Assembly (NCBI RefSeq): GCF_030406045.1 | Contig: NZ_CP128988.1 | Coordinates: forward strand, 2,567,001-2,631,000 | DNA: 64,000 bases | Reading direction: 5' to 3' | Source of the DNA: Thiohalobacter sp. IOR34 | GTDB taxonomy: Bacteria; Pseudomonadota; Gammaproteobacteria; Thiohalobacterales; Thiohalobacteraceae | Shown here: positions 1 to 64,000 of the stretch, piece after piece | Numbering within the stretch: position 1 is the stretch's first letter | Layout of the letters: each line of letters begins with the position of its first letter | The notes under the pieces: model-generated | Database searches by the model: none | What the model saw: only the letters and a program-made list of their open reading frames with translations | Told to the model about the DNA's origin: nothing | Program-made: the position numbers and the translations under genes

Positions 1-902
1 GAGGCGCTGACGAACAGATACTGCTGCTTCAGCCGCAAGGTCCGTCCCATCTGCGTGGTATCGTCCGGATACAGCACCCGGGACAGGTTCTCGGAGGCGT
101 TCTTCTCCTCCACCGCCTTGATGTAGTTGCCCTCGTTGAAGTAGCGGAAATCGAATTCGCGCGTCGACTTGGCCGACCACAGGCGCATGTTGTTGACGGT
201 GTTGGTCTGGTAGCCGGGGATCGGCGTGTCGTAGGCCATGGCCATCACCTCCTCGGTCTCGGTCCATTCGTGGCACAGGCGGCCATGCTCGTCGTGATAG
301 CTGATCACCCGGCCATAGAAGTGCACCGGATAGAGCACCTCGGGACGGCCGAACTCCCAGGGATTGCCATAGCGCAGCCAGTTCTCCGGGGTCTCCACCT
401 GGTGGCCGTCGACGATGCGCTGGTTGAACATCCCGTACTCGTAGCGGATGCCATAGCCGTAGCCCGGCAGACGCAGGGTGGCCATGGAATCGAGGAAGCA
501 GGCGGCGAGACGGCCGAGTCCGCCATTGCCGAGCGCCGCGTCCGGTTCCATCTCCCGCAGCGCCTCCAGTTCCAGGCCGATGCTCTCCAGCGCCGCGGCC
601 ACCTCCTCGTCGATGTCCATGTTGAGCAGGCTGTTCATCAGCGTGCGGCCGATGAGGAACTCCAGGGACAGGTAGTAGACCCGCTTGCTGTCGCGCCGGT
701 AATAGGTGCGCATGGTCTCCATCCAGCGCTCGATCAGCCGGTCGCGCACGGCATAGGCCACGCTGTGGTACCAGTCGCGCGGTTTGGCGGTGTAGGGGTC
801 CTTGCCGACCGAATAGATCAGGCGGTTGGCGATGGAGCGTTTGAGGGAGGCCTCGTCGAGACCGAGGTAGTCGTACTTGAAGGCACCGGGCTTGGTCGGC
901 AT
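1..902 (-). CDS. glgP: Glycogen/starch phosphorylase, 5' part only
   Basis: This is the N-terminal ~300 residues of a glycogen phosphorylase, which releases glucose-1-phosphate from alpha-1,4-glucans in the cytoplasm using pyridoxal phosphate. The gene runs off the left edge of the window, so the PLP-binding lysine is not visible. The translation begins MPTKPGAFKYDY and carries the family signatures YYLSLEFLIGRTL, ALGNGGLGRLAACFLDS, YGYGIRYEYGMF and NPWEFGRPE in the correct order. The ATG at 902 is preceded by CAGGGAA about 7 bases upstream, a plausible ribosome-binding site. The region upstream of the start, between it and purD, is filled by a palindromic repeat array. The family call is secure; only the missing 3' part limits it. 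Confidence 0.95.
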   Translation of the reverse strand, partial: MPTKPGAFKYDYLGLDEASLKRSIANRLIYSVGKDPYTAKPRDWYHSVAYAVRDRLIERWMETMRTYYRRDSKRVYYLSLEFLIGRTLMNSLLNMDIDEEVAAALESIGLELEALREMEPDAALGNGGLGRLAACFLDSMATLRLPGYGYGIRYEYGMFNQRIVDGHQVETPENWLRYGNPWEFGRPEVLYPVHFYGRVISYHDEHGRLCHEWTETEEVMAMAYDTPIPGYQTNTVNNMRLWSAKSTREFDFRYFNEGNYIKAVEEKNASENLSRVLYPDDTTQMGRTLRLKQQYLFVSA

Positions 903-982
903 GGGCGTTCCCTGTTGCGTGGCGGGACCAGGGACAAGTGTAGCCCAAAGGGAGCCGGCGCGGCGGTCAGGAGGGATCCTGA

Positions 983-1872
983 TCGCGGCCTAGAGGCCGC
1001 TCCTACAAATACATTGGACCGCCAGCCCCCCGTAGGAGCGGCGTCCACGCCGCGATTCGGCGGTCAATCCCATCGCGGCCGGGAGGCCGCTCCTACAAAT
1101 ACATTGGACCGCCTGGCCCCTGTAGGAGCGGCGTCCACGCCGCGATTGGGGTGGTCAATCCCATCGCGGCCTGGAGGCCGCTCCTACAGACACATTGGAC
1201 CGCCTGGCCCCTGTAGGAGCGGCGTCTACGCCGCGATTCGGCGGTCAATTCCATCGCGGCCGGGAGGCCGCTCCTACAGACACATTGGGCCGCCTGGCCC
1301 CTGTAGGAGCGGCGGCCACGCCGCGATTGTGGCGGTCAATCCCATCGCGGCCTGGAGGCCGTTCCTACAAATACATTGGACCGCCTGGCCCTGTAGGAGC
1401 GGCGGCCACGCCGCGATTCGGTGGTCAATCCCATCGCGGCCGGGAGGCCGCTCCTACGAACACATTGGACCGCCCGGCCTGTAGGAGCGGCGTCTACGCC
1501 GCGATTCGGCGGTCAATTCCATCGCGGCCGGGAGGCCGCTCCTACAGACACATTGGACCGCCTGGCCTGTAGGAGCGGCGTCCACGCCGCGATTTGGCGG
1601 TCAAACCCATCGCGGCCTGGAGGCCGCTCCTACAGCACATTGGACCGCCTGGCCCCTGTAGGAGCGGCGGCCACGCCGCGATTCGGTGGTCAATTCCATC
1701 GCGGCCGGGAGGCCGCTCCTACGAACACATTGGACCGCCCGGCCTGTAGGAGCGGCGTCCACGCCGCGATTTGGCGGTCAAACCCATCGCGGCCTGGAGG
1801 CCGCTCCTACAGCACATTGGACCGCCTGGCCCTGTAGGAGCGGCGTCTACGCCGCGATTCGGCAGCAATCCC
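983..1872. repeat. REP/BIME array A (about 20 palindromic units)
   Basis: The whole glgP-purD gap is a tandem array with a period of about 90 bp. Each period holds one forward unit, GTAGGAGCGGCGTCCACGCC (then GCGATT), and one inverted unit, read on the minus strand as GTAGGAGCGGCCTCCAGG or GTAGGAGCGGCCTCCCGG. Each unit is a hairpin: GCGGCGT pairs with ACGCCGC around a 2-base loop. I count about 10 forward and 10 inverted units. The spacers are nearly identical along the array (ACATTGGACCGCCTGGCC and GGTCAATCCCATC), which points to local tandem amplification of one pair. The long open frames rich in RPGGRSY across it are repeat translation, not genes. Confidence 0.93.
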
Positions 1873-1886
1873 GTCGCGGCATGGTG

Positions 1887-3167
1887 CTAGCCGCGGCCGA
1901 TGGCGCGGTGGCCGATGTCGGTGCGGTATTGGACGCCTTCCCAGTTGATCTGCCGCACCCGTTCGTAGGCACGGCGCTGGGCCTCGGCCACGTCCTCGCC
2001 CAGGGCGCAGACGCAGAGCACCCGGCCACCGTTGGTCACCACCACGCCGTCGCGCTCCGCGGTGCCGGCATGGAACACCTTGACGCCCGGTTCTTCGGGC
2101 GCCTCCAGGCCGAAGATCACGTCGCCCTTGCGGTAGTCGCCGGGATAGCCGCCGGCGGCCATCACCACACCAAGCGCGGCACGCGGATCCCATTCGGCCT
2201 CGACCTTGTCCAGGCGTTCGTCGAGTGCGGCATTGCACAGCCAGAGCAGGTCGGACTGCAGGCGCATCATGATCGGCTGGGTCTCGGGGTCACCGAAGCG
2301 GACATTGTACTCCAGCATCTTCGGCGTTCCCTCGGGATCGATCATCAGCCCGGCATAGAGGAAACCGGTGTAGGGATTGCCCTCCAGGGCCATGCCCTTG
2401 ACCGTCGGCTCGATCACCTCGCGCAGGATGCGCTCGTGGACCTCGGGGGTGACCACGGGTGCCGGGGAATAGGCGCCCATGCCGCCGGTGTTGGGACCGG
2501 TGTCACCGTCGCAGGCCGCCTTGTGGTCCTGCGAGCTGGCCATCGGCAGCACGTTGGTCCCGTCCACCATGCAGATGAAGCTGGCCTCCTCGCCGGTGAG
2601 GAATTCCTCGATCACCACCCGGTGGCCGGCGGCGCCGAAGGCATTGCCGGCCAGCATGTCCTTGACCGCGGCGATGGCCTCGTCCGTGGTCTGGGCCAGG
2701 ATCACGCCCTTGCCGGCCGCCAGGCCGTCGGCCTTGACCACGATCGGCGCCCCCCGGTCGTGGATGTAGCGGATCGCCTCGTTGATTTCGGTGAACACGG
2801 CATAGTCCGCGGTGGGGATGTTGTGCCGGCGCAGGAAGTCCTTGGTGAAGGCCTTGGAGCCCTCCAGCCGGGCGGCGTCACGGCTGGGGCCAAAGATGCG
2901 CAGCCCACCGTCGCGGAAGATGTCGACGATGCCCCCCACCAGCGGCGCCTCGGGGCCGACTATGGTCAGGTCGATGGCCTCGTCGGCGGCGAAGCGGAAC
3001 AACGCCGGAATGTCCTCGGCGCCGATATCGACGTTCTGCAGCTTCGGCTCGCGCGCCGTCCCGGCATTGCCCGGCGCGACAAAGACCGTCTCCACCTGCG
3101 GCGACTGCGCCGCCTTCCAGGCCAGGGCGTGTTCACGCCCGCCACCGCCGATCACCAATACCTTCAT
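1887..3167 (-). CDS. purD: Phosphoribosylamine-glycine ligase (GAR synthetase)
   Basis: PurD performs the second step of de novo purine synthesis, joining glycine to 5-phosphoribosylamine with ATP to give GAR. It is a cytoplasmic ATP-grasp enzyme. The 426-residue product has the usual length. It starts [18 protein letters not shown] (N-domain), contains [14 protein letters not shown] (ATP-grasp) and [10 protein letters not shown], and has the metal/ATP motif [12 protein letters not shown] near residue 290. The start at 3167 is preceded by GGAGC about 8 bases upstream. It lies 143 bp downstream of purH on the same strand, the common gammaproteobacterial purH-purD pair, but the gap has been filled by 9-bp-period repeats. 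The stop is at the edge of REP array A. Confidence 0.98.
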
Positions 3168-3185
3168 CGTTCAGCTCCGTATTTG

Positions 3186-3305
3186 TGATGGCCACGAAAT
3201 CCACGAAACCCGCGAAAAGCCTTTGAATTGGGAACATGCACGAAACACGGATCCCGCCAGCATCGATATCTCTTTCGTGGATTTTGTGGATTTCGTGGCT
3301 ATAAA
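3186..3305. repeat. 9-bp-period repeat element, inverted arms (purD-purH gap)
   Basis: Left arm ATGGCCACGAAATCCACGAA and a right arm ending GGATTTCGTGGCTAT are inverted relative to each other, about 50 bp apart. Each arm is built from 9-mers of the type CCACGAAAT. The same unit recurs in many other gaps of this window. On the transcript it would form a large imperfect hairpin between purH and purD. No gene is visible in it. Confidence 0.85.
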
Positions 3306-3310
3306 TCCCG

Positions 3311-4873
<1,563 letters not shown>

Positions 4874-4926
4874 GTTTTTTCCATCGTGAGGTTTAGGGCC
4901 ACGGAAGGCACAGGGCTGTTGATATT

Positions 4927-5050
4927 GGCCACGAATCCCACGAAATCCACGAAAGAAAATTGATGCTTGTGGGACCCGCGCTTCGCGCGTGGTCCCAATA
5001 ACTAAAGACCTTTCGTGGGTTTCGTGGATTTCGTGGCTATTGGATTTCCG
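4927..5050. repeat. 9-bp-period inverted repeat with strong inner hairpin (purH-fis gap)
   Basis: Arms GGCCACGAATCCCACGAAAT (from 4927) and TTTCGTGGATTTCGTGGCTA (to about 5039) are inverted copies. The loop holds a second hairpin at 4971-4996, GGGACC-CGCGC-TTC-GCGCG-T-GGTCCC. The nested structure lies between fis and purH, and its GC-rich inner stem could attenuate transcription on either strand. Further TTTCCGTG units follow to 5056. No open frame of interest lies here. Confidence 0.85.
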
Positions 5051-5065
5051 TGTTTTCCGTAGCGA

Positions 5066-5353
5066 TCAATGTTCGATCCCGTACTGCCTGAGCTTCTTGC
5101 GCAGGGTGGCGCGGTTGATGCCGAGCATCTCGGCGGCGCGGGTCTGGTTGCCGCCGGCGTGGCGCATCACGGTCTCCAGCATGGCCGGCTCGACCTCGGC
5201 GATGACCATCTGGTGGATGCTGCTGGGGCTGTGACCGTCGAGGTCGAGGAAGTAGCGTTCCAGGCAGTGCTGCACGGCCTCGCGCAGGGACCGGGCATCG
5301 TGTTCCTCTTGCTTGGCAGGCTTGATCTTGGCCACGGCTGAACCACTCATCAT
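5066..5353 (-). CDS. fis: DNA-binding protein Fis
   Basis: Fis is a small nucleoid-associated homodimer that bends DNA and regulates rRNA and other growth-phase genes. The 95-residue product is close to the typical 98. It keeps the C-terminal helix-turn-helix GNQTRAAEMLGINRATLRKK followed by LRQYGIEH, and a core helix with PAMLETVMRHAGG. The start overlaps the dusB stop by 4 bases (ATGA), reproducing the classic dusB-fis operon in which dusB translation precedes fis. An alternative start one codon downstream (second Met) is possible. The identification is secure from sequence and synteny. Confidence 0.97.
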   Translation of the reverse strand: MMSGSAVAKIKPAKQEEHDARSLREAVQHCLERYFLDLDGHSPSSIHQMVIAEVEPAMLETVMRHAGGNQTRAAEMLGINRATLRKKLRQYGIEH

Positions 5354-6336
5354 GCGGCCCTGGCCTCGGCCTCAGCCAGGCCATCGAAGAAGGCCTCGGT
5401 CAGCGCCAGCTGCTCGGCCACGGTCTCGACCCGGTTGACCCGGTCGCGGAAGACGGCCCCGCCGCGCTGCCCCTTGCTGTACCAGGAGATGTGCTTGCGG
5501 GCGATGCGCACGCCGGTGTACTCCCCGTAGAAGGCATACAGCTTGTGCAGGTGGCCGAGCATGATATCGCGGATCTCCGCCACATCCGGTTCCGGCAGAT
5601 GTTCGCCGCTGCGCAGATAGTGATCGATCTCGCGGAAGATCCAGGGCCGGCCCTGCGCGGCGCGGCCGATCATCACCGCATCGGCGCCGGTGTAGTCGAG
5701 CACGAAACGGGCCTTCTCCGGATCGCGGATGTCACCGTTGGCGATCACCGGGATGGACACCGCCTGCTTGATGTCGCGGATGGTGTCGTATTCCGCCTCG
5801 CCCTTGTAGCCACAGGCGCGGGTACGCCCATGTACCGCCAGGGCCTGGATACCGGCCTGTTCGGCGATCGCGGCGATGCGCACCGCATTGCGGCTGGACT
5901 TGTCCCAGCCGGTGCGGATCTTCAGCGTCACCGGCACCTCGACGGCAGCCACCACCGCATCCAGGATGCGTGCCACCAGCGCCTCGTCCCGCAGCAGCGC
6001 CGAACCGGCCATGACGTTACAGACCTTCTTCGCCGGACAGCCCATGTTGATGTCGATGATCTGCGCACCCTGGTCGACGTTGTGCCGGGCGGCCTCGGCC
6101 ATCATCTGCGGATCGGCGCCGGCGATCTGCACCGACTTGGGCTCGGTCTCGCCCTCGTGATTGGCCCGCCGCCGGGTCTTCTCGCTGCCCCAGAGCAGGG
6201 AGTTGGAGGACACCATCTCGGACACGGCGAGGCCGGCCCCGAGCTGCTTGCACAGCTGGCGGAACGGGCGGTCGGTAACCCCGGCCATGGGGGCCAGTAC
6301 CAGGTTGTTGCTCAGTTCGAAGGGGCCGATGCGCAT
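5350..6336 (-). CDS. dusB: tRNA-dihydrouridine synthase B
   Basis: DusB is an FMN enzyme that reduces uridine to dihydrouridine in the D-loop of tRNAs. I start it at 6336 (MRIGPFELSNNLVLAPMAGV), the family's usual N-terminus, giving 328 residues. A longer in-frame extension to 6486 exists, but it has no family-like sequence. Motifs seen are APMAGVTDRPFRQ (FMN), DINMGCPAKKV with the catalytic Cys, VTLKIRTGWD, VHGRTRACGYKG, IPVIANGDI and AVMIGRAAQGRPW. A strong AGGAGGA lies about 24 bases upstream, further than ideal. It overlaps fis by 4 bases and lies about 100 bp downstream of the DUF3426 gene. Confidence 0.96.
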   Translation of the reverse strand: MRIGPFELSNNLVLAPMAGVTDRPFRQLCKQLGAGLAVSEMVSSNSLLWGSEKTRRRANHEGETEPKSVQIAGADPQMMAEAARHNVDQGAQIIDINMGCPAKKVCNVMAGSALLRDEALVARILDAVVAAVEVPVTLKIRTGWDKSSRNAVRIAAIAEQAGIQALAVHGRTRACGYKGEAEYDTIRDIKQAVSIPVIANGDIRDPEKARFVLDYTGADAVMIGRAAQGRPWIFREIDHYLRSGEHLPEPDVAEIRDIMLGHLHKLYAFYGEYTGVRIARKHISWYSKGQRGGAVFRDRVNRVETVAEQLALTEAFFDGLAEAEARAA

Positions 6337-6439
6337 GAAATTATGATTTGTCGTTAGCCGGTCCTCCTGAAGACCGGACGACGAATAATACCCGCTCGGG
6401 CAGCGCGGCGAAAGCTTGTCAGGAGGGCTAGTTCGTGCC

Positions 6440-7264
6440 TCAGCGGAACTGGAACTGAAAGGACATGACATCGCCCCCCGGATCAACCACTTCCAGAGCG
6501 ATCGACAGCGGGACGCCGGGCGCCAGCCCGGCCTGCGGATCGCTGCCGGGCGGCAGATAGGCCTCCGGCCTGAACCAGCGCCCGGCCACCTCGACCCCGC
6601 CGACGTCGAACAGCTGCAGGCCGATCAGCGGATAGGCCTGGATGAAGCCGGCGCGGTTGACCAGGGTGGCGCGGATCAGCAGCGCACCCTCGACCTGGGG
6701 ATGGTCGCGCACCTCGCGCTCCAGCAGCTCGATCTCCCCGGGCACCCGCGGCAGCGGCAGGTCACAGCCGAGCAGGGCACAGGCCCGGGTCAGCGCGGGG
6801 CGCCAGAGGGGGTCCTGCGCCAGCGAGGCGCGTGCGAAATAGACCCCCTGGAGGAACAAGCCGGCCAGCAGCAGCAGGACCGCCAGCCGCGCCGGCCAGC
6901 GCCGCGCGGCCGCCGGTCCGGCGGTGAAATCGTCCAGCAGGGCCGCCGGGACGTCGGACAGCGGCGGCCGGGGCGCGGCGGCCACTGGCGGCTGCCCGAA
7001 CACATCGCTGTCGTCCGGCGCCGCCAGCAGCGAGACGTCGAAACCGGGCGGTTCGGGCGGCCGGGCGGCAGGCACCTCGGCAAGGCCGCCCCCCGCCTCC
7101 CCCGCCGGGCCGGCGGCGAAGGCCTCCTCGGCGGTATCGAACAGGCTCTGCAGGGCATCGAACACCTGGCCGCATTCGCCACAGCGCACCTTGCCCGCCG
7201 CCTGCCCCAGCACCTGGGCCTGGACGCGGAATACCGTCTGGCAATGGGGACAACGGGCGAACAT
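6440..7264 (-). CDS. Zinc-ribbon and DUF3426 membrane protein
   Basis: Function is unknown. The protein is conserved next to prmA and dusB in many gammaproteobacteria. The 274-residue product, starting MFARCPHCQTVF, has an N-terminal MJ0042-type zinc ribbon with CPHC and CGEC (residues ~4-35). A low-complexity Pro/Ala linker follows, then one transmembrane helix, LAVLLLLAGLFLQGVYF (~residue 150), and a periplasmic DUF3426 domain of ~120 residues. An extended start at 7282 would fall inside the terminal repeat of the adjacent MITE, so I prefer 7264. The MITE ends 8 bp upstream of this start and has probably displaced the native promoter or the link to prmA. Confidence 0.88.
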   Translation of the reverse strand: MFARCPHCQTVFRVQAQVLGQAAGKVRCGECGQVFDALQSLFDTAEEAFAAGPAGEAGGGLAEVPAARPPEPPGFDVSLLAAPDDSDVFGQPPVAAAPRPPLSDVPAALLDDFTAGPAAARRWPARLAVLLLLAGLFLQGVYFARASLAQDPLWRPALTRACALLGCDLPLPRVPGEIELLEREVRDHPQVEGALLIRATLVNRAGFIQAYPLIGLQLFDVGGVEVAGRWFRPEAYLPPGSDPQAGLAPGVPLSIALEVVDPGGDVMSFQFQFR

Positions 7265-7271
7265 GACCGGG

Positions 7272-7523
7272 CTAGCCCGCATATTGCACGAAGGATTCGA
7301 GTTTCAGGGCAAATCTGGCCAAGCAGTTTGTTCGATCGCCCGCCGAAGCATAGCCGTAGCTATGGTTCAAGGGCGATCGGGCAAAATGCGACGCCAGATT
7401 TGGTCTGAACTCGAATAGGCACAAACTGTAACAGGGCACAATTGCTCGCATAGGTGATCACTGCTTGATAAATACCGGATAAATTACGCATTCAAGGCCG
7501 CCTTCGTGCAATATGCGGGCTAG
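7272..7523. mobile_element. MITE copy 1 (252 bp, 22-23 bp terminal inverted repeats)
   Basis: The left end reads CTAGCCCGCATATTGCACGA and the right end is its exact reverse complement; the perfect inverted repeat is about 23 bp. Inside, a second pair of imperfect inverted stretches (ATTCGAGTTTCAGGGC near 7295 and its partner near 7415) and a central hairpin (GATCGCCC...GGGCGATC around CATAGCCGTAGCTATG) make the whole element one long fold-back. There is no open frame for a transposase. The same element recurs at 24535-24755 and 28690-29012, with fragments at 32701 and 58993. Confidence 0.88.
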
Positions 7524-7587
7524 TATCCCACAATCGCCGCGTCGGTGGATGTGACCCGGCGCAGCGATAGTGGTGGCGGCACCTTCT

Positions 7588-8266
7588 GTCCCGTAGGAGC
7601 GGTCGCCAGGCCGCGACCGGGTTGCCCGCCAAATCGCGGCCGGGAGGCCGCTCCTACAGGGGTGTGGCGGAACCTCTGTCCCCTTGTAGGAGCGGTCACC
7701 AGGCCGCGACCGGGATTGCCCGCCAATCGCGGCCGGGAGGCCGCTCCTACAGGGGCGTGGCGGAACCTCTGCCCCCCGTAGGAGCGGTCGCCAGACCGCG
7801 ATCGGGGTTGCCGCCAAATCGCGGCCGGGAGGCCGCTCCTACAGGGGTGTGGCGGAACCTTCTGTCCCCTTGTAGGAGCGGTCACCAGGCCGCGACCGGG
7901 GTGCCCGCCAAATCGCGGCCGGGAGGCCGCTCCTACAGGGGTGTGGCGGAACCTCTGACCCCATGTAGGAGCGGTCGCCAGGCCGCGACCGGATTGCCCG
8001 CCAATCGCGGCCGGGAGGCCGCTCCTACAGGGGTGTGGCGGAACCTCTGTCCCCTTGTAGGAGCGGTCACCAGGCCGCGACCGGGATTGCCCGCCAATCG
8101 CGGCCGGGAGGCCGCTCCTACAGGGGTGTGGCGGAACCTCTGTCCCCATGTAGGAGCGGTCGCCAGGCCGCGACCGGGATTGCCCGCCAATCGCGGCCGG
8201 GAGGCCGCTCCTACACAAGGGTATGGCGGAACCTCTGTTCCCCGTAGGAGCGGTCGCCAGGCCGCG
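7588..8266. repeat. REP/BIME array B, upstream of the RAYT gene
   Basis: This array has about 15 palindromic units with a period of ~93 bp. Forward units GTAGGAGCGGTCGCCAGGCC (then GCGACCGG) alternate with inverted units that read ATCGCGGCCGGGAGGCCGCT on the plus strand. The spacer GGGGTGTGGCGGAACCTCTG is nearly invariant and differs from the spacers of arrays A, E, F, G or O. The forward units here (GTCGCCAGG or GTCACCAGG) are a different subtype from the GTCCACG units elsewhere and surround the RAYT gene on both sides. No coding capacity. Confidence 0.93.
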
Positions 8267-8272
8267 ACCGAC

Positions 8273-8740
8273 TCACAACCACACCGCATCCCAGAACGGA
8301 TAGTCCCCAATATGCCTGACCAGGCCCGCGCGAAGGGGATTGGCAATCAGGTATCGCGCAACGCTGCGAAGATCCTCTTCCTGACGCAGCGCATGGTCGT
8401 GATAACCGGGCTGCCAGACCGGCTGACCTGGACTCTGGCGCAGGACGTTGACCCGGCGCGCCGTGTAGGACTTGAGCGAGCCCATCAGAGTATCGAGCGT
8501 GGCACCTTCGCCAAGCCGTGCCAGCCAGTGGAGGTGGTCGGGCATGACGACGAAGGCCAGCGACTCGGCACGCCCCAGTTTCTGCTGATATTGCAGACCG
8601 TGAATGACGGCTCGCGCCAACGACATCGCCCTGAAAAGCGGGGCGCGGTCTTTCGTCACGCTTGTCAGGAGGTAGATGCGACCGGCCTCAGAGACACGGC
8701 CACGCCGGAGGTTCCGGCCATGCGGTAGCTGCCATTCCAT
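8273..8740 (-). CDS. REP-associated tyrosine transposase (RAYT, Y1/TnpA_REP)
   Basis: RAYTs are single-copy, domesticated IS200/IS605-type Y1 transposases that bind and cut REP hairpins. The 155-residue product starts MEWQLPHGRNLRRGRVS at 8740, with GAGGTG 4 bases upstream. It has the N-terminal segment RIYLLTSVTKDRAPLF, the HUH metal-binding motif VVMPDHLHWL (HLH) and the C-terminal catalytic-tyrosine helix VARYLIANPLRAGLV. The longer open frame extends only through REP sequence and should not be used. It is flanked directly by REP array B downstream and by four REP units upstream, the classic RAYT-REP arrangement. It sits between the DUF3426 gene and prmA, breaking a conserved gene cluster. 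Confidence 0.93.
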   Translation of the reverse strand: MEWQLPHGRNLRRGRVSEAGRIYLLTSVTKDRAPLFRAMSLARAVIHGLQYQQKLGRAESLAFVVMPDHLHWLARLGEGATLDTLMGSLKSYTARRVNVLRQSPGQPVWQPGYHDHALRQEEDLRSVARYLIANPLRAGLVRHIGDYPFWDAVWL

Positions 8741-8789
8741 GGAGCACCTCGGCTTGTATTCCGCCCCGTCCTTGGGGTGAGGGGAGTAT

Positions 8790-8962
8790 ATCGCGGCCGG
8801 GAGGCCGCTCCTACAGGGGTGCGGCGGAACCTCTGTCCCATGTAGGAGCGGTCTCCAGGCCGCGACCGGGATGCCTGCCAATCGCGGCCGGGAGGCCGCT
8901 CCTACAGGGGTGCGGCGGAACCTCTGTCCCCTTGTAGGAGCGGTCGCCAGGCCGCGATCTGG
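8790..8962. repeat. REP units upstream of the RAYT gene
   Basis: Four REP units of the same subtype as array B alternate in orientation between the RAYT start and prmA: inverted at ~8790, forward at ~8840, inverted at ~8882 and forward at ~8933. The spacer GGGGTGCGGCGGAACCTCTG is shared with array B. The RAYT gene is therefore bracketed by near-identical REP pairs on both sides. Confidence 0.9.
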
Positions 8963-8986
8963 GGTATCGCCAAATCACAGGGGCGC

Positions 8987-9868
8987 TCAGCGCCGGCGGC
9001 CCTCGAGGCGCACCCAGCCATCCTGGGCGACGGGCGACGCCATCTCGAACCAGGGGGCATAGGCCTCCGCCACCTCTGCGGCCTGCTCGGCGAGGATGCC
9101 GGAGAGGACCAGGCGCCCGCCGGGACGGAGGTGACCGGCAAGGTGCGCGGCGAGGTCGATCAACGGGTTGGCCAGGATATTGGCGAGCACCAGGTCGAAG
9201 GGCTCATCGGCCGGCAGCTCCGCCGGCAGGCGGGCATCGACGTGCCCCTCGAGGCCGTTGCGGGCGGCATTGTCGCGGCTGGCGATCAGCGCCTGGGGAT
9301 CGAGGTCGACCCCGACCGCGCGGGCCGCGCCCAGCTTGAGGGCGGCGATGGCGAGGATGCCGGAGCCACAGCCATAGTCGAGCACGGCCAGCCCCCGTGG
9401 CGGATGGGCGTCCAGCCATTCCAGGCAGAGCGCGGTGGTCGGATGGGTACCGCTGCCGAAGGCCAGGCCGGGGTCGAGCAGCAGGTTGACGGCGTCGGGC
9501 TCGGGCGGTTCGACGTTACTCGGGCAGACCCAGAGGCGCCTGCCGAAGCGCATCGGCTCGAAGCCGTCCATCCAGGCGCGCACCCAGTCGCGGTCGTCGA
9601 GGGTGGTCTGTTCGATGCGCGCGGCGAGGGCTTCACCGCAGCGCTCTGCCAGCTGCCCACGCAGAAGGGCTGTATCAGCCGAGTCAGGAAACAGCGCCAC
9701 GACCCGGGTCCGCGACCAGAGCGGCGTGGTGCCGGGCGCCGGCTCCAGCAGCGGCTGGTCGGCAGCGTCCTCCAGGGTCACGGAGAGGGCGCCCAGTTCG
9801 GCGAACAGGTCGGAGAGGGCATCCGGATCCCGATCACCGGCTTCGAGGCTGAGTTGAATCCAGGGCAT
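8987..9868 (-). CDS. prmA: Ribosomal protein L11 methyltransferase
   Basis: PrmA trimethylates amino groups of ribosomal protein L11 with S-adenosylmethionine. The 293-residue product matches family length. It opens MPWIQLSLEAGDRDPDALSD (substrate-recognition domain). It has the SAM-binding motif VLDYGCGSGILAIAALKLGA at residues ~165-184, preceded by LDPGLAFGSGTHPTT and followed by DLVLANILANPL. It is transcribed with accC in the conserved accC-prmA order, but a ~760-bp region filled mainly by REP array C now separates the two genes. The start at 9868 is the family-typical one. Confidence 0.97.
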   Translation of the reverse strand: MPWIQLSLEAGDRDPDALSDLFAELGALSVTLEDAADQPLLEPAPGTTPLWSRTRVVALFPDSADTALLRGQLAERCGEALAARIEQTTLDDRDWVRAWMDGFEPMRFGRRLWVCPSNVEPPEPDAVNLLLDPGLAFGSGTHPTTALCLEWLDAHPPRGLAVLDYGCGSGILAIAALKLGAARAVGVDLDPQALIASRDNAARNGLEGHVDARLPAELPADEPFDLVLANILANPLIDLAAHLAGHLRPGGRLVLSGILAEQAAEVAEAYAPWFEMASPVAQDGWVRLEGRRR

Positions 9869-9949
9869 GGGGTTCTCGGAGGTCGGGGAATCGCGGGGTG
9901 GAGACGGTCAGGGTGCGTTGTGATGACATCAATTATGCAGGAGCCACCG

Positions 9950-10606
9950 CCAGACCGCGACCGGGTTGCCTGCCGTATCGCGGCCGGGAGGCCGCTCCTA
10001 CAGGGGTGTGGCGGAATCTCTGTCCCCTTGTAGGAGCGGTCGCCAGGCCGCGACCGGGATGACCGCCAATCGCGGCCGGGAGGCCGCTCCTACAGGGGTG
10101 TGGCGGAACCTTCTGTCCCCTTGTAGGAGCGGTCGCCAGACCGCGATCGGGGTTGCCGCCAAATCGCGGCCGGGAGGCCGCTCCTACAGGGGTGTGGCGG
10201 AACCTCTGTCCCATGTAGGCGCGGTCGCCAGGCCGCGACCGGGATGACCGCCAATCGCGGCCGGGAGGCCGCTCCTACAGGGGTGTGGCGGAACCTCTGT
10301 CCCCTGTAGGCGCGGTCGCCAGGCCGCGACCGGGATGACCGCCAATCGCGGCCGGGAGGCCGCTCCTACAGGGGTGCGGCGGAATCTCTGCCCCGTGTAG
10401 GAGCGGTCGCCAGGCCGCGACCGGGTTGCCGCCAAATCGCGGCCGGGAGGCCGCTCCTACAGGGGTGTGGCGGAACCTCTGCCCCATGTAGGCGCGGTCA
10501 CCAGGCCGCGACCGGGTTGCCTGCCAATCGCGGCCGGGAGGCCGCTCCTACACAAGGGGGCGGCGGAACCTCTGCCCCATGTAGGAGCGGTCGCCAGGCC
10601 GCGATT
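9950..10606. repeat. REP/BIME array C (prmA-accC gap)
   Basis: About 15 palindromic units alternate in orientation with a period of ~92 bp. Forward units read GTAGGAGCGGTCGCCAGGCC, or GTAGGCGCGGTC in several copies (e.g. 10216, 10307, 10487). Inverted units read CGCGGCCGGGAGGCCGCTCC. The spacer GGGGTGTGGCGGAACCTCTG is the one found around the RAYT gene, so arrays B and C probably derive from the same founder pair. The G-to-C change GTAGGCGCGG spreading to neighbours is a marker of recent local duplication. Confidence 0.92.
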
Positions 10607-10630
10607 ACCGCCCTGACCTGGACGCCGCGC

Positions 10631-11971
10631 CTACAGGCCGAGCTTCTTCTCCAGGTAGTGGATGTCGGTGCCGCCCTCGATGAAGGCGGCATCGGCGCAG
10701 ATGTCCTTGTGCAGGTCGATGTTGGTCCTGATGCCGTCGATGACCACTTCGGCCAGGGCGCCGCGCATGCGCGCCAGCGCCACCTCGCGGCTCTCGCCGT
10801 GGGCGATGATCTTGCCGATCATGGAATCGTAGGTCGGCGGCACCGTGTAACCGTTGTAGATGTGGGAATCGACACGGATGCCCGGTCCGCCGGGGGCGTG
10901 GTACTGGGTGATGGTGCCGGGCGAGGGCATGAAGGTGCGGGCGTCCTCGGCATTGATGCGGCACTCGACGGCGTGGCCGATGATGCGGATGTCCTCCTGG
11001 CGGTAGGACAGGCCCTGGCCGGCGGCGATGCGCAGCTGCTCCTTGACGATGTCCACGCCGGTGATCATCTCGGTTACGGGGTGTTCGACCTGGACGCGGG
11101 TGTTCATCTCGATGAAGTAGAACTCGCCGTCCTGATAGAGGAACTCGAAGGTGCCGGCACCGCGGTAGCCGATGCGCCGGCAGGCCTCGGCGCAGCGCTC
11201 GCCCATCTCGGCGCGCTGTTCCGGGGTGATGCCCGGTGCCGGCGCCTCCTCGACCACCTTCTGGTGACGACGCTGCATGGAACAGTCGCGCTCGCCGAGG
11301 TGGATGGCGTTGCCCTCGCCGTCGGCCAGCACCTGGAACTCGACATGACGCGGCCGCTCCAGGTACTTCTCCATGTACACCGTGCCGTTGCCGAAGGCGG
11401 CTGCGGCCTCGGCCTGGGTCAGGGAGATGGCATTGAGCAGATTGGCCTCGGCATGCACCACGCGCATGCCGCGCCCGCCGCCGCCGGCCGCGGCCTTGAT
11501 GATCACCGGGTAGCCGATCTCCCGGGCCAGGCGCAGATTGGTCTCCGGGTCTTCACCCAGCGGCCCGCCGGAGCCGGGCACGGTCGGCACCCCGGCCTCC
11601 TGCATGGCGCGGATGGCCTGTACCTTGTCGCCCATCATGCGGATGGTCTCCGGCCGCGGACCGATGAACACGAAACCGGACAGCTCCACCTGCTCGGCGA
11701 AGTCGGCATTCTCCGACAGGAAGCCGTAACCGGGATGGATGGCCACGGCGTCGGCCACCTCGGCGGCGCTGATCAGGGCCGGAATGTTGAGATAGCTCTC
11801 GGCGGAGGGCGGCGGGCCGATGCATACCGACTCGTCGGCCAGACGCACATGCTTGAGATCCCGGTCGACGGTGGAATACACCGCAACGGTACGGATATCC
11901 AGCTCGCGGCAGGCGCGAAGGATGCGCAGCGCAATCTCGCCGCGGTTGGCAATTACGACTTTATCCAGCAT
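10631..11971 (-). CDS. accC: Acetyl-CoA carboxylase biotin carboxylase subunit
   Basis: AccC carboxylates the biotin of AccB using ATP and bicarbonate, the first half-reaction of fatty-acid synthesis. The 446-residue product has standard length and starts [20 protein letters not shown]. Motifs are [15 protein letters not shown], the glycine-rich ATP loop [29 protein letters not shown] and the catalytic/metal strand [15 protein letters not shown] with [11 protein letters not shown]. It normally follows accB by a few tens of bases. Here ~640 bp carrying a GxxExxY gene and 9-bp-period repeats separate them. Its upstream region therefore consists of repeat arm rather than a normal operon junction. 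Confidence 0.98.
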
Positions 11972-12015
11972 TTTCTACCGCCACGAGACAGCCACGGAAT
12001 CCATGGAAAAATGTT

Positions 12016-12044
12016 GGCCACGGAATCCACGGAAAAACACGGAA
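12016..12044. repeat. Left 29-bp inverted arm of the GxxExxY cassette
   Basis: The arm begins GGCCACGGAATCCACGGAAA and runs 29 bases. Its reverse complement is present at 12555-12583 with a single mismatch. It is made of 9-mers (CCACGGAAT, CCACGGAAA). More degenerate copies (GCCACGAGACAGCCACGGAA) extend out to about 11980, next to the accC start. The two arms bracket the GxxExxY gene at 12101-12466. Confidence 0.88.
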
Positions 12045-12100
12045 AATCTTCATTGCATTCATATTCACTCAAATATCGTCATGGGTCGCCTGCCAATCAG

Positions 12101-12466
12101 TCAGACCACCATACGTTTGATGACAGCACGTGGATATGTGAAATTGATCAGCAAACCGATTTGTCGGCCACTTACCTTCAGATAATTCAGCAATTGCGCT
12201 TCATGCACCGGCATCAAATTGTCCTGCGCCTTCAGCTCGATCAGGATTCGCCCCTCAACAAGAATATCGACGTAATATTCCCCAACCTCTCTACCCTTGT
12301 ATGACACCTTTAATGGCACCTGCGCCTGTGCCCGGATACCGCGAACCTCAAACTCTCTGATCAACGCCTTCTCATAGACCTTCTCTAGATATCCAGCTCC
12401 AAGAACGCGATAGACCTCATACACACAACTTCTCACCTTATAGGTGAGATCCCTCTCCACCAGCAT
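12101..12466 (-). CDS. GxxExxY protein, PD-(D/E)XK nuclease-like
   Basis: This is a small protein of the GxxExxY family, of unknown role. The family falls in the PD-(D/E)XK nuclease superfamily. The 121-residue product shows the name-giving motif in GAGYLEKVYEKAL (residues ~23-35). A candidate nuclease core follows, EYYVDILVEGRILIELKAQD, with Asp and the E-x-K triad spacing. The C-terminus is YLKVSGRQIGLLINFTYP. It is inserted between accB and accC, where no gene is normally present, and its base composition is visibly lower in GC than its neighbours. It is bracketed by 29-bp near-perfect inverted repeats of the 9-bp-period family, which suggests a discrete mobile cassette. Family call secure; function and mobility inferred. 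Confidence 0.9.
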   Translation of the reverse strand: MLVERDLTYKVRSCVYEVYRVLGAGYLEKVYEKALIREFEVRGIRAQAQVPLKVSYKGREVGEYYVDILVEGRILIELKAQDNLMPVHEAQLLNYLKVSGRQIGLLINFTYPRAVIKRMVV

Positions 12467-12554
12467 CGTCTTCCTCCATGAAAACGAATATCCGCCCTGT
12501 CAGACAGGCCGCCAGCAATATTCACCAAGGTTCACGAAACAAGCAACAACATTC

Positions 12555-12583
12555 TTCCGTGTTTTTCCGTGGATTCCATGGCC
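12555..12583. repeat. Right 29-bp inverted arm of the GxxExxY cassette
   Basis: The arm begins TTCCGTGTTTTTCCGTGGAT and is the inverted partner of 12016-12044 (28 of 29 bases). It continues into further 9-mers, TTTTCGTGGGTTTCGTGGCC, up to 12610, ending a few bases before the accB stop codon. Together the arms define an insertion of about 600 bp within the accBC operon. Confidence 0.88.
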
Positions 12584-12615
12584 ATCATCTTTTCGTGGGT
12601 TTCGTGGCCATGCAC

Positions 12616-13068
12616 CTATTCAATAACAAACAGCGGCTCGCCGAACTCCACCGGCTGGCCGTTCTCGACCAGGATGGCGGCGATGGTGCCGGCCTTGTCG
12701 GCCTCGATCTGGTTGAGCATCTTCATCGCCTCGATGATGCACAGGGTGTCGCCGACGTTGACCCGCTGACCGACCTCGACGAAGGGCGAGGCGCCCGGCG
12801 AGGGGGCGCGGTAGAAGGTGCCGACCATGGGCGAGGTCACCACGTGGCCTGCCGGCAGCTCCTCATTCGGCGCCTCGGCAGGAGCCGCTGCAGGCGCCTC
12901 GGCGACCGGCGGCGGGGGCGGCGGCGCAGTGACGGCCACCGGTGCCGCGGGGGCGGCGGCGGAATAGCGGCTGATGCGCACCGACTCCTCGCCCTCGTGA
13001 ATCTCGATCTCGGCGATGCCGGACTCTTCCAGCAACTCGATCAGCTTTTTGACTTTTCGGATGTCCAT
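12616..13068 (-). CDS. accB: Acetyl-CoA carboxylase biotin carboxyl carrier protein
   Basis: AccB carries the covalently bound biotin that shuttles CO2 from AccC to the carboxyltransferase. I start it at 13068 ([20 protein letters not shown]), the family N-terminus, giving 150 residues; an upstream extension to 13146 has no family similarity. A Pro/Ala-rich linker (residues ~50-75) joins the N-terminal part to the biotinyl domain. That domain contains [15 protein letters not shown] and the biotinylation site [15 protein letters not shown] (Lys of AMKM). It lies 25 bp downstream of aroQ, the usual aroQ-accB-accC order. Confidence 0.97.
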
Positions 13069-13093
13069 GACTGCCTTTACCGTTCTGTTTCGG

Positions 13094-13537
13094 TCACCTG
13101 CGTGACAAATAATCCACCGCGGCCCGCAGCGCCAGCTCGTAGCCAATCGGCCCGAGCCCGCTGATCACGCCGACCGCGATATCGGAAAAATAGGAATGGC
13201 GCCGGAAGGCCTCGCGCGCATGCACGTTGGACAGATGCAGCTCGATGAAGGGGATCTCCACCGCCGCCAGGGCATCGCGCAGCGCCACGCTGGTATGGGT
13301 GAAGGCCGCCGGGTTGAAGACGATGAACTCGACCGCCTCCTCGCGCGCCGCCTGAATACGGCCGACGAGTTCGTGCTCGGCATTGGACTGGAAGCCGCTC
13401 ACTGCCGCCCCCAACTCGGCACCCAGGGTCTCGAGGCGGCCCATGATGGCCGCCAGCGTCTCGGAGCCATAGTGGCCGGGCTCCCGGACGCCCAGGAGGT
13501 TCAGATTGGGGCCGTTCAAGACGAGTATCTGGCGCAT
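13094..13537 (-). CDS. aroQ: 3-dehydroquinate dehydratase, type II
   Basis: AroQ converts 3-dehydroquinate to 3-dehydroshikimate in the shikimate pathway as a dodecamer. The 147-residue product begins [21 protein letters not shown] with the lid-loop residues following (Y of GHYGSETL). It continues with [16 protein letters not shown], the [16 protein letters not shown] segment and [22 protein letters not shown], which hold the catalytic Asn and His. Length and motif order are canonical. It is the first gene of the aroQ-accB-accC operon, so a promoter is expected in 13538-13800, though I cannot point to a convincing one. Confidence 0.97.
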
Positions 13538-14024
13538 GATGGCGGTTTAGCACCTGTTCCCTGAAAATTCGCCGCAGATCGCCACCGTTTCCTTGAATTC
13601 ACCAAGGACCGGCGGCGTCATTGGTGCGGATTATGCCCCAATACGCGGGGAATTACCATGATTCCGTCACGAACCCCACCGTTTTCCCGAAGTAGGGCAC
13701 CAGATCGAGGCATATCCCCGGGGAGCCACGAACCCGTGGACACCGAAAACGAGATGCCGCCCCCTGTTCCGCGAGGTCGGCGGGCAGTGCCCGCCATCGA
13801 TCGCGGCCGGGAGGCCGCTCCTACATCAAACCGTTCCGCCATCCCCTGTAGGAGCGGCGTCCACGCCGCGATTGCGACGGGGTTCCTGTCGCGGCCTGGA
13901 GACTGCTCCTACGTCAAACCGTGCCGCCATACCCCTGTAGGCGCGGCGTCCACGCCGCAATTGCGATGGGGTTCCTGTCGCGGCCTGGTGACCGCTCCTA
14001 CATCAAACCGTGCCGCCATACCCA
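13538..14024. other. Gap: putative aroQ upstream region plus REP array D
   Basis: 13538-13790 is unique sequence with a GC-rich hairpin, GGCGGGCA-GTGCCCGCC, near 13780 and no gene I can support. From ~13798 to 14008 there are about six REP units: inverted units CGCGGCCGGGAGGCCGCTCC and GTCGCGGCCTGGAGACTGCT, and forward units GTAGGAGCGGCGTCCACGCC and GTAGGCGCGGCGTCCACGCC. The spacer ATCAAACCGTGCCGCCATAC is specific to this array. The array abuts the 3' end of the TPR-sulfotransferase gene. Confidence 0.8.
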
Positions 14025-16100
14025 TTACAACCGGACACAGCCCCCCAACGCCTCTATCAAGGACCCCATGTGACGTTCGTAGTTCTTCCATCGCTGCCTG
14101 GATTTTCTGTAGATCGGCTGCCGGACCTGCTGATAGCTCGCTGTCCAGGCCAACCGCTTGCTCTTGTGGAATTCCAGGCAACGGTCGTCCCACTCAAGGC
14201 CGCAGAACTCGATCAGCCTGCGGCTGTGGTGTTCAGGATCCTCTACCAGATCCTCGTAGCACAGATCGAGAATGGGAACGTTCAGCACATTCTTCCAGTG
14301 CTCCATCAAACGCCGGTATTCCCGGTAATAGCGCCCCAGGTCTTCCAGATCGTTGGTGTACACATGGAATTCACGGAAATTCTGGAAAAAGCACGACAAG
14401 CAGGTGTCCAGCGGATTCCGGACACAATGAATGATACGCGCATCAGGAAACAGCAGTTCTATCAACCCCAGATGCATGAAGTTGCCCGGCATCTTGTCCA
14501 CGACACGATCCGCATCCGGCGCCATCCCGTCCAGGAAATCCAGGTAGGTTTTTGCAAGCCGGTCCATGTCCACCGGCGCCAACTGGCCGATACAGGCAGG
14601 ATAGGCCTGCTCCTTGGACACAATGGCCCTCATGGCCCTGACGAGATCTGGAATATTGTCGAGCTCACCGGCGGGATACACGCGAGGATGGCTGCCTAAA
14701 ATCTGTTCCACCAGCGTCGTCCCAGAACGCGGCATACCGACCACGAACACCGGCCTGTCTGAACGAACGGAGGAACGCGGCAAACCCGCCATGGCCTCCG
14801 GAGTAAAAAACCTGACCGAGGAATCCACCTGTTCCACCATGTGGTGATGATCGTATTTCTCCCGTGACAACTCGTTTCCTTTTTTAAAATACGAAAATGC
14901 CCTGTCATACTCCCTCAACGCGTCCAACTGGCTGCCGAGAGCGAAATAAACGAGCGCGCGATCCGACTCATCCATTTCCTCCTCGCGCGCCAGCACCTTT
15001 TCCAGCACCGCCACCGCTTCTTCCTGGCGATCGACAGCCTTGCTGACCGAGGCAAAAACAATGGCCGCGTCCGTTCGCACCTCTTCGCCTATGAGATAGG
15101 GTTCGAGCAGTTCACAGGCCTTTTGCGGTTGCCCCATCTTCTCGGCGGCATTCGCGGCCATGATTGAGGCATCCTCATTATCGGGCTCTTCGGACAGTAC
15201 GCCCTCGCAGATTTCACTCGTCTTCCCGGGTTGCCCCAGCGCCAGATAGACCGACCCAAGCGCCAGCCGGGTACCGACATGCCCCGGCTCGGCCTCCAGC
15301 GCACGATGCAGATACTGGACTGCCGCCTCGTCATTCCTTTGGGCGCGCAACGCCGCTGCCATTCCCCGGCACGCATCCGCATGTTTTTCGTCGATCTCCA
15401 GAGCTCTGCGAAACTTGCCGATGGCCAGATCGTACTCCCCCCTGGCCAGAAAAATGTTGCCCAGTGCGCTGAAGGGATCGGCATATTCCGGCCTGAGCTC
15501 GATCGCCCTTCTATGGGCGGCTTCCGCTTCCGAATCCCTCCCCAGATCGAACAGCGTAAGCCCCAGGTTGAAATGGATTTCGGGGATATCGGAGGCTGCC
15601 TGCACCGCCGCCTCGTAATGCTCCAGGGCCTCCTCGAACCGCCCGGCCCGCCTGAGCAAATACCCGGCGTTGGCGTGCGCCTTTGCGTAACCCGGCCGCA
15701 AACGGGTTGCCGCCAGATATTCCTCCAAGGCCCCATCATCCCGGCCCTGCGCCTGCAACACCGCCCCAAGATTGAACCGGACGACCGGCTGATCCGCCCA
15801 TAACTTCAGGACCCGCCGGTAACTGGTTTCCGCGGCTGCATATTTACCCACGGCATGAAGCACCATGGCGAGAGCTGAATGATTTTCCGGGTCGTCGCCC
15901 TTGAGCTTGACAGCTTTCCGGCACAGGCGCTCAGCGGCCTGCAGGTTCCCCGCGGCGCGCTCCAGTTCGCCCCACAGCCGCTGGAAAGTCGCCGACTTCT
16001 TCCCGACACCCGCCTGCCGCGCGCAGACAGCCCGGGCTTCGGCGAGCCGCCCGGACTTGACAAGCCCCTGGATCTCTGCGATCAAGGCCCCCGGATTCAT
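14025..16100 (-). CDS. TPR-repeat sulfotransferase (Sulfotransfer_3-like)
   Basis: The 691-residue cytoplasmic protein has about ten tetratricopeptide repeats (residues ~10-410; consensus pieces such as AKAHANAGYLLRRAGRFEEA and PEIHFNLGLTLFDLGRDSEA) followed by a PAPS-dependent sulfotransferase domain. The 5'-phosphosulfate loop is VFVVGMPRSGTTLVEQILGS (451-470). The 3'-phosphate-binding segment is DARIIHCVRNPLDTCLSCFF, with VDKMPGNFMHLGLI just before it. This architecture resembles tyrosylprotein-type sulfotransferases fused to TPRs, so a protein or glycan acceptor is likely but unknown. It is divergent from a paralogue at 16201 across a 100-bp shared upstream region. No signal peptide. Confidence 0.92.
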   Translation of the reverse strand: MNPGALIAEIQGLVKSGRLAEARAVCARQAGVGKKSATFQRLWGELERAAGNLQAAERLCRKAVKLKGDDPENHSALAMVLHAVGKYAAAETSYRRVLKLWADQPVVRFNLGAVLQAQGRDDGALEEYLAATRLRPGYAKAHANAGYLLRRAGRFEEALEHYEAAVQAASDIPEIHFNLGLTLFDLGRDSEAEAAHRRAIELRPEYADPFSALGNIFLARGEYDLAIGKFRRALEIDEKHADACRGMAAALRAQRNDEAAVQYLHRALEAEPGHVGTRLALGSVYLALGQPGKTSEICEGVLSEEPDNEDASIMAANAAEKMGQPQKACELLEPYLIGEEVRTDAAIVFASVSKAVDRQEEAVAVLEKVLAREEEMDESDRALVYFALGSQLDALREYDRAFSYFKKGNELSREKYDHHHMVEQVDSSVRFFTPEAMAGLPRSSVRSDRPVFVVGMPRSGTTLVEQILGSHPRVYPAGELDNIPDLVRAMRAIVSKEQAYPACIGQLAPVDMDRLAKTYLDFLDGMAPDADRVVDKMPGNFMHLGLIELLFPDARIIHCVRNPLDTCLSCFFQNFREFHVYTNDLEDLGRYYREYRRLMEHWKNVLNVPILDLCYEDLVEDPEHHSRRLIEFCGLEWDDRCLEFHKSKRLAWTASYQQVRQPIYRKSRQRWKNYERHMGSLIEALGGCVRL

Positions 16101-16200
16101 TCAAACAACCCCCATAACAATTCGGTTTCTCGCCCTATACTACTCACGAGACCCCCTATTACAAGCGGGAACGCACCAAGCTGTTCGGGAACGATACTCC
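16101..16200. promoter_or_regulatory. Divergent upstream region of two TPR-sulfotransferase genes
   Basis: This 100-bp AT-richer spacer separates two head-to-head paralogues and must hold both start signals. A TATACT hexamer at 16136-16141 is a possible -10 for the plus-strand gene, but I see no good -35 at the right distance. The minus strand offers TTGTTA near 16120. Promoter positions are inference. Confidence 0.35.
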
Positions 16201-18093
16201 ATGAAACCAGGCAGTTTCGACAAGACCATCGTCCGTATCCAGAAGATGGCGGAACGAGGCCAGATCCGCGAGGCCCTTGAAACCCTGCAACAACTGCCTT
16301 CCCGGAACGATCCCCGTCTCCTGACCCTCGAGGGCACGCTGCTCGGACGCAAGGGCGACCCGGCGGGTGCGGAAAAATGCCTCCGCAAGGCGGTCGCGCT
16401 GGCACCCGAGTCGGCTGAAATTCACGCCAATCTCGGGAACGCCCTTTTGGCACTCGGGCGTTCCAGGGAAGCCGCCGACAGCTATCGGCAAGCGACCAGG
16501 CTGCAACCCGCGCTGACACCCGCCTGGCTGATGCTCGGCATGGCGGAACGCCAAAGCGGAAATCTCGACAAGGCGGAGGCGGCCTTTCGGAAAGCCGTCG
16601 AACTATCGCCCTCCTGGCCGGACGCCTGGTACCACCTGGGCAATCTCTACCAACACCGGGGCAAGCCCGCCGAGGCGGTCCGGTGCTACCGGCAGTTGCT
16701 GACACATCACCCCGAGCATGCCGAGGGTCATCACCGCCTGGGCATCAGCCTGGCCTCCCTGGGGCAAACCCCGGAATCGGAGAAACATTTGCGCCGGGCG
16801 CTGGAACTCGCGCCAGACTTCCACCGCGCCCGCATCAACCTCGCCATGGTGCTCACCACCCAGGGACGGAGGAAAGAGGCCCTGCAATGCTGCACGAGCG
16901 TCCTGGAGAAAGAACCCGGTCATCTCGACGCCACTATCATGGCCGCCAACCTTCTCGAACAGTCCGGCGAGGCCGACAAGGCCTATGAACGAATCAGGCC
17001 CCTCCTCGATGCCGGCGTCCGGAACGCGAACCTGGCCCTGGCGTTGGCAGCCCTTGCCAGACCCTTGGGCCTGCATGACGAGGCGATCGCGGCCATTGAG
17101 GACTTGCTGGAATCCCCGGCGGGACTCAGCCACACGAGCCTCAAGAATCTTCATTTCAACCTGGGCCGTCTGCTGGAGGAAAAAGGCGAGTACGACCGCG
17201 CCTTCGAACACTACCGGCGAGGCAACGAAGTACGCAGCCCGGCCTTCGACCGGGGTGCGCTCGACAGGGAAACCGGGGCTGTTCTCACATGCCTGGACCG
17301 CGAGTTTTTCCAACGCGCGCCCCGCGCGGGGCACGGCTCCCGGCGCCCCATCTTCATCGTCGGCATGCCCCGTTCCGGCACCAGCCTGGTCGAGCAGATC
17401 CTTGCCAGCCACCCCGAAGTATTCGGCGCCGGAGAACTCGCGGAGATAGGGCAGATCGCCAAGGCACTTGGCGAACGGCGGGGACAACCCTATCCCCTGT
17501 TCCTCGACGGCCTGGAACAAGACGAGGTGGACAAGGCCGCTGCCCGCTACCTGTCCTTCCTTGAGGAGAAAGACGCCACGACCCGCCATGTGACGGACAA
17601 GATGCCGGGAAACTTCATGTATCTCGGACTCATCGCCCTGCTCTTCCCCGATGCCCGGGTCATTCACTGCGTCCGCGATCCCCTGGATACCTGCCTCTCC
17701 TGCTACTTCCTCGATTTCTTCGAGGCGCTGCCCTGGTCCTACCGCCTGGAGGACCTGGCCACGTATTACAAGGGTTATGAACGAGTCATGACCCACTGGA
17801 AAGCGGTCCTGCCCATGCCCGTTCTGGACGTGCAATATGAAGCCCTGGTCCGGGACCCCGAACCCAACATCCGCAAGCTCCTTGAATTCTGCGAATTGGA
17901 ATGGAACGACGCCTGCCTGCGCTTCCATGAAACTAAAAGGACGGTTGCCACCGCCAGTTACGACCAGGTCCGCCGCCCGCTCTATACGAGCTCTATCGGC
18001 AGATGGAAACGTTTCGCCCGCCACATCGGCCCCTTGATCGAGGCGCTTGGAAAGTCTTTGGATCAGGATTGCCCGGAAACGGCCTCCTCATAG
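16201..18093 (+). CDS. TPR-repeat sulfotransferase, paralogue
   Basis: The 630-residue product, starting MKPGSFDKTIVRIQKMAERG, is a paralogue of the divergently transcribed gene with the same architecture. About nine TPR units (residues ~5-345; e.g. AEIHANLGNALLALGRSREA, PDAWYHLGNLYQHRGKPAEA) are followed by a sulfotransferase domain with phosphosulfate loop IFIVGMPRSGTSLVEQILAS (385-404), VTDKMPGNFMYLGLIALLFP and DARVIHCVRDPLDTCLSCYF. An upstream in-frame extension to 15901 lies antisense within the neighbouring gene and is not credible. Its last 31 bases overlap tail-to-tail with the O-GlcNAc-transferase-like gene, indicating tight packing of the island. The acceptor substrate is unknown. 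Confidence 0.92.
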   Translation: MKPGSFDKTIVRIQKMAERGQIREALETLQQLPSRNDPRLLTLEGTLLGRKGDPAGAEKCLRKAVALAPESAEIHANLGNALLALGRSREAADSYRQATRLQPALTPAWLMLGMAERQSGNLDKAEAAFRKAVELSPSWPDAWYHLGNLYQHRGKPAEAVRCYRQLLTHHPEHAEGHHRLGISLASLGQTPESEKHLRRALELAPDFHRARINLAMVLTTQGRRKEALQCCTSVLEKEPGHLDATIMAANLLEQSGEADKAYERIRPLLDAGVRNANLALALAALARPLGLHDEAIAAIEDLLESPAGLSHTSLKNLHFNLGRLLEEKGEYDRAFEHYRRGNEVRSPAFDRGALDRETGAVLTCLDREFFQRAPRAGHGSRRPIFIVGMPRSGTSLVEQILASHPEVFGAGELAEIGQIAKALGERRGQPYPLFLDGLEQDEVDKAAARYLSFLEEKDATTRHVTDKMPGNFMYLGLIALLFPDARVIHCVRDPLDTCLSCYFLDFFEALPWSYRLEDLATYYKGYERVMTHWKAVLPMPVLDVQYEALVRDPEPNIRKLLEFCELEWNDACLRFHETKRTVATASYDQVRRPLYTSSIGRWKRFARHIGPLIEALGKSLDQDCPETASS

Positions 18094-19994
18094 AAGGCTT
18101 CCAGACCGCGAACACACTCCACGTCCTCATAGATCCGCTCCGCAGAAGCAGCGAACCGCTCCTTCACTTCCATCCGCCATTCCCGTTCCAGTCCGAGCCT
18201 CGCGGCGATCTCCACGTATTCCTCTCCGCTCGAAGCAATAGTCTCGGTTACACCCATCATTTTCAGGATCGCGCAGGAATGCCGCCCCCGCATGAATCCG
18301 GTCGGCCATGTGACTATGGGCAGGTGGGCATCCACCGCGGCCAGGCCCGTGTTGTTGCCGGACCAGGGCGGATTGTCAAGGAAGACGTCCATGAGGAGAT
18401 TCAGGTTCAGGTAGTCTTCCGGCGTCTGCCGATTGAGCATGATGCAGTAGTCCCCGGCCGAAAGCCCTGCCCGCGCGAACGCCCGTTCGACACGGGCCAT
18501 GAAGCGCTTCACCACTTGCACGCTGGAGATGGCCAGAAAAACGAACTTGGCCTTGGGCACCCGCCTGGCGATCTCCGGCCACAGCCAATCGTATTGCGGA
18601 AGATACTTGAACAACGACTGGCTGCAGAAATAGAGCACCGCACCCTCGGGCAGACCGAAATCGGCGCGCGATTTAGAAGCCCCCCTGGATTGCAGACGGT
18701 CATGCTGATCACGGGAATAACAGTTCGCCATATTCGGCAACCGCACCAATCGCTCGCTGTAGTGCTCCTGGCCGTTTTCCGGTTCCATCAGATCGCTGGA
18801 CAGCCAGTAATCCATGGTGGACAGCCCGGAGGTGATGGGGTGCCCCCAGCCCACGCACTGGATCGGCGCCAGACGCATGGCCGCCATGACCATACTCTTC
18901 GCGTCCATGCCCAGCTCCGGATAGACCAGGATATCGAGTTCATCGGCCGCTATCCGGGCACAGGCCTGCTCCACGCCCCCCGGTACATGGTGGAAGTGAT
19001 CGCTCAGGTGGCGGAATTCCTCGGTCTTCTCATCGACCTTGCCGCCGGTGTGATAACAATATATTTCGAACCGCTCACGGTTCCGGTGGCGCAACCACCC
19101 CAGCAGCCAGACAGCGCCATTGTGAGCCCGCAGAAAGGCGCTGGCATAGCCGATACGGATACGGCCTCCGCCTTTGCGCGGGGCCATTTCCCGCCCCGCC
19201 CCCCATTGTGGAAAGTTGGCCGCCGCCACCTTCTCCAGGATGCGGCCGTATTGCTCCTGGAGGGGCAAGTCGTCACACCCCTGGTACTGGAGATAAAAGT
19301 TGGTGCTGCTCAGGGCACCGCGCAGGGCTGCACGCCGGCCTGAAGTGCTTTTCAGGTCCAGGGACTCTTCCAACCGCCGCAACCCTTGTCGGTAGTCCTC
19401 CCGGTAACGCGCGATCTCTTCTTCGGCATCCAGAATGACCGGCAGCAGCCGCTGGCGTTCCCAGAAAGCCTCCACCCGCTGCGGATCGGCAGCCAGCGCC
19501 TGTTCATAGGCGGCTACCGCCTCGTCCACCCGACCCTGGAGTTTGAGCATGTTGCCATGCAGATAATGGACGCCCCCCTCCTTGGCACCAGTCTGGATCG
19601 CCTGTCGGTAATAGCGCTCGGCGCTGTCGAACCCCCCCTTTTCGCGAGCGACCTCCCCAAGCACAAAGGCGGCCCGGCCCTGCCGGGGATCCAGGTTGAG
19701 CGACTGCTCGGCATGCCTGCGCGCCTCGTCCTGCCTGCCCAGCCTCCACAAGGCCTCGGCGGCCCCCGCCAGCGCGGATGCCTCGTCCTTTTTCAGCGCA
19801 AGGCAGCGCCCGAAACTCTGCAGTGCCTCCGCCGGCTTGCCCAGAGCGAGCCGGATCTCGCCGAGCCGGCGCCAGAGGGCGCCGTCGGCCGACTCCTGGC
19901 GGCAAAGCTGTTCGAGCAGCCTGGCCGCCTCGCCCAGGCGCCCCTTGGCAAGGCAAGCCTCCACCCTCTTGTGCAAAACCTTGGCTCTGGCCAT
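18063..19994 (-). CDS. TPR O-GlcNAc-transferase-like (SPINDLY family) glycosyltransferase
   Basis: The 643-residue protein has N-terminal TPRs (residues ~1-190, e.g. SADGALWRRLGEIRLALGKP, AKEGGVHYLHGNMLKLQGRV) and a GT41-type catalytic region. Family landmarks are CVGWGHPITSGLSTMDYWLS (acceptor/nucleotide site), LYFCSQSLFKYLPQYDWLWP, NPPWSGNNTGLAAVDAHLPI and VTWPTGFMRGRHSCAILKMM, ending near EEYVEIAARLG. Such enzymes transfer GlcNAc or another sugar to Ser/Thr of cytoplasmic proteins or, in some bacteria, build glycans. The gene lies between sulfotransferases and an FkbM methyltransferase, which suggests combined decoration of one product. Acceptor unknown. A possible divergent promoter lies in 19995-20091. 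Confidence 0.9.
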   Translation of the reverse strand: MARAKVLHKRVEACLAKGRLGEAARLLEQLCRQESADGALWRRLGEIRLALGKPAEALQSFGRCLALKKDEASALAGAAEALWRLGRQDEARRHAEQSLNLDPRQGRAAFVLGEVAREKGGFDSAERYYRQAIQTGAKEGGVHYLHGNMLKLQGRVDEAVAAYEQALAADPQRVEAFWERQRLLPVILDAEEEIARYREDYRQGLRRLEESLDLKSTSGRRAALRGALSSTNFYLQYQGCDDLPLQEQYGRILEKVAAANFPQWGAGREMAPRKGGGRIRIGYASAFLRAHNGAVWLLGWLRHRNRERFEIYCYHTGGKVDEKTEEFRHLSDHFHHVPGGVEQACARIAADELDILVYPELGMDAKSMVMAAMRLAPIQCVGWGHPITSGLSTMDYWLSSDLMEPENGQEHYSERLVRLPNMANCYSRDQHDRLQSRGASKSRADFGLPEGAVLYFCSQSLFKYLPQYDWLWPEIARRVPKAKFVFLAISSVQVVKRFMARVERAFARAGLSAGDYCIMLNRQTPEDYLNLNLLMDVFLDNPPWSGNNTGLAAVDAHLPIVTWPTGFMRGRHSCAILKMMGVTETIASSGEEYVEIAARLGLEREWRMEVKERFAASAERIYEDVECVRGLEAFYEEAVSGQS

Positions 19995-20091
19995 GACAGC
20001 ACCCTTGCGCCCGCGCCGGGCCGCGTTGATCCGACCGGCGGCGGATTGTTATGATGAGTCCCAGAATCATACCGAAAAACAGGCCAAGAGG

Positions 20092-21180
20092 ATGCCCGGC
20101 ACCACACCAAAATCATCGGCCGGGGAGGCAAGGGGGGGCTCCACGGAAGCCGGCGAGTGCTGCGGTAACCCGAAGTGTGGAGCGGCGCTCGAACCCTCAT
20201 CCCCCCACCTCGCCGAAGTCTTCCAGCGCGGCGTGCGGCACACAGCCAATCTGCTCCCGCTGTGCCCGGCCTGTTTCACGGCCTGGAAGAACGGAAAACT
20301 GGCGCAGGCCACCTTGCAGGCATGGAAGGTGCTGTGGCTCGCCCGCTCGGGCGAAGTCGACCGCCGGGCCCCGGGGCTCACGGACGCGGCCTTGAAAAAC
20401 TACCCCGGCCTGCAACCCTATTTTCCGGACCGCTACCTCGATTTTCCCGTGGCGGGCGGCCGCATCTATCTCAGATTGCGGGAATCGCCCATGATGCTGG
20501 CCCGTGCCCTGGGGCGTTACGAGCCCGACAAGATGCGCGTGGTCCGGAAGCTGCTGCCCCCCGGACAAACCTTCCTGGATGTCGGCGCCAACAAAGGGGA
20601 TTTTTCGGTGCTGGCCGCCTCTCTTGTCGGCCCGGAAGGCCGCGTTCTCGCGTTCGAGCCCGAGCCGGAAAACTGCACTTGGTTTGAAAAAAGCATGGCA
20701 CTGAATGATTTCGGCCATGTGCGCCTGCACCCGGTGGCGCTCGCGGATTCCGATGGCACGGCTACCCTCCATCTCGGCCAGAAGAGCGGCTGGCACAGCC
20801 TGGTACCTGGGAGGGAGGTCACCGCAGACAGCATCACCGTGGAGACAAGGACCCTGGACAGCCTGCTGACCGATCCTGAAACCAGGGCGCCCGACATGAT
20901 CAAGATCGACGTGGAGGGCGCGGAGCAGCAAGTGCTGGAAGGGGCGAGGCAAACCTTGCGCCATTCACACCCCATACTTCTGATCGATCTGCATCCCCAC
21001 AAGGGCATCTCCCCGGAGGCCATCTGCCGCGGCCTCATCGAGGCCGGTTATCGGATCCATAACATGAAGGCGCCCCATGAGGAAATCGCATCCTTCCCGG
21101 CAACCCTGACCGAGATCCTTGCCCTGCCGGCGGAACGCCGGGATACCCTGCTGGAACGACTGAACAAGGAAGACGCATGA
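20092..21180 (+). CDS. FkbM-family SAM methyltransferase with Cys-rich N-terminus
   Basis: The 362-residue product (start MPGTTPKSSAGEARGG chosen; AAGAGG lies immediately before it, so a slightly different start is possible) carries an FkbM methyltransferase domain. It has FLDVGANKGDFSVLAASLVG (SAM loop, residues ~163-182), RVLAFEPEPENCTWF and DMIKIDVEGAEQQVLEGARQ. FkbM enzymes O-methylate sugars or polyketides. The first ~70 residues are unusual: ECCGNPKCG and LLPLCPACFTAWK could form a small Cys4-type metal site, and I do not recognise the domain. It overlaps the next gene by 4 bases (ATGA), so it is translationally coupled to a sulfotransferase. Confidence 0.88.
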   Translation: MPGTTPKSSAGEARGGSTEAGECCGNPKCGAALEPSSPHLAEVFQRGVRHTANLLPLCPACFTAWKNGKLAQATLQAWKVLWLARSGEVDRRAPGLTDAALKNYPGLQPYFPDRYLDFPVAGGRIYLRLRESPMMLARALGRYEPDKMRVVRKLLPPGQTFLDVGANKGDFSVLAASLVGPEGRVLAFEPEPENCTWFEKSMALNDFGHVRLHPVALADSDGTATLHLGQKSGWHSLVPGREVTADSITVETRTLDSLLTDPETRAPDMIKIDVEGAEQQVLEGARQTLRHSHPILLIDLHPHKGISPEAICRGLIEAGYRIHNMKAPHEEIASFPATLTEILALPAERRDTLLERLNKEDA

Positions 21181-22004
21181 GCTGTTTCTTCGTAGGCGGA
21201 GTCAATCGCGCCGGCACCACCCTGCTCCAGAACATTTTATGCTCCGACGAGACGACCAACCCATTGGTCCATGAAGCGAGTTATCTGCGCAGCATCGTCG
21301 AGGCCTATGTCTTCGGCCTGCAGAAATTTGATGAGCATGGAAAATACTATTTCGACTCGCGCCAGGATCTCCGCGATTTCACGGCCGCCTGGCTCAAAGG
21401 CTTTCTGGACAAGATCCGCGCCCGCTATCCGGAAACGAGGCACCTGGTTCTCAAGCATCCGCCACTGACGCCGCGCCTTCCGGCCCTGCACGATCTGCTG
21501 GCCGCCGCCGGCGAGGACGCCCGGTTCTTCATCATCGTCCGGGACCCGCGCGACGTCGCCGCCTCGCTCGTGCGGGTCGGGGAACGATTGCGTGCGAAGG
21601 GGGATTCCGAAGGCGCCACCCTGCCACGGGACATGGAACAGCTCGGCAGCTATTACATGAAGTGTTACATGCCGGCCCTTGCCCACCAGGACAAGGACTA
21701 CCAGGCACGGATCACCTTGATACGTTACGAGGATCTGGTCCGCGACCCCGAACCCGTCATTGCCAAGCTCCGCCAAGCCAGTGGGCTCGCCCTCAACCTC
21801 TTCGATCCGGGGTCCGACTGGCGCAAAACGGCCATCGACTTCAAGAGCCTGGAGAAGGAAAAGAATGCCTGGCTGTCGCCCCTCTGGGGAAAGGGGCTAT
21901 CCAACCGGCGCGTCGGCGCCTACCGGAACATCCTGAACGAACAGGAGATCCGCGCCCTGGAGAAAATATGCGCGGGCCCCCTCAAGACTTTCGGTTATCT
22001 ATGA
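21177..22004 (+). CDS. Sulfotransferase family protein
   Basis: The 275-residue protein starts MSCFFVGGVNRAGTTLLQNI. The loop GGVNRAGTTLLQNIL is a phosphosulfate-binding P-loop (residues ~7-21) in the extreme N-terminus, as in stand-alone bacterial sulfotransferases. A second motif, DARFFIIVRDPRDVAASLVR (residues ~118-137), corresponds to the 3'-phosphate-binding region, and RITLIRYEDLVRDPEPVIAK is the conserved helix after it. It starts inside the FkbM stop (ATGA) and is followed 21 bp later by another sulfotransferase, so the three genes form one operon. No TPRs and no membrane segment. Acceptor unknown. Confidence 0.88.
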   Translation: MSCFFVGGVNRAGTTLLQNILCSDETTNPLVHEASYLRSIVEAYVFGLQKFDEHGKYYFDSRQDLRDFTAAWLKGFLDKIRARYPETRHLVLKHPPLTPRLPALHDLLAAAGEDARFFIIVRDPRDVAASLVRVGERLRAKGDSEGATLPRDMEQLGSYYMKCYMPALAHQDKDYQARITLIRYEDLVRDPEPVIAKLRQASGLALNLFDPGSDWRKTAIDFKSLEKEKNAWLSPLWGKGLSNRRVGAYRNILNEQEIRALEKICAGPLKTFGYL

Positions 22005-22025
22005 GCAAGGAGAAAGAGGGACGAC

Positions 22026-23111
22026 ATGGGCCTGGAAATCAAGCTCACCGACACCCAAATCAAACCTTCCAAGGATTTCATTGACTTCCTGTTCCGGCTC
22101 CGCTCGGGAGAGAAGTTCAAAGAGAATTGGTTCGACCAATTGAGCGAACGACTCAAGCCCGGCTCGGCGCAACAGGTGGAAGAACGCCTGCGACGCCTGG
22201 AGGGCCAACACCTTGCCGACCCGGTCATCAAGGAAGCGCTACTGAAAAGCTACAACCTCACCGTTGCCCTGCTGATCGGTGAAACCGCCATGGTGAAGCG
22301 CTTCCTTGCGCCCTACCGATTCATCTTTGTTGTCGGCTGCCCGCGTAGCGGTGGCTCCTACCTGACCAAGCAGGCTTATATGGCTCTTGGCCACGACCCG
22401 GAACGTATCCCCGGCCTGATCGCCCATGATGGCTTTCCCAAGGCGTGGCCTTTCTATATTGGTAGCGGGCATAACCAGCACACCGACATGGCACGCTACC
22501 TTGCAGAATACCTGGTCATGGTCGAACTGTTCTTTGCCCACAGAGAGAATCCCGGCCAACATACCATAATCCCCAAAAAAGATATCAATGCAGCATATCA
22601 TGGCGCATTCTTCAACCAGGTCCTCGGCCAGAATACCGAATATATTCTTACGATCCGCCACCCGGCAACAAGCTGCATATCCACCTATGAAAAATCGGGT
22701 GGATTACCAGAGAATCGCAAATTTGCTGTACGCAGCACTATCGAGAGCTTCATACAAAGAGATAACACATTTACAGGAGCCGACGCCCATGATCTTCTAA
22801 GGCAAGATTATTTCGATGTGTATCTCCGTTATTGGGAACAATATCATTATAACCTGGCATTAACCGGCCTATGCACAAACCGTCAACACCAAGTGGTGGC
22901 TTATACTCGTGATTCCATGATTGATAGCGCACAGGCGTTTTATTCTCGCTTTTCAAGCGATGGCTCAGCGGAACCCTTCAAGGTTTTCAACAAAAAAGGG
23001 CGACATCCAAATTGGATCAAAAAAGCCGAAAACGCCATATACAGGGTGCGTGACGTATGGAAGCTGGCGGGCCTGGACTTCCCTCTCGAAGAAATCATGG
23101 AAGTCTGGTAG
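22026..23111 (+). CDS. Sulfotransferase-like protein with extended N-terminus
   Basis: The 361-residue protein has a ~95-residue helical N-terminal part (DFIDFLFRLRSGEKFKENWF) before a P-loop FIFVVGCPRSGGSYLTKQAY (~residues 98-117), which differs from the classical PRSGTT by Gly-Gly-Ser. The second motif, EYILTIRHPATSCISTYEK, resembles the 3'-phosphate-binding region. A good ribosome site, GGAGAAAGAGG, precedes the start. From about 22550 on, the gene becomes clearly richer in A/T than its operon partners, suggesting a chimeric or transferred origin. It is the last gene of the FkbM operon and ends before a bidirectional terminator. I assign it to the sulfotransferase superfamily, with reduced certainty about activity. 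Confidence 0.75.
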   Translation: MGLEIKLTDTQIKPSKDFIDFLFRLRSGEKFKENWFDQLSERLKPGSAQQVEERLRRLEGQHLADPVIKEALLKSYNLTVALLIGETAMVKRFLAPYRFIFVVGCPRSGGSYLTKQAYMALGHDPERIPGLIAHDGFPKAWPFYIGSGHNQHTDMARYLAEYLVMVELFFAHRENPGQHTIIPKKDINAAYHGAFFNQVLGQNTEYILTIRHPATSCISTYEKSGGLPENRKFAVRSTIESFIQRDNTFTGADAHDLLRQDYFDVYLRYWEQYHYNLALTGLCTNRQHQVVAYTRDSMIDSAQAFYSRFSSDGSAEPFKVFNKKGRHPNWIKKAENAIYRVRDVWKLAGLDFPLEEIMEVW

Positions 23112-23141
23112 GTGCAAACCCTGATTCTCTTACCCAAAAAC

Positions 23142-23172
23142 AAACCGGGCCTGGAACTACCAAGCCCGGTTT
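23142..23172. terminator. Bidirectional hairpin terminator
   Basis: A perfect 9-bp stem, AAACCGGGC / GCCCGGTTT, has a 13-base loop and lies between convergent genes. A-rich sequence precedes it (CCCAAAAACAAACC), giving a T-tract on the minus strand, so it can serve the minus-strand gene at 23184 and probably the plus-strand operon as well. Confidence 0.75.
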
Positions 23173-23183
23173 CAGATACAACG

Positions 23184-24397
23184 CTATTCCGCGATGTTCA
23201 ATACTGCCTTGGCCGTCGCCGTGTTGCCAGAAGCATCCGACGCTCTTACGGTTAAATCAAGCCCCTGCGCTTGCAGACTGACCCACCCCTTCCGTTTTGC
23301 GACGCGCAGCATATCGCCATCCTCGACTGCCGCACCGATTATTGCCTCTATAACAGGATCTGGATCACAGACATCATCGGCTTCCGCCTGAATCTCCACG
23401 CGCCCCCTGTGAACCACCCTGGCAGTCCGTGTTTTATGCTTGCGGTCGATAAAAGCTGCAGTAACATCCGGGGCCACGGTATCCTGAACGACAATCCTGG
23501 TTGCAGTTGTCGCACTCAAACCTCCGATGGTTTGCACCTCGGCACTGACAACATGCGTCCCCAATTCCAGGAACAATTCAACCGACGCGCCGCTGGCTAC
23601 AACACTCCCATCCACAGACCAGACAATAGAATCCACAGCGTCACCATCAGGCACGGTAGCTGCAGCAGTCACGGCCACAGAGGAGCCTCCCGCCGTCGAG
23701 CATTCCTGTACCGCTCCACCGCCAACAGTCAACGAGATGGTCGCACTAGGAGCTGCAACTACCCGCTCCAGATGCAACCAGTATGTAATTCCGCCAAACC
23801 CACTGGGGTCACCATTAGGCACATGAGCACTATAATCCACCGTAAAAGGCTCGCCCTGTACACAGGGGGTACTGGAACAGGATACTAAAGCCCGCCCCGT
23901 ATCCGAGGGAAAGTTAGCCGAATCGCCGCCAAGTGGAATATGCGCTATACCATTCCAGGTCACACCCCAGCCGCTAAAATCCAGGGTACCGTCGCCATTA
24001 TCCATTACCGGATAGCCGACCGTCTGGTGCATTCCGGTATTACCAAAGAAACACCATGGCGCATCAAGACCTGCAACCTCCGAGCCGTCGGGGCATCCTG
24101 AATGGCTGCCGGATGCCGGCTGCAGGATGCCGATGATAATTCCGCCAGCAGGACCAGGGGCAATCGGGGTTCGCTCGTTGAGGTCCATTTTCCCATCCCC
24201 GTTAAAATCCATTGCAAAATAGGACCCCGAAGTCACAGCCGAAGCATCGTAGTCGCAAATGGGGTATGTGCCACCAATGACACAATCGTATCTACCTGGA
24301 TCAAAGGACAGCACATCCCCCACATTGAAGGCCCAGGCGCCAACAGCAGCACCCCCCATGGCCATTGACATAGCAACTTGCAGAACCTTTTTTTCAT
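23184..24397 (-). CDS. Secreted EF-hand-motif protein with Ig-like C-terminus; start one base out of frame
   Basis: This is the first of three paralogous exported proteins in the window (others at 31586 and 34995). Shared blocks are SGSYFAMDFNGDGKMDLNER (EF-hand-like Ca loop), FFGNTGMHQT, GVTWNGIAHIPLGGDSANFP, DTGRALV and HVPNGDPSGFGGITYWLHLE. The C-terminal half (from ~residue 235) is a repeat-like Ig/HYR-type region and there is no C-terminal anchor. The best start, ATG at 24395-24397 with GGAGGAAGGA upstream, is followed by seven A's. It would encode a perfect signal peptide (MKKKVLQVAMSMAMGGAAVG) only if the run had eight A's. As given, the frame extends upstream with no signal. Possible causes are phase variation, slippage, mutation or a homopolymer sequencing error. 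Corrected length would be about 404 residues. Confidence 0.8.
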
Positions 24398-24534
24398 TTA
24401 TCCTTCCTCCTTGCCAGTATTGGCGTTTAATCCACATGCGCAACGTGCATTTCCTTCTGCAGTATTCCACATTGCGCTGCATTCGCTTCACATCCTGTCG
24501 ATGCAGGCATTAAAACCCAACACGCTTTCTCTTT

Positions 24535-24755
24535 TAGCCCGGATATTGCACCAAGGATTCGATTCTCAGGGCGAAGCTGGCAAAGCAGGTTGGCCGATCG
24601 CCCGCGGAAGCATAGCCTTAGCCATGGTTCAAGGGGGATCGGCCAGGATGCGAAGCCAGATGCGTTCCCGTGAGGAGCCATTTGCAAGCCTCCCGGCCTT
24701 GTGTGTCAGCCTGCACTCCGATCATGCGCGCCGCCTTGGTGCAATATCCGGGTTA
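24535..24755. mobile_element. MITE copy 2 (221 bp)
   Basis: The left end is TAGCCCGGATATTGCACCAA and the right end, ending at 24755, is its reverse complement apart from the outermost bases (GGGTTA rather than GGGCTA). The internal sequence (CGCCCGCGGAAGCATAGCCT, ATGGTTCAAGGGGGATCGGC) matches copies 1 and 3. There is no transposase. It lies upstream of the secreted-protein gene and 11 bp from the left end of the IS5-family element. Confidence 0.87.
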
Positions 24756-24766
24756 GCAGGCTGTTA

Positions 24767-25573
24767 GGGCGTGTTAACACTAATGCTGATATACTACATC
24801 CATGAAAATTACATCAGCAGAATTCAAAGTCATCGAAAAGTTACTGCCAAAACAGCGGGGTAACGTTTCCATATCCAATTTACAGGTACTCAATGCCATT
24901 TTGTATGTCGCGGAACACGGCTGCAAATGGCGAGGATTACCGAAAAAGTTCGGCAATTGGCATACGATTTACACGCGCGCCAACCGGTGGGCCAAGAAAG
25001 GCGTCCTGGATCATGTGTTCGCCGCACTGCAGGAAAACGATGTCATCAACATTCAGGTGGATCATGTATCGCTCGATAGCACAGCTGTCAAAGTGCATCC
25101 TGATGGAACGGGCGCATTAAAAAAACGGTCCACAATCGATTGGTAAATCGCGCGCGGGCTGGACAACCAAAATTCACATGGTTGCGGCTGACGCCAGAAC
25201 AGCCGTGACGTTCTCGCTTTCTCCTGGTCAGGCAGGTGATGCGCCGGAGGGAAGAAAGCTGCTGAAAACCCTTGAAAATAAAGGATGGGAGGGGACGCAT
25301 GTCATTATGGACAAAGCCTACGAAGGCGATGAAACGCGCCAGTTGGTATTGGAACTTGAAATGCTTCCTGTCGTCCCGCCCAAAAACAATCGGCTGAGCG
25401 TGTGGGAATATGACAAAGAGATGTACAAGAAACGCAACGAGGTCGAACGGCTGTTTCGTCGGCTGAAGGGTTTTCGCCGGATCTTCTCGCGATTCGACAA
25501 ACTGGATTGCGTTTTCATCTTCTTCATTCATTTCGCACTGATTGTCGACGCACTGATTAGTGTTAACACGCCC
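24767..25573 (+). mobile_element. IS5-family insertion sequence (IS427/IS1031-like group)
   Basis: The terminal inverted repeats are GGGCGTGTTAACACTAAT at the left (from 24767) and its reverse complement at the right (to 25573), with TA flanking both sides as a likely target duplication. The length is 807 bp. It encodes one transposase split into two frames across an A7 run, as in the IS427 group. The element sits between MITE copy 2 and the lipoprotein gene and does not disrupt a gene. Confidence 0.9.
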
Positions 25574-25576
25574 TAG
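24802..25576 (+). CDS. IS5-family DDE transposase, two overlapping frames
   Basis: OrfA (24802-25146) begins MKITSAEFKVIEKLLPKQRG and includes CKWRGLPKKFGNWHTIYTR (DUF4096-like N-terminal part) and the first catalytic Asp in DHVSLDSTAVKVHPDG. OrfB continues in the next frame from about 25121 with NGPQSIGKSRAGWTTKIHMV, the second Asp in VIMDKAYEGDETRQ and the Glu in RNEVERLFRRLKGFRRIFSR. The shift occurs at ATTAAAAAAACGG (25118-25124). Removing one A joins the frames exactly, so slippage or +1 frameshifting may make the ~257-residue fusion, or the copy is inactivated. OrfB's stop TAG is completed by the flanking TA. Confidence 0.88.
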
Positions 25577-25664
25577 CTGTTTTTCTCCATATCAACCACT
25601 CCATCCTGGCATCCATTCAGACACGACCCTCTTGGCATGGGAGGAATCACTGCCAAGGAAAATA

Positions 25665-26573
25665 CTATGGGAAATATTCCAAAGTTGGCACATGAACGAT
25701 CTCATTGCCATCCACGTCATAGATCCTGGCGCTGGCCATGGAAAAAGCGGGATCTCCTGACAAACCCGGCGGATGAACAATATATACCGCCAGATAGGCT
25801 TGATTGATCCCTTGTGGCGCAATCACATCAATATAGAGCTGCTGCCCATCCTGCCGCCAGTAGACCATGCGCTGCGTCTTGCCAAAAGCGCCCGGATCCA
25901 CGACCGAGCCACGGACCGTCGATTCCGGGACATATATATTGATGTCAGCCGGATTGACAACGGTTTCGTCGAAATCGACCACCAGTGATGCAGCACCGAT
26001 GACCACCCCGTCCGTGATGCCGAAACTGATCTTTGCATGTGGTGCGGGTTCAAGCCTGGCAAAGTCGGCAGGCACATTACCGGAAAACGCATCCTGCCGC
26101 AGGAAATCGTCAGAACTACCCGCGCCAGCGATGATTTCCAGATTAACGGTGAACGGAGCCGTGACGCCGGAACTGTCGTCATCGACCCCGGCATCGACCG
26201 TCAGATAGGCAATACCCGCGGGCACATCCGGAGGGAGGTTCGCTACCAGCACCGTCTGCACCGGCTCGTGCCCCTCGGACCAGGATATATAGGTATCCAG
26301 GTAATCGGAATAATGCAGGCCCACCGCCCTGCCATCCGGCCGCAGGTTGAACACCGAGCGCACCAGCCCCAGGGCCTGCAGATCCCATGTCTGGCCATTG
26401 ACATCGGTCAGTGTGACCGCGATGGTATCCTTGCGCGCCTTCTCGGTGCCGCCCACCATGACCGAGACGGTATCACCGGCGCGGGCAATGGTCGGGAAGG
26501 TGTTGACGCTGGTGCAACCCTGCAGAAGCAGGAAAAAGGCAGCAAGGTAACCGGCAGCATATTTCATTTTCAA
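25665..26573 (-). CDS. Predicted lipoprotein, possibly partner of the adjacent protease
   Basis: The 302-residue product has a lipoprotein signal peptide, MKMKYAAGYLAAFFLLLQGC, with lipobox LLLQGC, so it should be acylated at Cys20 and anchored in the outer membrane. The mature part is rich in beta strand, with two sections: residues ~25-150 and a C-terminal ~100 residues beginning KISFGITDGVVIGAASLVVD. The stretch LVVDFDETVVNPADI vaguely recalls cohesin or similar Ig-like folds; this is speculative. Its start overlaps the stop of the upstream subtilase gene by 4 bases (ATGA), so the two are translationally coupled. I do not recognise a named family. Confidence 0.82.
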   Translation of the reverse strand: MKMKYAAGYLAAFFLLLQGCTSVNTFPTIARAGDTVSVMVGGTEKARKDTIAVTLTDVNGQTWDLQALGLVRSVFNLRPDGRAVGLHYSDYLDTYISWSEGHEPVQTVLVANLPPDVPAGIAYLTVDAGVDDDSSGVTAPFTVNLEIIAGAGSSDDFLRQDAFSGNVPADFARLEPAPHAKISFGITDGVVIGAASLVVDFDETVVNPADINIYVPESTVRGSVVDPGAFGKTQRMVYWRQDGQQLYIDVIAPQGINQAYLAVYIVHPPGLSGDPAFSMASARIYDVDGNEIVHVPTLEYFP

Positions 26574-28579
26574 TATCCCAGTGTTCGCCTGAGCAACAAG
26601 GCATCCCGGACATCCAGGACACCATCAAAATTCACATCCCCCACTGTCTGTTCGTAGGCCGTCGGTGCGGCCTGCCCCTCGATCAGCCGGAACAGGACCA
26701 GCAGGTCGGCCGTGTTCACTGCCCCATCGGGTGCGCCACTGGGCGCCAGATCACCGGTATTGGAACGGTTCGGGTCGGTGCCATAGGTGATCACCTCCTC
26801 GCCGTCGGTCAGGGCATCGCCATCCGTGTCCGGATCGAGGGGATTGGTGCTGTACTGGTTTACTTCATCGCCATCATCAAGGCCGTCGCCGTCCGTGTCG
26901 GGCACGAGTGGATCGGTGCCGAGTGCCGCTTCATCGCTGTTGTTGAGGCCGTCGCCGTCGATATCGGGATCACAGGCATCCCCCAGGCCGTCGCCGTCCA
27001 GGTCTTCCTGGCCGGGATTGGCGATCAGGGGACAGTTGTCATCGTCATGATTGAAGCCGTCGCCGTCGGCATCCAGGCTGCTCCGTCCATAGCCGGTCCG
27101 GTAATCGAACCCCGCTGCCGCAATGTCGTGGGTGGCGTCGATCAGGCGGGTTCGCAACTGCGCCGTGGTCAGCGTCGGCTCCTGCGCCAGCAACAGCGCA
27201 GCCACCCCGGCCACATGCGGCGAGGCGGCAGAGGTGCCGGCAAAGCTGCTGCTGAGTGAGGTCTGCACCCGGTCCGGCCCGGTCACTTCCGGCTTGGCCC
27301 GGCCATCGGTACTCGGACCCTCGGAACTGAAACCCTCGGCGGCGTCCGTCAGATCGGCGGCACCGGTCGCTATGACCGAATAGCAATCCGCCGGCTGCGC
27401 GATACTGCTGGCCCGGGTCTTCGTCGCCAGGCCCGGGCCCAGCGAAAAGAGCGTCAGCGGCAGATCCGCGGTGGAACTGCGGTTCTTGGTGACCACGATA
27501 TAATGGGTACCCGTCACAGCCGCCGTGTAGCTCAGCGATTCATAGGGATAGCTGGATGAATTCCCGACCTGGCGATTCTCGGAACTCGCCACCAGGGCAC
27601 CGCCGGCATCCGGATCGCCGTCATACAGGTAGAGATTGTAATCGACGTCCGTCGCGGGGTAGGCGTCCCAGTTCAGGACCAGGGTCAGCGTCTTGCCCGC
27701 CGTCAGGTCGATACTGTTGTAGTTCTGGCCCGCTGCAAACTCGTGCCGCAGGTCGCCGTCGGCGTCACTGAAGGTTCCCAGGTAGTGCTTGTTGCGGGAA
27801 TTGCCGGCCGCATTGATCCACTGCACGCCATTCTGCTCGGCGCTGTCGGCCACCGCGCAGATCGAGCCGGTGCCATCATAGAAGGCCGCGCCATACCAGG
27901 CCACCGAATGGTTGATGACCCGTACCCCGGCCGCGATCATGTCATTGACCGCCTGTTCCAGTTCCAGGCTGGTAGCGACCCGGGCCAGATAGAGCTCCGC
28001 TCCTGGCACCATGTCATGGACGATCTCCGCCACCTGGGTGCCATGATTGGTGCCGCCGGTGCCATTGCCGGTGTAGTCGGTGATGGTGAGATTGGCGGGC
28101 AGATCGCCGGAGGCCTGGGCGGAGGTATAGCTGGAAAAACCCAGATCGATGATGCCCACCTTGATACCCGCCCCATCGGTGCCCAGCACCTGCATGTCGC
28201 CTGCACCGGTCAGCGCCACCCCCTGACTGGTCACCGCCAGTGCCTCGCTCGGCCAGGGCAGGCGGACAAAGGCACCGGCGGGAAGCCGGGCCAGCAGCCG
28301 CGACAACCGGCCGGTGGGAAGGCGGATTTCGTGGCGATCACGGGAACTGAAGCGCAGCTTGCCGCCAGCCGCTGCGATCATCCCCCTGATGGCGTTGTCC
28401 AGCCGGGTCTCCAGAATGACGGTCACCTGTTGCTGGCGCTCTGCCAGCGGCGCCTGTTCCATGCGCTGTACGAGATGGCGCAGGCGGTCGGTATGCACCG
28501 CGCCGGCCACTGCCGGCGCCGCCTGCGCCATCCCCACAGCACAGAGGGCAAGACAAGCACAGAGCTGACGTGGGTTCAT
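26570..28579 (-). CDS. Secreted subtilisin-like (S8) protease with Ca-binding repeats and dockerin-like tail
   Basis: The 669-residue protein has a signal peptide (MNPRQLCACLALCAVGMAQA). The S8 catalytic triad is Asp145 (VGIIDLGFSS), His179 (GGTNHGTQVAEIV) and Ser450 (SFAGTSAASPHVAG), with the oxyanion-hole Asn260 in WINAAGNSRN. A ~100-residue beta insert (residues ~265-385) resembles a bacterial pre-peptidase C-terminal domain. Residues ~502-610 are thrombospondin type 3-like Asp-rich repeats (DADGDGFNHDDDNCPL, DTDGDGLDDGDEVNQ). Residues ~620-669 look like a type I dockerin: GAVNTADLLVLFRL and GDVNFDGVLDVRDALLLRRT. Processing of surface proteins is a reasonable guess. It is coupled to the downstream lipoprotein gene. 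Confidence 0.93.
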   Translation of the reverse strand: MNPRQLCACLALCAVGMAQAAPAVAGAVHTDRLRHLVQRMEQAPLAERQQQVTVILETRLDNAIRGMIAAAGGKLRFSSRDRHEIRLPTGRLSRLLARLPAGAFVRLPWPSEALAVTSQGVALTGAGDMQVLGTDGAGIKVGIIDLGFSSYTSAQASGDLPANLTITDYTGNGTGGTNHGTQVAEIVHDMVPGAELYLARVATSLELEQAVNDMIAAGVRVINHSVAWYGAAFYDGTGSICAVADSAEQNGVQWINAAGNSRNKHYLGTFSDADGDLRHEFAAGQNYNSIDLTAGKTLTLVLNWDAYPATDVDYNLYLYDGDPDAGGALVASSENRQVGNSSSYPYESLSYTAAVTGTHYIVVTKNRSSTADLPLTLFSLGPGLATKTRASSIAQPADCYSVIATGAADLTDAAEGFSSEGPSTDGRAKPEVTGPDRVQTSLSSSFAGTSAASPHVAGVAALLLAQEPTLTTAQLRTRLIDATHDIAAAGFDYRTGYGRSSLDADGDGFNHDDDNCPLIANPGQEDLDGDGLGDACDPDIDGDGLNNSDEAALGTDPLVPDTDGDGLDDGDEVNQYSTNPLDPDTDGDALTDGEEVITYGTDPNRSNTGDLAPSGAPDGAVNTADLLVLFRLIEGQAAPTAYEQTVGDVNFDGVLDVRDALLLRRTLGY

Positions 28580-28689
28580 GGTCGCCTTATCTTATTGTTA
28601 TCGTTACGCTGCTGGCGGCGGCGGACCTTCCTTGCCCTGCAACAGTGGCGGCGGGCGTTGCCCACCCTACTGTTTCAAGCCGTGCCCCC

Positions 28690-29012
28690 TAGCCCGGATA
28701 TTGCACCAAGGATTCGATTCTCAGGGCGGAGCTGGCAAAGCAGCTTGGTCGATCACCCGCAGAAGCATAGCCGTAGCTATGGTTCAAGGGCGATCGGCCG
28801 GGATGCGCAGCCAGATGCGTCCTGACAAAATCGCCGGGAGCGATTTTGAACAGCCGCAAGGCTGGCCCGAAGGGCGGAGGGCAGGATGCCCGGAGTCAAT
28901 CGAATAGGCACAAACCGTACCCCGCAGTGAGGAACCATTTGCGAGCCTCCCGGCCTTGTATGTCAGTCTGCACTCCGATCATGCGCGCCGCCTTGGTGCG
29001 ATATCCGGGCTA
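28690..29012. mobile_element. MITE copy 3 (323 bp)
   Basis: The left end is TAGCCCGGATATTGCACCAA and the right end, its reverse complement, closes at 29012. It is longer than copies 1 and 2 because of an extra block (ATCGCCGGGAGCGATTTTGA and following). The central hairpin GCATAGCCGTAGCTATGG is retained. The right end overlaps the neighbouring VPLPA-CTERM gene so that the MITE's CTAG forms that gene's stop codon. Confidence 0.87.
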
Positions 29013-29696
29013 GGCTCTGCGGGCCATACCCGCCAAGCCAAGGAGTCCGGAGCCGAACAACCAGATCGCAGCGGGCACCGGCACCGGGGTGACTGTGCCG
29101 GAAAAGACCAGACTGACCGTCCCGCTCAGATCGCCTCCATTCGAGCCACATTCGCTGCACCGCCAAGCGCCATCCATGCTGGCGGTCATGGGATGAATGC
29201 CTCCGCCTCCACCACCGCCCAACGAAACGTTCCAGGTCGAGTTCCAGTCCAGCGTGTAACCGTCCGGCGGCGTACTGCTGCCGGAGAGATTGCCGACCGG
29301 GCCGAGCGTCAGGCTGTAAGCGTTGATCTCGGCATTGGCATAGACCGATGTGAAATCAACGTCGATGGTGCCGAGATCGAAGTCCACCGTCCCGTTCGGT
29401 GGCGGCGCCCCATTGGCCGCCGTTGCATAGATCTTGGCATAGGAACCCGATCCCGACGTACCCCACTCCACGATGGGATCCTGATAGACCCCCATCTGGA
29501 TCAGGATCGGCTCGGCCAGGGTGCCGCCCCAATCGTAGGTACCGTCTCCATCGATGGTCACGCCGAGGCTGAAGCTGTCCACGGTAAGGCTGGCAATATC
29601 CACCGAGACCGCCTGGGCCTGCCCGCCCATCAGCGTCGAGGCCAGCAACAGCCCGCCCGGCACCCAGTTTTTCCATTTTCTGCCTGCTTCCATCAT
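29010..29696 (-). CDS. VPLPA-CTERM sorting-domain protein
   Basis: The 228-residue exported protein starts at 29696 (MMEAGRKWKNWVPGG), with GGAGGAG 7 bases upstream. It has a signal peptide ending near MGGQAQA and a beta-rich body with a glycine run (LGGGGGGGIHPM). The C-terminal exosortase signal is VPVPAAIWLFGSGLLGLAGM followed by ARRA. It would be recognised by an exosortase (not in this window) and processed at the inner membrane. The last codons and the TAG stop are formed by the terminal CTAG of MITE copy 3, so the usual basic tail (RRKK or similar) is probably shortened by the insertion. Role unknown. Confidence 0.88.
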   Translation of the reverse strand: MMEAGRKWKNWVPGGLLLASTLMGGQAQAVSVDIASLTVDSFSLGVTIDGDGTYDWGGTLAEPILIQMGVYQDPIVEWGTSGSGSYAKIYATAANGAPPPNGTVDFDLGTIDVDFTSVYANAEINAYSLTLGPVGNLSGSSTPPDGYTLDWNSTWNVSLGGGGGGGIHPMTASMDGAWRCSECGSNGGDLSGTVSLVFSGTVTPVPVPAAIWLFGSGLLGLAGMARRA

Positions 29697-29807
29697 TGCC
29701 GTCTCCTCCATGATAATCATTATGTGTTTTTTCGATCGGTAGCCTTTCCGCCTGCCGGAATCACCCCTGTTTGATAGCAACAGGTGGAAATTTCCCGCTG
29801 AAAGGCA

Positions 29808-29840
29808 CAACAGGGCGGAGGTCGCCCACCCGCCCTGTTG
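29808..29840 (-). terminator. Hairpin downstream of the 29885 VPLPA-CTERM gene
   Basis: An 11-bp perfect stem, CAACAGGGCGG / CCGCCCTGTTG, has an 11-base loop and begins 45 bp after the stop of the minus-strand gene. The following minus-strand sequence (TGCCTTTCAG) is only weakly T-rich, so termination efficiency is uncertain. Confidence 0.55.
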
Positions 29841-29884
29841 CAATCTTCCTCACGATGGCCCTTCTTGTTATTCCACAGGGGGCC

Positions 29885-31285
29885 TCAGTTTCCTTTCCGC
29901 CGGGCCACACCGACCAGACCGAGCAGACCCGAACCGAACAACCAGACGGCGGCCGGCACCGGCACGGCGCTCAGATCGGCGATCGCCGTCAGATTGCCGT
30001 TCTCGTCATAGTTGTAGGCCACGCCATTGGTCACGTAGGGCACGTTGCTCAGGTCGCTGTAGAGGCTGTAGTCCATGGCGTCGATGATGCGGATGCCATC
30101 GGCGCGCAGCAGGAAGCCATAGCCGGCGAAGCTGTTCTGGTGCCAGATGATGTTCGGGTTGTTGTCGTCCACCCCGTCTCCATCGGCATCCACGATATCC
30201 GCCGCATCCAGCACGGCGAGAATGTTGTCGTTGCTCTTCGGCGCATTGGGGTCGGCAAGCTGCACCCAGACACCATCGGGCACCACGCCCCCTCCCATGA
30301 AGGACACCTTGTTGTAGAAATTCTGATCCACGCCGCCGCCACCGACGGTCTTCTTGGGCACCGTCATGGTGCGCGGATTGCCGTTGGCGTCAAGGGCGGG
30401 CGTGCCATCCAGGTTCAGCACCGGCACCGTGATCAGCACCGGGTCGCCATTGGCATCGAGTTCCACGGTGCTGTCCAGCGGGCTGGTGTTGTTGACCACG
30501 GCATCGGCCTGATACAGCCTGCCGTTGACGTCCACTTCCAGGCTGCCGTAGCTGCGCATGACGAAATCCTGCACGATCTGCATCGAGCCCTCGCCCGGAT
30601 CCCAGACGCCATTGTCACCCGTGCCCGTGGTCGGCAGAAAGGCCTCGAAGCCGAAGTCGAAGGTCACCTGCCCGGCCATGGCCTCCAGCGAACCGGGATT
30701 GGAGGTCGTCACCGAGCCGCACCAGCCGGTGGCGTCCGACAGGGCATAGGGCTGGAACTGGATGTTGGTGGCATACACCCCGTCGCTGGTCCCCGCGTAG
30801 AGGCTGGTCGGATCGACAGCGGGATCGCCCGCGTACTGGTAGTCGAAGCTGCCGTACCAGGCGAACTGCATGTCGTTACGGGCCACATAGTAATCGCCGT
30901 CCGCGTCGATCTGCATGTTGTTGAAGGTCGAACCCGCGACGGTGGTATAACCCCAGTCGTAGAAATTGACCTGGGAGTCCATGTTGGCGTCCCAGTAGAA
31001 CGTGTCGTAGTTGAGATCCTCGCGGATCAGTTGCGGCGCGTCCGGCGTCAACCGGTCCGGCCCGGTGGTCACCACGTGCTGGATCTGCCTCGGGCCATCG
31101 AAGGTGTTGTAGGCAAACTCGGCGGCCGTCTGCCCTTGCGGCCCGCTGTAGCCCCAGTCATAGAAGCGGATCTCGCCGCCTGCAACCGGCTCGACCCACA
31201 CCGCCGGCGCAGCCAGCACGCCCTGTGCGACCGCCGCACCCGCAACCCCGATCAGCAGCGCCGCCCTTGTGTTCGTCGTTTTCAT
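29885..31285 (-). CDS. VPLPA-CTERM protein with duplicated FYDWGY motif
   Basis: The 466-residue exported protein starts MKTTNTRAALLIGVAGAAVA (signal peptide cleaved near VLAAPA) and ends with the exosortase signal VPVPAAVWLFGSGLLGLVGV plus ARRKGN. The N-terminal half carries an internal duplication: GGEIRFYDWGYSGPQGQTAA and SQVNFYDWGYTTVAGSTFNN. Asp-rich loops (DADGDGVDDNNPN, DANGDPVLI) suggest calcium binding. A good RBS, TTAGGAGGAG, precedes the start, and a sigma-54-like site lies about 55 bp upstream. I do not recognise the body domain. Confidence 0.88.
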   Translation of the reverse strand: MKTTNTRAALLIGVAGAAVAQGVLAAPAVWVEPVAGGEIRFYDWGYSGPQGQTAAEFAYNTFDGPRQIQHVVTTGPDRLTPDAPQLIREDLNYDTFYWDANMDSQVNFYDWGYTTVAGSTFNNMQIDADGDYYVARNDMQFAWYGSFDYQYAGDPAVDPTSLYAGTSDGVYATNIQFQPYALSDATGWCGSVTTSNPGSLEAMAGQVTFDFGFEAFLPTTGTGDNGVWDPGEGSMQIVQDFVMRSYGSLEVDVNGRLYQADAVVNNTSPLDSTVELDANGDPVLITVPVLNLDGTPALDANGNPRTMTVPKKTVGGGGVDQNFYNKVSFMGGGVVPDGVWVQLADPNAPKSNDNILAVLDAADIVDADGDGVDDNNPNIIWHQNSFAGYGFLLRADGIRIIDAMDYSLYSDLSNVPYVTNGVAYNYDENGNLTAIADLSAVPVPAAVWLFGSGLLGLVGVARRKGN

Positions 31286-31337
31286 TGAAGACTCCTCCTA
31301 ACCTATCGTCCCCGGCGTTCCCTCGTGCCGCCGGGCC

Positions 31338-31353
31338 GGCAATGCGATTGCCT
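31338..31353 (-). promoter_or_regulatory. Candidate sigma-54 promoter for the 29885 gene
   Basis: The minus strand reads AGGCAATCGCATTGCC. The GG and GC dinucleotides have the required -24/-12 spacing (GG-N10-GC) and TTGC is intact, but the -24 box is imperfect (AGGCAA against TGGCAC). It is supported by the perfect site in front of the neighbouring VPLPA-CTERM gene. Confidence 0.45.
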
Positions 31354-31445
31354 GTTGGTATTATTTATCCACACGCGGCTCCCGGTCGCGGAACGCGTCC
31401 TGTCCGCGTCCGCCCGTCAGGAAACCAGGCAAAAAGAACCCGATG

Positions 31446-31483
31446 AAAAAGAAGGGCGGGCGGGCCCTGCCCGTCCGCCCTTC
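31446..31483 (-). terminator. Rho-independent terminator after the 31586 VPLPA-CTERM gene
   Basis: On the minus strand a 14-bp stem with one G-U (GAAGGGCGGACGGG / CCCGCCCGCCCTTC) and a 5-base loop is followed by TTTTT. It lies about 100 bp beyond the stop of the gene at 31586-32350 and before the upstream region of the next minus-strand gene. The rest of the 31286-31585 gap has only the sigma-54-like site noted. Confidence 0.85.
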
Positions 31484-31585
31484 AGTCAGGCAGTGTCGCT
31501 TGCTCTCCCGCTCGGCGATGGTCTCCGCGATTCAGTCATCGGCGGATTCCTCTCATCTCACCGGGAAAGGGCGACGATCAAGCCA

Positions 31586-32350
31586 TCAGGCCGACTTCTT
31601 GCGCCGGGCCACGCCGACCAGGCCGACCAGGCCGGAGCCGAACAGCCAGACCGCGGCCGGGACAGGCACCGCGGACACCGCGGGCAGGGTGCCGGAGATG
31701 GTGCCTTCCAGGTGCAGCGCGTAGGCCACGCCACCGAAACCGGAGGCATCACCCAGCGGCACGTGGGCAGCATAGTCCAGCACGAAGGTGTCGCCGTCGC
31801 CGCAATCGACACCGCAGGTCATCACGGCGATACCGGTGTCGCTAGCGAAGTTGGCAGTATCGCCACCCATGGGAATGGAAGCAATGCCGTTCCAGGTCAC
31901 GTCCCAGCCGGTGAAGTCCAGCTCAACCGTGCCGGCGCCGTCATTGGAGACCACGGAGATGGGCGAGGTGGTCTGGTGCATGCCGGTGTTGCCGAAGAAC
32001 GACCAGGGGTCGTCGATGTCCGGGTTTTCGCTGCCGTCCGGCTCACCCGAGTGGGAATCGCTGGCGGCCTGGGTGGTCACGCCGTCGACGATCACGCCGT
32101 TGAAGGGCGCAATAGGCGTCTTTTCGGAATCGGAAACACTGCCGGAGCCATCAGCGTCCATGGAGAACCAGGAACCGTTGGTCGTGGTCACATCGTACAG
32201 ACAGCCAGTGGCGGTGGTTGTGTCTACACCCAGCACACAAGCCTTGGCGCCGGCAGTGAAGTTGAGGGTGGCCGCCTGGGCGCCCATGCTCACGCCGGCA
32301 CCCATGGCCAGGGCGACTGCGGAAGCCATCAGAGTCTTGTTCATCGTCAT
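31586..32350 (-). CDS. VPLPA-CTERM protein, EF-hand-motif paralogue
   Basis: This is the second member of the three-paralogue family. I start it at 32350 (MTMNKTLMASAVALAMGAGV; GGAGG about 12 bases upstream), giving 254 residues with a signal peptide cleaved near GAQA. Conserved blocks are GSWFSMDADGSGSVSDSEKT (Ca-loop), FFGNTGMHQTTS, DVTWNGIASIPMGGDTANFA, DTGIAVM and HVPLGDASGFGGVAYALHLE. It ends in VPVPAAVWLFGSGLVGLVGV plus ARRKKSA, an exosortase sorting signal absent from its two paralogues. A perfect sigma-54 promoter lies 108 bp upstream and a strong terminator lies downstream, so it is a single-gene unit. Confidence 0.9.
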   Translation of the reverse strand: MTMNKTLMASAVALAMGAGVSMGAQAATLNFTAGAKACVLGVDTTTATGCLYDVTTTNGSWFSMDADGSGSVSDSEKTPIAPFNGVIVDGVTTQAASDSHSGEPDGSENPDIDDPWSFFGNTGMHQTTSPISVVSNDGAGTVELDFTGWDVTWNGIASIPMGGDTANFASDTGIAVMTCGVDCGDGDTFVLDYAAHVPLGDASGFGGVAYALHLEGTISGTLPAVSAVPVPAAVWLFGSGLVGLVGVARRKKSA

Positions 32351-32457
32351 CTTGGAACTCCTCCAAACAGGAAAGTCTTGAGTTGAACATGTTGTTATGC
32401 ATCCTGCCGGCCGCGTTTGAGTGTTCGAGCCATGACACGGATGCGCCCCCGGTTCTC

Positions 32458-32473
32458 TGCAACCCCCGTGCCA
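32458..32473 (-). promoter_or_regulatory. Sigma-54 promoter (perfect -24/-12)
   Basis: The minus strand reads TGGCACGGGGGTTGCA, an exact match to the RpoN consensus TGGCACGNNNNTTGCW. It is 108 bp upstream of the start of the VPLPA-CTERM gene and oriented toward it. In other bacteria PEP-CTERM genes are known to be driven by RpoN with the PrsK/PrsR two-component system. Those regulators are not in this window. Confidence 0.8.
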
Positions 32474-32700
32474 GGAGAGACAAATTCCTTTCATTACCGG
32501 TAGTTGGCAGAAACCCGGACCCTGCGCCAGGAAGCCGCGCACAACGAATTGTAAAATATTCCGGCATCCACGCCGTCGGCGACTCCGCCCCCGCTTCATA
32601 ATAAATTATTTAAATATCATGTGGTTGCAAGCATTCTGTGCAATAATCCGGGGCAACTAGCGAAAATAAAGAATTCCGACACCCTGACAGGCGCCGCCTC

Positions 32701-32779
32701 ACCCGGATATTGCGCCAGGGGTTCGATTCTCAAGACGGAGCTGGCAAGGCGGCTTGGCCGGTCGCCCGCGGAAGCCCCT
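32701..32779. mobile_element. MITE fragment (left end only)
   Basis: ACCCGGATATTGCGCCAGGG followed by TTCGATTCTC and GGTCGCCCGCGGAAGC matches the left ~80 bp of the MITE family. It is then cut off by the first REP unit of array E. No right terminal repeat is present nearby, so this is a decayed copy. Confidence 0.75.
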
Positions 32780-32789
32780 GCGGGGGAGG

Positions 32790-33167
32790 CGGCCAAGCCG
32801 CGATTGGGGCGGGATTCCTGATCGCGGCCTGGAGGCCGCTCCTACAGCCAAACCGTGCCGCCATGCCCTCCGTAGGAGCGGCGGTCACGCCGCGATTGGG
32901 TGGTACTCCTGTCGCGGCCTGGAGGCCGCTCCTACAGCCAAATCGTGCCGCCATGCCCCTGTAGGTGCGGCGGCCACGCCGCGATTGGATGGCACTCCTG
33001 TCGCGACCTGGAGGCCGCTCCTACAATCAATCGTGCCGCCATGCCCCACGTAGGAGCGGCGGCCGCGCCGCGATTGGTGGTACCCCTGTCGCGGCCTGGA
33101 GGCCGCTCCTACAATCAATCGTGCCGCCATGCCCCCTGTAGGAGCGGCGTCCACGCCGCGATTGCAG
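32790..33167. repeat. REP/BIME array E
   Basis: About nine alternating units run from 32790 to 33167: inverted CGCGGCCTGGAGGCCGCTCC and forward GTAGGAGCGGCGGTCACGCC, GTAGGTGCGGCGGCCACGCC and GTAGGAGCGGCGTCCACGCC. The spacer CAATCGTGCCGCCATGCCCC is shared with arrays D and O. The hairpin tips vary more here (GGTCAC, GGCCAC, GGCCGC, GTCCAC), with compensating changes that keep the stem. Confidence 0.9.
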
Positions 33168-33617
33168 CTCTCTTGTGAACCCGTCGGCCTTTCTTCCACC
33201 CTGACCTTCGAAACAGCCCCGCGACGGCTCTCCCACTGAACACATGACGGGCCCTCACCCTCCACCTATCATGCTGTCCGTTTACGGGACCGAGCCCCCG
33301 GAATGAATCTGGCACCGAAGCCGACCCGCCGCTGACCGGTCGACCTTGACAAAGCCAAAACCACTCGCCAACATTCCCGCATTCTGCATCAGGCAGCCGC
33401 AGCCAGGCCCATAGCAAAATGCAGGACCGGGATACCAACGCGGTCTCACTGCGTAGCGCGCTCTGCATGCACCGCTGATTCCTTGACAAGAACACAATGC
33501 GGTCGTCCCGGCAAAGATGCCATGCAGGAACGAGCGGCTGGCCAGGGATACGACGGATACGGCGCTGTCGCACCAACCGCCAAAAAAACACAAACGCACG
33601 AACGGAGGAGTACCCTT
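33168..33617. other. Gap upstream of the FadL-type gene
   Basis: This is unique sequence with no gene I can support. TTGACA occurs at about 33347 and 33484, but neither has a convincing -10 at 16-18 bases. The last 20 bases hold the ribosome-binding site GGAGGAG for the gene at 33618. A promoter is expected here because the upstream side is a REP array. Confidence 0.5.
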
Positions 33618-34910
33618 ATGAAGCATGCAGTCAAACCCCTGCTGGCCGCGATGCTGGTGGCGGGCACCGCCACCCCAACCGCCAGCTTTGCCACCAACGG
33701 CATGTTCATGATCGGCTTCGGGACCAAGGCCCGCGGCGTGGGTGGCGCCGCCATCGCCTTCCCGCAGGATTCGCTGGCCGGCGCAGTCAATCCGGCCGCG
33801 ATCCGCGCCTTCAACACCCGCATCGACGTAGGCGCCGACTATTTCAGGCCCATGGCCAACGCCTCCATCGTGAGTCATACCGGCGATATCGAATGGGAAC
33901 CCAGCCGCGCCAACACCTTCCTGATCCCCAACATGGGTGGCGCCATGCGCTTCAACCGCAAGCTGAGCTTCGGCTTCTCGGCCGTGGGCGCCGGCGGCGG
34001 CGGCAGCCGTTACAACCGCAACCTGTACAACCTGACCGACGCTGGCAAGGATCCCAACAAGACCCTGGGCGTCAACCTGATGGTGATGCAGATGAACCCC
34101 ACCATCGCCTTCCGCGCCTCCAAGAACCACAGCATCGGCGCCTCGCTGATCATGAGCGTGCAGACCTTCCGCGCCTTTGGTCTGGACCAGTTCGCCCAGT
34201 TCACCAAGGATCAGTTGCCGCTGCCGGCACGCGGCAACGACTGGGCCTACGGCGCGGGGGTGCGCATCGGCTGGCTGGGCAAATTCATGAAAAAGAAACT
34301 GACCCTCGGCGCCAGCGCCTCGTCCAAGGTCTACATGACCAAGTTCGAGAAATACAAGGATCTGTTCGCCGAACAGGGCAACTTCGACACCCCGCCAATC
34401 CTCGGCTTCGGCGCCGCCTACAAGGTCAACAAGAAGCTGACCGTGGCCATGGACATCACGCGCATCTTCTATTCCCAGATCCCAGCGGTCAGCAACCCCG
34501 GCCCGGTGACCACGGGCGGTGGTTCACCGTTCATCAATGGCGACCGCGACACTTATGCCCTGGGTAACGACAAGGGCCTCGGCTTTGGCTGGGAAAACCA
34601 GACTGCCTACAAGCTGGGCATCAATTACGACTACAGCAAGGAGTGGAGCTTCCGCGCAGGCTGGAACTATGCCAAGAGCCCCATCCCAGAAAAAGAAGGT
34701 GCCGTGCTGTTCAATATCGTAGCTCCGGCAACGACCCAGCATCACCTCACCCTCGGCGCAAGCTACCGGCCCAGCAACAACAGTGAGGTCAGCTTCTCGT
34801 ATGTCCACGCCTTCAAATTCAAACAGAAGGGGCCTACCTATATCGGCACCCAGGGCGAGATCGAGATGTACCAGAACTCGGTAGGCGCCAGCTATGCCTA
34901 TTATTTCTGA
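33618..34910 (+). CDS. OmpP1/FadL-family outer-membrane transporter
   Basis: FadL-type proteins are 14-stranded outer-membrane barrels that take up long-chain fatty acids or other hydrophobic compounds. The 430-residue product starts MKHAVKPLLAAMLVAGTATP (signal peptide, cleavage near ASFA). It has the family's N-terminal hatch-like segment NGMFMIGFGTKARGVGGAAI and AGAVNPAA. The C-terminal barrel ends in alternating aromatic strands, NSVGASYAYYF, with the terminal Phe typical for BamA recognition. RBS GGAGGAG lies 7 bases upstream. The substrate cannot be read from the sequence. The next gene starts 85 bp downstream in the same direction, across a small hairpin. Confidence 0.9.
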   Translation: MKHAVKPLLAAMLVAGTATPTASFATNGMFMIGFGTKARGVGGAAIAFPQDSLAGAVNPAAIRAFNTRIDVGADYFRPMANASIVSHTGDIEWEPSRANTFLIPNMGGAMRFNRKLSFGFSAVGAGGGGSRYNRNLYNLTDAGKDPNKTLGVNLMVMQMNPTIAFRASKNHSIGASLIMSVQTFRAFGLDQFAQFTKDQLPLPARGNDWAYGAGVRIGWLGKFMKKKLTLGASASSKVYMTKFEKYKDLFAEQGNFDTPPILGFGAAYKVNKKLTVAMDITRIFYSQIPAVSNPGPVTTGGGSPFINGDRDTYALGNDKGLGFGWENQTAYKLGINYDYSKEWSFRAGWNYAKSPIPEKEGAVLFNIVAPATTQHHLTLGASYRPSNNSEVSFSYVHAFKFKQKGPTYIGTQGEIEMYQNSVGASYAYYF

Positions 34911-34926
34911 GGCCTGCATGCCAGCC

Positions 34927-34944
34927 GCCCCGGGACATCGGGGC
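34927..34944 (+). terminator. Small GC hairpin between fadL-like and secreted-protein genes
   Basis: Stem GCCCCG / CGGGGC has a 6-base loop 16 bp after the porin stop, with no T-tract. It is more likely an mRNA 3' stabiliser or attenuator than a full terminator, so the downstream gene at 34995 may be co-transcribed. Confidence 0.4.
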
Positions 34945-34994
34945 TTGATGCCCTCGGAACATATCTATAAAGAATTTGGCGGAGGAGAAACAGA

Positions 34995-36305
34995 ATGCTG
35001 ATTCATACCAACACGAGAAACGCGGCGCTCGCCAGCGCCATCGGCCTGCTGCTCGGCGGCCTTGCAACCCCGGCAGCCCAGGCTGCCCTGACCAGCGGCA
35101 GCGTGCTGCAGTTCACCAGCGGTGCCAAGCAATGCGTCCTTGGCGGCACCTATGTCAACAATGTCACTGACTGCCTGTACAGCGTCACCACCACCACCGG
35201 AAGCTGGTTCTCCATGGACAGCGACGGCAACGGCAGCGTCTCCGACAGCGAGAGAACACCGATCATCATCAATGCTGGCCTCATCATCGGTCAGACCCAG
35301 GAAACGGTCGGCCAGAGCCACAGTGGCCTGCCAACCGGTTCCGAGACCACCACCATCGACTATGCCTGGAACTTCTTTGGCAACAGCGGCATGCACAATA
35401 CCACCAGCGCCGTCACAGTGTTGTCGGACGATGGTGCCGGCAATGCCACGCTGGGGATGACCGGCTGGGCCGTGGACTGGAACGGCATCGAAGACATCAA
35501 CATGGGCGGTGATACCGCCAACTTCTCCACGGATACAGGCATTGCAACCCTGACCTGTTATTCGGACAGCGCCTTCACCACCAAGACAGCCTGTGCTGAT
35601 GGCGTGTATTTCAAGCTGACTTACGATGCCCATGTACCAGTGGGTGATGTCTCGGGTTTCGGCGGTGTACCCTACAGCCTGTACATGGAAGGCACCCTCT
35701 CGGTACCCGGCAGTGTTACCGTGGTTGGCACCGGCACCCTGGCCAGCGGCGACTTTGGTGGCAGCGCGGTAAACAATTACCATGCCACCTCGACACTCCC
35801 CACCGATGACGGTTACACATCAGTGGGCAGCGTCTTCGACTTCAAGATCAACTGCGGCAGCGCCGGCTGCTCGGAATCGGTCATACTCCCCCTCGGTGTC
35901 GCCATCCCCTCCGATGCGGTCTACCGCAAATACACCTCGGCCTCCGGTTGGGTAACCTTCACTGAAGACGCTAATAACAGCATCGCCAGCGCTGACAGCT
36001 CCACCAACGGCGGCAACTGCGTTGGCGCCACCTATACATCTGGCCTGACCGAGGGCGATGACTGCCTGAGACTTACCATGCGCGATGGCGATGCCAACGA
36101 CGCAGATGGTGACGCCACCAACGGCATCATCAGCGACCCGGGCACAATTGCCGTTGCCAATGCCGCAGCGGCAACCGCAGACCTGTCCAGCAGCACCAGT
36201 GGCTGCAGTATTGCCAAGGCGCCGGTGGACCCGCTGCAGCATGGGGAATGGTGGTTGCTCGGCGGGCTGCTGGCCCTTCTTGGCCTGAAGCGGAGCAAGG
36301 TATAA
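34995..36305 (+). CDS. Secreted EF-hand-motif paralogue with Cys-containing C-terminal sorting signal
   Basis: This is the third paralogue of the family at 23184 and 31586, 436 residues. It starts MLIHTNTRNAALASAIGLLL with a signal peptide (cleavage near AAQA) and RBS GGAGGAG. Shared blocks are GSWFSMDSDGNGSVSDSERT, FFGNSGMHNTTS, WAVDWNGIEDINMGGDTANF and HVPVGDVSGFGGVPYSLYME. A further ~200-residue domain follows (residues ~235-400). The C-terminus is GCSIAKAPVDPLQHGEWW, a hydrophobic stretch (LLGGLLALLGL) and KRSKV. This is a tripartite Cys / hydrophobic / basic signal resembling JDVT-CTERM-type sorting signals rather than the VPLPA motif. That assignment is tentative. Confidence 0.85.
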   Translation: MLIHTNTRNAALASAIGLLLGGLATPAAQAALTSGSVLQFTSGAKQCVLGGTYVNNVTDCLYSVTTTTGSWFSMDSDGNGSVSDSERTPIIINAGLIIGQTQETVGQSHSGLPTGSETTTIDYAWNFFGNSGMHNTTSAVTVLSDDGAGNATLGMTGWAVDWNGIEDINMGGDTANFSTDTGIATLTCYSDSAFTTKTACADGVYFKLTYDAHVPVGDVSGFGGVPYSLYMEGTLSVPGSVTVVGTGTLASGDFGGSAVNNYHATSTLPTDDGYTSVGSVFDFKINCGSAGCSESVILPLGVAIPSDAVYRKYTSASGWVTFTEDANNSIASADSSTNGGNCVGATYTSGLTEGDDCLRLTMRDGDANDADGDATNGIISDPGTIAVANAAAATADLSSSTSGCSIAKAPVDPLQHGEWWLLGGLLALLGLKRSKV

Positions 36306-36331
36306 GCCAGGGCATCCATCAAGCAGTATTC

Positions 36332-36357
36332 AACGCGGCCTTCGGGCCGCGTTTTTT
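36332..36357 (+). terminator. Rho-independent terminator
   Basis: AACGCGGCC-TTCG-GGCCGCGTT followed by TTTTT, 27 bp after the stop of the 34995 gene. It is a textbook hairpin and T-tract and closes the porin / secreted-protein unit. Confidence 0.92.
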
Positions 36358-36417
36358 ATGGGCTGCCGGATGTGCCGGAACATTCGCGGCGGGCGGCGCT
36401 CCCTGCCTCGATCGCGG

Positions 36418-36820
36418 CTGATCGCGGCTGATCGCGGCCGGGAGGCCGCTCCTACAATCAATCGTGGCGCAGCGCCCCCTGTAGGAGCGGCGTCCACGCC
36501 GCGATTTTGGCGGGGTACCCGATCGCGGCCGGGAGGCCGCTCCTACGATCGATCGTGCAGCCATGCCCCCGTAGGAGCGGCGTCCACGCCGCGATTTTGG
36601 CGGGATTCCCAATCGCGGCCGGGAGGCCGCTCCTACGATCGATCGTGCAGCCATGCACCCCGTAGGAGCGGCGTCCACGCCGCGATTGGGGCGGGATTCC
36701 TGATCGCGGCCGGGAGGCCGCTCCTACGATCAATCGTGGCACCGTGCCCCCTGTAGGAGCGGCGTCCACGCCGCGATTGGGCGGGATTCCTCATCGCGGC
36801 CGGGAGGCCGCTCCTACATT
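36418..36820. repeat. REP/BIME array F
   Basis: About nine alternating units: inverted CGCGGCCGGGAGGCCGCTCC and forward GTAGGAGCGGCGTCCACGCC, with the spacer GATCGATCGTGCAGCCATGC specific to this array and GGCGGGATTCC on the other side. The array is immediately preceded by three short GATCGCGGCT repeats (36411-36438). It separates the terminator of the secreted-protein gene from the exopolysaccharide locus. Confidence 0.92.
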
Positions 36821-36870
36821 GATGAACAATACCTGCTTCTACAGTATGCGCCTCATCGGCCGATTGCGTG

Positions 36871-36899
36871 TTGACGGATTCTGGCGCTTCTGTTTCAAT
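36871..36899 (+). promoter_or_regulatory. Weak candidate sigma-70 promoter of the exopolysaccharide locus
   Basis: TTGACG (36871-36876) and TTCAAT (36894-36899) are separated by 17 bases, 84 bp upstream of the export-protein start. The -10 box is poor. The site is listed because it is the only candidate I see between the REP array and the first exopolysaccharide gene. Confidence 0.3.
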
Positions 36900-36982
36900 C
36901 CTTAGCCAACAGACCGCGCCAAAAACAACAAATTCAGGCAGTTACAGGACCATCCACCATGATTCACCGGCAGGAACACCGC

Positions 36983-37564
36983 ATGTCATTCACCTTACGT
37001 ATTTGCGCCTTGCTCATCGGCGCGCTGTTTGTTTCCGCCAGCGCACTGGCTGACGCCACCGCCCCTTCCCAGGACAAAGCGGGCTACGCCATCCAGCCCG
37101 GTGACGTCCTCGCCATCTCGGTCTGGAAGGAAGAAGGCCTGCAACGTGAGGTCGTCGTCCGTCCCGACGGCGCCCTGTCCTTTCCGCTGGTCGACGAGAT
37201 CGAGGCGGCCGGCAAGACGGTCCCCGCAATCCAGGCCGAGATCAGCAAGCGCCTGGAACGCTTCATTCCCGACCCCGTCGTAACCGTGGAGATCCGCCAA
37301 CTGCTGGGTAACAAGGTCTATGTCATCGGCAAGGTGAACCGGCCGGGCGAGTTCCCCATGAACCGCTATATGGACGTGGTCCAGGCGCTGGCCATGGCCG
37401 GCGGCATGACGCCCTACGCGGCCGTGAACAAGATCAAGATCCTGCGCCGGCAGGCGGATGGCAAGCTGTCCGCCATCCCCTTCGAATACGGCGACATCGA
37501 GAAGGGGCGCAACCTGGAACAGAACATCATTCTGCAGGCGGGGGATGTGGTGGTGGTACCGTAA
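36983..37564 (+). CDS. Polysaccharide export protein (Wza/EpsE type, exosortase-A-associated)
   Basis: The 193-residue periplasmic/outer-membrane protein starts MSFTLRICALLIGALFVSAS (signal peptide; a start 24 bases upstream at 36959 is also possible). It has the Poly_export domain YAIQPGDVLAISVWKEEGLQ ... VVRPDGALSFPLVDEIEAAG (residues ~30-80) and a SLBB domain, NKVYVIGKVNRPGEFPMNRY ... QALAMAGGMTPYAA, ending QAGDVVVVP. The short length, without a large C-terminal domain, fits the export proteins found in exosortase-A (XrtA) polysaccharide loci. It heads the locus continued at 38145, 39535, 42045 and 42869, but a four-helix-bundle cassette has been inserted directly downstream. Confidence 0.92.
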   Translation: MSFTLRICALLIGALFVSASALADATAPSQDKAGYAIQPGDVLAISVWKEEGLQREVVVRPDGALSFPLVDEIEAAGKTVPAIQAEISKRLERFIPDPVVTVEIRQLLGNKVYVIGKVNRPGEFPMNRYMDVVQALAMAGGMTPYAAVNKIKILRRQADGKLSAIPFEYGDIEKGRNLEQNIILQAGDVVVVP

Positions 37565-37573
37565 AAGCTTGGA

Positions 37574-37591
37574 GAATTCAGAATTCAGGAG
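37574..37591. repeat. Left 18-bp inverted arm of the S23 cassette
   Basis: GAATTCAGAATTCAGGAG lies 10 bp after the export-protein stop. Its exact reverse complement occurs at 37980-37997, over the stop codon of the four-helix-bundle gene. The sequence is two and a half 7-mers (GAATTCA). Confidence 0.92.
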
Positions 37592-37611
37592 TCAGAATAA
37601 GGAGGATGGCG

Positions 37612-37986
37612 ATGGCAAGGAAGCCGTCAAGATCGTTTCAGGATTTGATCGTCTGGCAGAAGGCACATCGTTGGGTGCTGGATGTCTATCGGCACAGCGC
37701 CGGATTTCCAAAGCATGAACTCTATGGTTTGACTTCACAATTCAGGCGTGCGGCCATTTCCGTACCTGCCAATATCGCCGAGGGTTTCAAGAAAACCGGC
37801 ACGAAAGACAAACTTCGTTTCTTGAATATCGCCCAGGGCTCGCTGGAAGAATGCCGTTATTATACGTTGCTATCCAGGGATCTGGGCTACTGGGACGAGG
37901 GATTACCAAACAAACAACTGGAAGAGGTCAGCAAACTGTTGGATGCCTATACGCGCTCAATTCAGACATCAATTTCTGCCTCCTGA
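37612..37986 (+). CDS. Four-helix-bundle protein (S23 / 23S rRNA IVS-like, Avd-related)
   Basis: The 124-residue product starts at 37612 (MARKPSRSFQDLIVWQKAHR); AAGGAGG sits 6 bases upstream, better placed than for the ATG at 37606. Family signatures are FQDLIVWQKAHRW, LTSQFRRAAISVPANIAEGF and FLNIAQGSLEECRYYTLLSR, forming four amphipathic helices. The family includes proteins encoded in 23S rRNA intervening sequences and the Avd accessory protein of diversity-generating retroelements, which bind nucleic acid as oligomers. No reverse transcriptase is present here. It is bracketed by a perfect 18-bp inverted repeat whose right copy contains the gene's own stop codon and continues into 22 tandem 7-mers. 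GC content is lower than its neighbours. It splits an exopolysaccharide operon. Confidence 0.92.
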   Translation: MARKPSRSFQDLIVWQKAHRWVLDVYRHSAGFPKHELYGLTSQFRRAAISVPANIAEGFKKTGTKDKLRFLNIAQGSLEECRYYTLLSRDLGYWDEGLPNKQLEEVSKLLDAYTRSIQTSISAS

Positions 37987-38137
37987 ATTCTGAATTCTGA
38001 ATTCTGAATTCTGGATTCTGGATTCTGGATTCTGAATTCTGAATTCTGAATTCTGGATTCTGGATTCTGGATTCTGGATTCTGGATTCTGGATTCTGGAT
38101 TCTGGATTCTGGATTCTGGATTCTGGATTCTGGATTC
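37984..38137. repeat. Tandem heptamer array, 22 copies of TGRATTC
   Basis: Exactly 154 bp made of 22 perfect-period 7-mers, each TGAATTC or TGGATTC. The order is four A-type, three G-type, three A-type, then G-type to the end. It begins at the TGA stop of the four-helix-bundle gene and ends 7 bp before the ATG of the outer-membrane barrel gene. Related heptamer tracts occur at 57608-57708, 59131-59158 and 61211-61279. Such a tract is prone to copy-number change. Confidence 0.97.
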
Positions 38138-38144
38138 TCAAAAA

Positions 38145-39425
38145 ATGATAACCATGCCCAAATCCCTCACAGCGATTACCCTTGTCTTGCTTGGCTCACT
38201 GGCGCCGCCTTGTTTCTCCGCCGAATGGGCCCTCGACCCCATGGTCTCGGCCCGGCTGCGTTACGATGACAACCTGCGGATGCGCACGAGCAATGAGATC
38301 TCGGCAACCGAGTACGCACTGAAACCGGAACTGGCCTTTCTGCGCACGACGGCGGTCAGCCAGGTCAAGGGCACTGTCGGCTTCGATTTCAGGCGCTTTG
38401 ACAAGGACGAGCTGGACACCAACGACAGTTTTCTCGACCTGGCTTCCTATTACCGCACCGAGCGCAGCCGCTGGGACCTGGGCGCCCGCTATACCCGCGA
38501 CACCACCCTGGACAGCGAGCTGGAGGAAAGCGGCATCGTCTATGAACGGATCCGCCGCACCAGCCGTTCCCTGAACCCCGCCTGGTCCTACATGCTCGAT
38601 CCGACCCGCCAGCTCAAGGCCAGCTACTCCATCAGCCAGATCCGCTACGAAAACAACCAGAACACCTATTTCAGCGACTACGACTACCAGGGCCTGACCC
38701 TGGAGTACAACCAGCGCTGGTCGGCGAAGACATCGGTCACGGGCAATCTGAGCCAGACCCGCTACGAAAACGGCAGCAACACGGTGCGTTCCGATACCAC
38801 CCAGGTTCAGGTCGGCGCCAGCCACGAATTCAGTGAACGCTGGTCCGCCTCCGCCCTGGCCGGCGCCCGGCGCACGCGCACCACGACCCGGGTCGGGCTG
38901 CTGGTCTGCCCCGGCCTGGATCTGCGCAGCTCCCCCCTGTCCCTGCTGTTCGGCCCCTGCGTCGACCCGGTGACCCTGGCGCCACTGGCCTTCACGGTAC
39001 AGACGGAAAGCCGCAGCAACAGCAGTACCGGTTCCGTGTTCACCCTCCAGACGGCATACGGGTTCGAGACCGGCTCGCTGTCGGCTTCCGCCACCCGGTC
39101 GGTCTCGCCCAGCGCCACCAACGGCCTGATCGTCCGCGACCGCCTCAGCCTCTCCGCCGAGAGGCGGCTGTCGGAGAAACTCACCCTCTCAGCCAAGCTG
39201 GGCTGGTACCGCACCAGCGCCACGGACAGCGAAATCGGCAACCTGAACCGCAAGTATCTGGAATTCCAGCCCCGTCTCACCTGGCGGATCGACCGCGACT
39301 GGCGCCTGAAAACCAGCTATCGGTTCCGCAAGCAGAGCTACGAAAGCCAGCTGGACAGCGCCACCGGCAACACCCTGACCGTGACACTGGTCTATGCCTG
39401 GCCTAAAATGGCCGTTTCACGATAA
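38145..39425 (+). CDS. Outer-membrane beta-barrel of exosortase/PEP-CTERM exopolysaccharide loci
   Basis: The 426-residue protein starts MITMPKSLTAITLVLLGSLA (a second Met at 38154 is an alternative) with a signal peptide ending near CFSA. The remainder is alternating amphipathic strands typical of a barrel (LRYDDNLRMRTSNEISATEY, DLGARYTRDTTLDSELEESG), closing with LTVTLVYAWPKMAVSR. It matches the type of barrel found between the export and chain-length genes of XrtA loci (TIGR03016-like) and is likely part of the polysaccharide exit route. The heptamer array ends 7 bp before the start and no proper ribosome site is visible, so its translation or expression may depend on the array. Two Cys in LVCPGLDL...GPCVDP may pair. 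Confidence 0.85.
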   Translation: MITMPKSLTAITLVLLGSLAPPCFSAEWALDPMVSARLRYDDNLRMRTSNEISATEYALKPELAFLRTTAVSQVKGTVGFDFRRFDKDELDTNDSFLDLASYYRTERSRWDLGARYTRDTTLDSELEESGIVYERIRRTSRSLNPAWSYMLDPTRQLKASYSISQIRYENNQNTYFSDYDYQGLTLEYNQRWSAKTSVTGNLSQTRYENGSNTVRSDTTQVQVGASHEFSERWSASALAGARRTRTTTRVGLLVCPGLDLRSSPLSLLFGPCVDPVTLAPLAFTVQTESRSNSSTGSVFTLQTAYGFETGSLSASATRSVSPSATNGLIVRDRLSLSAERRLSEKLTLSAKLGWYRTSATDSEIGNLNRKYLEFQPRLTWRIDRDWRLKTSYRFRKQSYESQLDSATGNTLTVTLVYAWPKMAVSR

Positions 39426-39534
39426 TTATACGATCGTCCGTCAGGCCTTTCTGACGCGATACGATTTCTCCTCAAGTAAAACAGCGTGTTGCCGAAGATC
39501 TAGTGGTATTCACGGCACAGTGGTATCGAACCCC

Positions 39535-41277
39535 ATGGAAGAACAGATCAAAGACCTCTCTGATTACCTCGACGCCTTCCGCCGCCGGCGCGGCATGATC
39601 GCGGGCGTTTTTCTGGCCATTTTCACCCTCGGCGTCGCCGCGGCCCTGCTCTGGCCGCCGACCTACCGCTCCTCGGCCACCATCCTGATCGAGGAACAGG
39701 AGGTGCCCCAGGAACTGGTGCAGTCAACGGTCACCAGTTACGCCACCCAACGCATCCAGAGCATCAGCCAGCGGGTCATGACCCGCGCCAATCTGATGGG
39801 CATCATCGAAAAATACGGTTTGTACGAGGACGAGCAGCAACGGGAAACCACCGAACAAATCCTTGAGCGCATGCGAGACGACATCGAAGTCGAGATGGTC
39901 AGCGCCGAGGTCATCGACCCACGCACCGGCCGGCCGATGCCGGCCACCATCGCCTTCTCCATCGCCTACAACGGCGAAAACCCCCAGAAAGTCCAGAAGG
40001 TTGCCAGCGAACTCACCACCCTCTACCTGAACGAGAACCTCAAGGAGCGCAGCACCAAGGCCAGTGAAACCTTCAAGTTCCTCTCCGATGAGGCCAACCG
40101 TCTGAACGCCCAGATCGATCAACTCGAAAGTCAGCTCGCCGAATTCAAGGAACAGAACGTCAACCGGCTGCCGGAGCTGACCCAGCTCAACACCCAGCTC
40201 ATGGACCGGGCGGAACGGGAGATCGCCGACATCGGCAATCAGCTCCGTGCCCTGGAGGACCGCAAGATCTATCTGCAGGCGCAGCTCGAGCAGCTCGAAC
40301 CCCACGGCAACGACATCAACATGAGCCCCGACGCCCGGCTCAAGGCCCTGCGCACGGAATACATCAGCCTCAGCGCCCGCTACTCGCCCGATCACCCGGA
40401 CGTGATCCGCCTCAAGCGCGAGATCGAGGGCCTGGAGCAGGAAACCGGCACCACGGTTGATCGCGACGAGCTGGAGAAACAACTCGATTCGCTGCACACC
40501 GAACTGGCAACCCTGCAGAAGAAATATGCCGCCGAGCATCCCGACGTGGTCAAGCTGAAGAAGGCCATTGCCGCCCTGCAGGCCAAGCTGAAAGACACCC
40601 CGGCGAGCGACAGCAGCCAGCGCGCTCCGGACAATCCCGCCTATATCAGCATGAAGGCACAACTGGAACAGACCGAAAATGAGATGCGCAGCCTGGCCGA
40701 CAAACGCCGTCAGCTCGAACTCAAGATGGCCGAGTACGAGAAGCGGCTGGTGGAAACACCCCAGGTCGAGAGACGTTATGCGGCGCTGCAGCGGGAACTG
40801 GAGAACGCCATCGCCAAACACCGTGAACTCAAGGCCAAGGAGATGCAGGCCCGCGTCGCCCAGCAGTTGGAGCAGGAGAGCAAGGGCGAGCGCTTCACCC
40901 TGATCGACCCGCCGGCGCTGCCGGAGGAGCCGATCAAGCCCAACCGGCCGGCGATCGTCTTCCTCAGCTTCGTGCTGGCGCTGGGCGGCAGTCTGGGCAT
41001 GGCCGCGGTCGGCGAGGCCATGGACAGCTCGATCCGCGGCAGCAAGGGCGTGGCCAACGCGCTGCACGCCCTGCCGCTGGCGGTCATCCCCTATCTGGAA
41101 AGCGACCAGGAGCGGCGACGGCGCCGCGCCCACAAGTGGCGTCTGATCGGCGGCACGGCGGTGCTGCTGATCGCGGCGGTACTGCTGGTGCATTTCCTGT
41201 TCACGCCGCTGGACGTGCTCTGGTTCCGGGCGCTGCGCAAGGTCAGCATCCTCACCGGCATGGATCTGGTGGGTTGA
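39535..41277 (+). CDS. Polysaccharide chain-length determinant (Wzz/GumC type)
   Basis: The 580-residue inner-membrane protein starts MEEQIKDLSDYLDAFRRRRG. It has a first transmembrane helix, MIAGVFLAIFTLGVAAALLW (~20-39), and a Wzz domain, TYRSSATILIEEQEVPQELV. A long periplasmic coiled coil (residues ~190-450) includes LEKQLDSLHTELATLQKKYA and two similar HPDV motifs, SPDHPDVIRLKREIEGLEQ and AAEHPDVVKLKKAIAALQA. The Pro-rich motif DPPALPEEPIKPNRPAIVFL precedes the second membrane helix, and there is a third hydrophobic segment near the C-terminus. It lacks a fused kinase; the separate BY-kinase at 42045 is the partner. A 760-bp REP-containing gap now separates the two. Confidence 0.92.
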   Translation: MEEQIKDLSDYLDAFRRRRGMIAGVFLAIFTLGVAAALLWPPTYRSSATILIEEQEVPQELVQSTVTSYATQRIQSISQRVMTRANLMGIIEKYGLYEDEQQRETTEQILERMRDDIEVEMVSAEVIDPRTGRPMPATIAFSIAYNGENPQKVQKVASELTTLYLNENLKERSTKASETFKFLSDEANRLNAQIDQLESQLAEFKEQNVNRLPELTQLNTQLMDRAEREIADIGNQLRALEDRKIYLQAQLEQLEPHGNDINMSPDARLKALRTEYISLSARYSPDHPDVIRLKREIEGLEQETGTTVDRDELEKQLDSLHTELATLQKKYAAEHPDVVKLKKAIAALQAKLKDTPASDSSQRAPDNPAYISMKAQLEQTENEMRSLADKRRQLELKMAEYEKRLVETPQVERRYAALQRELENAIAKHRELKAKEMQARVAQQLEQESKGERFTLIDPPALPEEPIKPNRPAIVFLSFVLALGGSLGMAAVGEAMDSSIRGSKGVANALHALPLAVIPYLESDQERRRRRAHKWRLIGGTAVLLIAAVLLVHFLFTPLDVLWFRALRKVSILTGMDLVG

Positions 41278-41310
41278 CGGCAATCGCAGCCTGGCGGCAC
41301 GATTTACCGT

Positions 41311-41931
41311 TAGGAGCGGCCTCCAGGCCGCGATCGAGGTGGCATCAACCGCCGGAGGGCCTGGCCACCACCGGCGGCTGATCGCGGCGTGGACGCCGCT
41401 CCTACAAAACAGCGCTCAATTTTGTTGTAGGAGCGGCCTCCAGGCCGCGATCGAGGTGGGCATCAACCGCCGGAGGGCCTGGCCACCGCCAGCGGCTGAT
41501 CGCGGCGCGGACGCCGCTCCTACAAAACGGGGCTCAATTTTGTTGTAGGAGCGGCCTCCAGGCCGCGATCGAGGTGGGTATCACCCGCCGGAGGACCTGG
41601 CCACCGCCAGCGGCTGATCGCGGCGTGGACGCCGCTCCTACAAAACAGGGCATGGCGGCTAAATTTTGTTGTAGGAGCGGCCTCCAGGCCGCGATCGAGG
41701 TGGTATCAACCGCCGGAGGGTCTGGCCACCACCGGTGGCTGATCGCGGCGTGGACGCCGCTCCTACAAAACGGGGCTCAATTTTGTTGTAGGAGCGGCCT
41801 CCAGGCCGCGATCGAGGTGGCTATCACCCGCCAGATGGCCTGGACGCCACCCGCGGCTGATCGCGGCGTGGACGCCGCTCCTACAAAACGCGGCTCAATT
41901 TTATGGTAGGAGCGGCGTCCACGCCGCGATG
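41311..41931. repeat. REP/BIME array G inside the exopolysaccharide locus
   Basis: About 12 units with a period of ~120 bp. In this array the forward units are GTAGGAGCGGCCTCCAGGCC (then GCGATCGAGGTGG) and the inverted units read GATCGCGGCGTGGACGCCGC, the opposite orientation from arrays A and F. The spacers CAACCGCCGGAGGGCCTGGC and AAACGGGGCTCAATTTTGTT are array-specific and nearly identical between periods. The array interrupts the chain-length and kinase genes. 41932-42044 is unique sequence with no gene and presumably the kinase promoter. Confidence 0.92.
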
Positions 41932-42044
41932 AAACAGGCATTACAGGAACGGAATTAAAGCTTCAGCCACATTGCATCGATATCCTGCCGGACAGGCAAC
42001 GCTGCCGCCGGTGACAATCGGGATCGCTACAGAGGTTTTTTGTT

Positions 42045-42845
42045 ATGGAACGCATCAAGGTCGCGCTGGAAAAGGCCCGCAAGGAACGGGGTGAGGCAGG
42101 CACAGGCTCCACCGCCCCGCAGGGCCAGGCCGCCCGTCCGGCCGGCACCGCCGACATCAGCTACACCCAGACGCGGGTCACGCCGGTGTCCCCGGAGATC
42201 ATGAAGAAGAACCGCATCCTCACCGCTGTCGAGGACAGTCCCTTCGCCGACGCCTACAAGATGCTCAGCACCCAGGTGCTGCAGCGGATGAAGGAGAACG
42301 GCTGGAACGTGCTGGCGGTGACCAGCCCCGGCGAGGACGAGGGCAAGACGCTGACCGCCATCAACCTGGCCATCAGCCTGGCGCGCGAGGTCAGCCACAC
42401 CGTGTTGCTGGTCGATGCCAACCTGCGCCATCCCAGCATCCACGAGCAGCTCGGCCTGCAGGCCGGCGCCGGCCTCAGCGACTACCTGATCGACGATGCC
42501 GAACTACCCGAGTTGCTGCTGCATCCGGAAGGGCTGGACAACCTGGTGCTGTTGCCGGCCGGCCGTCCGGTGCACAACTCGGCTGAGCTGCTGAATTCAC
42601 CGAAGATGGTCAAGCTGGTCGACGAACTAAAACACCGCTACCCGGAACGCTTCGTCATCTTCGACCTGCCGCCGGTGCTGTCGACGGCCGATGCCCTGGC
42701 CTTCTCGCCCTATGTCGATGCCGCCCTGCTGGTACTGGAAGAGGGCAAGACCCAGGCCGAACAGGCACAGCGCGCCGTCGATCTGCTGGAGAGCACCAAC
42801 GTGCTCGGCACCGTGCTCAACAAGTCCGGCAGCGTCGCGGCCTGA
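42045..42845 (+). CDS. CpsD/CapB-type tyrosine kinase (exosortase-A-associated)
   Basis: The 266-residue cytoplasmic BY-kinase starts MERIKVALEKARKERGEAGT. It has a P-loop, VTSPGEDEGKTLTAINLAIS (residues ~94-113), and Walker A', VLLVDANLRHPSIHEQLGL. The Walker B-like element FVIFDLPPVLSTADALAFSP is also present. It controls polysaccharide polymerisation through the Wzz-type protein. A typical C-terminal tyrosine cluster is absent: the protein ends LNKSGSVAA. The next gene begins 23 bp downstream, and the pair is conserved in XrtA loci. Confidence 0.9.
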   Translation: MERIKVALEKARKERGEAGTGSTAPQGQAARPAGTADISYTQTRVTPVSPEIMKKNRILTAVEDSPFADAYKMLSTQVLQRMKENGWNVLAVTSPGEDEGKTLTAINLAISLAREVSHTVLLVDANLRHPSIHEQLGLQAGAGLSDYLIDDAELPELLLHPEGLDNLVLLPAGRPVHNSAELLNSPKMVKLVDELKHRYPERFVIFDLPPVLSTADALAFSPYVDAALLVLEEGKTQAEQAQRAVDLLESTNVLGTVLNKSGSVAA

Positions 42846-42868
42846 GCCCGGGCAACCGACCCACAGCC

Positions 42869-44236
42869 ATGTATGAAGCCTTCTATGGTCTGAAAGAGAA
42901 GCCCTTCTCGCTGCTGCCCGATCCGGCTTTTCTCTATTTCAGCAAGAAGCACCGCATGGCCTTCACCATGCTCGAATACGGCCTGGCCAACCAGGCCGGC
43001 TTCACCGTCATCAGCGGCGGCATCGGCACCGGCAAGACCACCCTGATCCGCCATCTGCTCAACAACATGGCGCAGGACACCACGGTCGGCCTGATCTCCA
43101 ACACCCACCAGTCCTTCGGCGAGCTGCTGCAGTGGATCCTGCTCGCCTTCGACCTGGAACATGCCGGCAAGGACAAGGTGGAGATGTACCAGGCCTTCGT
43201 CGACTTCATGATCGATGAATACGCCCGCGGCCGGCGCACCGTGCTGATCGTCGACGAGGCGCAGAACATGTCGCCGGAGACGCTGGAGGAGCTGCGCATG
43301 CTGTCCAACGTCAATGCCGACAAGGACCAGGTGCTGCAGGTGATCCTGGTCGGCCAGGAGGAACTGCGTGCCACCCTGCGCCGCCCCGAGCTGACCCAGT
43401 TCGCCCAGCGCATCGCCGTCGACTACCAGCTCACCCCGCTCACCGCCGAGGACACCCGCGGCCTGATCCGCCACCGGCTGGAGGTCGCCGGCGGCTCGCC
43501 GGCGCTGTTCACCGAGGGCGCCTGCCAGGTGGTCCATCATTACAGCGGCGGCACGCCGCGGCTGGTCAACCTGCTCTGCGACCTGGCACTGGTCTACGGT
43601 TTCGCCGAGCAGCGCGAACGCATCGACGCCGCGCTGATGAACGAGGTGGCGCTGGAGAAACAGGCCGGTGGCATCTTCCCGGCAGCGGATCCGCTGAACG
43701 AACTGCCGCCCGACGACCCGGCCGCGGCCGGGGAGGAGACGGCCAGCCCGCTGCCGGACGGCGAGAGCCTGCCCCGGGCCGGCGCCCTGAGCAAGACCGA
43801 CAGGCCGGCGCCGCAGGGCGAAGGGTGTGCCGCCGAAGGCCCCGATCCGGCACTGCTGCCGGAACAGCCGCTGCGCATCGCCCTGGCGGGCGAATCCGCC
43901 GAGCTGCGCCGCCACCTGCGCGAACTGGTCGCCCCCTACCGCATCGAGGTCGCCGCCGAACTGGCGCTGGACGCGCTGGCCGGCGAACAGCTCGATCCGG
44001 CCGGCATCGACCTGCTGCTGATCGACATGGATGACGACAACGAGGCATGCACCGGCGCCCTCTGCGACCTGATCGGCGACTGGAACATCCCGGTGCTGTT
44101 CAACGACAGCCAGCTCACCCGGGCCAGTCTGGAGGGCAGGGAACCCGGCTTCGGCAACAAGCTGGTCGCCAAGCTGCTCTCCCTGCTGCAGCCGGAAGGC
44201 ACCACGCCCACCACGCGGCACTCCGAGTCCGCCTGA
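42869..44236 (+). CDS. ExeA-like AAA ATPase with C-terminal receiver-like extension
   Basis: The 455-residue protein starts MYEAFYGLKEKPFSLLPDPA, typical of the ATPases encoded in XrtA/PEP-CTERM loci. Walker A is ISGGIGTGKTTLIRHLLNNM (~residues 49-68) and Walker B is RRTVLIVDEAQNMSPETLEE (~128-147), with sensor motif FAQRIAVDYQL. After an acidic Pro-rich linker (~270-330), residues ~335-440 form an extra domain (PLRIALAGESAELRRHLREL ... DLLLIDMDDDNEACTGALCD) that looks like a degenerate response-regulator receiver. Such a fusion is unusual for the family. The gene ends 7 bp before the VanZ gene. Confidence 0.88.
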   Translation: MYEAFYGLKEKPFSLLPDPAFLYFSKKHRMAFTMLEYGLANQAGFTVISGGIGTGKTTLIRHLLNNMAQDTTVGLISNTHQSFGELLQWILLAFDLEHAGKDKVEMYQAFVDFMIDEYARGRRTVLIVDEAQNMSPETLEELRMLSNVNADKDQVLQVILVGQEELRATLRRPELTQFAQRIAVDYQLTPLTAEDTRGLIRHRLEVAGGSPALFTEGACQVVHHYSGGTPRLVNLLCDLALVYGFAEQRERIDAALMNEVALEKQAGGIFPAADPLNELPPDDPAAAGEETASPLPDGESLPRAGALSKTDRPAPQGEGCAAEGPDPALLPEQPLRIALAGESAELRRHLRELVAPYRIEVAAELALDALAGEQLDPAGIDLLLIDMDDDNEACTGALCDLIGDWNIPVLFNDSQLTRASLEGREPGFGNKLVAKLLSLLQPEGTTPTTRHSESA

Positions 44237-44243
44237 AGCCGGC

Positions 44244-44642
44244 ATGCCCGCGCTGCTCTTCCATCTGGTCCGGCCGCTGAGCGCAGTCCTGGCCCTGGCC
44301 TGGATGATCGTTCTCTACCAGCTCTCCGCCCAGAGCAGCGTCTCCATGCCGCTCGACTTTCCTGGCGAGGACAAGCTCTACCACGCCATCGCCTATGGCC
44401 TGCTGGGGGCGCTGTACCTGTTCAGCCTGGCACCGCACCGGACCGGCTTCAGCCGCCGCCAGGCCCTGCTCGCCGCCCTGCTCGCCGTGCTCTACGGCCT
44501 GTCGGACGAATGGCACCAGGGCTTCGTCCCCGGCCGGGTCACCGACCCCCTGGACGTGCTGGCCGATGCCAGCGGCGCCCTGCTGTTCGCCTTCGCCGCC
44601 CGCTGGCTGAGCCGCGGCTGGTACCCGCCGGCAGTAGCGTAG
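44244..44642 (+). CDS. VanZ-family membrane protein
   Basis: The 132-residue protein starts MPALLFHLVRPLSAVLALAW and has four predicted transmembrane helices. It carries the VanZ signatures GEDKLYHAIAYGLLGALYLF and YGLSDEWHQGFVPGRVTDPL followed by DVLADASGALL. VanZ homologues commonly accompany exopolysaccharide loci; the biochemical role is unknown. It is 7 bp from the ATPase gene and is the last gene of the locus visible here. The stop codon TAG at 44640 lies within the first GTAGGAGCGG of the following REP array, another case of a repeat end forming a stop. Confidence 0.88.
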   Translation: MPALLFHLVRPLSAVLALAWMIVLYQLSAQSSVSMPLDFPGEDKLYHAIAYGLLGALYLFSLAPHRTGFSRRQALLAALLAVLYGLSDEWHQGFVPGRVTDPLDVLADASGALLFAFAARWLSRGWYPPAVA

Positions 44643-45036
44643 GAGCGGCCTCCAGGCCGCGATCAAGGTGCATCAACCGCCATTCTCAGGCGGAATCGGC
44701 GATGGCCACGAAACCCGCGAAATCCACGAAAAGGTCGATGGCCACGGAATCCTCGCGCCGCCACGGCGGCAATCGCGGCGTGGACGCCGCTCCTACAGAC
44801 AGGGCCTGGCGGCACGATTTTTTGTAGGAGCGGCCTCCAGGCCGCGATCAAGGTGCATCAACCGCCATTCTCAGGCGGAATCGGCGATGGCCACGAAACC
44901 CGCGAAATCCACGAAAAGATTGATGGCCACGGAATCCTCGCGCCGCCACGGCGGCAATCGCGGCGTGGACGCCGCTCCTACAGACAGGGCATGACGGCGC
45001 GATTCATTGTGTAGGAGCGGTCCCCAGGCCGCGATA
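44640..45036. repeat. Array H: duplicated REP + 9-mer composite unit
   Basis: A ~183-bp composite is tandemly duplicated almost exactly (44640-44822 and 44823-45005). Its order is forward REP (GTAGGAGCGGCCTCCAGGCC), 9-bp-period repeats (GGCCACGAAACCCGCGAAAT, GATGGCCACGGAATCC) and inverted REP (CGCGGCGTGGACGCCGCTCC). A lone forward unit, GTAGGAGCGGTCCCCAGGCC, follows next to cysQ. REP and 9-mer elements are therefore amplified together here. Confidence 0.92.
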
Positions 45037-45038
45037 GC

Positions 45039-45837
<799 letters not shown>

Positions 45838-45845
<8 letters not shown>

Positions 45846-46395
45846 TGTTCTTCATCCTCTCTCGCACCAGAAACAGCGCGGCGATACTGCGCGCCTCGGT
45901 GAAGTCGTCCCGCGCCAGCAGCGCATCCAGCTCGGCGAGCGGCCAGGAGACGATCTCCATGTCCTCGGGCTCATCGCCCGGTTGTCTTTCCTCGTACAGA
46001 TCCTCGGCCAGCACCAGATGGGTGAGGTGGCCGAAATAGCCGGGGGCCACGGTCACCGAATGCAGCGGCGTCAGCTTGCGCGCCCCGTAGCCGATCTCCT
46101 CCTTCAGCTCGCGGTCGGCGGTCGCCAGGGGATCCTCGCCGGCCTCGATCCGCCCCTTGGGGAACCCCAGCTCGTAGCGCTCGGTGCCAGCGGCGTACTC
46201 GCGCACCAGCAGCAGCGTTTCGGCATCCCGCATCGGCACCACCAGAACGGCGCCCGCACCGGAGCCGCGCAGGCGTTCATACTGCGTCTCCACGCCGTTG
46301 GAGAAGCGCAGATCCAGTTGCTGGATCTCGAACAGGCGGCTGCGGGCGAGGGTCGTGACCCTGAGAATCTGGGGCAGTTCGGGCATCCGCGGCAT
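45838..46395 (-). CDS. nudE: ADP compounds hydrolase (Nudix)
   Basis: NudE hydrolyses ADP-ribose, NADH and diadenosine polyphosphates. The 185-residue product (start MPRMPELPQILRVTTLARSR at 46395; a second ATG at 46386 is equally plausible) contains the complete Nudix box GRIEAGEDPLATADRELKEE followed by IGYGA, preceded by AGTERYELGFPK. GYFGHLTHLVLAEDL is typical of NudE. It overlaps cysQ and is followed upstream by yrfG across a repeat region, matching the usual yrfG-nudE-cysQ neighbourhood. Confidence 0.94.
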
Positions 46396-46439
46396 TGTAC
46401 CCGAAATCCGTGCGGAACCGTGGCGGTGGCCGTCGTACC

Positions 46440-47117
46440 CCGATCGCGGCCTGGAGGCCGCTCCTACAAGAAATCTCGCCGCCATACCCGTAGGAGCGGT
46501 CTCCAGGCCGCGATTGCCACCGCCGCGGCGCGTGGATTCCGTGGCCATCGATCTTTTTATGGGTTTCGCTGGTTTCGTGGCCATCCCAGGTTCCGCCTGA
46601 CGAGGCCGCCTCGGTTGATACCCCCCGATCGCGGCCTGGAGGCCGCTCCTACAATGCTTTCCGTGGATTCCGTGGCCATCGATCTTTTCGTGGGTTTCGC
46701 GGGTTTCGTGGCCATCGTAGGTTCCGCCTGACGACGGCGGGTAATGCCACCTCGATCGCGGCCTGGAGGCCGCTCCTACAATGTTTTCCGTGGATTCCGT
46801 GGATTCCGTGGCCATCGATCTTTTTCGTGGGTTTCGCGGGTTTCGTGGCCATCGTAGGTTCCGCCTGACGACGGCGGGTAATGCCACCTCGATCGCGGCC
46901 TGGAGGCCGCTCCTACAATGTTTTCCGTGGATTCCGTGGCCATCGATCTTTTTCGTGGGTTTCGTGGCCATCGCCGGTTCCGCCCGACGACGGTGGACGA
47001 TGCCCGCCCTTCGATCGCGGCCTGGAGGCCGCTCCTACAATGTTTTCCGTGGATTCCGTGGCCATCGACCTTTTCGTGGGTTTCGTGGATTTCGTGGCTA
47101 TCGCCAATTCCGCCTGA
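46440..47117. repeat. Array I: five tandem copies of a REP + 9-mer composite
   Basis: Copies start near 46441, 46626, 46753, 46890 and 47011. Each has an inverted REP unit (CGATCGCGGCCTGGAGGCCG) followed by TTTTCCGTGGATTCCGTGGC, CATCGATCTTTTTCGTGGGT, TTCGTGGCCATC and a closing GGTTCCGCCTGACGACGGCG. One forward REP unit is present at 46491. The spacing of 120-185 bp and the conserved internal sequence show head-to-tail amplification of a fused REP/9-mer element. No gene. Confidence 0.92.
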
Positions 47118-47133
47118 CGGCAGCGGACGGGTC

Positions 47134-47790
47134 CTATAGCCCGGCCAGCAGCTCCTCGAAGCCGTCGATGGCCTCGAAATCATCCGTGTCCCGGTCCGGA
47201 CCGCGGGTATCGGGACGGCGCACCGCGAGCAGGTGGCGGATGCCGTACTGCCGCGCCGAGCGCAGCACCGGCAGGCTGTCGTCGATCAACAGACTGCGCT
47301 CGCGGTCGAAGGGTTCACGTTCGTTCAGCCAGACCCAGAAGCTCGGATCCTCCTTCGGCTGTCCATAGTCGTGGGCGCAGATCAGCCGGTCGAAGTGGCC
47401 GCCGAGACGGGTCTTCTGCATCTTCAGATCGAGCGCCTTCTGGTGGGCGTTGGTGACCAGGACGATGCGCTTGCCGCGCGCCCGGGCGCGGTCGAGAAAG
47501 TCGGTGACGTGCGGATGGACCTGGATCAGGTGCTCGACCTCGCGCTTCAGCTCGGCGATGTCGAGATCCAGCACCTCGCTCCAGTAGTCGACGCAGTACC
47601 ATTCCATGGTCCCTTCCACGGCCTGGAAACGCGGAAAGAGCTGCTGCTTGGCATGCTCGGCTTCGAGGCCGTGCTTTTCGGCATAGCGCAGCGGCACGTG
47701 TTCGCGCCAGAAATGGTTGTCGAAATGCAGGTCGAGCAGGGTGCCGTCCATGTCGAGCAGGACGGTATCGATGGTGTTCCAGGGCAACAT
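47134..47790 (-). CDS. yrfG: GMP/IMP nucleotidase, HAD superfamily (YrfG type)
   Basis: YrfG dephosphorylates IMP and GMP. The 218-residue product begins at 47790, MLPWNTIDTVLLDMDGTLLD, with HAD motif I DMDGT. It continues DLHFDNHFWREHVPLRYAEK, motif II in RIVLVTNAHQKALDLKM, the Lys/PKEDPSFW segment YGQPKEDPSFWVWLNEREPF and motif IV SLLIDDSLPVLRSARQYG. Extension upstream of 47790 is REP sequence. It sits upstream of nudE on the same strand. Confidence 0.93.
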   Translation of the reverse strand: MLPWNTIDTVLLDMDGTLLDLHFDNHFWREHVPLRYAEKHGLEAEHAKQQLFPRFQAVEGTMEWYCVDYWSEVLDLDIAELKREVEHLIQVHPHVTDFLDRARARGKRIVLVTNAHQKALDLKMQKTRLGGHFDRLICAHDYGQPKEDPSFWVWLNEREPFDRERSLLIDDSLPVLRSARQYGIRHLLAVRRPDTRGPDRDTDDFEAIDGFEELLAGL

Positions 47791-47869
47791 GGGGCCATGA
47801 TAGCAGGGACCCTGGACCCACCACAGCCGGTCATGCTGCGCATGGTTCCACCCTGCGGGCCGTGTGCAG

Positions 47870-48243
47870 GCGGTCACCAGGCCGCGAAAGGGATGCGGGC
47901 GAATCGCGGCCGGGAGGCCGCTCCTACGGGGGGCACGGCGGCACGATTTGTCGCAGGAGCGGTCGCCAGGCCGCGGCAGGGACACCACCCATTCGCGGCC
48001 GGGAGGCCGCTCCTACGGGGGGCGCGGCGGCACGATTTGTCGCAGGAGCGGTCGCCAGGCCGCGGCAGGGATACCACCCAATCGCGGCCGGGAGGCCGCT
48101 CCTACAGGGGGCGCGGCGGCACGATTTGTCGTAGGAGCGGTCGCCAGGCCGCGATCAGGGATACCACCCAATCGCGGCCGGGAGGCCGCTCCTACGGGGG
48201 GCGCGGCGGCACGATTTGTCGCAGGAGCGGTCGCCAGGCCGCG
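47870..48243. repeat. REP/BIME array J
   Basis: About nine units with a period of ~92 bp: inverted CGCGGCCGGGAGGCCGCTCC and forward GCAGGAGCGGTCGCCAGGCC, in which the GTAGG core reads GCAGG in most copies. The spacer GGGGGGCGCGGCGGCACGAT is array-specific. The spread of GCAGG along the array is another sign of homogenisation or tandem amplification. The array fills the gap between yrfG and the YkgJ-type gene. Confidence 0.92.
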
Positions 48244-48244
48244 A

Positions 48245-48655
48245 TCAGGGGGACTCGAAGCGCTGCTCCCAGCGCCGGAAGCGACGGCGGCAATAGGCGA
48301 GCAGGCTCTCGTAGCCGTCGAAGAACAGCTCGAAGCCTTCCTCGGCGGGCGCATCGAACTCGCAGTAGTCGTTGGAATAGTCGCGGCACAGTTGAGGCCG
48401 CGTGGCGTAGATGCCACAGCGCCCGTCCGCTTCCAGAAAGCGGCAGGGGCTGTTGATCAACAGGTACCAGCCGCTGCTGTCCCGGTAGGCCTGCACGTCG
48501 CGGTGGGCGAGCTGCCACAGCAAATGATCGAAATCGTCCCGAGAGCGCGGTCCCGGGATCTTCTGGGTGATGTAGGTGCAGCACTTGGTGCCCGGGCAAT
48601 GGCTGCACTTGGTCTCGGGCGTGAGGCGAACCTTCTTCTTTCTGCTCTTGGCCAT
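48245..48655 (-). CDS. YkgJ-family cysteine cluster protein
   Basis: The 136-residue product starts MAKSRKKKVRLTPETKCSHC (48655). It has the metal-binding Cys cluster of the YkgJ/CxxCxxCC family: CSHCPGTKCCTYITQ near the N-terminus and SPCRFLEADGRCGIYATRPQ with LCRDYSNDYCEF further on. The Cys residues are expected to bind zinc or an iron-sulfur cluster. The biochemical function is unknown. Its stop is at the edge of REP array J. Confidence 0.9.
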   Translation of the reverse strand: MAKSRKKKVRLTPETKCSHCPGTKCCTYITQKIPGPRSRDDFDHLLWQLAHRDVQAYRDSSGWYLLINSPCRFLEADGRCGIYATRPQLCRDYSNDYCEFDAPAEEGFELFFDGYESLLAYCRRRFRRWEQRFESP

Positions 48656-48724
48656 GGATGCGTGCACGGGCTAGGCGGAGGCGCAAGTATAGCAGGCGAT
48701 GGCAACCCTGCCTCGGGGGATTGC

Positions 48725-48962
48725 CATCGCGGCCTGGAGGCCGCTCCTACGGGGCCTGGCGGCACAATTTTTTGTAGGAGCGGTCGCCAGGCCGCGATGG
48801 GATTACCACCGTCGTCAGGCGGAACCGACGATGGCCACGAAACCCACGAAACGGTCGATGGCCACGGAATCCACGTAAAGCATCGTAGGAGCGGCCTGGA
48901 GGCCGCTCCTACGGGGCATGGCGGCGCGATTTTTTGTAGGAGCGGGCTCCAGGCCGCGATTT
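48725..48962. repeat. Array K: REP units with 9-mer repeats (YkgJ-gspN gap)
   Basis: Five to six REP units (CGCGGCCTGGAGGCCGCTCC, GTAGGAGCGGTCGCCAGGCC, GTAGGAGCGGCCTGGAGGCC and GTAGGAGCGGGCTCCAGGCC) surround one 9-mer stretch, GGCCACGAAACCCACGAAAC (48833-48880), preceded by CGTCGTCAGGCGGAACCGAC. It lies just downstream of gspN and could act as a 3' stabiliser or terminator for the gsp operon. Confidence 0.88.
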
Positions 48963-48985
48963 CCCCACGGCGGGCAATGCCGCCT

Positions 48986-49732
48986 CTACCACTGGAACCG
49001 TCCCTGGCGCTCGAGGCGGTGGCGGCCGGCGGCATCGGGGCGGCCGAGCAGGCCGAGGGTGTCGACCAGGCCGGCATCGGCGCCGGGGCGCGCGCGCAGT
49101 TGCAGGTCGATGCCGTAACCATGGTCGGGCGCCAACCAGGCACTGCCCACCACCTCCAGCGGGCCGCCGTCGTCCTGGATACGGGCGCGCAGCCGCCGCT
49201 GGGGATCGACGTCCAGCCGCGCCTGGAGGTTGCCAAGCGCCAGCTGCAGCGGCGCGCGCAGCGCCGCGTCTTGCCAGCGCAGTCGACCGTCGAGCTGCAG
49301 CGGCCAACCGGCCTCGAACTCGGCCAGCTCGACATCCAGCCGCAGCTCCCCGCCAAGGCGCACCCCGCCCCAGGGCAGCGCCGGCAATCCGGCCGCATCC
49401 TGGGTCCATGCCAGATCCCGCAGATAGCCATCGCCGGCCAATCCGTGCCCGAGGCGCGCCCTTGCGCTGCCACCGGGCATCTGGATTGCCAGGTCATATT
49501 CGAGGCGCCCGCCGAGCAACGCCAGCGGCCGCAGCGACCAGAGCAACGGCCCGCCGCGCAGACTGCCGGCCTGCCACTGCGCGGCACTGCCCGCCCAGAC
49601 GCTGCCCGTCACCTCAGCGAGATGCAGCCACTCGGGCAGCAGCGGCAGCAACTGCCGGGCCGGCAGGGTCGCCAGCAGGAACAGAAGGTAGAGCAGGAAC
49701 GCCGGCAACAGGCGGCGCAGCAGGCGTCTCAT
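48986..49732 (-). CDS. gspN: Type II secretion system protein N
   Basis: GspN is an inner-membrane-anchored accessory protein of the type II secretion system. The 248-residue product has an N-terminal membrane helix, LLPAFLLYLLFLLATLPARQ, and a periplasmic beta-rich domain with the family hallmarks LTGSVWAG-like (EVTGSVWAGSAAQWQ) and GLVDTLGLLGRPDAAGRHRL near the C-terminus. It starts inside the gspM stop (ATGA) and is the last gene of the gspG-N operon. Confidence 0.9.
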   Translation of the reverse strand: MRRLLRRLLPAFLLYLLFLLATLPARQLLPLLPEWLHLAEVTGSVWAGSAAQWQAGSLRGGPLLWSLRPLALLGGRLEYDLAIQMPGGSARARLGHGLAGDGYLRDLAWTQDAAGLPALPWGGVRLGGELRLDVELAEFEAGWPLQLDGRLRWQDAALRAPLQLALGNLQARLDVDPQRRLRARIQDDGGPLEVVGSAWLAPDHGYGIDLQLRARPGADAGLVDTLGLLGRPDAAGRHRLERQGRFQW

Positions 49733-50223
49733 GAAGCGCCGGCGTCCAGGGTCAGGCGGACATCGACCCGCCCCGCCGCCTTGGCGCGTTCCACGCTGAT
49801 GGCATGGACGCGGATACCGAACTGCCGACCGGCCTGCGCCAGCCAGCGCACCAGGGCATCGAAGGGCACGTCCTCCAGCCGCAGCCGGACCCGCCCGCTG
49901 CCCTCGGGCTCGACCCGCTTGAGGCCGGTACCGAGACCGGCGCTGCGCGCCGACTGGTCGACCACCGCCAGCAGCGAGCGGCCACCAAGACCGGTGACCG
50001 TCCGCCCGCCCCCGGCCTGCCGCAGGCGCTTGACCTCGGCCGCGGCCTGGCGCATCCAGGCCTGTTGCTGGCGTTGTTCGGCAAGCTGCGCCTCCAGGCG
50101 CTGGACGCGGTCGGCCAAGGGCTGCCAGAGCAGGGCCCAGCCGAGCAGGATCAGCAGCAGACCGGTGCCGATCACCAGCGCCTGCTGTTCACGGGGACTG
50201 CGCCCCAGGAACCACTCCTTCAT
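49729..50223 (-). CDS. gspM: Type II secretion system protein M
   Basis: GspM is a single-pass inner-membrane component of the assembly platform that binds GspL. The 164-residue product starts MKEWFLGRSPREQQALVIGT, with membrane helix LVIGTGLLLILLGWALLWQP (~16-35), a short coiled coil (QRLEAQLAEQRQQQAWMRQA) and a periplasmic ferredoxin-like domain. Its ATG overlaps the gspL stop and its stop overlaps the gspN start, so L-M-N are translationally coupled. Confidence 0.93.
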   Translation of the reverse strand: MKEWFLGRSPREQQALVIGTGLLLILLGWALLWQPLADRVQRLEAQLAEQRQQQAWMRQAAAEVKRLRQAGGGRTVTGLGGRSLLAVVDQSARSAGLGTGLKRVEPEGSGRVRLRLEDVPFDALVRWLAQAGRQFGIRVHAISVERAKAAGRVDVRLTLDAGAS

Positions 50224-51437
50224 GCCCTGCCTCCCTGGATCCGCAGCTGGCCCTGCACCCGGCCGTCACCGGCCGTGGCGCTGGCGATCTCGACCCGCAG
50301 GCCGCGCGCCGCCAATTGCTGCTTGAGGCGGTCCAGCCGCTGCAGGTCGGGTGCGCTGAGCTTGAGGTCGAGCCGTCCGTCCCGGAAGCCGGCGCCCTCC
50401 AGCCGCACGCCGGGACTGGCTTTCAGCACCTCGCCGGTCGTCGCCAGCAGGGTCAGGAAACCGCTGTCGGCGGCCTGCCCCTGGCTGCGGCGCAGGGCCT
50501 CCAGCTGTTGGCGCATCTGCACCACGGGCTTCACCACCCGCCGCGCCCGGGGGAAGGTGTCGCGATAGATCTGTTCCTGCTCGGCGCGCAGCTCGGCCTG
50601 CTCGGCCTGCAGCCGCTGGTAGCGCAGGCCCAGCTCCGCCAGCCCGGTCACCGCCAGCGCCAGGGCCAGCAGGGCGACGGCCCGCCAGGGCCGCCACAAC
50701 TGGCCGAGGCGTTCGCGACGGTCGTAGTCGCCCTGCTGCAGGTCGATGAGATCCGCCTGGCCGAGACCGGCGGCCAGGCACTCCAGGGTGGTGTTGCAGT
50801 CCCGCGTCTCGCGCACCTCGATCACGGCCGGCAGTTCCGCCGGGGCACCGCGGGCCGGACGGTAGAGGCGCACAGCGAGGCGCGAGCCCGCCTCGCCCGT
50901 CAACAGGGTGGCCATGGCGGCCAGCATGTCCAGGTCACAGGCCAGGCCCTGGGCATCGTGCCCGCGCAGCAGGCAACGCGCGTTCTCCACCAGCAGCGAC
51001 CAGCCATCGGCCGGCGGCTCGAGCAACAGGGTCTCGGGATAGAGGGCATCGGGCTCGATACCGGCTGCGGCCAGCCGATCGCGCCAATCGTCCATCCGTT
51101 CGCGGGAAACCACCGCCACCGCCACCCGGCCCTCGGCGTCGCGCGGCCCGATGGCGAAATGCAGCCGCTCGACGTCCTCGGCGAGCTGCTCCTCCAGGGC
51201 ATAGGGCACGGCACGGCGCAGCCGGGCACTGCTCTGGGTGGGCACCCGGGCCCGGGTCAGCAGCACGGCATCGCCCGGCACCAGCACCAGGGTCCGCCGA
51301 CCGCTGGCCTGGGCGGCGAGCTGCGCCAGCGGGGCGGGCTGCGGCGGCGAAAGCAGGCGGCCGTCGCCACCGATCAGGGCATAGTCCACCTCGGCGCCGG
51401 GATCGGCGGCGAGCCGGATCAGCAATGTGTCAGTCAT
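50220..51437 (-). CDS. gspL: Type II secretion system protein L
   Basis: GspL links the cytoplasmic ATPase GspE to the inner-membrane platform. The 405-residue product starts at 51437 (MTDTLLIRLAADPGAEVDYA), after a GGGAGGG site. It has the cytoplasmic actin-like domain with RRAVPYALEEQLAEDVERLH, a membrane helix VALLALALAVTGLAELGLRY (~residue 255-275), a coiled coil and a periplasmic ferredoxin-like domain ending RVQGQLRIQGGRA. An upstream extension to 51785 overlaps gspK and is not used. About 110 bp of unique DNA separates it from gspK. Confidence 0.93.
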   Translation of the reverse strand: MTDTLLIRLAADPGAEVDYALIGGDGRLLSPPQPAPLAQLAAQASGRRTLVLVPGDAVLLTRARVPTQSSARLRRAVPYALEEQLAEDVERLHFAIGPRDAEGRVAVAVVSRERMDDWRDRLAAAGIEPDALYPETLLLEPPADGWSLLVENARCLLRGHDAQGLACDLDMLAAMATLLTGEAGSRLAVRLYRPARGAPAELPAVIEVRETRDCNTTLECLAAGLGQADLIDLQQGDYDRRERLGQLWRPWRAVALLALALAVTGLAELGLRYQRLQAEQAELRAEQEQIYRDTFPRARRVVKPVVQMRQQLEALRRSQGQAADSGFLTLLATTGEVLKASPGVRLEGAGFRDGRLDLKLSAPDLQRLDRLKQQLAARGLRVEIASATAGDGRVQGQLRIQGGRA

Positions 51438-51546
51438 ACCCTCCCCACCTCGAGATCGAACCAGCGGCCTTGTTATCGGTCCTCTTGGTATTCGTCGTTT
51501 GTCGCAGCCGCGTCTGGCTGCCGACCTTACCGGAAAGCCCCCGGCC

Positions 51547-52485
51547 TCACCAGTCCCCGCGGCTGCGCAGCAGGCAGCGCAGGCCCTTGGCATCGCGCTG
51601 CAGCAGGCTCTCAAGGCGGCGGCGGGCGGTACCCAGCTGCACCTCGGCCCGGAGCAGGAAGTACTGGCTGGAAACGGCCAGCCGGCCGGCGTCCAGCGTG
51701 CGGCCGGCGAACACCTCCTGGCGCAGGAAGGCATCGACCGATGCGTAGCCCTCGTCGCCGCGACCCTCGACCAGCTGCTCGGCATCCGCCGGGGTCAGCG
51801 CCGGATGCAGGGATTGCAGCACCAGGGCAGGGGCCGTGTTGACATTGATCGGGGTACGAGCCGGGAGGGCGGTGACATAGGGGGCCAGACGGCTCACCAC
51901 GGCGGCATCGAACCCCGCCACCAGGCGCAGTTCGGAGGGGCTGACCAGATGGCGGTTGGCAGCGCGGTAGGGCGGGGTGCGCAGCAGGTAGAGATCGTCC
52001 TCCGCCCCGCCGGGGAAGCGCGGCTCCAGATCCGCATCCATCCAGTCGAGCAACGCCAGGGCCAGGCCCGGATCGAGATCCAGCTGCTCCAGCAGCCGCC
52101 GGAACTGGGCCAGGTCGGGTTCGCTGGGCCGGCCATCGACCAGCAGGTTGTTGAGATTGAAGCGCCCCTGCTGGTCCTCGACGAAACCGGTCAGCATCCC
52201 GCCCTCCACGGCGAGCGGCATCAGCCGCCGCGCCCAGTCCTCGCCGAGGTGGTCGACCCGGTTCTCCTCCCGGTCGCGGCGCAGCACCACCCGCGCCCAG
52301 TCCTCCACGCCCAGCGCATAGGCCAGCGCCTGGTCGGCCTGCAGCAGGTTGGCGCTGCGCCGGATGTCGAGCTGCTGGCGGCTGGCCATGCCAACCGCGG
52401 CCACCGTGGCCAGCGCCACCACCAGCACGGCGGTGAGCAGGGCCACGCCGCGCTGGCGGTTCAGTCCGGCAGCCGGAACAGCCAT
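51547..52485 (-). CDS. gspK: Type II secretion system minor pseudopilin K
   Basis: GspK caps the pseudopilus tip with GspI and GspJ. The 312-residue product (start MAVPAAGLNRQRGVALLTAV at 52485; an ATG at 52500 is also possible) has the prepilin-like N-terminus RQRGVALLTAVLVVALATVA, lacking the Glu5 of other pseudopilins as is normal for GspK. The helix-hairpin-helix region TPINVNTAPALVLQSLHPAL and the calcium-site loop follow. It overlaps the gspJ stop by about 25 bases. Confidence 0.93.
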   Translation of the reverse strand: MAVPAAGLNRQRGVALLTAVLVVALATVAAVGMASRQQLDIRRSANLLQADQALAYALGVEDWARVVLRRDREENRVDHLGEDWARRLMPLAVEGGMLTGFVEDQQGRFNLNNLLVDGRPSEPDLAQFRRLLEQLDLDPGLALALLDWMDADLEPRFPGGAEDDLYLLRTPPYRAANRHLVSPSELRLVAGFDAAVVSRLAPYVTALPARTPINVNTAPALVLQSLHPALTPADAEQLVEGRGDEGYASVDAFLRQEVFAGRTLDAGRLAVSSQYFLLRAEVQLGTARRRLESLLQRDAKGLRCLLRSRGDW

Positions 52486-53054
52486 CGCAGCGCCCCCCAT
52501 GCGTCGGTCTCCACGATCAGCTCCACGGCCCGCGGCAGGCCGGCCTCGCCCTGCTGGTTGGCCGGCGGCCACTGCGGCCGCCATTCACCCGCCGGATCGA
52601 GAAAGCGCAGCTCGACCCGGCTCACGCCCTCCAGCAGCACCGCTTCCAGCGGCTCGGCGCCCGGCGCCCGGTCCAGCGCCGGCCAGTAGGCGCGCAGCAG
52701 GCGGTCCTCCTCCAGCCGGTAGACGACGCGCTGCAGGTGGCTGCGCGGCTGGCCGGCCGGATTGGACCAGCCCTCGCGGGTCAGCGCCAGCAGGGTACCG
52801 AAGCTGCCGCCGGCGAGCAGTGCCGGCCGGCTGTCGCCGAGGCTGTCGCGCACCGGACGCAGCACGGCCTGTTCCAGGTCACGCTGCAGCCAGCGGTAAC
52901 CGAGCTGCAGCCGCTTCAGGGCCTCGGCCTGGGCCTCGACCCCGGCGCGGGTCATGAGCACGTTGTTCAGGCCGCCATAGGCAAGCATCGCCAGCAGGGC
53001 GAAGATGGCCATCGCCACCAGCAGTTCCAGCAGGGTGAAGCCGCGCATACGCAT
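52461..53054 (-). CDS. gspJ: Type II secretion system minor pseudopilin J
   Basis: The 197-residue pseudopilin has a class III prepilin signal: MRMRG then FTLLELLVAMAIFALLAMLA, cleaved by GspO between Gly and Phe, with Glu at +5. The globular part includes YRWLQRDLEQAVLRPVRDSL and LEGVSRVELRFLDPAGEWR, typical of GspJ. Its ATG overlaps the gspI stop (ATGA) and its 3' end overlaps gspK. It forms the tip complex with GspI and GspK. Confidence 0.94.
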   Translation of the reverse strand: MRMRGFTLLELLVAMAIFALLAMLAYGGLNNVLMTRAGVEAQAEALKRLQLGYRWLQRDLEQAVLRPVRDSLGDSRPALLAGGSFGTLLALTREGWSNPAGQPRSHLQRVVYRLEEDRLLRAYWPALDRAPGAEPLEAVLLEGVSRVELRFLDPAGEWRPQWPPANQQGEAGLPRAVELIVETDAWGALRWLFRLPD

Positions 53055-53434
53055 CAGGGCCTGGCCATGAAACCGGTGAGCGTGGCGAGCGGCGGCTCGT
53101 CCTCGTCCGCGTCCTCGCGCCAGACGCGGATCTCGAGGCGGCGGATGTCGGCTTCCGGGGTCGGACTGACCCGGCTGCGCCAGACCCAGTCGAGGTCGGC
53201 GAAGCGCACCCGGTCGCTGCGCTCGCCGGTCGGCGGCCAGCGCTCAGCGAGCTGCATCTCGACCAGCCGGTTGCGCGCCACCCAGTGGGCGAAGCTGCGC
53301 TGCTGCAGATAGCCCTGGTTGGCGGCATAGCCGGCACCGGCACGCACCACCGCGGCCAGGGCCACGGCCAGCACGGCCAGGGCCACCAGCACCTCGATCA
53401 GGGTGAAACCGCGATGGCGCGACGAGCCCCTCAT
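53054..53434 (-). CDS. gspI: Type II secretion system minor pseudopilin I
   Basis: The 126-residue pseudopilin starts MRGSSRHRGFTLIEVLVALA at 53434. The cleavage site is RG-FTLIE with Glu at +5, and the body includes HWVARNRLVEMQLAERWPPT, the GspI hallmark. It overlaps gspH at its start and gspJ at its stop by 4 bases each. A longer reading to 53755 is antisense-like and unsupported. Confidence 0.94.
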   Translation of the reverse strand: MRGSSRHRGFTLIEVLVALAVLAVALAAVVRAGAGYAANQGYLQQRSFAHWVARNRLVEMQLAERWPPTGERSDRVRFADLDWVWRSRVSPTPEADIRRLEIRVWREDADEDEPPLATLTGFMARP

Positions 53435-53958
53435 GGTGCCTCCAGCGTCTCCCAGCGCAGCTCGCCGAGCAGGTTGCCGCTGACCCGGAAACGCTGTTCG
53501 GTGGCGGCCGCGGAGAAGGTCGCCAGGAAAGGGCTGATCTCGCCGCTGGAGAGCAGCAACAGGGTGGGACGGGGCGCATCCTCCTCGCTCTCGGCCTCGG
53601 CCAGGGCCAGCTCGCGGCCCTCCAGTTCCAGATCCAGCCGGGTACCCCCGGCGAACGGCCGGACCCGCCACAGCGGGTCGTCCGCCACCGCCAGCCAGCC
53701 CTGCTCGGTGAGGCGCAGGAAATCGTAGCGCTGCGGCTCGATGCGCACCCCCCACTCCTCGCCGCGCAGCACCGCCTGTTCGCTGGCCAGTTCCAGCAGG
53801 GCGGCGAAGCGGCGCGACTCATCGGCCAGGGCGTCGCCCCGGCGGTCGCCACCGAGGCCGAGGGTGACGAAGCCGAGGATGATGGCGATGATCACCACCA
53901 CCACCAGCAGCTCCAGCAGGGTGAAGCCACGCATCGCCGCCGAGGGAGTCCGTGGCAT
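53431..53958 (-). CDS. gspH: Type II secretion system minor pseudopilin H
   Basis: The 175-residue product (start MPRTPSAAMRGFTLLELLVV at 53958; MRGFTLLEL at 53934 is the alternative) has the prepilin cleavage site RG-FTLLE, a hydrophobic N-helix continuing VVVIIAIILGFVTLGLGG and the GspH-type region ADESRRFAALLELASEQAVL plus RGEEWGVRIEPQRYDFLRL. It is separated from gspG by 156 bp that contain a hairpin, so its expression may be uncoupled from the major pseudopilin. Confidence 0.92.
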   Translation of the reverse strand: MPRTPSAAMRGFTLLELLVVVVIIAIILGFVTLGLGGDRRGDALADESRRFAALLELASEQAVLRGEEWGVRIEPQRYDFLRLTEQGWLAVADDPLWRVRPFAGGTRLDLELEGRELALAEAESEEDAPRPTLLLLSSGEISPFLATFSAAATEQRFRVSGNLLGELRWETLEAP

Positions 53959-54096
53959 CAGGGCTGAGCTACCGTGCTGATGGGAGGGCGACCCGAATCG
54001 CCCCGATTTCCCATTGCATAGCCCCACCATGCGCCTCGAAATCGTGAAGATTCGTTCTCGCTCCCCCACCATGCTCGCTACGATCGCCAAACTGCC

Positions 54097-54116
54097 AGGG
54101 CCTGTTAACGGGCCCT
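54097..54116 (-). terminator. Hairpin at the gspG stop (attenuator candidate)
   Basis: Stem AGGGCC / GGCCCT with an 8-base loop overlaps the TAG stop of gspG on the minus strand. There is no T-tract. Such a structure right after the major pseudopilin gene could raise gspG mRNA stability relative to gspH-N. The following 53959-54096 stretch has no other recognisable feature. Confidence 0.5.
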
Positions 54117-54534
54117 AGAGATCCCAGTTGCCGATGTCGTCGTCGCTCGGCTGGCCGTCAGGCCCAAGGGAATAGATGTCGACGGCACCGTGCTCGCCGG
54201 GGCTCAGGTACTGGTAGGGATGGCCCCAGGGATCCTTGGGCAGACGGTCGATGTAGCCGCCGGCCTTCCACTTCGGCGGCTCGGGGGAGACGGGTTTCTC
54301 GACCAGCGCCTCCAGCCCCTGGTCGGTGGTGGGGTAGGTGTAGTTGTCGAGCTTGTACAGATTGAGCGCCGATTCCAGCGCCCGGATGTCCTGCCGTGCC
54401 TTGGTGATGCGCGCCTCGTCGGGACGGTCCATGACCCGCGGCACGACGATGGCCGCCAGGATGCCAAGGATGACCACCACCACCATCACCTCGATGAGGG
54501 TGAAGCCCGCTGCGCGAATTCGTGTTGCCTGCAT
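54115..54534 (-). CDS. gspG: Type II secretion system major pseudopilin G
   Basis: GspG is the main subunit of the periplasmic pseudopilus. The 139-residue product starts MQATRIRAAGFTLIEVMVVV, with cleavage site AG-FTLIE, and has the calcium-site C-terminus WGHPYQYLSPGEHGAVDIYS followed by LGPDGQPSDDDIGNWDL. YPTTDQGLEALVEKP is also diagnostic. It is the first gene of the visible gspG-H-I-J-K-L-M-N cluster. gspC, D, E and F are not in this window. Confidence 0.97.
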   Translation of the reverse strand: MQATRIRAAGFTLIEVMVVVVILGILAAIVVPRVMDRPDEARITKARQDIRALESALNLYKLDNYTYPTTDQGLEALVEKPVSPEPPKWKAGGYIDRLPKDPWGHPYQYLSPGEHGAVDIYSLGPDGQPSDDDIGNWDL

Positions 54535-54694
54535 AATCTGCCTCTGATCTCACTGACTGTCCGGCGCATCGCCTGCGCCCGCCCATGCATGATACACCCC
54601 CGTCCATGACACGTCCTCGACACCCGGAAGTCGCTGACAGGCGGCAGCCGATGGCGTACATTGGTTGCCGATCCGACCACTGCACGAGAGACCG
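54535..54694. other. Divergent upstream region, gspG / aldolase
   Basis: 160 bp between head-to-head genes. I see no strong promoter hexamers. GAGAG before 54695 can serve as ribosome site for the aldolase gene and AGAGGCAG for gspG. It is one of the few longer gaps without REP or 9-mer repeats. Confidence 0.45.
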
Positions 54695-55270
54695 ATGGAC
54701 ATCCGCCAGGAGCTGATCGACACCTACCGCTGGCTGCGCCGCTACGGCCTCAACGACTCGCACAGCGGCAACGCCTCGGTGCGGGTCGGGGACGACCTCT
54801 GGATCACGCCGACCGGTGCCTGCGCCGACCGGCTGCGGGTCGAAGACCTGATCCAGGGCCGTATCGAGGGTCCGCCGCCCGCCGGCGGCTCGCTGGACAC
54901 GCCGCTGCACCAGGCAGTCTACCGCGCCAATCCCGGCGCCCGCGCGGTGCTGCACAGCCACGGTCCCTGCAGCATCGCCCTGACCCTGGACGGGCGGGAT
55001 TTCACCCCGGTCGACTTCGAAGGCCACGCCTACTTCGGCACCGTGCCGGTGATCGCCGACATCGCCTACGAGGACTACGTCGCCGAGGCCCCGCAACGGG
55101 TCGCCGAGATCCTCAAGGACAGGCGCATCACCATCGTCCGCGGACACGGCGTCTATGCCTGCGGCGACACCCTCGATCTGGCCTACAAATGGACCTGCTC
55201 CCTGGAATCCTCCGCCCGTCTGGCCCTGCTGGCGCGACAGGCGGGCACCCTGCCGGCGCAGGGAACGTAA
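54695..55270 (+). CDS. Class II aldolase/adducin-family protein
   Basis: The 191-residue product starts MDIRQELIDTYRWLRRYGLN at 54695. It belongs to the zinc-dependent class II aldolase family (L-fuculose-phosphate aldolase / ribulose-5-phosphate epimerase fold). Active-site pieces are LNDSHSGNASVRVGDDLWIT, TPLHQAVYRANPGARAVLHS, HGPCSIAL (zinc His pair in LHSHG) and TIVRGHGVYACGDTLDLAYK (third His). Substrate cannot be deduced. It stands alone between gspG and a repeat region. Confidence 0.87.
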   Translation: MDIRQELIDTYRWLRRYGLNDSHSGNASVRVGDDLWITPTGACADRLRVEDLIQGRIEGPPPAGGSLDTPLHQAVYRANPGARAVLHSHGPCSIALTLDGRDFTPVDFEGHAYFGTVPVIADIAYEDYVAEAPQRVAEILKDRRITIVRGHGVYACGDTLDLAYKWTCSLESSARLALLARQAGTLPAQGT

Positions 55271-55299
55271 AACGCGACAGCCGTGGTTCCAGGGTTTCG

Positions 55300-55650
55300 C
55301 GGCCTGGAGGCCGCTCCTACAACAAACCGCGCCGCCATGCCCCCGTAGGAGCGGCGTCCACGCCGCGATCGGCCCGTGGCGGCGAGCATCCATCCGAGAG
55401 GCTCCAGCCCGCACCCGCAAAGGAGATTTCCGTTTTTTCCGTGGATTCCGTGGCCATCATCTTTTCGTGGGTTTCGCGGGTTTCGTGGCTATCCTCGGTT
55501 CCGCCTGACGATGGCGGGCGATATCCACCCTCGATCGCGGCCTGGAGACCGCTCCTACAAACAAATCGTGCCGCCGTGCCCTGTAGGAGCGGCGTCCACG
55601 CCGCGATTCGGCGGCATCCCCGCCGCGGCCGGGAAACCGCGTCTACAACA
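55300..55650. repeat. Array L: REP units and 9-mer repeats upstream of thiD
   Basis: REP units at ~55300 (inverted), 55345 (forward), 55536 (inverted), 55583 (forward) and a degenerate GCGGCCGGGAAACCGCGTCT at 55626. Between them lies a 9-mer stretch, TTCCGTGGATTCCGTGGCCA ... TTTCGTGGCTATC (55430-55495). The segment 55345-55511 is the left arm of the long inverted repeat around thiD. Confidence 0.9.
55345..55511. repeat. Left arm (~167 bp) of inverted repeat flanking thiD
   Basis: It begins with a forward REP unit GTAGGAGCGGCGTCCACGCC and runs through unique sequence (CCATCCGAGAGGCTCCAGCC, GCACCCGCAAAGGAG) and 9-mers to CGGTTCCGCCTGACGA. Its reverse complement, with only a few differences, is at 56547-56715 on the other side of thiD. 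The unique middle part shows that the arms are copies of one another and not chance pairs of common repeats. Confidence 0.92.
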
Positions 55651-55715
55651 AATGATCCGCCGCTGCGGCGTCTGGTAGAATCCCCCTTCATCCCCACACG
55701 AGCAGCCTCCCCGAC

Positions 55716-56522
55716 ATGAATCACGCCCCCTCCAAGGTCCCCGTCGTCCTCGCCCTCTCCGGCAACGACCCCAGCGGCGGGGCCGGCATCGAGGCCGACA
55801 TCGAGGCCCTGGCCAGCCACGGCTGCCACTGCGCGCCGGTCATCACCAGCCTCACGGTGCAGGATACCCGCGACATCCAGAGTCTCTCGCCGCTGGACGG
55901 GCTGCTGGTCGCCGAGCAGGCGCGGGCCGTCCTGGAGGACATGCCGGTGGCGGCGATCAAGATCGGTCTGCTCGGCAGCGCCGACATCATCGAGAACGTC
56001 AGCGCCATTCTCGAGGACTACCCCGACATTCCCGTGGTGCTGGATCCGGTGCTGGCCACCGGTGCCGGCACTGGCCTGGTTGACGACGAGACCCTGGAGG
56101 CGATGGACAGCCTGCTGCTGCCGCACGCCACGGTGCTCACCCCGAACAGCATCGAGGCCCGCATCCTCTCGCCGGAGGCCGACAACCTCGATGCCTGCGC
56201 CATGTCGCTGCTGGAGCGGGGTTGCGAGTTCGTGCTCATCACCGGCACCCACGAGAACACCGAACACGTGGTCAACCGGCTGTACGGCAATCACCGGCTG
56301 CTGGAGAGCTTCACCTGGGAACGCCTGCCGGCGAGCTACCACGGCTCCGGCTGCACCCTGGCGGCCAGCACCGCCGGCCTGCTGGCCCAGGGCCTGGAAC
56401 CCTTCACCGCCCTGCACGAGGCCCAGGAATACACCTGGGAGGCACTGAAACACGGCTACCAGCTCGGCATGGGCCAGGCCCTGCCCAACCGGCTGTTCTG
56501 GGCCCGGGCGGACCAAGACTGA
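55716..56522 (+). CDS. thiD: Hydroxymethylpyrimidine/phosphomethylpyrimidine kinase
   Basis: ThiD phosphorylates HMP twice to HMP-PP for thiamine synthesis. The 268-residue product starts MNHAPSKVPVVLALSGNDPS with the substrate motif SGNDPSGGAGIEADIEALAS, then AAIKIGLLGSADI, VVLDPVLATGAGTGLVDDET and the anion hole YHGSGCTLAASTAGLLAQGL with catalytic Cys. Family length. It is enclosed by ~168-bp inverted repeats, so the whole 55.35-56.7 kb segment could in principle invert or move. thiE follows 460 bp downstream. Confidence 0.95.
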   Translation: MNHAPSKVPVVLALSGNDPSGGAGIEADIEALASHGCHCAPVITSLTVQDTRDIQSLSPLDGLLVAEQARAVLEDMPVAAIKIGLLGSADIIENVSAILEDYPDIPVVLDPVLATGAGTGLVDDETLEAMDSLLLPHATVLTPNSIEARILSPEADNLDACAMSLLERGCEFVLITGTHENTEHVVNRLYGNHRLLESFTWERLPASYHGSGCTLAASTAGLLAQGLEPFTALHEAQEYTWEALKHGYQLGMGQALPNRLFWARADQD

Positions 56523-56546
56523 GCGGCGGCGAATCCCGCCGTGGCC

Positions 56547-56715
56547 TCGTCAGGCGGAACCGACGATGGCCACGAAACCCGCGAAACCCGCGAAAAGATT
56601 GATAGCCACGGAATCCACGGAAAAAAACGGAAACCTCCTTTGCGGGTGCGGGCTGGAGCCTCTCGGATGGATGCTCGCCGCCACGGGCCGATCGCGGCGT
56701 GGACGCCGCTCCTAC
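56547..56715. repeat. Right arm (~169 bp) of inverted repeat flanking thiD
   Basis: It runs from TCGTCAGGCGGAACCGACGA through 9-mers (GGCCACGAAACCCGCGAAAC, GCCACGGAATCCACGG) and the diagnostic unique stretch TGCGGGTGCGGGCTGGAGCC to a REP unit ending CGCCGCTCCTAC. It is the inverted copy of 55345-55511; differences are limited to scattered bases and one or two small indels. Confidence 0.92.
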
Positions 56716-56940
56716 AGGGGTACGGCGGCATAATTTGTTTGTAGGAGCGGCCTCCCGGCCGCGATGGGGTGTACCGCCGGAATCGCGGCGTGGACGCCGC
56801 TCCTACAGGGGCACGGCGGCATGATTTGTTTGTAGGAGCGGCCTCCCGGCCGCGATGGGGTGTACCGCCGGAATCGCGGCGTGGACGCCGCTCCTACGGG
56901 GCGCGGTTTATTGTAGGAGCGGTCGCCAGGCCGCGATCGG
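56690..56940. repeat. REP/BIME array M (thiD-thiE gap)
   Basis: About six units with a period of ~118 bp: inverted GATCGCGGCGTGGACGCCGC and forward GTAGGAGCGGCCTCCCGGCC, with the spacer GGGGCACGGCGGCATGATTT. The last forward unit is of the GTCGCCAGG subtype. The orientation is opposite to arrays A and F, as in arrays G and H. 56941-56983 is the short leader of thiE with no strong ribosome site. Confidence 0.9.
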
Positions 56941-56983
56941 GGACAACCGCCACACGGGCCGCACCACAACAGCCGATCCTTGC

Positions 56984-57622
56984 ATGACTGACGACAGACT
57001 CCATGGCCTCTATGCCATCACCGACAGCGGGCTCATCCCGCCCGGCCGATTGACGACGGCCGTGGCCGCGGCCCTCCGCGGCGGCGCGCGGGTGGTCCAG
57101 TACCGCGACAAGTCGGACGCCGCCGGGCGGCGGCTGGCCGAGGCGACGGCCCTGGCCACGCTGTGCCGCGCGCAGGGCGCACTGTTCCTGGTCAACGACG
57201 ACGTCGAGCTGGCCGCGGCCTGCGGCGCCCATGGCGTACACCTGGGTCGCGAGGACAGCGCACTGGAAACGGCGCGCCGCCGTCTCGGCGCAGAGGCCGT
57301 CATCGGCGTCTCCTGCTATGACGACCTGCAGCGGGCCCGGCAAGCGGCCGCGGCCGGCGCCGACTACCTCGCCTTCGGCCGGTTCTTTCCCTCCCGGACC
57401 AAGCCGGACGCGGTGCCGGCATCACCCGCCCTGCTGCAGGAGGCGAAAGCCGAACTCGGCCTGCCGCTGGTTGCCATCGGCGGCATCACCCCGGACAATG
57501 GCGGCCAGCTGATCGCTGCCGGCGCGGACATGCTGGCGGTGGTGCACGGCGTCTTCGGCCAGCCGGACATCGAGGCGGCGGCGGAACGGTTTGCGGATAT
57601 GTTTGGAGAAGCCAGAAGCTAG
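56984..57622 (+). CDS. thiE: Thiamine-phosphate synthase
   Basis: ThiE couples HMP-PP with thiazole phosphate to thiamine phosphate. The 212-residue product starts MTDDRLHGLYAITDSGLIPP. It has VVQYRDKSDAAGRRLAEATA (pyrophosphate and pyrimidine contacts), FLVNDDVELAAACGAHGVHL with GREDSAL, ADYLAFGRFFPSRTKPDAVP and VAIGGITPDNGGQLIAAGAD. Its TAG stop at 57620-57622 lies inside the left arm of a 7-bp-period repeat element (AGAAGCTAGGAGCTGG), so the original C-terminus may have been trimmed by the insertion. Confidence 0.95.
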   Translation: MTDDRLHGLYAITDSGLIPPGRLTTAVAAALRGGARVVQYRDKSDAAGRRLAEATALATLCRAQGALFLVNDDVELAAACGAHGVHLGREDSALETARRRLGAEAVIGVSCYDDLQRARQAAAAGADYLAFGRFFPSRTKPDAVPASPALLQEAKAELGLPLVAIGGITPDNGGQLIAAGADMLAVVHGVFGQPDIEAAAERFADMFGEARS

Positions 57623-57708
57623 GAGCTGGAAGCTGGAGGGTTCCCTTCCCGGCTTCCACTTCCCGGCTTTCGGCGCCCAGCTTCTAACTTCTAACTTCGA
57701 GCTTCTGA
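57608..57708. repeat. 7-bp-period inverted repeat element between thiE and hemL
   Basis: Left arm AGAAGCTAGGAGCTGGAAGC (7-mers AGAAGCT, AGGAGCT, GGAAGCT) and right arm CAGCTTCTAACTTCTAACTT plus CGAGCTTCTG (7-mers CTTCTAA, CTTCGAG) are inverted to each other around ~40 bp that contain a third smaller pair. It overlaps the thiE stop and ends 3 bp before the hemL ATG. The structure matches the flanks of the S23 cassette but without a gene inside. Confidence 0.85.
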
Positions 57709-57711
57709 AAA

Positions 57712-58995
57712 ATGACCCAATCGCACGAACTCTTCCAACAGGCCCAGCAACACATCCCCGGTGGCGTGAACTCGCCGGTGCGCGCCTTCAAGGGCGTCGG
57801 CGGCGAGCCGGTGTTCTTCGAGCGCGGCGAGGGCCCCTACCTGTGGGACGCCGACGGCCGGCGCTACATCGACTACGTCGCCTCCTGGGGACCGATGATC
57901 CTCGGCCACGCCCACCCCGAGGTGGTGAAGGCCGTGCAGGACACGGCCGCCAGGGGCCTGGGCTTCGGCGCCCCCACCGAGATCGAGACGCGCATGGCCG
58001 ACCTGCTGTGCGAGCTGCTGCCTTCGCTGGAGCTGGTGCGCATGGTGAGTTCCGGCACCGAGGCGACCATGAGCGCCATCCGCCTGGCTCGCGGCTTCAC
58101 TGGCCGCGACAAGATCGTCAAGTTCGAGGGCTGCTATCACGGCCACTCCGACTCGCTGCTGGTCAAGGCCGGCTCCGGCGCCCTGACCCTGGGCGTGCCC
58201 ACCTCGCCGGGCGTGCCCGTGGCCCTGGCCGAACACACCATCACCCTGGAATACAACAACCTCGACCAGGTAAGGGAGGCCTTCGCCCACGTCGGTGGCC
58301 AAGTCGCGGCCATCATCGTCGAGCCGGTGGCGGGCAACATGAACTGCATCCCGCCGGTGCCCGGCTTCCTGGAGGGGCTGCGCGAGATCTGCGACCAATA
58401 CGGCACGGTGCTGATCTTCGACGAGGTGATGACCGGCTTCCGCGTCGGCCTGGGCTGCGCCCAGGGCGTCTACGGCGTCACCCCCGACCTCACCACCCTG
58501 GGCAAGATCGTCGGCGGCGGCCTGCCGGTCGGCGCCTTCGGCGGCCGGCGGGAGGTCATGGAACAGATCGCGCCGCTCGGCCCCGTCTACCAGGCCGGCA
58601 CCCTGTCCGGCAACCCGATGGCCATGGCTGCCGGCCTCGCCACCCTGGAAGGCGTGCGCCAGCCCGGTTTCTACGAGGTGCTGACCGAGAAGACCCGCCG
58701 CCTCACCGACGGCATCGTGGAACGCGCCAGGTCCCGCGGCATCGCCATGACCGCCAACAGCGTCGGCGGCATGTTCGGCCTGTTCTTCACCGAGGCCGAA
58801 CGGGTCGAGAACTTCTACCAAGTCGGCCAGTGTGACCTCGACCGCTTCAAGCTGTTCTTCCACGGCATGCTGGAACGCGGCGTCTACCTGGCGCCCTCGG
58901 CCTACGAGGCCGGCTTCGTCTCCGCCGCCCATGACGACGAGGCCCTCGACGAGACCCTGGCGGCAGCAGAGGCGGTATTCGCGGAGATCGGCTAG
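57712..58995 (+). CDS. hemL: Glutamate-1-semialdehyde 2,1-aminomutase
   Basis: HemL is a PLP enzyme that makes 5-aminolevulinate for tetrapyrrole synthesis. The 427-residue product starts [20 protein letters not shown]. It has [68 protein letters not shown] and the PLP-lysine motif [20 protein letters not shown] (Lys ~265). The stop TAG at 58993-58995 is formed by the terminal CTAG of a solo MITE end. The leader immediately upstream is the 7-bp-period repeat (GAGCTTCTGAAAAATG). Confidence 0.96.
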
Positions 58996-59186
58996 CCCGC
59001 ATATTGCATCAGGCCCCGGATGAAGGCGTGCCGGGGATCGCGGCCTGGAGGCCGCTCCTACGGAGCATGGCGGCACCCTGGTAGGAGCGGCCTCCAGGCC
59101 GCGATATGGCGGGCGTTGCCCGCCAACCATCTTCTAGCTTCCAGCTTCTGGCTTCTGCCCCCTGACTCCTCCCCTATAATCCCCCC
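58993..59186. repeat. Solo MITE end, REP pair and heptamer tract (hemL-DedA/PAP2 gap)
   Basis: Three repeat families sit side by side. 58993-59013 is a single MITE terminal repeat, TAGCCCGCATATTGCATCAG, without its partner. 59036-59105 is an inverted REP unit and a forward one (GTAGGAGCGGCCTCCAGGCC). 59131-59158 is four 7-mers, CTTCTAG CTTCCAG CTTCTGG CTTCTGC. A TATAAT at 59175-59180 lies directly before the next ATG, too close to be its -10. Confidence 0.85.
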
Positions 59187-61202
59187 ATGTTCGCCGAACT
59201 CGGCCAGTCGCTGGCGGCGCTGTTCGATCAGCTGCTGCACTGGGTCCAGCTGCACCCGCACTGGGCGACGCTGATCGTCTTCCTTTCTGCGGCGCTGGAG
59301 TCCCTGGCCATCGTCGGCCTGTTCATGCCCGGGGCCCTGGTCATGTTCGGCATCGGGGCGCTGGTCACCGGCGGGGCGCTGGAGCTGCTGCCGACCCTGC
59401 TCTGGGCCGCGGCCGGCGCGGTGGCCGGCGACGGCATCAGTTTCTGGCTGGGCCGCCACTACCACCAGGCGTTGCGCGTGATCTGGCCGTTCCGCCGCTA
59501 TCCGCGGCTGATCAACCGCGGCATGGCCTTCTTCCACCGCCACGGCGGCAAAAGCGTGCTGCTGGCCCGCTTCGTGGGTCCGGTACGCCCCATCCTGCCG
59601 GCGGTGGCCGGCATGCTGGACATGGCTCCGCGACGCTTCCTGTTCTTCAATCTGCTCTCCGCCCTGCTCTGGGCACCGGCCTATATCGTGCCGGGCATGG
59701 TCTTCGCAGCCTCGCTGAGCCTGGCCGCCGAAGTGGCCGGCCGCCTGGCCGTGCTGCTGGTGCTGCTGTTCGCGGCGCTGCTGCTCGGCGTCTGGCTGGT
59801 ACGTGCCCTGTTCCGCCTGCTCCAGCCCCGTGCCAGCGAGCTGATCCGGCGCAGCCTGGCATGGAGCCGGCGCCACCCGCTGATCCGCCCGCTGGCCGGC
59901 TCGCTGCTCGACCCGGCCCACCCGGAAGCCCGCGGCCTGGCGCTGCTGGCCGCCCTGCTGGCAGGCGCCAGCCTGCTGTTCGTGGCCCTGCTGGAAGCGC
60001 CGCTGACCGGCGCCGACCGGCTGGTGTTCGAGTCCCTGCAGGAATTGCGCACGCCACTGGCCGACCGCCTGTTCACCGCCATCACCGAACTGGGCGACCG
60101 ATCCGTGTTGCTGGCCTGCACACTGGCGGTATTCGGCTGGCTGCTGCTGCGGGGCCACCGGCGGGCCGCCTGGCACTGGCTGGCGGCCCTGGCCAGCGCC
60201 GCCGCCCTGACCCGGCTGCTGAAACTCGTCACCCGGGTGGAGCGTCCGCTGCCCCTCTACGACGGGCTCAGCCAGTACGCCTTCCCCAGCAGCCACACCA
60301 GCGTCAGCCTGACCCTGTTCGGCCTGCTGGCGGTGCTCATCGCCCGCGAGCTGCCGCCGCCACGCCGCTGGATCCCCTACGCCCTGGCAGCCCTGGCGTT
60401 CATCCCCATCGCCTTCTCCCGCCTCTATCTCGGTGCCCACTGGCTGTCGGACGTGCTCGGCGGCGCAGCGCTGGGGCTGGCCTGCGTGGCCCTGTTCGGC
60501 ATCGCCTACAGCCGCCACCCGGCGGAACCCCTGCCCTGGCGCGGCCCGGTGCTGATCCTGCTGCTCACCCTGGGAGGCGTCGGCGGCTGGCACATCCACC
60601 AGACACTGGAGACCGACCTCGACCGCTACCGTGTGCGGCACCACCGCCTGGAACTGCCTCGCGCCGCCTGGCTAATGGACGGCTGGCAGCGTCTTCCCGC
60701 CTACCGCCTCGACCTGGCCGACTCCCGCCGGCATGCCCTGAACCTGCAGTATGCCGGGAGCCTGGAGGGGCTGGAGAAGAAGCTGGCAGCCCGCGGCTGG
60801 CGCTCGCCGCCGCTGCCCCGCTGGAGCGACCTGTTGCACTGGCTGGTGCCGCAGCCGGCGGCGGCCAGCCTGCCGTTGCTGCCCCAGGTCCATGACGGCC
60901 ACTATGAACGGTTACGCCTGCTGAAACCGGCAAAGGGGGGCGAGGAACTGCTGGTCGTGCGGCTGTGGTCGGCACATGCCCGGCTGGAGGACGGCACCCC
61001 GCTGTGGATCGGCAACGCCTCGCGCGTGACGCCGCGCCACCTGTTCGGGATCCTCACCTGGCTGCAGACCGAGCCCGACTTCGACCGGCCGCTGGCCAGC
61101 CTGCGCCGCGACCTGCCGACGGACTTCACGGCCGTCATCCGTCACCGGCCAGAGGCCGCCCTGCCCGGCTGGTCCGGCGAGGTCCTGCTACTGTCCCGCT
61201 GA
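59187..61202 (+). CDS. DedA / PAP2 phosphatase / LssY-type fusion membrane protein
   Basis: The 671-residue protein joins three modules. Residues ~1-200 are a DedA (SNARE-associated) membrane domain with GDGISFWLGRHYHQALRVIW and RFVGPVRPILPAVAGMLDM. Residues ~240-430 are a PAP2 phosphatase with the three acid-phosphatase motifs KLVTRVERP, PSSHTSVSLTLFG and SRLYLGAHWLSDVLGG. Residues ~440-671 are an LssY-C-like soluble domain (AAWLMDGWQRLPAYRLDLAD, VVRLWSAHARLEDGTPLWIG). Such proteins probably dephosphorylate lipid phosphates such as undecaprenyl pyrophosphate at the inner membrane. It is convergent with ubiX across a heptamer tract. Confidence 0.92.
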   Translation: MFAELGQSLAALFDQLLHWVQLHPHWATLIVFLSAALESLAIVGLFMPGALVMFGIGALVTGGALELLPTLLWAAAGAVAGDGISFWLGRHYHQALRVIWPFRRYPRLINRGMAFFHRHGGKSVLLARFVGPVRPILPAVAGMLDMAPRRFLFFNLLSALLWAPAYIVPGMVFAASLSLAAEVAGRLAVLLVLLFAALLLGVWLVRALFRLLQPRASELIRRSLAWSRRHPLIRPLAGSLLDPAHPEARGLALLAALLAGASLLFVALLEAPLTGADRLVFESLQELRTPLADRLFTAITELGDRSVLLACTLAVFGWLLLRGHRRAAWHWLAALASAAALTRLLKLVTRVERPLPLYDGLSQYAFPSSHTSVSLTLFGLLAVLIARELPPPRRWIPYALAALAFIPIAFSRLYLGAHWLSDVLGGAALGLACVALFGIAYSRHPAEPLPWRGPVLILLLTLGGVGGWHIHQTLETDLDRYRVRHHRLELPRAAWLMDGWQRLPAYRLDLADSRRHALNLQYAGSLEGLEKKLAARGWRSPPLPRWSDLLHWLVPQPAAASLPLLPQVHDGHYERLRLLKPAKGGEELLVVRLWSAHARLEDGTPLWIGNASRVTPRHLFGILTWLQTEPDFDRPLASLRRDLPTDFTAVIRHRPEAALPGWSGEVLLLSR

Positions 61203-61210
61203 AAGGACAC

Positions 61211-61279
61211 GGCTCCTGACTCCTGGATTCTGGATTCTGGATTCTGGATTCTGGATTCTGGATTCTGGATTCTGACATC
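61211..61279. repeat. Heptamer tract (TGGATTC, seven perfect copies)
   Basis: From 61224 to 61272 there are seven perfect TGGATTC units, preceded by two diverged ones (TCCTGAC TCCTGGA). The tract ends over the stop codon of ubiX (61278). It is the same family as the 22-copy array at 37984-38137, here as a single arm without an associated gene, between convergent genes. Confidence 0.95.
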
Positions 61280-61901
61280 ACCCCCCCCACCGCTCACCGA
61301 CGCTGTGCGCCACGCCGAGCTGATCGAGGATGCGGGCCACAACGAAGTCGATCAGATCGTCGATGGTCTGCGGCTGGTGGTAGAAGCCGGGATTGGCGGC
61401 GAGAATCACCACCCCGAGGCGGGCCAGCTTGAGCATGTTCTCCAGATGGATGGCAGAGAACGGCGTCTCGCGCGGCACCAGAACCAGCTTGCGCCCCTCC
61501 TTCAGCACCACGTCCGCGGCCCGCTCGATGAGGCTGCGGCTGGCCCCGCAGGCGATGGCCGACAGGGTACCCATGGTGCAGGGACAGACCACCATCGCCC
61601 GTGGCGCACCCGAGCCGCTGGCCAGGGGCGCCGTCCACTGGCGCGCGCCGTAGACGCGCAGCTGGCCTTCGACTGCACCCAGCCGCTCAGCAAGCAGCCG
61701 TTCGATCTCCGCCGGCCGCCCCGGCAGACCGAGATCGGTCTCCATGCCCAGCACCACCTGGCCCGGCTCGGAAAGCATCAGCTCGACCTGCTCGCCGGCC
61801 TGGATCAGGCATTCCAGCAGGCGCAGGGCATAGCGGGCGCCGGAAGCCCCGGTGATGGCCAGCGCGATACGCCGGCTCCGGCCTGTCACTTTCTCTGTCA
61901 T
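61278..61901 (-). CDS. ubiX: Flavin prenyltransferase UbiX
   Basis: UbiX makes prenylated FMN, the cofactor of the decarboxylase UbiD in ubiquinone synthesis. The 207-residue product starts at 61901 (MTEKVTGRSRRIALAITGAS). It has the FMN loop ITGASGARYALRLLECLIQA, the VVCPCTMGTLSAIACGAS region, and LVLVPRETPFSAIHLENMLK and GFYHQPQTIDDLIDFVVARI near the C-terminus. It is downstream of mpl, as in many gammaproteobacteria, but the gap is now a 650-bp REP array. Its 3' end lies in a heptamer tract. Confidence 0.96.
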   Translation of the reverse strand: MTEKVTGRSRRIALAITGASGARYALRLLECLIQAGEQVELMLSEPGQVVLGMETDLGLPGRPAEIERLLAERLGAVEGQLRVYGARQWTAPLASGSGAPRAMVVCPCTMGTLSAIACGASRSLIERAADVVLKEGRKLVLVPRETPFSAIHLENMLKLARLGVVILAANPGFYHQPQTIDDLIDFVVARILDQLGVAHSVGERWGG

Positions 61902-61915
61902 GCGCAATCCTCTAT

Positions 61916-62580
61916 CCCGATCGCGGCTGTAGGAACGGCGGCCACGCCGCGATTCACGCGGTACATCCCATCGCGGCCTGGAGGCCGCTCCTACAGATAA
62001 ATCGTGCCGCCATGCCCCGTAGGAGCGGCGTCCACGCCGCGATTCACGCGGTACACCCCATCGCGGCCGGGAGGCCGCTCCTACAACAAACCGTGCCGCC
62101 ATACCCCGTAGGAGCGGCGTCCACGCCGCGATTCACGCGGTACATCCCATCGCGGCCTGGAGGCCGCTCCTACAGACAAATCGTGCCGCCATGCCCCGTA
62201 GGAGCGGCGTCCACGCCGCGATTCACGCGGTACACCCCATCGCGGCCGGGAGGCCGCTCCTACAACAAACCGTGCCGCCATACCCTGTAGGAGCGGCGTC
62301 CACGCCGCGATTCACGCGGTACATCCCATCGCGGCCTGGAGGCCGCTCCTACAGACAAATCGTGCCGCCGTGCCCCCGTAGGAGCGGCGTCCACGCCGCG
62401 ATTCGGCGTTAATCCCGATCGCGGCCTGGAGGCCGCTCCTACAATGTTTTCCGTGGATTCCGTGGCCATCAATCTTTTCGTGGGTTTTGCGGATTTCGTG
62501 GCCATCGCCGGTTCCGCCTGACAATGGCGGGTGATGCCCACCCCCGATCGCGGCCGGGAGGCCACTCCTGCATCAATGCC
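61916..62580. repeat. REP/BIME array O (ubiX-mpl gap)
   Basis: About 16 alternating units with a period of ~91 bp: forward GTAGGAGCGGCGTCCACGCC (then GCGATTCACGCGGTACA) and inverted CGCGGCCTGGAGGCCGCTCC or CGCGGCCGGGAGGCCGCTCC. The spacers AACAAACCGTGCCGCCATAC and AGACAAATCGTGCCGCCATG alternate, so the amplified unit here is two pairs (~182 bp). One 9-mer stretch (62449-62513) precedes the final inverted unit, which overlaps the mpl stop region. Confidence 0.93.
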
Positions 62581-63937
62581 CTTTCAGCGCGGCCAGCAGC
62601 CGCTCGTGGATGCCACCGAAGCCGCCGTTGCTCATCACCAGTATCGAGTCCCCGGGCCGTGCCTCGGCCACCACCTCGGCCACCAGGGCATCGAGATCGG
62701 CGCTGACCGTGGCCGGAGGGACGGCGGCACGGGCCACGGCCTCCAGGTCCCAGTCCAGATCCGCCGGCCGGAACAGCCAGACCCGGTCGGCCTCGCGCAG
62801 CGCCGGGGCCAGCTGCCCCTGGTGCACGCCCATGCGCATGGTGTTGGAACGCGGCTCCAGCACGGCGAGGATGCGACCGCTGCCGGTATACTGGCGCAGG
62901 CCGGCCAGGGTGGTGGCGATGGCCGTGGGATGGTGGGCAAAATCGTCCAACACAGCGACCTCTCGCACCCGCCCCCGCAGCTCCATGCGCCGCTTCACGC
63001 CACGGTATTCGCACAGCGCGGCACAGGCCTCGGCCGCCGGCACCCCGGCATGGCGGGCCGCGGCGATCGCCGCCAGGGCATTGTGCAGGTTGTGTTCACC
63101 AAGCTGTCCCCACTCCACCGCACCCTGCGCCGTGCCCTCGTACCAGACCTCGAAGCGGCTGCCGTCCTCCGCCAGCCGGCGCACCTGCCACTGGGCCGGG
63201 AACTCGCCGACCGACACGGTCTCGGTGGGTGTCCAGCAGCCCATCTCCAGCATCTCGGCGATATTCCCGTCGTTGGCGTTCTCGATGATCAGTCCGGCAC
63301 CGGGCACGGTACGGACAAGATGATGAAATTGCCGCTGGATAGCCGCCAGATCCGGGAAGATATCCGCATGATCGAACTCAAGATTGTTCAGCACCAGGGT
63401 CCGCGGCCGGTAGTGGACGAATTTCGAGCGCTTGTCGAAGAAGGCGGTGTCGTACTCGTCGGCCTCGACCACGAAGAAGGGCGTCTCGCCGAGACGCGCC
63501 GAGACGCCGAAGTTGGCCGGCACGCCACCGATCAGGAAGCCCGGGCCGAGGCCGGCATGTTCCAGGATCCAGGCCAGCATGCTGGCGGTGGATGTCTTGC
63601 CGTGAGTCCCGGCCACGGCCAGCACCCAGCGGCCCTGCAGCACGTGGTCGGCCAGCCACTGGGGACCCGAGGTATAGGGCAGCCCGGCGTCGAGCACCCG
63701 CTCCACCGCCGGATTGCCGCGCGACAGGGCATTGCCGATCACCACGGCGTCGAGCCCCTCACCGAGATGCTCCGGCCGGTAGCCTTCCCGCAGCGCAATG
63801 CCCTGCGCCTCCAGCTGGGTGCTCATCGGCGGGTAGACATTGGCATCCGAGCCCTCGACCTCGATGCCGGACTGCCGGGCCAGCAGGGCGATACCGCCCA
63901 TGAAGGTGCCGCAGATACCGAGAATATGGATGCGCAT
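62573..63937 (-). CDS. mpl: UDP-MurNAc:L-Ala-gamma-D-Glu-meso-DAP ligase (murein tripeptide ligase)
   Basis: Mpl re-attaches recycled murein tripeptide to UDP-MurNAc. The 454-residue product has the Mur-ligase fold and starts MRIHILGICGTFMGGIALLA. It has the ATP loop VLAVAGTHGKTSTASMLAWI (~residues 107-126), EADEYDTAFFDKRSKFVHYR, LNNLEFDHADIFPDLAAIQR and the C-terminal DDFAHHPTAIATTLAGLRQY, all typical of Mpl. The stop lies within the last REP unit region of array O. The start is 63 bp from the right edge. Confidence 0.96.
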   Translation of the reverse strand: MRIHILGICGTFMGGIALLARQSGIEVEGSDANVYPPMSTQLEAQGIALREGYRPEHLGEGLDAVVIGNALSRGNPAVERVLDAGLPYTSGPQWLADHVLQGRWVLAVAGTHGKTSTASMLAWILEHAGLGPGFLIGGVPANFGVSARLGETPFFVVEADEYDTAFFDKRSKFVHYRPRTLVLNNLEFDHADIFPDLAAIQRQFHHLVRTVPGAGLIIENANDGNIAEMLEMGCWTPTETVSVGEFPAQWQVRRLAEDGSRFEVWYEGTAQGAVEWGQLGEHNLHNALAAIAAARHAGVPAAEACAALCEYRGVKRRMELRGRVREVAVLDDFAHHPTAIATTLAGLRQYTGSGRILAVLEPRSNTMRMGVHQGQLAPALREADRVWLFRPADLDWDLEAVARAAVPPATVSADLDALVAEVVAEARPGDSILVMSNGGFGGIHERLLAALKGH

Positions 63938-64000
63938 GGTCTCCGGATTCAGGCTGCAATCGAAGGCATGATGATAGCCACGGAACCCGCGGAAGGCACG
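63938..64000. other. Right edge: mpl leader with the start of another 9-mer repeat
   Basis: 63938-63970 is the short region upstream of mpl. From 63973 the sequence TAGCCACGGAACCCGCGGAA starts another copy of the 9-bp-period repeat, which runs out of the window. Confidence 0.6.

Follow-up and report, generated by a model that had tools for sequence, protein, structure and literature searches.

The GxxExxY gene of Thiohalobacter sp. IOR34 lies in the 644 nt between the stop of accB and the start of accC, within the 64,000-nt stretch of the genome (G000; 2.96 Mb, one contig) that was analyzed as a whole and is referred to here as the window. accB-accC is an essential operon, and the gene, which is read in the operon direction, is enclosed by nested arrays of short repeats that are inverted with respect to each other (Table 1). 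Among the element-free relatives that were measured, the accB-accC gap is 3–83 nt. The preliminary description had placed the gene inside accB-accC between inverted 29-nt arms, and both statements were borne out: the downstream inner arm reads GGCCACGGAATCCACGGAAAAACACGGAA, and, apart from one mismatch, the upstream one is the reverse complement of that sequence. A repeat search extended the full arms to 54 nt each (11991–12044 and 12555–12608; 87% complementary). Local alignment of the two flanks of the gene scored 75, whereas none of 2000 shuffles exceeded 30.

Table 1. Coordinates of the GxxExxY element, its host operon and gene-less arm arrays in the window.
Feature	Position	Strand	Basis or remark
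Gene-less inverted pair, CACGAAA arms	3192..3298	.	Example of a presumed non-autonomous form
Gene-less inverted pair, CACGAAA/CACGGAA arms	4938..5062	.	
accC (host operon; downstream of the element)	10631..11971	-	ORF list; orthologues in relatives
Interval from accC start to accB stop, containing the whole element	11972..12615	.	19 nt in G007, 83 nt in G003
Downstream arm, outer array (CACGGAA-TC-CATGGAA)	11991..12010	+	
Downstream arm, inner CACGGAA-type array, inverted relative to 12555–12583	12016..12044	+	
GxxExxY gene, 121 aa, predicted PD-(D/E)XK nuclease (E28, D67, E77-x-K79, Q91-xxx-Y95)	12101..12466	-	PF13366 and TIGR04256 matches, invariant residues, AF2 model
GGAGG, likely ribosome-binding site of the GxxExxY gene	12473..12477	-	Inferred from the sequence GGAGGAAGACGATG
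Upstream arm, inner CACGGAA-type array (gene strand: CATGGAA, CACGGAA, CACGGAA)	12555..12583	-	
Upstream arm, outer CACGAAA-type array	12584..12609	-	Nested outer and inner arms also seen at gene-less sites
accB (host operon; upstream of the element)	12616..13069	-	ORF list; stop/junction comparison
Cluster of CACGGAA/CACGAAA arm units without GxxExxY gene	46528..47097	-	

Profile searches assigned the product to the GxxExxY family (TIGR04256, E 1.7e-40; PF13366, E 1.5e-39), with scores of 138 and 135 bits against curated cut-offs of 35 and 22, respectively. Across 57 GxxExxY sequences, E28, K79, Q91 and Y95 are invariant (57/57 each) and D67 and E77 are each present in 56/57. The AF2 model of the window protein (pLDDT 96.4, pTM 0.89) has a PD-(D/E)XK fold, and its nearest solved fold is Cas4 SSO0001 (4ic1; Foldseek E 1.4e-4; VIA Z 9.9 over 100 residues, rmsd 4.2), followed by lambda-type exonucleases, restriction enzymes and the Holliday-junction resolvase Hjc, the remaining fold matches having Z near 8 and not being suited to over-reading. 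By sequence, the search for a solved homologue gave only an insignificant match, and 18/57 family members matched PF01930 weakly. These profile matches, residues and model agree with the GxxExxY product and D...ExK core that had been read from the single sequence, and the protein is predicted to be a small Cas4-like nuclease of the Cas4/RecB type. dN/dS values of 0.12–0.32, where measurable, indicate purifying selection on the gene. One active-site exception, D67G, occurs in the accB-accC copy (L039) of G009, a genome that has also lost most of its trpE-trpG gene.

The protein shares the PD-(D/E)XK fold and the D, ExK and QxxxY residues with Cas4/RecB-type nucleases. In contrast to Cas4, however, its 121 residues include one cysteine, which leaves no four-Cys iron-sulphur cluster, and its gene lies outside a cas locus, in a housekeeping operon. 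Hjc is likewise a small PD-(D/E)XK protein, but it is the lower fold match and is encoded by a conserved housekeeping gene, whereas the GxxExxY gene is patchy and enclosed by repeats. A defence system was not supported, PADLOC returning no match, and neither was a phage origin: tblastn found no phage match and eight matches in non-mobilizable plasmids.

Inverted arms proved to be a trait of the gene family. All 15 GxxExxY loci found in the host family carry short-period arms by inspection; the arms are inverted on the two sides in every locus that retains both flanks, one contig stopping just past the gene. For a broader sample, one genome per species was scanned, yielding 80 GxxExxY loci from many phyla and from archaea; these were chosen by a conserved peptide motif and under-sample divergent members, and many come from metagenome-assembled genomes (MAGs), in which contigs can be misplaced. 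We reverse-complemented the downstream flank of each locus, aligned it to the upstream flank and called the locus positive at a score of at least 30. Across phyla, 58/78 GxxExxY genes had inverted arms of about three short units; offset windows taken from these loci were positive in 0.7% of cases and mismatched flank pairs in 6%. Under one definition in Gammaproteobacteria, arms were found at 27/29 GxxExxY, 24/30 DUF559 and 0/30 PIN/VapC loci; S23 loci, a set that includes other classes of the phylum, were positive in 23/34 cases. The enrichment on which the preliminary description had staked its reading is thus present, and the D...ExK residues, the loss of which would have told against that reading, are retained across the family. 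Offset controls across the surveys were positive in 0–0.7% of cases and lie mostly in coding DNA, a point that the PIN control addresses. DUF559 was itself tried as the negative control, but its loci carry CCCTCTCCC/GGGAGAGGG repeats of their own and scored positive, so PIN/VapC was taken instead. Typical GxxExxY arms across phyla are AACCGCCAAGACGCCAAGGTCGCCAAG, AACCACAGATGAACACAGATGAACACAGAT, GACAGGATTACAGGATTGACAGGAT and CCACAGAGACACAGAGGCACAGAG, with about three 7-nt units repeated directly in each arm, which is not self-palindromic.

The arm motif also changes with the protein clade, which goes beyond the single-sequence view from which this work started. On a tree of 92 GxxExxY proteins, which is weakly resolved owing to few columns, nine arm types required 23 changes (shuffled mean 44, minimum 39), and a two-state split between units ending in AG and all other types required 3 (shuffled mean 22.7, minimum 17; 300 shuffles). 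The association persisted when the comparison was confined to loci of different phyla (Mantel rho -0.30, 0/1000 permutations), and the arm type therefore appears either to be passed on together with the protein or to be matched to it in different hosts. That the GxxExxY protein directly recognizes the arm motif would be the simplest reading of this co-variation, and joint travel of arms and gene alone could yield part of it. Closely similar proteins with the same CGCAGAT arm type were also seen in a Methanosarcinales archaeal MAG (L062) and a Brocadiaceae MAG (L055), the latter copy having an internal stop.

The co-variation bears on whether the gene is passive cargo, that is, whether the arms are independent mobile or slippage-generated repeats that prefer small foreign genes and have no relation to GxxExxY. 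S23 and DUF559 genes also lie within inverted repeats, and in G000 the arms surround several different interiors, as this explanation would predict. PIN genes, however, are as small and as patchy and were negative throughout, every family comes with a repeat type of its own, and that of GxxExxY tracks the protein tree across phyla. We therefore regard passive carriage as extremely unlikely.

Repeats greatly outnumber genes. The core 17-mer of the arms occurs at 30 sites in the window (at most 3 mismatches; 0.18 expected), and the genome holds 212 CCACGGAATCCACGGAA-like sites (at most 2 mismatches), compared with 1 for the reversed control pattern; it contains a single GxxExxY gene. The preliminary description had noted the same repeats at other sites without a gene. 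Such sites do exist, but they are mostly inverted pairs about 70–110 nt apart, usually with three units per arm, rather than solitary repeats. Most of the 20 gene-less stretches that we fetched follow the plan ATRGC-CACGRAA-tc-CACGRAA-nn-CACGRAA and its inverted counterpart; some have outer CACGAAA and inner CACGGAA arms nested, and a GC-rich palindrome is often found inside. At one place in the genome (L251–L254, 778000–788950), a GC-rich palindrome is ringed by several nested arm arrays, as if one element had inserted into another. Among 369 gammaproteobacterial genomes, 63 have a GxxExxY gene, several with broken copies. Ten or more arm triples were present in 26/63 genomes with the gene and in 13/306 without it (odds ratio 15.8, p 1e-13), so arm-rich genomes without the gene also exist.

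Evidence of movement comes from copies within one genome, which were found at different sites in two genomes. G285 has two 464-bp copies of gene plus arms, 90.5% identical, at distant sites with unrelated flanks; the homology begins at one arm and stops at, or about 17 nt beyond, the other, and one of the copies has a stop codon. In G094, a gene that is truncated at its N terminus and bounded by arms is present twice (86.5% identity over 349 bp); the arms are the same in both copies and the flanks unrelated. Gene copy number is low (1–5), and these two cases are the few recent within-genome duplicates. Sites also turn over. At one site shared by two sister species of a genus (G164 and G274), the flanking genes have dS of 0.32 and 0.36 and the element 1.9; the two proteins share 72/122 residues and the arms are CACGAAT and CACAGAT, which indicates replacement or a second insertion rather than simple descent.

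Junctions in the host genome and its relatives are variably occupied. The uninterrupted accB-accC junctions that the preliminary description had proposed looking for occur in relatives (gaps of 19 nt in G007 and 83 nt in G003); five genomes carry the element there, and G005 has gene-less remnants. The five accB-accC proteins form one clade, and that insertion is therefore old and inherited. At trpE-trpG, the element is present in G006, G008 and G010, while G000 and G005 have no insert and G009 keeps both arms with only the start of the gene. Upstream of argG, it is present in G004 and G010, and others have gene-less arm pairs of several types. Although empty junctions were seen at accB-accC and trpE-trpG, their flanks are too diverged to fix the element ends. 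Junctions also recur across gammaproteobacterial families, namely trpE-trpG (f1 and f155) and carA-carB (f162 and f128) (L277/L279, L268/L271 and L033/L044/L045), and argG is another recurring site.

Recurrence at accB-accC, trpE-trpG, carA-carB and argG would suit a homing-type cassette, in which the nuclease cuts the uninterrupted conserved operon junction, recombination copies the cassette in, and the arms are incidental or serve expression. That account leaves unexplained the clade-specific arm motif, the abundance of gene-less arm pairs and the same-genome copies at unrelated sites, and we consider it very unlikely. The history of these sites also bears on a domesticated regulator that binds arm motifs genome-wide, in its own operon and at gene-less sites, and affects transcription or chromosome structure, the unit now being immobile. 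Purifying selection on the gene, long residence in accB-accC, more than 100 arm sites in G000 and placement in biosynthetic operons are consistent with such a role; the patchy occurrence (63/369 gammaproteobacteria), frequent decay with stops, within-genome copies, same-site replacement and intact nuclease residues argue against it, making domestication improbable overall.

The two arms of one element had spacers of equal length in 92/94 cases, compared with 61% between same-type loci, and the arms of one locus resembled each other more than same-type arms elsewhere (p 1e-15). Mismatches between arms showed no G.U bias (163 compatible, 160 incompatible), and RNA pairing is thus apparently not the main constraint; an RNA-hairpin constraint was considered and found unsupported on these counts, and the constraint looks to act on DNA. 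Where both neighbours were callable under a crude ORF rule, 53 loci had both co-directional with the GxxExxY gene and 3 had both opposed; among a few PIN loci the counts were 5 and 4. Agreement this close (53:3) is seldom expected of a transposon that inserts at random, and calls for selection or for a mechanism tied to one strand. The bias points to reliance on host transcription or to selection once the element has inserted.

Similar features are known from the intervening sequences (IVSs) of 23S rRNA, which contain one small ORF inside inverted arms and have been proposed to be former mobile elements, their origin and function being called unclear (PMC4990558). S23 genes outside rRNA (L213–L242, L046–L052) have inverted arms of period 7–8 (GGCAGTA, GTGAGTA, GTGAGGA, GGGATGA), and in orientation 21 of these loci had both neighbours co-directional and 0 opposed. 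By extension, the GxxExxY arms could pair in the mRNA into a long stem; cleavage there by RNase III, or by an enzyme like it, would remove the gene segment from the operon transcript. The arm architecture shared with S23/IVS genes, the Coxiella IVS, in which RNase III cuts a 28-bp stem and heptamer repeats precede the ORF (PMC4990558), the transcribed orientation and the matched spacers all fit this possibility. Selection for RNA pairing would, however, be expected to leave an excess of G.U-compatible changes, which the arms lack, and the unit sequence itself, beyond complementarity, is kept across phyla and tracks the protein clade. The S23 four-helix-bundle protein is unrelated to GxxExxY, whose profile searches gave no S23 match. 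Patterns for 23S rRNA landmarks were absent from the loci examined, which places the sampled elements outside rRNA as far as the landmarks show, and the window element is inserted between protein-coding genes. We view an IVS-like RNA element as rather unlikely.

Instead, the GxxExxY gene and its arms probably form a minimal mobile or formerly mobile unit that consists of one small Cas4/RecB-type nuclease gene and two inverted arms, comparable to RAYT/REP systems. At the sequence level, this reading is supported by the family-wide arms, their co-variation with clade, the conserved nuclease residues, purifying selection, duplication, site turnover and decay with arms left behind. We infer that the protein recognizes the arms, cuts them and promotes copying to new sites. 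Each arm would offer about three 7-nt recognition units spaced 8–10 nt apart; the nuclease would most likely recognize its own motif as DNA, either double-stranded or as an extruded hairpin, and cut or nick there. The unit, or a gene-less arm-bounded derivative, could then be copied into intergenic gaps via host repair or replication. Over time the gene would decay while the arms persist, giving gene-less hairpin-like elements. In the window, the orientation within accB-accC may allow read-through transcription to express the gene.

The preliminary description had drawn a formal analogy to RAYT/REP with an unrelated protein and repeat, and the inverted arms, co-variation, abundance correlation and faster divergence at one site uphold it. 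As in RAYT/REP systems (REPIN, BIME), a single small nuclease-type gene lies between two inverted repeats, repeats far exceed genes in number and tend to be more abundant where the gene is present, the repeat varies along with the protein, and the gene diverges faster than its neighbours, here at one tested site (PMC2817692, PMC3116915). The differences are that RAYTs are Y1 HUH tyrosine transposases and GxxExxY proteins are PD-(D/E)XK nucleases, that REPs are single hairpins and GxxExxY arms comprise about three direct 7-nt units, and that GxxExxY elements are spread across bacterial phyla and archaea. Profile searches of the GxxExxY protein returned PF13366 only and no Y1 HUH transposase domain; given its enzyme class and repeat design, it is not a RAYT. 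The analogy in how the element would work holds, although two defining features, the Y1 transposase and the single REP hairpin, are missing. Insertion sequences and MITEs are also alike in having a gene between inverted ends together with gene-less derivatives. They differ from the GxxExxY element in that no transposase domain of the DDE, serine, tyrosine or HUH kind was found in its protein, and in that its ends are multi-unit and, set in flanks too diverged to fix them, show no demonstrable target-site duplication.

The likeness of the S23 and DUF559 loci to the GxxExxY architecture suggests several parallel systems, and our findings suggest an overlooked class of very small mobile DNA that recurs across bacteria and archaea. 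We lean towards the view that these are widespread and so far undescribed elements, minimal and autonomous, whose sole protein, a stand-alone Cas4/RecB-type nuclease, acts on inverted short-unit arrays, gene-less derivatives being mobilized in trans, and that GxxExxY, DUF559 and S23 are parallel systems, each with cognate repeats. We found no description of the GxxExxY family or its arm repeats in open-access papers, and no useful match there for DUF559 genes with repeats. Short-period intergenic repeats such as CGCCAAGACGCCAAG, CACAGATGAACACAGAT and ACAGGATTAACAGGAT have no assigned partner in searchable open-access papers, and co-varying motifs now link them to one uncharacterised nuclease family. 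If true, this would be a new class of mobile element, with an enzyme type not known to transpose alone; the parallel systems together would explain many short-period intergenic repeats of environmental bacteria and possibly share a common logic with rRNA intervening sequences.

Members of the neighbouring systems were also observed. The single-gene DUF559/PF04480 nuclease loci (L283–L312, Gammaproteobacteria) have inverted CCCTCTCCC/GGGAGAGGG repeats, along with CCCTCACCC, in 24/30 cases. The window itself contains an S23/four-helix-bundle gene (TIGR02436; 37606–37986, + strand), whose arms (about 37572–37605 and 37979–38147) are inverted GAATTCAG / CTGAATTC-CTGGATTC arrays. A RAYT-like Y1 transposase gene (PF01797) is found at 8273–8881 (- strand) among TGTAGGAGCGGC...GCCGCGAT repeats, and its position among such repeats makes a classical RAYT/REP pair near the GxxExxY element likely.
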